The notes below the pieces were generated by a model. It worked only from the letters and a program-made list of their open reading frames with translations. It was not told where the DNA came from and did not search any database. From assembly GCF_003474435.1 (NCBI RefSeq), contig NZ_QRNF01000054.1, positions 1 through 18,488 of the forward strand: a stretch of DNA of 18,488 bases. The letters run 5' to 3'. A program made the translations under genes and the position numbers. Positions 1-18,488 of the stretch are shown here, one piece after another; the first letter of the stretch is position 1; every line of letters starts with the position of its first letter. The DNA is from Ruminococcus sp. AF46-10NS. GTDB taxonomy: Bacteria; Bacillota; Clostridia; Lachnospirales; Lachnospiraceae.

Positions 1-5
1 GCATT

Positions 6-169
6 ATCAATAGCACTTTCCATTGATTGATCTAATATCATCATTCTTATTATCATATTCTCGTAAGCAAAATTTCTGCATGGTTAATCAATAGCACTTT
101 CCATTGATTGATCTAATATCATCATTCTTATTATCATATTCTCGTAAGCAAAATTTCTGCATGGTTAAT
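6..169. repeat. 81-bp tandem duplication, two copies
   Basis: Two adjacent identical 81-bp units (6-86 and 87-167; the match continues to 169). 81 is a multiple of three, so the duplication does not itself shift frame. On the minus strand each unit encodes an open stretch beginning MQKFCLREYDNKNDD and ending NGKCY followed by TGA. The unit therefore spans the 3' end of the TIR-like gene and the sequence just after it. Confidence 0.95.
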
Positions 170-739
170 AGAAATATCGTTTATTAACCGAAACATCTGT
201 ACGGATTTAAATGTTGAAATTGCAAAGATTCTTAATTTTTTAATCTTTTGGTTTTTCAAAGTTATCTGAAACGCATCATTTAAGTCCGTAATCTTAAATC
301 CTTCGACTTTTTTCTGGTTGTTTGTCCGGATAGAATTTATCCACTTTTCCAGCTTAATTTTTGCGCTGTTTTTCTTTCCTACATCTCCCCATGTGATTCC
401 CTCGAGATCACTCGCAAGTTTTGGTCTGCCCTCGCATAGAAAAATAGTATTAACCTTTGACAGTTTTCCTGAAAACAATCCATATTCCAACAGTACATTA
501 TCACGTACTGTCATTGTGCCTTCCCCTCTGAACCAAATTTTATCATCTTCTCCAAATATAAATACTGCTGCATCTACATTCTTACTCAAGTCTATAAGAG
601 CATCCCATGTATAAACACCCAGAGGAAAAACCTCCGGTTCATTCCACAATACTGGCTCTACATTCATACTTTCCAGCCAACTTCCAACCTCAATTGCCGT
701 ATTTAAGCGTTCTCCGGAACTTGCAATAAATATCCTCAT
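134..739 (-). CDS. TIR-like predicted nucleotide-binding protein, C-terminus probably frameshifted
   Basis: The 201-aa product opens with a Rossmann-like strand (MRIFIASSGE). A Trp/Glu segment (WNEPEVFPLGVYTWDAL, about 32-48), an acidic loop (FGEDDKIW) and RDNVLLEYGLFSGKL (about 79-93) follow. This order matches the TIR-like nucleotide-binding domain of the CAP12/Pycsar-TIR type (PF10137), whose members are often NAD-consuming effectors of anti-phage systems; NADase activity here is inference. Residues 148-190 form a second region (KKLRIFAISTFKSVQMF) I cannot name. The frame stops inside the inner 81-bp repeat, but skipping one base after HAEILL restores REYDNKNDDIRS and runs to NGKCY. The gene is thus probably frameshifted at its end, or the duplication altered it. 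Start ATG at 739 is preceded by GGAAGAAGGG at good spacing. Any partner gene would lie left of the window. Confidence 0.75.
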   Translation of the reverse strand: MRIFIASSGERLNTAIEVGSWLESMNVEPVLWNEPEVFPLGVYTWDALIDLSKNVDAAVFIFGEDDKIWFRGEGTMTVRDNVLLEYGLFSGKLSKVNTIFLCEGRPKLASDLEGITWGDVGKKNSAKIKLEKWINSIRTNNQKKVEGFKITDLNDAFQITLKNQKIKKLRIFAISTFKSVQMFRLINDISINHAEILLTRI

Positions 740-933
740 ATGCGCCCTTCTTCCTGATATAAATCAAAAAAACTTCATTACACCTGCCTCGGTATATCCA
801 CATGTCAAGAAACAGGCAATTCAATTATTTACCACGACCACCCTACTAAAGCAGGATCATTCGTTCTATAATAAGTCATCCACTTTCCATTCACCTAATT
901 CGTCTGCAATATCGGTATATGAAATATTTTACA

Positions 934-1425
934 TTATATTCCAAATTCCGCCTTTAACTCATCTATAACATCATATGGAAAACACTCTGCACAACCTTCA
1001 TCTTCCATCAAAACATTGATGATCTTTTTTGTCAGTTCTATTCCTTTGGTGCTATGAAGACGTTCTTCAATTCTTACCGCATTTTTTAGATCTCGTGCCA
1101 CCCACACCTGATCATATATTTCAAGTTGTGAGATAATCTTGCCTACTTCGCAAGAAAACTCCATTTCATTCATATCATTCGGACTACCCATAACTCGATA
1201 AATCTGTTGCAGTCTGCTCAATATCTGGTCGGCATTTAAATCCAGTGGTATGTAAATACGGACATTATCATCAGCTAGAATGCCTCCATTAGCGTGAATT
1301 TTACCAGTGATTGCCTTTTGATGTTGTTTTTTCGTCTCGTAACCAAAAGCAGTATCTGCAATTGAAAGATCATTGATATAAAGAACTTTCTCCGGAATTG
1401 GGTGAATATCTAAATCGTGATGCAT
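934..1425 (-). CDS. Conserved-looking hypothetical protein, 163 aa
   Basis: I do not recognise this soluble protein. It begins MHHDLDIHPIPEKVLYINDL and continues with a basic segment. A predicted alpha/beta part (YIPLDLNADQILSRLQQIYRVMG) is followed by an acidic C-terminal helix region ending in EDEGCAECFPYDVIDELK. No signal peptide or membrane segment is seen. An upstream in-frame ATG at 1440 exists, but GGAGG lies between the two ATGs and is correctly placed for the one at 1425, so I chose the shorter form. It follows the DUF3791/DUF3990 operon on the same strand, separated by about 75 bp that contain one GGGGTC-type palindrome. It may be independent of that operon. The 193 bp after its stop (741-933) hold no convincing gene. 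Confidence 0.7.
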   Translation of the reverse strand: MHHDLDIHPIPEKVLYINDLSIADTAFGYETKKQHQKAITGKIHANGGILADDNVRIYIPLDLNADQILSRLQQIYRVMGSPNDMNEMEFSCEVGKIISQLEIYDQVWVARDLKNAVRIEERLHSTKGIELTKKIINVLMEDEGCAECFPYDVIDELKAEFGI

Positions 1426-1469
1426 AATGAATTCCTCCATAATTTGAGTACTTTACTGATTTTTTTTAT

Positions 1470-1482
1470 GGGGTCTAACCCC
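1470..1482. repeat. GGGGTC palindrome, copy 1
   Basis: Core GGGGTCTAACCCC on the plus strand, preceded by TTTTTTTAT and followed by AATGTTC. One core base differs from the most common form. It lies just after the stop of the downstream DUF3791 gene. Same orientation as all other copies. Confidence 0.85.
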
Positions 1483-1501
1483 AATGTTCAAATTCCTGAC
1501 A

Positions 1502-1726
1502 TTAATTACAATCTATTACACCGCCACTGTATTCTTGTTCCAGTTCATCTGCCAAATACGCATCACTCATACAATGCATATCCGATACACCATCTCGAAT
1601 CAGTTGATAAACCTCAGAATGATAAAAAAAGTTCAACGCTTCATCTAGAGAAAGGCCCTGTTGCTTTGCAAAGAATTCAATGATACGACAGTATTTCTTT
1701 TGAAGCAAAATCGGATTTGCTGTCAT
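1502..1726 (-). CDS. DUF3791 family small protein (downstream copy)
   Basis: This 74-aa protein contains the DUF3791 hallmarks LSLDEALNFFYHSEVYQLI and SDMHCMSDAYLADELEQE. The family consists of short proteins of unknown biochemical function that are repeatedly found beside DUF3990 genes in Clostridia. The start ATG overlaps the stop of the DUF3990 gene by four bases (ATGA), so translation is probably coupled. An antitoxin-like or accessory role is suggested only by the arrangement. The length is typical and no defect is seen. Confidence 0.85.
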   Translation of the reverse strand: MTANPILLQKKYCRIIEFFAKQQGLSLDEALNFFYHSEVYQLIRDGVSDMHCMSDAYLADELEQEYSGGVIDCN

Positions 1727-2193
1727 AATTTTTCACTCCCCTCAAAATGCAGAAAAGATAACGCTTTTTCCGTACGAAAACAAATTTGCAAATTTGGCTT
1801 TTCATAGCGCAGGCGATTGATGGCTTCTTTTTTATCAATTAATCCATCGAAAAACAATTCTACTGTATTGAATACTTTATCGTTGGCAACGCCTCCTGCA
1901 ACAAGATCGTAATTTGTCAAATCCTTTCCACTACGGCAATTCAAGATAAAACCAAGCCATTCTTCAGAATAGGATTCAAATTTTAAAGTTTTCAGCTCGA
2001 CTTCTCGACTCTCATCAAATTCATACCTGGAAATAATGCCATTTTTTCCTCTGCGTTTAAACTTTCCACACCACTTTGCTGCCTGCTCATATAGTGGTGT
2101 AACATAAAAGCCACGTCCAAAATCTACATTGGGCCGGGAATGTATCAAATCTGGCTGTACAATCTCTAAAAAAGAGCCATGATAAAGAATCAT
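1723..2193 (-). CDS. DUF3990 protein, ADP-ribosyltransferase-like candidate toxin
   Basis: The 156-aa protein begins MILYHGSFLEIVQPDLI and has NVDFGRGFYVTPLYEQAAKWC (about 22-42). This is the conserved N-terminal block of DUF3990: a YHG strand followed by DFGxGFY, reminiscent of the H-Y core of ADP-ribosyltransferases. Later blocks are the W-containing FESYSEEWLGFILNCR and YDLVAGGVANDKVFNTVELF, also typical of the family. By family resemblance it may transfer ADP-ribose from NAD; the target is unknown and the activity is inference. It overlaps the upstream DUF3791 gene by four bases and the downstream DUF3791 gene by four bases, so the three are one translationally coupled operon. It is full length for the family. 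Confidence 0.85.
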   Translation of the reverse strand: MILYHGSFLEIVQPDLIHSRPNVDFGRGFYVTPLYEQAAKWCGKFKRRGKNGIISRYEFDESREVELKTLKFESYSEEWLGFILNCRSGKDLTNYDLVAGGVANDKVFNTVELFFDGLIDKKEAINRLRYEKPNLQICFRTEKALSFLHFEGSEKL

Positions 2194-2429
2194 ACTTCTA
2201 CCCCTCTTTCTTTCATTACCTCAAGGAGATCATTTACGATATATTCCCGACTCTGTGTATGCAGAATCTCATATTCCGGAACTATATAGCTATTCAGAAT
2301 ATCGCTTTTTTCTGTAAATGCCTGATAGACACGTTCTGCATTTACATTTAATTTTGCCGCTATATTTTCAATGCAAAATACAGCAAATTCTAGTTCATTA
2401 GAATTTTTGATTTTTTCACCTGCCAGCAT
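2190..2429 (-). CDS. DUF3791 family small protein (upstream copy)
   Basis: The protein starts MLAGEKIKNSNELEFAVFCI and carries NVNAERVYQAFTEKSDIL and a C-terminal EYIVNDLLEVMKERGV, the second common DUF3791 sequence type. A TTG six bases upstream (2435) is in frame, but GAGGAGG is best spaced for the ATG at 2429, giving 79 aa. It is the first gene of the three-gene operon. Having two divergent DUF3791 proteins flank one DUF3990 protein fits a tripartite toxin-antitoxin or immunity arrangement, although neither activity can be read from sequence. Confidence 0.85.
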   Translation of the reverse strand: MLAGEKIKNSNELEFAVFCIENIAAKLNVNAERVYQAFTEKSDILNSYIVPEYEILHTQSREYIVNDLLEVMKERGVEV

Positions 2430-2435
2430 AAACAA

Positions 2436-2727
2436 TTCCTCCTCATATAATCAAGTGTTTTTTATTGAAAATTCAAGGTTTTTCAACCTTTCATATTTCA
2501 GTGAATAAGCCACAGCTATGAGCATTTCAATGTATCAAGTACTGAAATAGTGGTTAAAGGGTATACGAAATAAAACGTCATTGATTTCCGCTTTACTGGC
2601 CTTGTGTGTACCTATCCCTCTATGGCAGCTAACCTTCCTGATATATTCTTTATGGAGTCTGACCCCAATGTTTTCCTTTCGCCAGTCTTAAAATAGCATT
2701 CATTGTCATAAATTCCTATTCCAACTA
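2436..2727. other. Intergenic region with palindrome copy 2 and the DUF3791 operon leader
   Basis: No gene is supported here. On the minus strand, near the DUF3791 operon, there is a short hairpin (AAGGTT, loop GAAA, AACCTT) followed by AT-rich TTGAAT-like sequence that could hold the operon promoter. The part next to the IS630 element matches nothing I can name. Confidence 0.5.
2652..2664. repeat. GGGGTC palindrome, copy 2
   Basis: Plus-strand GGAGTCTGACCCC, one base off the perfect arm, within CTTTAT...AATGTT as in copies 1 and 5. It lies about 65 bp outside the left end of the IS630 element. With copy 3 it brackets ribozyme copy A and the IS630 insertion. Confidence 0.85.
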
Positions 2728-3736
2728 TAGCAGTCCTCTTAATTAGTGCAAATACCACATGCACGAAACCACCCTCTGCAATCATTTGTGCTTACAGCTT
2801 CTAAGGCCGCTTTTACAGCTTCATGTAGTTCAGATACAATACGGATTTTTCTCTTTCTGAGAATGGATTTCATTTTTGACCACATTTTTTCAATTGGGTT
2901 TAAATCCGGACTGTATGGCGGTAAATACATATAGGAAATACCGGCTTTATCCAAAAGTTCTGTCACTATTTTGGCATGATGAGAACGCATATTATCCATG
3001 ATTACAACATCGTCTTTTTCAAGGCTCGGTATCAATTGTTCTTTCATATATTCACGAAATCTCTGTGCAGTTGTTCCACCTTAATATGTAGTATATACCA
3101 GACTGCCATTCAGACGAATAGATGACAAAACGGTTGTTCCGGCAGGTGTATTTATTGGGGTAGCGTCAATGGCACGTTTCCCATGTACTGCATGTGCATA
3201 GTGTCTTGTGAGATTTGTATTAATACCGCTTTCATCCAGATAGATTTGATGTTCTGGTTTTACACCAACTATATTTTCTATCCATGTTTTGCGTTTTATT
3301 TGCACATCGGGGACGCTCCTGTTCTTTTGCATGCAAAGACTTTTTCTTATAAGTATAACCTTGTTTTATTAAAAAACGCCTGACGGCTTCGTTGCCTACT
3401 GGTAAATGAAGGATTTCGATAATCTCATTCATTGTGATATCCGGTTGTTTTTGTACAAGTTCCAGAATATCCTGGTGTTGCTTTTCTGTAAGAATTGGTT
3501 TCCGTCCTCTCAGATACGTTCTGGTTTCATAACTTCCAATGCGTGTGCGTTCTTCTACAAGGCGGTATATGGTACTTTCATTTACCGAAAAATACTTTGC
3601 AATCTCCTTGGCATTGTGAGTTTTATCCCAGGCTTCCAATACCAGTTTTCTAGCTTCATTGTGTAGCATACTATCATCTCCTACACTATATTTTATCACC
3701 CCTGTAAAGAGATTGCATTATTTAAGAGGACTGCTA
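2728..3736 (-). mobile_element. IS630-family insertion sequence, about 1.0 kb
   Basis: Fifteen-base perfect terminal inverted repeats, TAGCAGTCCTCTTAA at 2728-2742 and its complement at 3722-3736, are flanked by TA on both sides (2726-2727 and 3737-3738). A TA target duplication is the signature of the IS630/Tc1 group. The stop codon of the transposase lies inside the left repeat. The element inserted 15-16 bp beyond the 3' end of ribozyme copy A. Because the transposase has a frame change and an in-frame stop, this copy is probably not autonomous. Confidence 0.92.
2739..3669 (-). pseudogene. IS630-family transposase, frameshift plus nonsense codon
   Basis: The first part (from ATG 3669, GGAG well spaced) is a helix-turn-helix region: LEAWDKTHNAKEIAKYFSVN, then RKPILTEKQHQDILELV. 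It ends in a different frame from the catalytic part. The frames join at a run of four C on the minus strand (plus 3309-3312), where skipping one C links KEQERP to DVQIKRKTWIENI. The catalytic part has IYLDESGIN, then VVIMDNMRSHH, then LPPYSPDLNPIEKMW, giving the complete DDE triad. Between the first and second Asp an in-frame TAA at 3081-3083 (TTY-stop-GGTTAQRF) interrupts an otherwise open frame and probably replaced CAA. IS630 transposases are sometimes expressed by frameshifting, so the first change could be natural; the stop codon is not. Confidence 0.9.
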
Positions 3737-3752
3737 TAATCAAACATTTCAT

Positions 3753-3825
3753 CTTCACATCTTAGCCGTCCATATAGACGTTGCCTGCTACTCACCACGG
3801 AGAGGTGTATGAAGATTTGAGCAGC
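3753..3825 (-). ncRNA. HDV-like self-cleaving ribozyme, copy A
   Basis: Read on the minus strand: P1 GCUGCUC, P2 CUUCAUA, P3 ACC, loop UCUCCGU, P3' GGU, P1' GAGUAGC, then AGGCAAC. P4 CGUC/GACG with loop UAUAUG follows, then J4/2 GCUAAGA and P2' UGUGAAG. This is the nested double pseudoknot order of hepatitis delta virus ribozymes. GCUAAG is identical to J4/2 of the antigenomic HDV ribozyme, with the C as expected catalytic base. The CC of the P3 loop can form P1.1 with the GG of AGGCAAC. Relative to other copies, P1 and P2 each keep pairing through a G-U pair, and P4 is changed on both strands but still pairs. The predicted cut lies between 3826 and 3825. Self-cleavage itself is inferred. Confidence 0.85.
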
Positions 3826-3828
3826 GTA

Positions 3829-3844
3829 GGGAGCTTCCGCTCCC
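3829..3844 (-). other. Hairpin just 5' of ribozyme A cleavage site
   Basis: Minus-strand GGGAGC-GGAA-GCUCCC, a six-bp stem with a GNRA-type tetraloop. It ends three nucleotides (UAC) before the predicted cleavage point. Upstream of it lies a smaller AT-rich hairpin AUUUC-UAAA-GAAAU, shared with copy D. Confidence 0.8.
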
Positions 3845-3890
3845 CTTGTTTTGTTTATAATTTCTTTAGAAATGTTTATTTTTTCTTTAT

Positions 3891-3903
3891 GGGGTCTGAC
3901 CCC
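3891..3903. repeat. GGGGTC palindrome, copy 3
   Basis: Plus-strand GGGGTCTGACCCC preceded by TTCTTTAT. The AraC fragment breaks off exactly at this copy. The sequence from here through ribozyme A is nearly the same as from copy 5 through ribozyme D. Confidence 0.9.
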
Positions 3904-4085
3904 GGAGTACTAAAGTAAAGAAATGAGGTCAGGTTCAATCTGGTCGATGTATGCTTGTGGATAGCCTGTAATGATCCAACCTCCTGCAGATGCAGTAACG
4001 ATGTCCGGGCAAACGTAGACGGTGTGTACAGGATTCGGGAGGAGGTCACAGACGAGGATTGTGGGTTGAACAATTCTTGGTCCAT
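3904..4085 (-). pseudogene. AraC-family regulator, N-terminal fragment
   Basis: From ATG 4085 (GAGGAG at good spacing) the frame reads MDQELFNPQSSSVTSSRILY, then TPSTFARTSLLHLQEVGSLQ, then HTSTRLNLTSFLYF. It then enters the palindrome (STPGSDP). The pattern ILYTPSxFAxxxLLHLQExGxLxxxxxHxSxR-LxSYLFF resembles, from memory, the N-terminal part of Lachnospiraceae AraC regulators with a cupin sensor. The rest of the sensor domain and the helix-turn-helix domain are absent, so this is a dead fragment of about 60 codons. The break coincides with palindrome copy 3. The family assignment rests on recalled pattern and should be searched. Confidence 0.55.
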
Positions 4086-4144
4086 ATTACGTCTCCTCAC
4101 CCTTTCTCTTCTATAGATTCCTAAATATCGTAGCCCTATCTGCG

Positions 4145-4735
4145 TCAATTAAAAATTTCTGCGTATTCGACATCCGCCAGTCGAATAGCAATCATACTTT
4201 TGTTGTCTCCTTTATGGCTTTCTAATTCCGTGTTGTCACTCTTGTTAAGTTTGACAAAACCAGTTAGTACAATCCATGAATCATCGCCTTTTTCTTCAAT
4301 ATTTCTATGATGACCCGCCACATAATAATCTTCCTCACGAATATACAACTTTAGATTTGAGCCATTACGCAAATCCAACACATCTCTCCAGATATTATCG
4401 TTCGGCGTTTTATGGAACAGTTTCACCATTACTTGTGAAAACCATTTGGCACAAAAAATCCAAGAAACAAATAATGCCAATAATGTTCCAAGTATTATGG
4501 AAATTCCAGACTTTCCCCACACTGAATTCTTAGTGAATCCGAGAAAAGAAATATTGGCTAATAAATCCGCAATTGACAAAAGGACATAGCTCACAACACA
4601 CGATAATATAGTTTGTGACTCTGCCCGTATCTCTTTTGAGCAAAAATATTTAAACACAGTTATGGCCCACAGACCAGGAATATAATATTGTAGTAATACT
4701 GGTATATTTTCAAGCATTTGCGAAATTGTTTCCAA
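4145..4735 (-). CDS. DUF6338-like membrane protein with C-terminal cytosolic domain
   Basis: 196 aa. Three hydrophobic segments lie near residues 10-30, 43-64 and 76-97. A soluble C-terminal part follows with NDNIWRDVLDLRNGSNLKLY, EDYYVAGHHRNIEEKGDDSW and ADVEYAEIF. This pattern (N-terminal membrane anchor, then an NIW-D block and a small beta domain) resembles the DUF6338 family, of unknown function. The start is taken as TTG 4735 because GGAAGG is eight bases upstream; the next in-frame ATG is six codons inside. It begins one base after the TGA of the 59-aa gene, so the two are coupled. A membrane protein beside a trypsin-like protease suggests a sensor or effector pair, but this is inference. 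Confidence 0.65.
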   Translation of the reverse strand: METISQMLENIPVLLQYYIPGLWAITVFKYFCSKEIRAESQTILSCVVSYVLLSIADLLANISFLGFTKNSVWGKSGISIILGTLLALFVSWIFCAKWFSQVMVKLFHKTPNDNIWRDVLDLRNGSNLKLYIREEDYYVAGHHRNIEEKGDDSWIVLTGFVKLNKSDNTELESHKGDNKSMIAIRLADVEYAEIFN

Positions 4736-4736
4736 C

Positions 4737-4916
4737 TCAATTACCTTCCTGCTCAGTTGTCACTTTGTTAGTAGTGTCAGCAGCCTTTTCCTCTGAAGGC
4801 TTTCCCAGCATCCGATTCATATCGAGCGGCTTTGTCGCGTTTGACTGTAAGGAAAAGTCCATTGTTTTAGGCTTTTCATTGCTCGGATTCTTAAAAGTAT
4901 CTTTTTCAGAGCTCAT
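4737..4916 (-). CDS. Small hydrophilic protein, 59 aa
   Basis: A short gene. ATG 4916 is preceded by GAAGGAGAATACAT and the TGA is at 4737-4739. The product is charged and low in hydrophobic residues: it starts MSSEKDTFKNPSNEKPKTMD and ends NKVTTEQEGN. No domain is recognised and the sequence looks disordered. The good ribosome binding site, the position between the protease and membrane protein genes and the one-base gap to the next start support a real gene. It might be an adaptor, or a substrate of the neighbouring protease. Confidence 0.65.
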   Translation of the reverse strand: MSSEKDTFKNPSNEKPKTMDFSLQSNATKPLDMNRMLGKPSEEKAADTTNKVTTEQEGN

Positions 4917-4983
4917 ATGTATTCTCCTTCTTTAGTTATAAAAATATCGACTTGAGTTTAATCATTCATGACTATGCACATAT

Positions 4984-5811
4984 TTATTTTATGGTTCCGT
5001 TTAAAACACCTTTTTCTATAAAATTTTGAAATTCACATAATTCCTCGGCTTTGATATAGTACCCCAGATTTGTCATTATGCTCGTATTTGATTCAACAAC
5101 TTGCTTCGACGTAGGTATTGTCTTAACGACAATTTCACCTCTTGCATCATATTGTGGACCCGCATAAAGTATTCCAAGTAGCAATATTCTAGATGTTCCA
5201 AAATAAGAATTACCACGCTTATCTCTATATCCGCCTTCATTTAAAATGAAAATTGGTGATCCCGACGATCCCGGAAAACACGCCATATCCACAAGGCCAA
5301 TTCCATCATCATTAAAATCCACAGCCGGATGTGCAGAAGTATACCCTTTTCTGAATATCGGATAATTGTTTCTAGTGTCTGATAGACCAATTGGATATCC
5401 AACCATAACAAGTTCTTCGAGAGCCGACAACTCTTGGAGTTTTTCTCTTGTTGCCATGATACTTGCATCATTTGCAATAAAGAAAACATCTTTTCCGTAT
5501 GCTTTTTTTACACCTTCAAATACTGGATTTACGAATGTAAAACATAAATCTTTTGTCGAGTGAAAATACCAATGCGCGTTCATTTTAATACCAATACTAG
5601 TATTTGATTCACCATTTTCTTCCCTTAAATGAAGGTGAAACTTAACATTCTCATCCTGTTTATGATTAACCACATGCTTATTTGTGATAATGGTAGGGTA
5701 TATATTTTCACCAACCTTGAAGTTATAAAAGAAGCCTGTTCCCATTCCTGATTCTGTTTCTAAGCGAACTGTATTAAACATCAGTTGTTCTGAAATAGAT
5801 TCTGGTTTCAC
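4984..5811 (-). CDS. Trypsin-like serine protease
   Basis: A chymotrypsin-fold protease of about 275 aa. The catalytic residues are visible: His in IITNKHVVNHK (about 46), Asp in HSTKDLCF (about 88) and Ser in CFPGSSGSPIF (about 183, GxSG). GMGTGFFYN near the N-terminus matches the family's GTGF strand. There is no signal peptide or PDZ domain, so it probably acts in the cytoplasm, like protease modules of several defence systems and unlike secreted HtrA enzymes. The open frame begins with TTG at 5826, but that codon overlaps the GGAGG; GTG at 5811 is eight bases after it and is the better start. Ribozyme copy B ends only 26 nt before the start. The 59-aa and DUF6338-like genes follow on the same strand. 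Substrate unknown. Confidence 0.88.
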   Translation of the reverse strand: MKPESISEQLMFNTVRLETESGMGTGFFYNFKVGENIYPTIITNKHVVNHKQDENVKFHLHLREENGESNTSIGIKMNAHWYFHSTKDLCFTFVNPVFEGVKKAYGKDVFFIANDASIMATREKLQELSALEELVMVGYPIGLSDTRNNYPIFRKGYTSAHPAVDFNDDGIGLVDMACFPGSSGSPIFILNEGGYRDKRGNSYFGTSRILLLGILYAGPQYDARGEIVVKTIPTSKQVVESNTSIMTNLGYYIKAEELCEFQNFIEKGVLNGTIK

Positions 5812-5837
5812 TTTCACAACCTCCAAATATTATTTTC

Positions 5838-5910
5838 CTTCACATCCCAGCCAGTCATAAGACCGTTGCCTGCTGCTCACCACGGAGAGGTATGTGAAGA
5901 TTTGAGCAGC
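5838..5910 (-). ncRNA. HDV-like self-cleaving ribozyme, copy B
   Basis: P1 GCUGCUC/GAGCAGC (7 bp, perfect), P2 CUUCACA/UGUGAAG (7 bp, perfect), P3 ACC/GGU with loop UCUCCGU. AGGCAAC, P4 CGGUC/GACUG with a UUAU loop and J4/2 GCUGGGA follow. All parts occur in HDV order. It lies between the stop of the 395-aa membrane protein gene and the start of the protease gene. The predicted cut is between 5911 and 5910. The ribozyme would remain as the 5' end of the protease mRNA, 26 nt before its start codon. Confidence 0.85.
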
Positions 5911-5912
5911 TA

Positions 5913-5932
5913 CCGTGTGATTAATCACACGG
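5913..5932 (-). other. Hairpin just 5' of ribozyme B cleavage site
   Basis: A 20-bp perfect palindrome: CCGTGTGATT and its complement. It ends two nucleotides (UA) before the predicted cut. After cleavage it would cap the 3' end of the upstream transcript. Confidence 0.8.
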
Positions 5933-5973
5933 CCTAAATTTTCATTCCAAGGTTCTATATTTAGATGACCTTC

Positions 5974-7161
5974 TTATTTCTCTCTCAATTCCATCTGTTT
6001 CTTCAATTTCTTATCTAACCGTCTTTTTTCGTGCTCATATGTGCCAATTGACATAATATCGTCAATTGGTTTGTTTGCAGATTCGCTAAAATATCTTATC
6101 ATCATTCCATAATAAGGTTTTTTCATAATGCTTTGTTCAAGAATGTCTATGCTTTCAGCTATTTTTTGACAAGACTCACTTATCACCCAACTCGTAAACG
6201 GTATTTCTTCCTGTTCCATTTGCTTGTCCATGATTTCACTTTGCCTTCTGAACATTTCTTCGTCCTCCGGCTCAGAAAAATCAACATCATCATAATCTAT
6301 ATCTTCTGGCTCTACCTCTACCTTTGCTTCTGCCTTGTCCAGTTCATCTTTGTAAGCATCAATTCCCTCTTGCGATATTTCGTAATTTTCCATATACTGT
6401 GAAAGCAGTGTAAAATCCGAAAGAATTGCCTCTACATATCGCTCACAGGCTTTTTGGCTTTCCGCGCTAGACAGGGATTTTCTTATCCATGTAGGCATGT
6501 TTTTCAGAACATCATTCGGATATATTGATGCCAAATAATTCTCATCTGGATGGTTAAGCGCATCATAATACATTGGAGACATCATAATTCGTCTGTAAAT
6601 AAAAGACTGTATCTGTTTATATTCTGAAATAACACTTTGCAGTTCATCAATTTCTATATCACTCAGAAATTGTTTTTTGTCATTGAATGTCTGCTTAAAG
6701 ATAGGCATCATTTTTGGCAGACGTTCCCATGTTATCTGAATAATATCCTTCGGTTGGTCATATTCATCGATTTCTTCTATGCCACCTGCAGCAACAAATT
6801 CTTCATGTGCCTTCTTCTCGGCACGCCGGTGCGGAGTCAATTTCATCATGATTTGTTTATGGCTTTCATAATCCATAACAGTCGAATAATACTCTTTTAA
6901 TTCATACCATGCCAGTTTGTTATGTCTATAATTATTGCTTAGTTCAACAACGAACGATACGAAAAAGGACGCAACCGCACCAGTAGTCAAAGCAAATACA
7001 ATATTGTAAAATCCTGATCCTTCTGGCGTTAGTGCCATCGCTACACCGAGTATTGTAACAACGATCACCGAAAATATCACACATGCAACTAACGTTGTTT
7101 TTGGATAAAACGCAAACGATAAAAAACGCAACGTTTCATTAAATCTGTTCTTAAATCTCAT
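5974..7161 (-). CDS. Membrane-anchored protein of unknown function, 395 aa
   Basis: I recognise no named family. Two membrane segments lie near residues 20-43 (TTLVACVIFSVIVVTILGVA) and 52-73 (IVFALTTGAVASFFVSFVVE). A long helical, probably cytosolic domain follows, rich in charged residues. It contains a strongly acidic linker (PEDIDYDDVDFSEPEDEEMF, roughly 283-305) and ends in a basic coiled helix (HEKRRLDKKLKKQMELREK). This design, two helices plus a large helical domain, is common in proteins that sense or assemble at the membrane. The start is ATG 7161 with a modest AGAAAG upstream. It is flanked by ribozyme copy C (74 nt upstream) and copy B (downstream), so it forms a ribozyme-bounded segment of the minus-strand gene series. 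Confidence 0.75.
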   Translation of the reverse strand: MRFKNRFNETLRFLSFAFYPKTTLVACVIFSVIVVTILGVAMALTPEGSGFYNIVFALTTGAVASFFVSFVVELSNNYRHNKLAWYELKEYYSTVMDYESHKQIMMKLTPHRRAEKKAHEEFVAAGGIEEIDEYDQPKDIIQITWERLPKMMPIFKQTFNDKKQFLSDIEIDELQSVISEYKQIQSFIYRRIMMSPMYYDALNHPDENYLASIYPNDVLKNMPTWIRKSLSSAESQKACERYVEAILSDFTLLSQYMENYEISQEGIDAYKDELDKAEAKVEVEPEDIDYDDVDFSEPEDEEMFRRQSEIMDKQMEQEEIPFTSWVISESCQKIAESIDILEQSIMKKPYYGMMIRYFSESANKPIDDIMSIGTYEHEKRRLDKKLKKQMELREK

Positions 7162-7235
7162 ATCTGCTTTCTACCTATTACGATCGACCACTCATTTCCT
7201 TGACAGGTCAGAGCATCCTTTAAATATTAACCTCT

Positions 7236-7307
7236 TTCACATCTCAGCCAGTCATAAGACCGTTGCCTGCTGCTCACCACGGAGAGGTGTGTGAAGATTT
7301 GAGCAGC
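7236..7307 (-). ncRNA. HDV-like self-cleaving ribozyme, copy C
   Basis: P1 GCUGCUC/GAGCAGC perfect, P2 UUCACA/UGUGAA (6 bp; the outer pair seen in copy B is lost), P3 ACC/GGU with loop UCUCCGU. AGGCAAC, P4 CGGUC/GACUG and J4/2 GCUGAGA follow. The predicted cut is between 7308 and 7307. It lies between the BCCT transporter stop and the 395-aa membrane protein start. Confidence 0.85.
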
Positions 7308-7309
7308 TA

Positions 7310-7331
7310 CCGTGTGAGATTACTCACACGG
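7310..7331 (-). other. Hairpin just 5' of ribozyme C cleavage site
   Basis: Stem CCGTGTGAG/CTCACACGG, nine bp, loop TAAT (minus strand), ending two nucleotides before the predicted cut. Compared with copy B the apex is changed, yet the stem is kept. Confidence 0.8.
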
Positions 7332-7372
7332 CCTTTTATTCAATTATACTACCGACTCACACATTTCTCCAG

Positions 7373-8731
7373 TTATTTATCACCTTTTTCTTTTGCCGAC
7401 TTTTCCAAACTTTTCATGTATTTTTTAGCATCCTTCATAAAGCTGACAGTAATCATCACAATAACCGCACCGATTGGAAATGCAGCAACGATACTTACAG
7501 ACTGAAGATTATTCATAGAACTTTCCGCAAACAGCAATGCAATCGGCAGCAGAATCAGAAGAACGCACCACATAAGCTGAATTCCTTTATTCGGTTGTTC
7601 ACCATCTTCCAACTTGTGATAACTATAGCAAGACGCAGTCAGTGCGATTGAATCAAAAGATGTCGCATAGAAGGCAATCATCGTCAAAAGCACAACCACC
7701 ATAATGACCGGTGCGCACGGCATTGTTTTTATGATGCTTACAATCATTCCGTAAAGGTCACCATCAGCCATATACTGTGCAATAAAGTCTGCTTTTCCTG
7801 TAACCTGCATACCCATTGAGTAGTTTCCAAGCACAACAAAGCTCGTCAGAGTTGAGCCAACACCAAATACATAACCACCAAGAATCGTCTGACGCACTGT
7901 TCTGCCACGAGATATATTTCCGATAAAGAACGGAGCTGCCACGCACCATACCATCCAATATGCCCAGTAATAGATTGTCCAGTTCTGTGGGAAGTTAGAA
8001 GTTCTAAGCGGATCAGTAAAGGTCGACAAATCAATGAAATTCTGGATCATCTTACCCAAAGATGCAAATCCAGTCTCAACAATATAGCGTGTTTCTCCAC
8101 CGAATAAAAGGACAAAGGCAATCAGACCAAAGAACATATAAATACAAATGTTAGCCAACTTGCTAATTCCCTTAAATCCATGCAGCAAGGAATAAGTATA
8201 TACAGCACAAGTAATCAGAAGAATAATAATATTAATCACAGTACGGCTAATTGCAACATGGAACAGTTCACCAATAATTGTCGCCATCAACGGAGTTGCA
8301 ACACTGAATGTAGTCGCAGTACCAGCAAGAAGTGCAAATACAGCCAAAAGGTCAATAATTCGGCCAGCCCATCCATCTGTATGCTTTCCCAAAATCGGGC
8401 GGCAAGCTTCTGAATACTTCTGACGATTTCTTTTTCTTACATGAAGCATAAAGCCAAATGCAACAGCCAGCACAAGATAGAAACCCCAAGGAATAAAACT
8501 CCAATGGAAAAGCGGATATACACCTGCCCAATCCTGAATGCTCCCCATTTCCGCAATATGCGGATCAGTTGCGTACAACACCCATTCAGAGAAAGAATAA
8601 AATAAAATGTCTGCTGCAAGACCGCAGGTGAACATCATAGAGCCCCATGCAAAAAAGGAGTACTTCGGTTTCTCATCCGGCTCGCCGAGAACAATGTTTC
8701 CGTACTTCGATCCGGCAATATAAAGTGAAAT
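7373..8731 (-). pseudogene. BCCT-family betaine/choline/carnitine-type transporter, N-terminal part deleted
   Basis: Open BCCT coding sequence begins directly after palindrome copy 4 (ISLYIAGSKYGNIVLGEPDE) and continues without a break to the stop at 7373. Family marks include FYSFSEWVLYATDP, then WTIYYWAYWMVWCVAAPFFI and ISRGRTVRQTILGGYVFGVG, the transporter core containing the aromatic substrate box and the conserved SRGRT motif. BCCT proteins exchange or import trimethylammonium compounds across the membrane. About 450 residues remain of the usual 500 or so. The first two membrane helices are missing and no start codon with a ribosome binding site precedes the remaining frame; the ATG at 8638 is internal. 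A likely N-terminal remnant lies across the palindrome (8752-8807). Substrate cannot be assigned. Confidence 0.88.
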
Positions 8732-8738
8732 TCTTTAT

Positions 8739-8751
8739 GGGGTCTGACCCC
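8739..8751. repeat. GGGGTC palindrome, copy 4
   Basis: Plus-strand GGGGTCTGACCCC preceded by TTCTTTAT. It separates the probable BCCT N-terminal remnant from the BCCT body. With copy 5 it brackets ribozyme D. Confidence 0.9.
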
Positions 8752-8807
8752 GGTACCTTCCTTTTTACATTTACTTGCTTTTTTGTTCTTCTTGCTTTAA
8801 CATTCAT
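8752..8807 (-). pseudogene. Probable BCCT transporter 5' remnant
   Basis: ATG 8807 has AGAGG at good spacing and opens MNVKARRTKKQVNVKRKV, a short basic tail of the kind that precedes the first helix of BCCT transporters. The palindrome follows at once, and the BCCT body resumes beyond it in another frame. If this is the true N-terminus, some 70 codons covering the first two helices were lost at the palindrome. The assignment rests on position and basic character, because the tail is too short for homology. Confidence 0.45.
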
Positions 8808-8810
8808 CTT

Positions 8811-8881
8811 GAATACCTCTTGTGTTTTTAGATTTTACCAACTGGCAGGTCAGTAATAATCTAAATTTACTTGAGGTATTC
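8811..8881. other. Long interrupted hairpin in the BCCT leader
   Basis: Nested inverted repeats: GAATACCTC (8811-8819) with GAGGTATTC (8873-8881), TTTAGATT (8827-8834) with AATCTAAA (8858-8865), and TTAC (8835-8838) with GTAA (8853-8856). On the plus strand it is followed by a T-run, so it could terminate plus-strand transcription. On the minus strand its 3' arm overlaps the AGAGG ribosome binding site of the BCCT start, so it could hide that site. Confidence 0.6.
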
Positions 8882-8941
8882 TTTTTGGTCAATTCCCTTT
8901 ACTCTTTAAAGTATACAGGAAGCTCCTATCCAGAGTTGCAT

Positions 8942-9014
8942 CTTCACATCTCAGCCAGTCATAAGACCGTTGCCTGCTGCTCACCACGGAGAGGTGTTGA
9001 TTCATTCGAGCAGC
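8942..9014 (-). ncRNA. HDV-like ribozyme, copy D, probably impaired
   Basis: P1 GCUGCUC/GAGCAGC, P3 ACC/GGU with loop UCUCCGU, AGGCAAC, P4 CGGUC/GACUG, J4/2 GCUGAGA and the P2' strand UGUGAAG are all present. The P2 5' strand CUUCACA has been replaced by GAAUGAAUCAA, leaving at best UCA-CA/UGUGA with a bulge. Without P2 the double pseudoknot is weak, so this copy is likely slow or inactive. An open frame (9119-8889) happens to run through it because the upstream MT-A70 frame stays open. Confidence 0.7.
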
Positions 9015-9017
9015 GTA

Positions 9018-9033
9018 GGGAGCTACCGCTCCC
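9018..9033 (-). other. Hairpin just 5' of ribozyme D
   Basis: Minus-strand GGGAGC-GGUA-GCUCCC, three nucleotides before the predicted cut. It matches copy A apart from one loop base. The AT-rich small hairpin AUUUC-UAAA-GAAAU lies further upstream as in copy A. Confidence 0.8.
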
Positions 9034-9079
9034 CTTGTTTTGTTTATAATTTCTTTAGAAATGTTTATTTTTTCTTTAT

Positions 9080-9092
9080 GGGGTCTGACCCC
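9080..9092. repeat. GGGGTC palindrome, copy 5
   Basis: Plus-strand GGGGTCTGACCCC within TTCTTTAT...AATGTTC. The MT-A70 frame breaks off here. Confidence 0.9.
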
Positions 9093-9213
9093 AATGTTCT
9101 GCAATTCCTCAATGCTCATGGTGGGATAATGATTTTCCGCCGCGCCCTGTACTTTTTTAGCTGAGTAGCGCCACGGCGGGTCAGCGTAAATGATGGGGTA
9201 CTTTTCGATAGCT
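9093..9213 (-). pseudogene. MT-A70 family adenine methyltransferase, N-terminal fragment
   Basis: The frame reads AIEKYPIIYADPPWRYSAKK, then AAENHYPTMSIEELQNI, and then meets palindrome copy 5. YADPPW is the catalytic DPPW motif of MT-A70 N6-adenine methyltransferases, and HYPTMSxEEL is the typical following block of phage-borne members. The rest (about 130 residues) is absent. No ATG, GTG or TTG is seen at the expected start beside the TAG of the preceding methyltransferase; the frame begins at ATA. It follows the DNA methyltransferase fragment with overlap, an order common in prophages. Confidence 0.8.
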
Positions 9214-9619
9214 ATTCTCCTTTCCCGCCCTCGGCCACGGCCAGCCGCGCCTGCTCGATGCGCTGGGCGGCGATGGTATAGATGGATGGGGCATTTTCAA
9301 AGCAGATGAAACGGCGGCCTGTGTTCATGGCGGCAACGGCAGTCGTGCCGCTGCCCGCGCAGATGTCCGCCACCACAGCTCCACGGGCTTTTGCGTGGGA
9401 TGGATGCCGCCCGTCACCGTCGGCACGAACAGCACATTTCCCGGATAACGCCGCCCATCGCTGGACTCTGAGCCTGTCCGTTCAAACTTGCCGTAGTTTG
9501 TACTGCATCCGCTGCGGGGATTGGTCTTGCGGTACGGCTCCCCATAGGTGAATTGCGGATGGTACACCGGGGACTTCTGATAGAACACCAGAATGTTCTC
9601 GGACTTTTTCAGCGGCGCA
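9212..9619 (-). pseudogene. DNA methyltransferase (N6/N4 type), C-terminal fragment with frameshift
   Basis: The fragment starts just after palindrome copy 6 with NAPLKKSENILVFYQKSPVY, then HPQFTYGEPYRKTNP, then GIHPTQKPVEL. After a change of frame, ADICAGSGTTAVAAMNTGRR follows and it ends QARLAVAEGGKGE-stop. HPTQKPVEL plus AGSGTTAVAAMNTGRRF are the conserved C-terminal motifs (SAM-binding region) of site-specific DNA methyltransferases of the PF01555 type found in phages. The usual stretch of about a dozen residues between KPVEL and ADICAGSGTT is missing, so a small deletion has also shifted the frame. The catalytic DPPY/NPPY half is absent. The GC content is clearly higher than in the surroundings, a sign of transfer. 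Confidence 0.8.
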
Positions 9620-9627
9620 TTCTTTAT

Positions 9628-9640
9628 GGGGTCTGACCCA
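9628..9640. repeat. GGGGTC palindrome, copy 6
   Basis: Plus-strand GGGGTCTGACCCA preceded by TTCTTTAT; the last C of the core is changed. It joins the methyltransferase fragment to an IS66 fragment. Confidence 0.85.
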
Positions 9641-9849
9641 CTGTGTGTGGTGTGGTGTGTGGAAACCGGCCGCTGCGCGGGACTCATCCCATCGTCCTCT
9701 TTGACTGGCAGCCTTCCCGTCATTCTGACCATCCGCGGGAATTCCTGAAGACATTCTCCGGAACTGTGATCACGGATGGATATCAGGTCTACCATAAGCT
9801 TGCAAAAGAACGCCGTGATCTTAAAGTAGCAGGCTGCTGGATCCACGCC
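9641..9849 (+). pseudogene. IS66-family transposase, internal fragment
   Basis: The plus-strand frame THPIVLFDWQPSRHSDHPRE, then FLKTFSGTVITDGYQVYHKL and AGCWIHA matches the central DDE region of IS66 TnpC (usually ILYDYQPxRxxxHPxxFL, then DGYxxYxxL and AGCWAHARR). The first codons appear shifted in frame near 9680. The match ends at CWIHA and continues into unrelated AT-rich sequence. No IS66 ends or companion genes are present, so it is a scar. Besides the small 15352-15603 debris, it is the only recognisable plus-strand coding sequence in the window. Confidence 0.85.
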
Positions 9850-9909
9850 ACGCAAGAATATTCAGTTAACAGCCTACTATTCTTCCAAAATATCTACAGC
9901 ATCCACCTT

Positions 9910-10215
9910 TTAATCTTCGTCTACCCTTTTATATTTTTGTTTTGCATTTTTTAAAGATTCCTCATAGCACTCTAATATTCCATTCGCCCCTTCAATGATA
10001 GATAAACCAATTGCAAATCCTATAACATATCTTTCTGACCAGGATTTATTAAAAAAACTAATCAAATTCACAGCCGCTGAATAAAAATAAAACATCCCTT
10101 TAAATCCATAAACTGTTGCTAATTTAGAATGATCCTCTCTTCTTTTTCCCATAATCAAGCTCACAGCAAGAATTATCGGAATAACTAAATATGTCAAAAC
10201 AAATTCTATATCCAT
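9910..10215 (-). CDS. Hypothetical membrane protein, 101 aa
   Basis: Not recognised. It begins MDIEFVLTYLVIPIILAVSL, one clear membrane helix. Two weaker hydrophobic stretches follow (FYFYSAAVNLISFF and IGFAIGLSIIEGANGI) before a basic tail (EESLKNAKQKYKRVDED). ATG 10215 has AGAGGAGATAATC at ideal spacing. It lies 42 bp after the FHA gene on the same strand, so the two, together with the disrupted membrane protein gene upstream, probably form an operon. Confidence 0.7.
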   Translation of the reverse strand: MDIEFVLTYLVIPIILAVSLIMGKRREDHSKLATVYGFKGMFYFYSAAVNLISFFNKSWSERYVIGFAIGLSIIEGANGILECYEESLKNAKQKYKRVDED

Positions 10216-10257
10216 GATTATCTCCTCTAACCCAATCGATAAAACAGTTGAAGATAA

Positions 10258-10767
10258 CTACTCATTTTCCAAACTTACTTGAAATTCAGTTTCCCCCATA
10301 CTTATCATTGAGTCTTTAGTTAATTTAATAGGCGTCTGTGCTGGTATCTCTTTTCCATCCACATAAGTATGATTTGTACTATTGCAGTCTGTAATAAATA
10401 CATTTCTATTCTTACAAAATATATTTGCATGATACCGGGAAACTCGTCTATCTTCAATATACACATCTGACAGTTCGTTTCGACCAACAGTTATCAGTTG
10501 TTGGTCTTTGAAATTTTCAGTCTTATCGGTTTCTTTTCCGGAAATTTTCAAAAACTTTACCTGTATTTTTTCCCTACCAATGTATGCCCCACCCAAATCA
10601 ATCATCGCTTCAGTACGCATATTTCTTTCAAAATCTATATCAGATTCGTTTTCCTCTTCCTTTTTCAAATGCGCCAATTTTCTAATTTGGTAAAAAGTAC
10701 ATATAAGAACAACAAGCCAAAATATTCCCGAAAAAGCAATTGCACCGTCATTTACATTCTTCAGCAT
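10258..10767 (-). CDS. Membrane-anchored FHA-domain protein
   Basis: 169 aa. An N-terminal membrane segment (GAIAFSGIFWLVVLICTFY, about 8-27) precedes a charged linker and a C-terminal forkhead-associated domain. The domain shows the phosphothreonine-binding pattern LITVGRNELSDVYIEDRRVS, RYHANIF, CNSTNHTYVDGKEI and the late SMGETEFQV strand. FHA domains bind phosphothreonine proteins, so this is probably a membrane-tethered partner in Ser/Thr kinase signalling; no kinase gene is in the window. TTG at 10782 is in frame, but GGAGG is placed for ATG 10767. It overlaps the preceding membrane protein frame by 20 bp. Confidence 0.88.
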   Translation of the reverse strand: MLKNVNDGAIAFSGIFWLVVLICTFYQIRKLAHLKKEEENESDIDFERNMRTEAMIDLGGAYIGREKIQVKFLKISGKETDKTENFKDQQLITVGRNELSDVYIEDRRVSRYHANIFCKNRNVFITDCNSTNHTYVDGKEIPAQTPIKLTKDSMISMGETEFQVSLENE

Positions 10768-11205
10768 AATAGCCTCCAACAAATTGTGAAATACCAGTTA
10801 ATATAAAACTTCCACCGCCAAAAGAATATATTAAAAATTTGCACGAAGCCAGTTCTTCATCAGTTAGTACTTCACCTCTAAAATCCTTTATGTATACATA
10901 CCCATAAAATATACAAAAAAACACAAATACAAATGCCATTGTATATTTTTCAACTTTAACTAATGCGTTTTCATGTATTTCTATTCCTACCTGATGTTCA
11001 AATAAAACAGGTGTTGCTATTCCGAAAAAAAGGCTGCAATCTCTGTAAGCCCTCCTCCTGATTTCTGAACACCAAACATTACACATAACATAATATATAA
11101 CAATAAGGGAAATCCTGACAAAAAAACGGTAAATATAAACCATTTTCCTAAATTTTTGAAACCATTTCGAAATGCTTTATATTGTGTCTTTAATTTCTCG
11201 CTCAT
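10748..11205 (-). pseudogene. Membrane protein gene split by a frameshift at a T7 run
   Basis: From ATG 11205 (AGAAGG eight bases upstream) the frame encodes MSEKLKTQYKAFRNGFKNLG, a membrane helix (FIFTVFLSGFPLLLYIMLCV) and GGGLTEIAAFF. It then stops at TAG because of a run of seven T on the minus strand (plus 11025-11031). The -1 frame continues naturally with ATPVLFEHQVGIEIHENALV, a second helix (MAFVFVFFCIFYGYVYI) and a third glycine-rich one (GGGSFILTGISQFVGGYY), ending at 10748. One additional T would restore a protein of about 150 aa. This may be decay, phase variation or sequence error. No family is recognised. It is the first gene of the FHA-containing group. Confidence 0.7.
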
Positions 11206-11210
11206 TAATG

Positions 11211-11298
11211 TGCCTTCTTTAACTTTTTCTCGCAAAACATGAAATATGAAAAAATGCCTTCTTTAACTTTTTCTCGCAAAACATGAAATATGAAAAAA
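11211..11298. repeat. 44-bp tandem duplication upstream of a membrane protein gene
   Basis: Two identical copies (11211-11254 and 11255-11298). Each contains AAAGAAGG (minus strand), the ribosome binding site of the gene starting at 11205. The duplication therefore copies the translation initiation region and spaces the promoter 44 bp further away. Confidence 0.93.
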
Positions 11299-11558
11299 TA
11301 CCTCAATTATCTGCTGCTTAAATTTCTTATATTTGCTCTTTAAAATTAACAATTATTTTTATTATTGTACTACTTTTTATCTACAATTTCACTTCTCTTT
11401 TATCGACAAAGTTCGACATGCCAAATACCATTTTTCTCAAATTAACTTTCTAAAGTGCTGTGCTATTTTTTTACTGGCATCTTTCGATGCCAGTTTATAA
11501 AAAACGCCCGAGTCAAACTTTATGGAGTAGCCCCATGCTACGCATAATCTATGCTTCA
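11299..11558. other. Intergenic region with one stable hairpin
   Basis: No gene is seen. A nine-bp hairpin ACTGGCATC/GATGCCAGT lies at 11473-11494 with a four-base loop (GAAA on the minus strand). On neither strand is it followed by a clean U-run, so it is not a standard terminator. Around 11518 a short sequence weakly resembles the GGGGTC palindrome but is too altered to count. Confidence 0.6.
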
Positions 11559-12915
11559 TTACCTTATCGCATACTCCAGTTCTTTTCGCTTTTCCAATTT
11601 CAACAAACTCTTCCCCTCCCCCTGTTTCTTATATATCCTATCACTCAGCAGAATATCAATAAATCCTTCCGAATAAGATGCAGCTTCATATACATCAAAA
11701 TAGATATGGACTCCTTCCGGATCCACAAACCATTTCTGTTATGGTAATATTCCAAAGTAAAATCTTCCATTATATAGGGTCTTCTATTCGTATTTTTGCA
11801 TATAGCCTGTTCTTCTTTCAACCTTCTCGCCGCAAGTTCAAGTATCCTATCCTCTGGTAGATTCATCACGTCCTTCAACCCCAATTGTCGTCCTGTAGAC
11901 AGATCAAATGTCATAATATTCCATATTGGAAGTCCATGACAGCCGCCTGTATACCGGTATCGGGAAAAACGAATACAGAGAATTGATGCCTGATTTAATA
12001 ATATTTCAAATCCTATGCCGTCAAAATATGGTTCTTTCTCACCGTCTATCATTTTTTCCAGCTCTTGTTTCCGACCAATCCATTCTTCTTTTACATCTTC
12101 ATAATAATTACGAATGCAACTGTTGATATACTTCAAAGCACAGGGTTCTTCATCCAGACCAACTGCTTTCACCACAGGTAAGGTCCAGACTGTATTTATC
12201 ATTACCCGATCGTTATCATAAATTTCCCACTCTTTTTCCTGGACAACGATTTCTACTTCCTCCAATCCGCTTTTCTCAGAAAATTCTATAATATTCTGGC
12301 GCACTTCTTCCGCATCATGATAAAATAGTATTTTTTGCCCTGTATTTTCCTCAAAAAAATTGTAAAGCCACTTTTTATTCTCATTACCATGAAAAATCTT
12401 ATCCTTTGTCACGAAAATATAATCTGCAGGATGCTCTTTCGCATAATCAATCAACGAAAACCAAATTACTGCATCCTTAAATTCTTTATCCGCTTTTCCT
12501 TTTACCCCTTCGAATGGAGGCAACTTTTTTATAGAAGTTTCAAGTATATTTTGGAACTGAGCATCCTTACAGACTGGTAATATCTCAATCTTTTCCTCTG
12601 CAAGATACTGATCTGCCTGTCTGCGCAACTCAATTTCATATTCATCCGGAGTATACCGAAAATCAAATGAAAAAGATCTTTTAACTGCATCGCATATTGT
12701 TCTACGGTATCATATACCTTTCGATATGCTTCTATCTCATGCTGCAACAATTCGCGGTATACCAATTCTGGAAGCAACACCTCACATTTATCAATACATT
12801 TCTTATTTCTTGAGAGATCATACATCTCATAAAAATCTGAATTCAGTTCAAATTTTTCCAGATTCTTATATTTTGAAATATTTAAAAAATTTGTATCCAG
12901 TGAAATATAAATCAT
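11559..12915 (-). pseudogene. PIN-domain plus DUF3298-domain protein, two frameshifts
   Basis: ATG 12915 follows AGAGG and overlaps the stop of the preceding frame. MIYISLDTNFLNISKYKNLE is the first PIN strand with its acidic Asp-Thr-Asn. CEVLLPELVYRELLQHEIEA is the second conserved block. The frame is then lost at four A on the minus strand (plus 12679-12682); the -1 frame continues KRSFSFDFRYTPDEYEIELR and carries the PIN C-terminal Asp block (FKDAVIWFSLIDYA, YIFVTKDKIF). The layout resembles the DUF4935 (PIN_12) family. Residues from about 260 match DUF3298 (YRYTGGCHGLPIWNIMTFDL, TGRQLGLKDVM). Near 11733 a second -1 change leads to VDPEGVHIYFDVYEAASYSE, the true DUF3298 end, stopping at TAA 11559. 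The intact protein would have about 450 residues: a candidate ribonuclease fused to a beta domain also seen in RsiV/PdaC-type proteins. Confidence 0.8.
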
Positions 12916-13150
12916 TTCTTATCCTCTATAACCTCATAGTAATACATATGTACTACCATCAGAAACTTGTGTATTCTATGGCCATTATGATTTTGTTTCA
13001 AAAACGTAAGCACCTGCACAGCATTCCGGAAACATTTTATGGATAACAACTGTGCCGAACAGGTAATCCGACCTTTTACCATTGGTCGAAAAAACTTTGT
13101 AATGACCGAAGCCTCCAACGGTGCAAAGGCAAGCGCAATATTGATGACCT
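12912..13150 (-). pseudogene. Small open frame between ptuB and the PIN gene, possibly a remnant
   Basis: The frame is open from just after the ptuB stop: SYQVINIALAFAPLEASVIT, then RNAVQVLTFLKQNHNGHRIH and finally MVVHMYYYEVIEDKK. Its TGA overlaps the PIN start as ATGA. That overlap suggests real translational coupling. The candidate starts are poor: TTG 13118 coincides with a GGAGG-like string, and ATG 13082 has no site. I recognise no domain. It may be a short real protein or the end of a gene that lost its 5' part. Confidence 0.35.
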
Positions 13151-13158
13151 GATAACTG

Positions 13159-13947
13159 TTATTTTTGTTTCTCTAATTTTTCTTTTTTGCGTTTGTACAA
13201 ATACAGGCGTACCCCTATGTATTCATCTGCTATATTGTCACCTTTCAGCTGTGACTCTAACTTTTCAATTTTCTCCTGCAAATAATCCACTGTCAAAAAG
13301 CCTTTTTTGCTCCATCTGTCAAATTGTGAATGAACACTGTCACAGATGCATCTTCTGCCTGCTACTAATTTGGATCTTGTATCCCATTCTATTTTTCCGT
13401 TAGAATCTTTTTCACCATTTAGATGTAATACATCATCAATATCCGCCTGCATAGCATTTTGCAATTCACTGCCTAAACCGACATTCGGCCGCACATATAT
13501 CTCACCGTTTTTATAGTACCCAATTGCCTGCATTTGACGTTGGTTCCATGGACTAATCGTTAATTCTTTGTCTCCTCTTGAAGCGTCACAACATAGACAT
13601 TGTTTATTCTGTTCTGGAGAATCATGTTCCCCGCCATAACAAACACCAAGATAATTTTGATAGTCTAACGCTCTCTCCTTATCCATTGATAAAGCTTTAT
13701 AATGCTCTATTTTTGTATCATTCTGCTGTCCAGTTATTCTTCTCATACAATAAGCACATAAACCATGCTGTTCTTTAATCAATTCTGAACGTATTGTAGC
13801 TTTGGGCATTTGTTCGAACAAAAACCTCAGCTGAGTTGAATCCTTAGGCAGTTCTAATTTTTCATATCCACTTGCAGGATCTTTCTTTATGGCAGTTGCT
13901 TTTTCAACTATTATATTCGGAGTTTTCCTCTTTCGAATATAAATCAT
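13159..13947 (-). CDS. ptuB: Septu defence HNH nuclease PtuB
   Basis: 262 aa. It is an HNH endonuclease of the TIGR02646 type, the PtuB component of Septu anti-phage systems. Visible parts are CAYCMRRI (Cys 64 and 67), KIEHYKALS (Glu-His 81-82, the catalytic His region), DYQNYLGVC with the central Asn, and CLCCDASRGD supplying the second zinc-binding Cys pair, followed by the conserved ISPWN. In the family PtuB cuts nucleic acid and is controlled by the PtuA ATPase, causing abortive defence. GGAGG precedes ATG 13947 by eight bases and lies over the ptuA stop, so the pair is co-translated. Length and motifs are complete. No reverse transcriptase is present, so this is not a retron. Confidence 0.88.
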   Translation of the reverse strand: MIYIRKRKTPNIIVEKATAIKKDPASGYEKLELPKDSTQLRFLFEQMPKATIRSELIKEQHGLCAYCMRRITGQQNDTKIEHYKALSMDKERALDYQNYLGVCYGGEHDSPEQNKQCLCCDASRGDKELTISPWNQRQMQAIGYYKNGEIYVRPNVGLGSELQNAMQADIDDVLHLNGEKDSNGKIEWDTRSKLVAGRRCICDSVHSQFDRWSKKGFLTVDYLQEKIEKLESQLKGDNIADEYIGVRLYLYKRKKEKLEKQK

Positions 13948-13949
13948 TC

Positions 13950-15206
13950 CTATTCCTCCGCTTCAATCTCGTATTCAGATTTCAATGCAATTGATTGTGG
14001 ATGCTTTTCTCCTAGTATCACGATCAGCTGATCTAAAGCCTTTTTCGCATCATCATATTCTTCCAGGTCCATCCTTTTCTCAAATTCCTCAATAAGATTT
14101 TCAACTTTTGCCGGGCGCATATGATAGCCCAACATATCCCGTAATATATCATTCACAGAAAATGCATAACTGTCAGTTATATATCTGACATTCCCGTTTT
14201 CGTCAAGATTGATTATATTGGCATCTTTGCAGGAAGATACGATAATGGGCGAATGTGTTGCTGCAATAAACTGAATATTAGGAAAACTCTCTGTTAAAGC
14301 ATCTACAACACGCCACTGCCATTTGGGATGTAAATTGGAATCTATCTCATCTATGAAAACAATCCCTTCAACTTTAGATATATTTTCCCCTTCATCAGGA
14401 TTTAAAATTGCCATACGGTATGCTAAATCAAGTATTAAATTTAAAAGGGATTGATATCCTGCACTTAAGTCATCGATATCTTTAAATTCCCCATTTTCAC
14501 TGTAAAGGATCTTTCCTTCATTTGGCTGATAAACCACCTTACTTATTAAACCGTCATTCATAATACTCATAAACTTTGAAACAATTTTTCCAAACTGTTC
14601 GTAATTTTCAGAAATACTATTCATTCTGACACTACTCCACTCCATTTGTTCGCACCAATTATTGACAACATTTAAATTGGCAGTTCTGTCTAAGCAGCCC
14701 AGATACCCACACCGTCGATTATGAAGCTGTTTTCGCTTCTTTTCATTAGCATCCTTTCTCGCTGAAATCCAATGTCTGGAAGCGCTTTGGTAGCTAATCA
14801 GAGGTAGTATCTTACGTTCTGTACTGTTTATAAGATCTCGTGACACTTTTAAAATATCTTTTGGACTAATCATGGTACGAGAACTAATTTTAGTTCTATC
14901 CCATGTATAATCAGTTCCTGCATACGAAATTGTACTTTCTATTTCTACAGGATAGCAATATGATCTATCAAAAGTTCCATTATTATTCACTAAGATATTA
15001 TAATGTATATCATCTTTATAGATATTGCGTGTAGGAATATCTTCCATCCCTGTTAGAAAACCAGATACCGCAACGGTTGCCGCTTCGAGTACCGATGTTT
15101 TTCCCACGCCATTATCTCCCAATATAAGGTTAAATCCCGGCTTAAATTGCAAATTCAAATCCTCAAACATTTTAAAATTTATTATATGCAAATTTTTTAA
15201 CAGCAT
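13950..15206 (-). CDS. ptuA: Septu defence ATPase PtuA
   Basis: 418 aa. An SMC/ABC-like ATPase: Walker A GDNGVGKTS (about 30-38), signature LSAGYQSLL (about 247), Walker B GIVFIDEIDSNLHP (about 281-294) and the switch ATHSP (about 316). A C-terminal helical part (LDQLIVILGEKHPQSIALKS) follows, matching the PtuA layout. It precedes the HNH gene with only two bases between stop and start. PtuA assembles with PtuB and restrains its nuclease until infection; in related systems ATP or other nucleotides set the switch. The open frame reaches 15305, but GGAGAG lies seven bases before ATG 15206 and the homology (MLLKNLHIINFKMFEDL) begins there. A candidate promoter lies 54 bp upstream. All motifs are intact. 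Confidence 0.88.
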   Translation of the reverse strand: MLLKNLHIINFKMFEDLNLQFKPGFNLILGDNGVGKTSVLEAATVAVSGFLTGMEDIPTRNIYKDDIHYNILVNNNGTFDRSYCYPVEIESTISYAGTDYTWDRTKISSRTMISPKDILKVSRDLINSTERKILPLISYQSASRHWISARKDANEKKRKQLHNRRCGYLGCLDRTANLNVVNNWCEQMEWSSVRMNSISENYEQFGKIVSKFMSIMNDGLISKVVYQPNEGKILYSENGEFKDIDDLSAGYQSLLNLILDLAYRMAILNPDEGENISKVEGIVFIDEIDSNLHPKWQWRVVDALTESFPNIQFIAATHSPIIVSSCKDANIINLDENGNVRYITDSYAFSVNDILRDMLGYHMRPAKVENLIEEFEKRMDLEEYDDAKKALDQLIVILGEKHPQSIALKSEYEIEAEE

Positions 15207-15259
15207 CTCGTACTCTCCTTTTACAACTCTTTGCCTTCTAATTATTTCCATATATTTGT

Positions 15260-15288
15260 ATATTAACACAATGTATAAAGTACCACAA
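15260..15288 (-). promoter_or_regulatory. Candidate sigma-70 promoter for ptuAB
   Basis: Minus-strand TTGTGG (15288-15283), a 17-bp spacer, then TAATAT (15265-15260), about 54 bp before the ptuA start. The spacing is ideal and both boxes are one or two bases from consensus. Confidence 0.5.
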
Positions 15289-15351
15289 CAAATACCTTTT
15301 TTCAAAAATTATTTTCAAAATAAAATTTAAAATTCCTACGAATTTTACACC

Positions 15352-15603
15352 ATGTTTCCCTTGTCTTTCTTTTCCAGTCTTTTATCCATAGTCATTTTTG
15401 CCTTTCTTCCATTTGAAACGAAAGCTGATACAGTTGCATTGGAAATGACTGTGATGCCACTATTTGCGAAGTAATCATCGACCACAGTTTATAAAAAATT
15501 TATAGGGTCTGAACCTTATGCTACCCCCATTTTCGAAACCGCTCCTTTCTGGACAATGGTCGGCATCGGAATAAATTCCAGCCTTTATCAGGAACTGAAA
15601 TAA
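15352..15603 (+). pseudogene. Plus-strand coding debris of unknown origin
   Basis: Two short plus-strand frames. 15352-15474 encodes a hydrophobic 40-aa piece (MFPLSFFSSLLSIVIFAFLP, ending VMPLFAK). 15529-15603 encodes IFETAPFWTMVGIGINSSLY followed by QELK and a stop, which looks like the tail of a membrane protein. Between them is a degraded relative of the GGGGTC palindrome (near 15501-15515). No start signals are convincing. I cannot name the parent gene; the remainder of 15289-15669 is featureless AT-rich sequence. Confidence 0.25.
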
Positions 15604-15669
15604 TGGTTTGTTTTTTATCCTTCCTTGGACTTTCAAATTTTAAACCTCATATGACTGTAGTCACGTGCT

Positions 15670-16425
15670 TCATTCCATCTCCACTTCCCGCCCATATTTC
15701 CGGCTATATTCCGCTGTTATTAATGCCCCGCTTCCTTTTTCAGCCTGAATTACGAATAATTTGTCGGACCAGCTGCTGATCAGACGGTTTCTGCGTGGAA
15801 ATCTATACCTATCAGGATGAGTTCCCGGTGGATATTCTGATATGAGCAGCCCTTTTTCTTCTATGCACTTCATTAGTTTATTATGTTCTGCTGGATAACA
15901 GATATCTAGTCCATTTCCCAGTATTGCTACTGTATAACCTCCAGTATTCAGGCATACAGTATGTGCATAGCTGTCAATCCCCTTTGCCATCCCACTGACG
16001 ACAGTTATCTTTTTCTGGGCACATTCCGATGCAAGAAATACAGTTTTTTGTTTCGATTTCTGACTGCACCTTCTGGCTCCTATTATCCCAATCGTCTGAT
16101 CCATTTCTCTAAAATTACCTTTATAATACAATACCACAGGTGCATCAGTCGGTTTTTTTGCACGTGCAGGATATCGGTCATCATCCCAGCATAAAACGAA
16201 AATATTTTTATTTTGACATTCTTCAAAGATTCTTTTCGCCTTTTCTAATGAATGATTCCTGATGATGCTTTCTCTTTGTCTCACAGACAGATCAGATATT
16301 TCAGCCAATTGCTCTGATCCAGCCTGATAAATTTTCTCTGCATCTCCCAATTTTTCAATCAATCGTCTGGCTGTAACAGAACCAATAAAAGGTAACTGTG
16401 TAAGCCATATCCAGTGTATTATCAT
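15670..16425 (-). pseudogene. dprA: DNA-processing protein DprA, C-terminally truncated
   Basis: 251 aa. N-terminal helix-hairpin-helix region (LPFIGSVTARRLIEKLG), then the Rossmann-like DprA core: IGIIGARRCS, VVSGMAKGIDSYAH, VAILGNGLDICYPAEH, LLISEYPPGTHPDRYRFPRR and KGSGALITAEYSRKYGREV. DprA binds single-stranded DNA and loads RecA during natural transformation. The protein normally continues from GREVFAVPG for a further 40-100 residues; here it ends at REVEME. The last core strand and the C-terminal domain are therefore missing. Its start overlaps the comM stop (ATGA), the normal Firmicute order. The truncation plus the broken comM suggest a non-functional relic or a secondary copy. Confidence 0.85.
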
Positions 16426-16933
16426 CTCACCACCACCATTTTACTGTTACTCTTGTCCAAATCCCTACATGTCAGAACTTTTTCTATATCCTTCCGACGG
16501 ATCTTTTCTTCTCCATCCAGATCAGCACTGGTTCTGGCAAGCCTTAAAAGTTTATGAATCACCCGGGCACTATATCCATATTTTTCACTGGTCTCCCGCA
16601 ATATTTTCAACGAGTCCGCCTCAAGAACACAATATTTTTGAATTAATTCTGTTGTCATCTGTGCATTGCAATTAATACCTCTTTCCTGCGCATATCTCTC
16701 CTGCTGTATCTCTCTGGCCCTTTCTACTTTTGTACGCAGTTCTTCTGAAGAAACTCCTGCTTTCTGGTCTGCTATTGCAAAAAAATCTACTGGATGAACC
16801 TCTTTCTGTATATCTATCCGATCCATGATAGGACCTGAAATCTTTCCTCTGTATTTAATGATCTCATAATCTGTGCACTTACACTTTGCTCCCGGGTAAT
16901 AGCCACATGGACAAGGATTCGTTGCGACTACGA
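16422..16933 (-). pseudogene. comM: ComM/YifB Mg-chelatase-like ATPase, C-terminal fragment
   Basis: Homology runs from FVVATNPCPCGYYPGAKCKC, then GKISGPIMDRIDIQKEVHPV, to SARVIHKLLRLARTSADLDG and the basic end. NPCPCGYY plus the paired Cys and GPxxDRIDI are characteristic of the YifB/ComM C-terminal half. ComM is a helicase that helps branch migration during natural transformation. About 300 N-terminal residues, including Walker A and B, are missing. The open frame extends upstream to ATG 17024 through an unrelated leader (MKMKRTLDKILAFFFCVGVF). That leader looks like a non-homologous joined sequence, so expression as a chimera is possible but function is not. The stop overlaps the dprA start by four bases. 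Confidence 0.85.
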
Positions 16934-17081
16934 AAATGATACAATTAAACGATGCACCCCCTGTGAACACCCCTACACAAAAAAAGAACGCCAGAATCTT
17001 ATCCAACGTTCTCTTCATTTTCACTTTCTCAAGTCACATGATGCTATCACATACATGTATAAATAAATTGTACCTCTGCAT

Positions 17082-18270
17082 TTAACCGAAACAATCTCTG
17101 ATCTTATTTGAAATATCAGAATCAACAAAGCCTTTCTGTGCCATATCATCAAGTATCCCACACGCTTTGTCATGTGACAAACCCTTCTTATAAGGTCTGT
17201 CTTCAGTAAGTGCCTGATAAATATCAATGCAAGCCATAATACGCTCTGGTTTATTTAATTCATCAGCAGTTTTTCCAAAAGGATATCCTTTTCCATTTAA
17301 CTTTTCATGATGAAGAGCCGCCCAGTCTCGTATTTCCTCGAAATCATCTATCCCTGACAAAATATAATAGGTATATACTGCATGATGTTTCATTGTTTTA
17401 AATTCTTCATCGGTTAATTTTTCTGGTTTTTCCAGAATCTCATTCCCGATTGCGACCTTTCCTATGTCATGTAAAGCTCCGGCAATATACATTTTCTGAC
17501 AGATATCCTCATCAAATCCCATGAACCTTGATATTTTTTCCGCAACACCCATTGAGTGGTTACTTGTAAAGGGTGATTTATAGTCCACAATATGGGCAAA
17601 AAGATCTGCAATAGCTTTAATCTGTGCAAAATTAAGTTCCAGCTTTATTCTGGGTACTTTCTTCCACAACATCGTATCCAGGTTTTCATTATCAATCATA
17701 TGAATTTTTTCATCTGAAAAAGCATTAAAAAAACTTCCACGCAGAAGGAATCAAACAATTTATCTTTTGACTTTATTACAAATTCTTCTGTTCTTTTCCA
17801 CTCATCCGAATCTGATTTCATAGATCGGCAAAATATATCTATCGTATCACACATATGGATAATCCTTGCAAAAAACGGTACTTCATTCCATTGTTTTCCA
17901 AAAGGTTCACTTCCATCAGCGTTTTCATGGGGGGTACAGTATGACATTAGATACATCATTATGAAACGGTATATTTTTCAGAATTTTTTCTCCTATGGTA
18001 CAATGCCTTCCCAGCTTCGTCACCCCGTTACGTAAAGCGTCATTTTGAAGCTCTTCCTGAATATATTGTGCCACTGCATTGTCGTGCAGCAATGCACACT
18101 CTGCCAGATCCTGCAGGCTTTGACCCTGTATACCCATTTTTTTCAGCAGTACAAACCGCCATATATGCCACACGTTTAGAATGATTGTTTGTTACTTTAA
18201 TCAGCTCTGCCTCTACACAGTCCAATGCATATGAGCAGGCTGCTAATAACCCCAGCACATCAAATTTCAT
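17082..18270 (-). pseudogene. HD plus HD-GYP domain phosphodiesterase, three frameshifts
   Basis: A gene of about 390 codons spread over three frames. The start (MKFDVLGLLAACSYALDCVE, NNHSKRVAYMAV) switches near 18145 to LLKKMGIQGQSLQDLAECAL and LHDNAVAQYI, a first degenerate HD domain. That frame stops at a run of six C (plus 17929-17934), beyond which HENADGSEPFGKQWNEVPFF and ARIIHMCDTIDIF continue. It changes again at seven T (plus 17727-17733) to NAFSDEKIHMIDNENLDTML. The last part (intact from ATG 17699) is a full HD-GYP domain: NHSMGVAEKI, GALHDIGKVAIG, KHHAVYTYYIL, ALHHEKLNGKGYPFG and RIMACIDIYQALTEDRPYK. HD-GYP enzymes hydrolyse cyclic di-GMP or related dinucleotides. One base at each break would restore the whole protein. 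The 3' portion could still be translated separately, but lacks a good start site. Confidence 0.85.
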
Positions 18271-18303
18271 TTTTGATCTTGTCTCCTCCTTTGTTCTGTT
18301 TTC

Positions 18304-18342
18304 TGAGAAATCTGGAATATGCTTACCATGACAGATTTCTCA
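18304..18342 (-). promoter_or_regulatory. Leader hairpin upstream of the HD-GYP gene
   Basis: Inverted repeat of 11 bp (TGAGAAATCTG at 18304-18314 and its complement at 18332-18342) with a 17-nt loop, about 35-70 bp before the HD gene start. No U-run follows on the minus strand, so it is more likely a leader structure or operator than a terminator. An AAGGAGG lies between it and the start, spaced further from ATG 18270 than usual. Confidence 0.5.
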
Positions 18343-18402
18343 ACCTCGGATCAATAAAAGCATATGTTTTGTCTTTTCTTTAATTTTTCCATGACCGTTG
18401 GA

Positions 18403-18488
18403 TTATTTTTTATAATCTGTGTGAGGTAAGGCCTGGGCAGCTACCATCTGTTCCAGAAAATCATCCACTTCCGCAAATTGTATATAAG
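18403..18488 (-). CDS. 3' end of an unidentified gene cut by the window edge
   Basis: The minus-strand frame enters from the right edge and reads YIQFAEVDDFLEQMVAAQAL, then PHTDYKK, and stops at 18403. The codon use looks coding, but the 27 residues are too few to identify a family. Confidence 0.5.
   Translation of the reverse strand, partial: YIQFAEVDDFLEQMVAAQALPHTDYKK

Follow-up and report, generated by a model that had tools for sequence, protein, structure and literature searches.

The window (the whole stretch of DNA that was analysed, 18,488 nucleotides from Ruminococcus sp. AF46-10NS) carries, within 5.3 kb and head-to-tail on the minus strand, four matches to the Rfam family RF02682 (HDV-F-prausnitzii), at 3753-3825 (copy A), 5838-5910 (copy B), 7235-7307 (copy C) and 8942-9014 (copy D). 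The initial annotation had read these repeats as HDV-like self-cleaving ribozymes, and its coordinates hold for copies A, B and D; the third copy is equally real, but starts at 7235 instead of 7236. The covariance-model search that it had proposed supports this identity in every case, with full-length matches of 81.1, 75.6, 85.3 and 78.5 bits for A to D (E 1e-12 or better, at a gathering score of 44), and a second model built here from 20 training sequences (window copies A and C included) recovers all four. RF02682 itself is an already known family, with which the window copies share covariance model, structure and core sequence. Cleavage is predicted at 3826/3825 (A), 5911/5910 (B) and 7308/7307 (C).

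The window genes described here lie on the minus strand as well. Directly upstream of copy C is a BCCT transporter gene without its N-terminal part (7373..8638; Pfam PF02028, 2.2e-100, profile positions 83-484 of 485). The cargo of copy C is a 395-aa protein (5974..7161) with no Pfam or PADLOC match, whose gene starts 73 nt past the ribozyme and stops 63 nt short of where copy B should cleave; of its 325 homologues, 120 were listed, and not one of these carries a precomputed Pfam domain, and its structure model (mean pLDDT 39.1) is too poor for fold inference. Copy B is followed by a trypsin-like peptidase gene (4984..5826; Pfam PF13365, 1e-8; PADLOC PDC-S45, 1.5e-94), the first listed start of which lies 11 nt past the ribozyme with GGAGG in between, and a relative of which (64% over the aligned DNA) stands behind a ribozyme in genome G010. 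The same unit holds a 59-aa ORF (4737..4916), known as an ORF only, and a 196-aa ORF (4145..4735) without Pfam or PADLOC match and with, by eye, a hydrophobic N-terminal part. An insertion element unmentioned in the initial annotation, which we take to be of the IS630 type, sits 14 nt 3' of copy A (2726..3738, minus strand); its terminal inverted repeats are 92% complementary and its transposase is in pieces, one of which matches DDE_3 (1.3e-21). No tRNA was found in the window.

Ribozyme structure and covariation

In all four window copies P1 forms with seven of seven pairs and P3 with three of three, and P4 is, as had been noticed, rebuilt between copies (CGGUC/GACUG in B, C and D versus CGUCU/GGACG in A). 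The segment reported after P4 of copy A, GGCUAAGA, is indeed there, and all four copies carry a C after P4, in J4/2, where HDV-like ribozymes have their catalytic C. P2 forms in copies A, B and C but, contrary to the initial annotation, is absent from copy D; nor does it vary through G-U compatible bases only, the outermost pair of copy C being C-A, which leaves P2 of that copy short by one terminal pair.

In copy D, the tail TGTGAAG finds no pairing partner in the 5' segment GAATGAATCAAC, so that P2 is lost, a loss concealed by the high score because the Rfam structure line omits P2. Copies A and D have a longer repeat of 157 nt in common (89% identity), which had gone unnoticed before. Judged by its sequence, copy D is a degenerate, seemingly chimeric relative, probably dead rather than a working member.

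The comparison set consisted of 75 copies, i.e. 71 from 38 genomes and the four from the window. Of the 39 stretches found, nine were not carried forward (seven in genomes already included, L004 and L014 outside the sample), and the 29 genomes of one survey step were chosen for carrying the pattern. Six matches below the cut-off (G019:C65, G222, G085, G306, G042 and G391) were left out and assigned to a pilus group, the two sub-cut-off matches of G041 were included, and G689, G483 and G750 were inspected and excluded.

Among these 75 copies, P1 has seven pairs in 63, six in 11 and five in one, while P3, with the 7-nt loop that marks membership, has all three pairs in 74. The parser called P4 in 75/75 copies (35 types), at least three of these calls being doubtful (two GATCT/GGATT, one GCTGG/CCAAT). 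P2 reaches at least 5 bp in 68/75, with 36 pair types when 4-bp calls are counted; of the seven misses, two (G444 and G422:1724561, copies with a long P4 loop) look like parser errors, and four copies besides copy D have P2 lost or nearly lost. A register-free test gave P2 a mean score of 5.33 over the 75 copies, versus 2.98 with swapped tails (3.69 at the top of 200 swaps). The C after P4 is present in 73/75 as parsed, including the degenerate G021:5174, the parse of which is doubtful, and the other two look like parser errors. J1.1/4 reads AGGCAA in 67/75 and GAGCAA in the pilus relatives, a variation too small to probe the P1.1 pairs with L3.

Pairing is borne out when the alignment is widened to 20 sequences, with P1, P3 and P4 paired in 99.0% of 300 cells. 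Its covariation score of 0.505 was reached by none of 500 shuffles (0.180 in shuffles); a weaker measure, i.e. seven pairs changed on both sides, was reached by 39/500 shuffles and is less clear. Two P1 positions are among those with both-side changes.

A predicted hairpin at the cleavage site

Each window copy has a predicted hairpin on its 5' side, likewise on the minus strand: at 3828..3845 for copy A (RNAfold -13.8 kcal/mol, ending 2 nt before the cleavage site), at 5912..5933 for copy B (-14.3 kcal/mol, 1 nt), at 7309..7332 for copy C (-17.9 kcal/mol, 1 nt) and directly 5' of copy D at 9017..9034 (-13.8 kcal/mol). None of these hairpins was part of the initial annotation.

A stem-loop that scores at least 5 and ends no more than 5 nt from the cleavage site is found in 67/75 copies, as against 448/2464 upstream and 340/1757 downstream control sites (18-19%), and one scoring at least 7 in 40/75, as against 55/2464 and 39/1757. 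Likewise, the 32-nt stretch on the 5' side of the site folds at -6 kcal/mol or below in 70/75 copies versus 94/525 controls, with a median of -12.7 versus -3.1 kcal/mol. Eight copies fail the hairpin rule, some of them having longer loops by eye and one being mis-anchored by the script. It is the structure of the hairpin that is conserved and not its sequence, the 67 copies having 43 distinct stems of many unrelated sequences.

The hairpin was also considered as an intrinsic terminator of the upstream operon. This was rejected, since on the ribozyme strand it is usually not followed by a T-run (by eye, a few copies have 3-5 T).

The ribozyme as a border between neighbouring genes

Hairpin, ribozyme and gene follow one another on one strand. 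With a simple ORF caller, a same-strand ORF starts within 150 nt downstream in 57/75 copies and ends within 150 nt upstream in 55/75 (both in 45); in copies with close neighbours the median gap is 44 nt to the upstream stop codon and 33 nt to the start codon, which leaves little room for a promoter on either side of the ribozyme. Neighbouring copies within 10 kb have the same orientation in 21 of 21 cases.

Similarity between loci breaks off or sets in at the hairpin and ribozyme. Sharing of more than 150 nt on the upstream side only was found for 194 pairs (8 groups, with 41 copies in 29 genomes, the window taken as one genome; median identity 84%), and breaks off at -42 to +65 nt relative to the 3' end of the ribozyme (median 4.5). 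Downstream-only sharing, found for 45 pairs (9 groups, with 31 copies in 21 genomes), starts at a median of 24 nt before the cleavage site, i.e. at the position of the hairpin. These locus pairs are not independent; a further 17 are alike on both sides, and 1626 in the core only. Window copy C and its counterpart in G020, for instance, have 519 nt upstream in common at 83% and different cargo. In G224 the site is empty: a VanZ-like gene is followed by the next conserved gene, with hairpin, ribozyme and cargo all absent. In G029 the ribozyme is present and the next conserved gene follows without cargo. No RF02682 match was obtained at another ten VanZ-like loci, each from a different genome (L139-L148, including the one at 85%).

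The cargo in part resembles anti-phage genes. PADLOC models of this kind (Kiwa, AbiH, Pycsar) matched 17/40 cargo proteins versus 0/10 polysaccharide-side genes, a control set that is small and easy, and no PADLOC model matched the other 23. Both sets were hand-picked: the 40 comprise 37 of the located clusters, two proteins of G689 and a single one of L042, some being encoded by an ORF in second to fourth position after the ribozyme, with c195 and c196 (both matching) perhaps pieces of one split gene and family c24 (no match) in twice; nine of the ten control genes precede a ribozyme, the exception being the GlmM-type gene of L108, which follows one.

Copies over the cut-off are uncommon, occurring in 11/397 genomes of the family of G021 and in 11/31 of the genus of G003, Faecalibacterium, and a wider model (R1) added no new genome among 324. 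Blautia is likewise among the carriers. IMG/VR yielded three RF02682 matches, of which L042 has the same locus type (ribozyme, one gene, a ~109-aa gene and a VOC-like gene). Plasmids gave no match to window positions 3745-3910, and phages gave two partial matches to 7235-7340, in unannotated records. When relatives of the window were sought, the strongest match had 69% identity and covered about 435 of 1355 bases.

Two further settings were encountered. Of the nine relatives below the cut-off, six are flanked by a backbone-pilin gene and a sortase gene, and each of the six has a hairpin. G750, one of the nine, is a degenerate copy that follows a VanZ-like gene, so that it does not share the pilus setting. 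Secondly, a gene of the phosphoglucomutase/phosphomannomutase family (Pfam), presumably GlmM, stands directly behind the ribozyme in 5/75 copies (two as partial ORFs), within a downstream-sharing group of nine copies, and at several loci the ribozyme is preceded by a gene with SIS and glutamine amidotransferase domains that resembles a glucosamine-phosphate synthase and that we take to be GlmS. The recurrence of hairpin and ribozyme in three settings (polysaccharide locus with varying cargo, pilin/sortase and GlmM-type gene) suggests one job.

Proposed role and alternatives

Given repeats that match RF02682 and are each preceded by a hairpin, it seems on balance probable that at least copies A to C are intercistronic RNA-processing sites. 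The ribozyme would be transcribed by read-through from the preceding operon and, by analogy with the family, would cleave 5' of the P1 guanine. The upstream mRNA would be left with the hairpin, 0-5 nt and a 2',3'-cyclic phosphate, i.e. with a 3' end that the ribozyme has produced and for which no terminator is required, while the downstream mRNA would start with a 5'-OH and a compact ribozyme fold, which should shield it against 5' exonucleases. In the window, copies A to C would release a 1397-nt unit with the 395-aa gene (7307-5911) and a 2085-nt unit with the trypsin-like gene (5910-3826). The differing, partly anti-phage-type genes behind the ribozyme would be swapped as cassettes, each turned into a separate mRNA, for which the conserved ribozyme sequence of ~70 nt is a possible crossover region.

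That the hairpin is a folding insulator only, keeping the upstream mRNA out of the ribozyme as the P(-1) hairpin upstream of genomic HDV does, with no function of its own for the mRNA 3' end, would fit a structure that is conserved irrespective of sequence and abuts the cleavage site. However, the stems appear stronger than insulation would seem to need, and the order pilin, hairpin, ribozyme, sortase would be left unexplained, which makes this an unlikely reading; insulation and RNA processing may nevertheless act together.

Cleavage could also be set by glucosamine-6-phosphate, so that the ribozyme controls the gene behind it. The F. prausnitzii ribozyme is said to have been discovered by Webb in 2009, and a 2017 paper by Passalacqua et al., listed among the references of PMC10919898, reportedly claims, in its title, its regulation by glucosamine-6-phosphate, tied to the product of the adjacent gene. 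As far as these sources go, this context is recovered here as one GlmM-type subgroup (G003:C44, L108), and both the mutase-family genes and the synthase-like genes described above point the same way. Most of the 75 copies, however, precede genes other than the mutase, and among the ten proteins named for the pilin/sortase relatives there is no such link. With the mutase gene behind only a subset of copies, the switch was rejected as a general role, and it is quite unlikely as an explanation of these loci.

The several copies per locus could further suggest that the repeat is the end of a (MITE-like or retroelement-like) mobile element, the ribozyme freeing the element RNA from a longer transcript as HDV-like ribozymes are reported to do at retrotransposon 5' ends (PMC8256844). 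Here, however, similarity stops at the ribozyme's own 3' end with different genes after it, the empty site has, by eye, no target duplication, copies over the cut-off are scarce, and neither a reverse transcriptase nor another retroelement protein was found among the 10 window and 30 other-locus proteins given to Pfam, so that this origin is very unlikely. RtcB joins 5'-OH and cyclic-phosphate RNA ends, and tandem ribozymes could thus excise units that become circular mRNAs, which the single window gene between two ribozymes and the predicted product ends would suit; as RtcB was found in 8 of the 27 carrier genomes queried (38 carriers in all), this was rejected as extremely improbable.

The processing role has a partial parallel in Theta ribozymes, which are HDV-like, occur in gut phages and often cleave beside a tRNA 3' end that they are proposed to make (Kienbeck et al. 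2024, PMC10879173). In both cases a structured RNA lies at the cleavage site, a tRNA there and a hairpin here; however, Theta ribozymes are described there as minimal, without P4, phage-borne and tRNA-linked, whereas the present copies have P4 and lie in bacterial gene clusters, with no tRNA in the window. Among the open-licence papers searched (most subscription papers being outside that scope), none was found that describes an upstream hairpin, border position, defence-type cargo or pilus context for RF02682.

More tentatively, the processing role may extend to gut Firmicutes at large as a general function of bacterial HDV-like ribozymes, with hairpin and ribozyme together acting as a portable, protein-free port for mRNA maturation. 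A gene recombined behind the ribozyme would be co-transcribed with the surface-polysaccharide (or pilin) operon and then set free as a separate mRNA with the ribozyme fold as its cap, the upstream mRNA gaining a 3' hairpin. Anti-phage cassettes could in this way be exchanged without promoters or terminators.

The job proposed for the ribozyme is the protein-free cutting of one transcript into two protected mRNAs, which, if true, would give these bacteria a promoter-free route to exchange anti-phage genes beside their surface-polysaccharide loci.

Identity and helices of the ribozymes

The initial annotation had read a ~73-nt motif, occurring four times on the minus strand, as four dispersed HDV-like ribozymes. 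This is borne out by a cmscan of the window at curated thresholds, in which copies A (3753-3825, 81.1 bits), B (5838-5910, 75.6 bits), C (7235-7307, 85.3 bits) and D (8942-9014, 78.5 bits), all on the minus strand, aligned with RF02682, the HDV-F-prausnitzii family, over its full length and exceeded its cut-off of 44 bits; no matches besides these four were returned. The copies can be aligned in register, with similarity ending at the ribozyme 3' end. Upstream, a further ~80 nt is common to A and D, and B and C have a different hairpin there. The claim that P2 is present in all four stood for A to C and fell for D, in which it is absent. Copy D resembles the copy of comparison genome G258 (GCTGCTCGAATGAATC) in its 5' half and copy C in its 3' half, and therefore looks like a crossover product.

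In the wider set of 75 parsed copies (71 from 38 genomes plus those of the window), P1 has seven pairs in 63 and P3 three pairs in 74; P2 reaches 5 bp or more in 68 (36 pair types), and P4 was called in all 75, at least three of these calls being doubtful. The mean P2 score dropped from 5.33 to 2.98 when tails were swapped among copies (highest of 200 swaps, 3.69). The pairing support that the initial annotation expected from a wider alignment was also found: in a 20-sequence alignment P1, P3 and P4 are paired at 99.0%, with a covariation score of 0.505 versus 0.180 ± 0.020 after shuffling (at most 0.106 when slid) and 51 cells changed on both sides versus a shuffled mean of 14.6; pairs with both-side changes numbered seven, a count that 39 of 500 shuffles also reach. 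Three copies (loci L109, L111 and L078; G004:C42, G010 and G021:C73:2471) carry a ~21-nt J1/2 insertion (ATCAAAAATCTTTTTGAT type), which could fold as its own hairpin and inside which the Rfam match therefore begins.

A predicted hairpin 5' of the cleavage site

A stem scoring at least 5, with its 3' arm no more than 5 nt from the predicted cleavage site (5' of the P1 guanine), is found in 67 of the 75 copies, compared to 448 of 2464 control sites upstream and 340 of 1757 downstream. At a score of at least 7 these counts become 40/75 versus 55/2464 and 39/1757, and the predicted fold of the 32 nt preceding the site reaches -6 kcal/mol or lower in 70/75 copies versus 94/525 controls. The 67 stems comprise 43 distinct sequences (e.g. 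GGGAGC/GCTCCC, GCCGTGTG/CACACGG, GCCATG/CATGGC, CGCCTGCA/TGTAGGCG and CCCCGCC/GGTGGGG), and because stem sequences differ among copies, the predicted hairpin is conserved in structure rather than in sequence.

Layout and border of similarity

The commonest order is polysaccharide-side genes, hairpin, ribozyme, variable gene(s), a ~109-aa gene and often a VOC-like gene. Ten picked polysaccharide-side examples (one without match) gave Pfam assignments to SIS/glutamine amidotransferase, nucleotidyltransferase, VanZ-like, BCCT, mutase, pyruvyl transferase, UDP-sugar dehydrogenase and DegT aminotransferase families. The ~109-aa gene has a promoter-like leader, and its start motif lies within 6 kb behind 33/75 copies. 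Counted from coordinates, all 21 neighbouring copies within 10 kb, forming 16 arrays, are co-directional. A same-strand ORF ends within 150 nt upstream of 55/75 copies (median 44 nt) and one starts within 150 nt downstream of 57/75 (median 33 nt); 45/75 have both, which leaves scant space for separate promoters in those copies.

Over the 1200 nt compared upstream, 194 copy pairs, which like all pairs counted here are not independent, have more than 150 nt in common (median identity 84%), the 45 longest filling the entire span, and lose similarity at -42 to +65 nt relative to the ribozyme 3' end. In another 45 pairs similarity is confined to the downstream side, its starting point ranging from 76 nt before the cleavage site to 16 nt behind it; 17 pairs share both sides and 1626 the core alone; one-sided sharing amounts to eight upstream and nine downstream groups. 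Copy C has 519 nt upstream (83%) in common with Faecalibacterium longum G020, and the cargo (the variable gene or genes behind the ribozyme) differs, being a Schlafen/AlbA_2-cluster gene in G020 versus a 395-aa gene in the window; copy D retains G020's leader over its first 19 nt. A relative of copy B's peptidase sits directly behind a ribozyme in G010. In G224 the ~109-aa gene comes straight after a VanZ-like gene, and similarity to filled loci ends, by eye, where the hairpin would start; a second such junction occurs in G028, and G029 has a ribozyme without cargo.

Predicted defence genes among the cargo

At E ≤ 1e-3, PADLOC matched 17 of 40 proteins behind ribozymes (two of which may be one gene in pieces), ten of them at 1e-10 or better, and gave no match for 23. 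The matches include Kiwa (KwaA 2e-62, KwaB 1.6e-107), AbiH (2.2e-32), Pycsar (PycTM 7.7e-34, PycC 1.6e-92), AbiGii (5.9e-12), PDC-S15 (FRG domain, 2.5e-12), PDC-M28C (3.3e-18) and two AAA ATPases, for which matches are generic. PDC models represent candidates, not proven systems. None of ten polysaccharide-side control genes, nine located ahead of a ribozyme and one after, matched, this being a small and easy control.

Among ten window proteins scanned, the peptidase behind copy B matched PDC-S45 (1.5e-94), a Septu-type pair of PtuB-like protein (6.2e-37) and PtuA-like ATPase (4.6e-136) lies at 13159-15305 (minus strand), and a TIR effector-like protein (2.9e-32) and a DUF3990/PDC-M13B protein (6.2e-72) at 134-739 and 1723-2193 (minus strand). 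The 395-aa (5974-7161) and 196-aa proteins had no PADLOC match; the former has 325 homologues, with named sources among the 120 listed including Ruminococcus and Holdemanella. The ribozyme array is situated among predicted defence genes.

The window also holds six plus-strand copies, in a single orientation, of a near-palindromic REP-like unit, TTATGG(G/A)GTCT(G/A)ACCC (1466, 2650, 3887, 8735, 9076 and 9624), two upstream of ribozymes A and D and one near the start of a truncated BCCT gene. Two perfect tandem duplications, at 6-167 (81 nt) and 11211-11298 (44 nt), are either recent or assembly artefacts.

Relatives in a pilus setting

Nine RF02682 matches fall below the cut-off. Six of these (34-42 bits; loci L178, L180, L181, L182, L183 and L193, from six genomes: G222, G085, G306, G042, G391 and G019:C65) are flanked by a backbone-pilin gene on one side and a sortase gene on the other, identified by Pfam for examples (PF16569, PF17802, PF00746; PF04203) and by tblastn for all six. 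A strong hairpin is present in all six (five scored 7.0-11.4, the sixth read individually), and P1 to P4 are recognisable by eye. With the model built here, G019:C65 and G391, neither used in training, reach 58.4 and 44.7 bits. The arrangement of gene, hairpin, ribozyme and gene is common to both settings. Two further matches are from G041, and the last, in G750, is degenerate and follows a VanZ-like gene. In G041:C7 the ribozymes (L115, L116) lie between consecutive ~1950-aa genes or end their row, at ~6.6-kb spacing.

Proposed mechanism

The closest published functional analogue is the theta ribozymes, whose cleavage site is described as often adjoining tRNAs (PMC10879173); no published account of HDV-like ribozymes in the present setting was found in searches of an open-licence library. 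The family match, the helices, the potential for a hairpin, the border, the similarities of the cargo and the pilus context are shown here; in the likeliest mechanism, read-through from upstream genes would feed the ribozyme, which would then cleave itself, the hairpin protecting the resulting 3' end and the 5' end presumably being protected as well. The genes behind the ribozyme may be exchanged as cassettes, with the crossover possibly taking place within the ribozyme.
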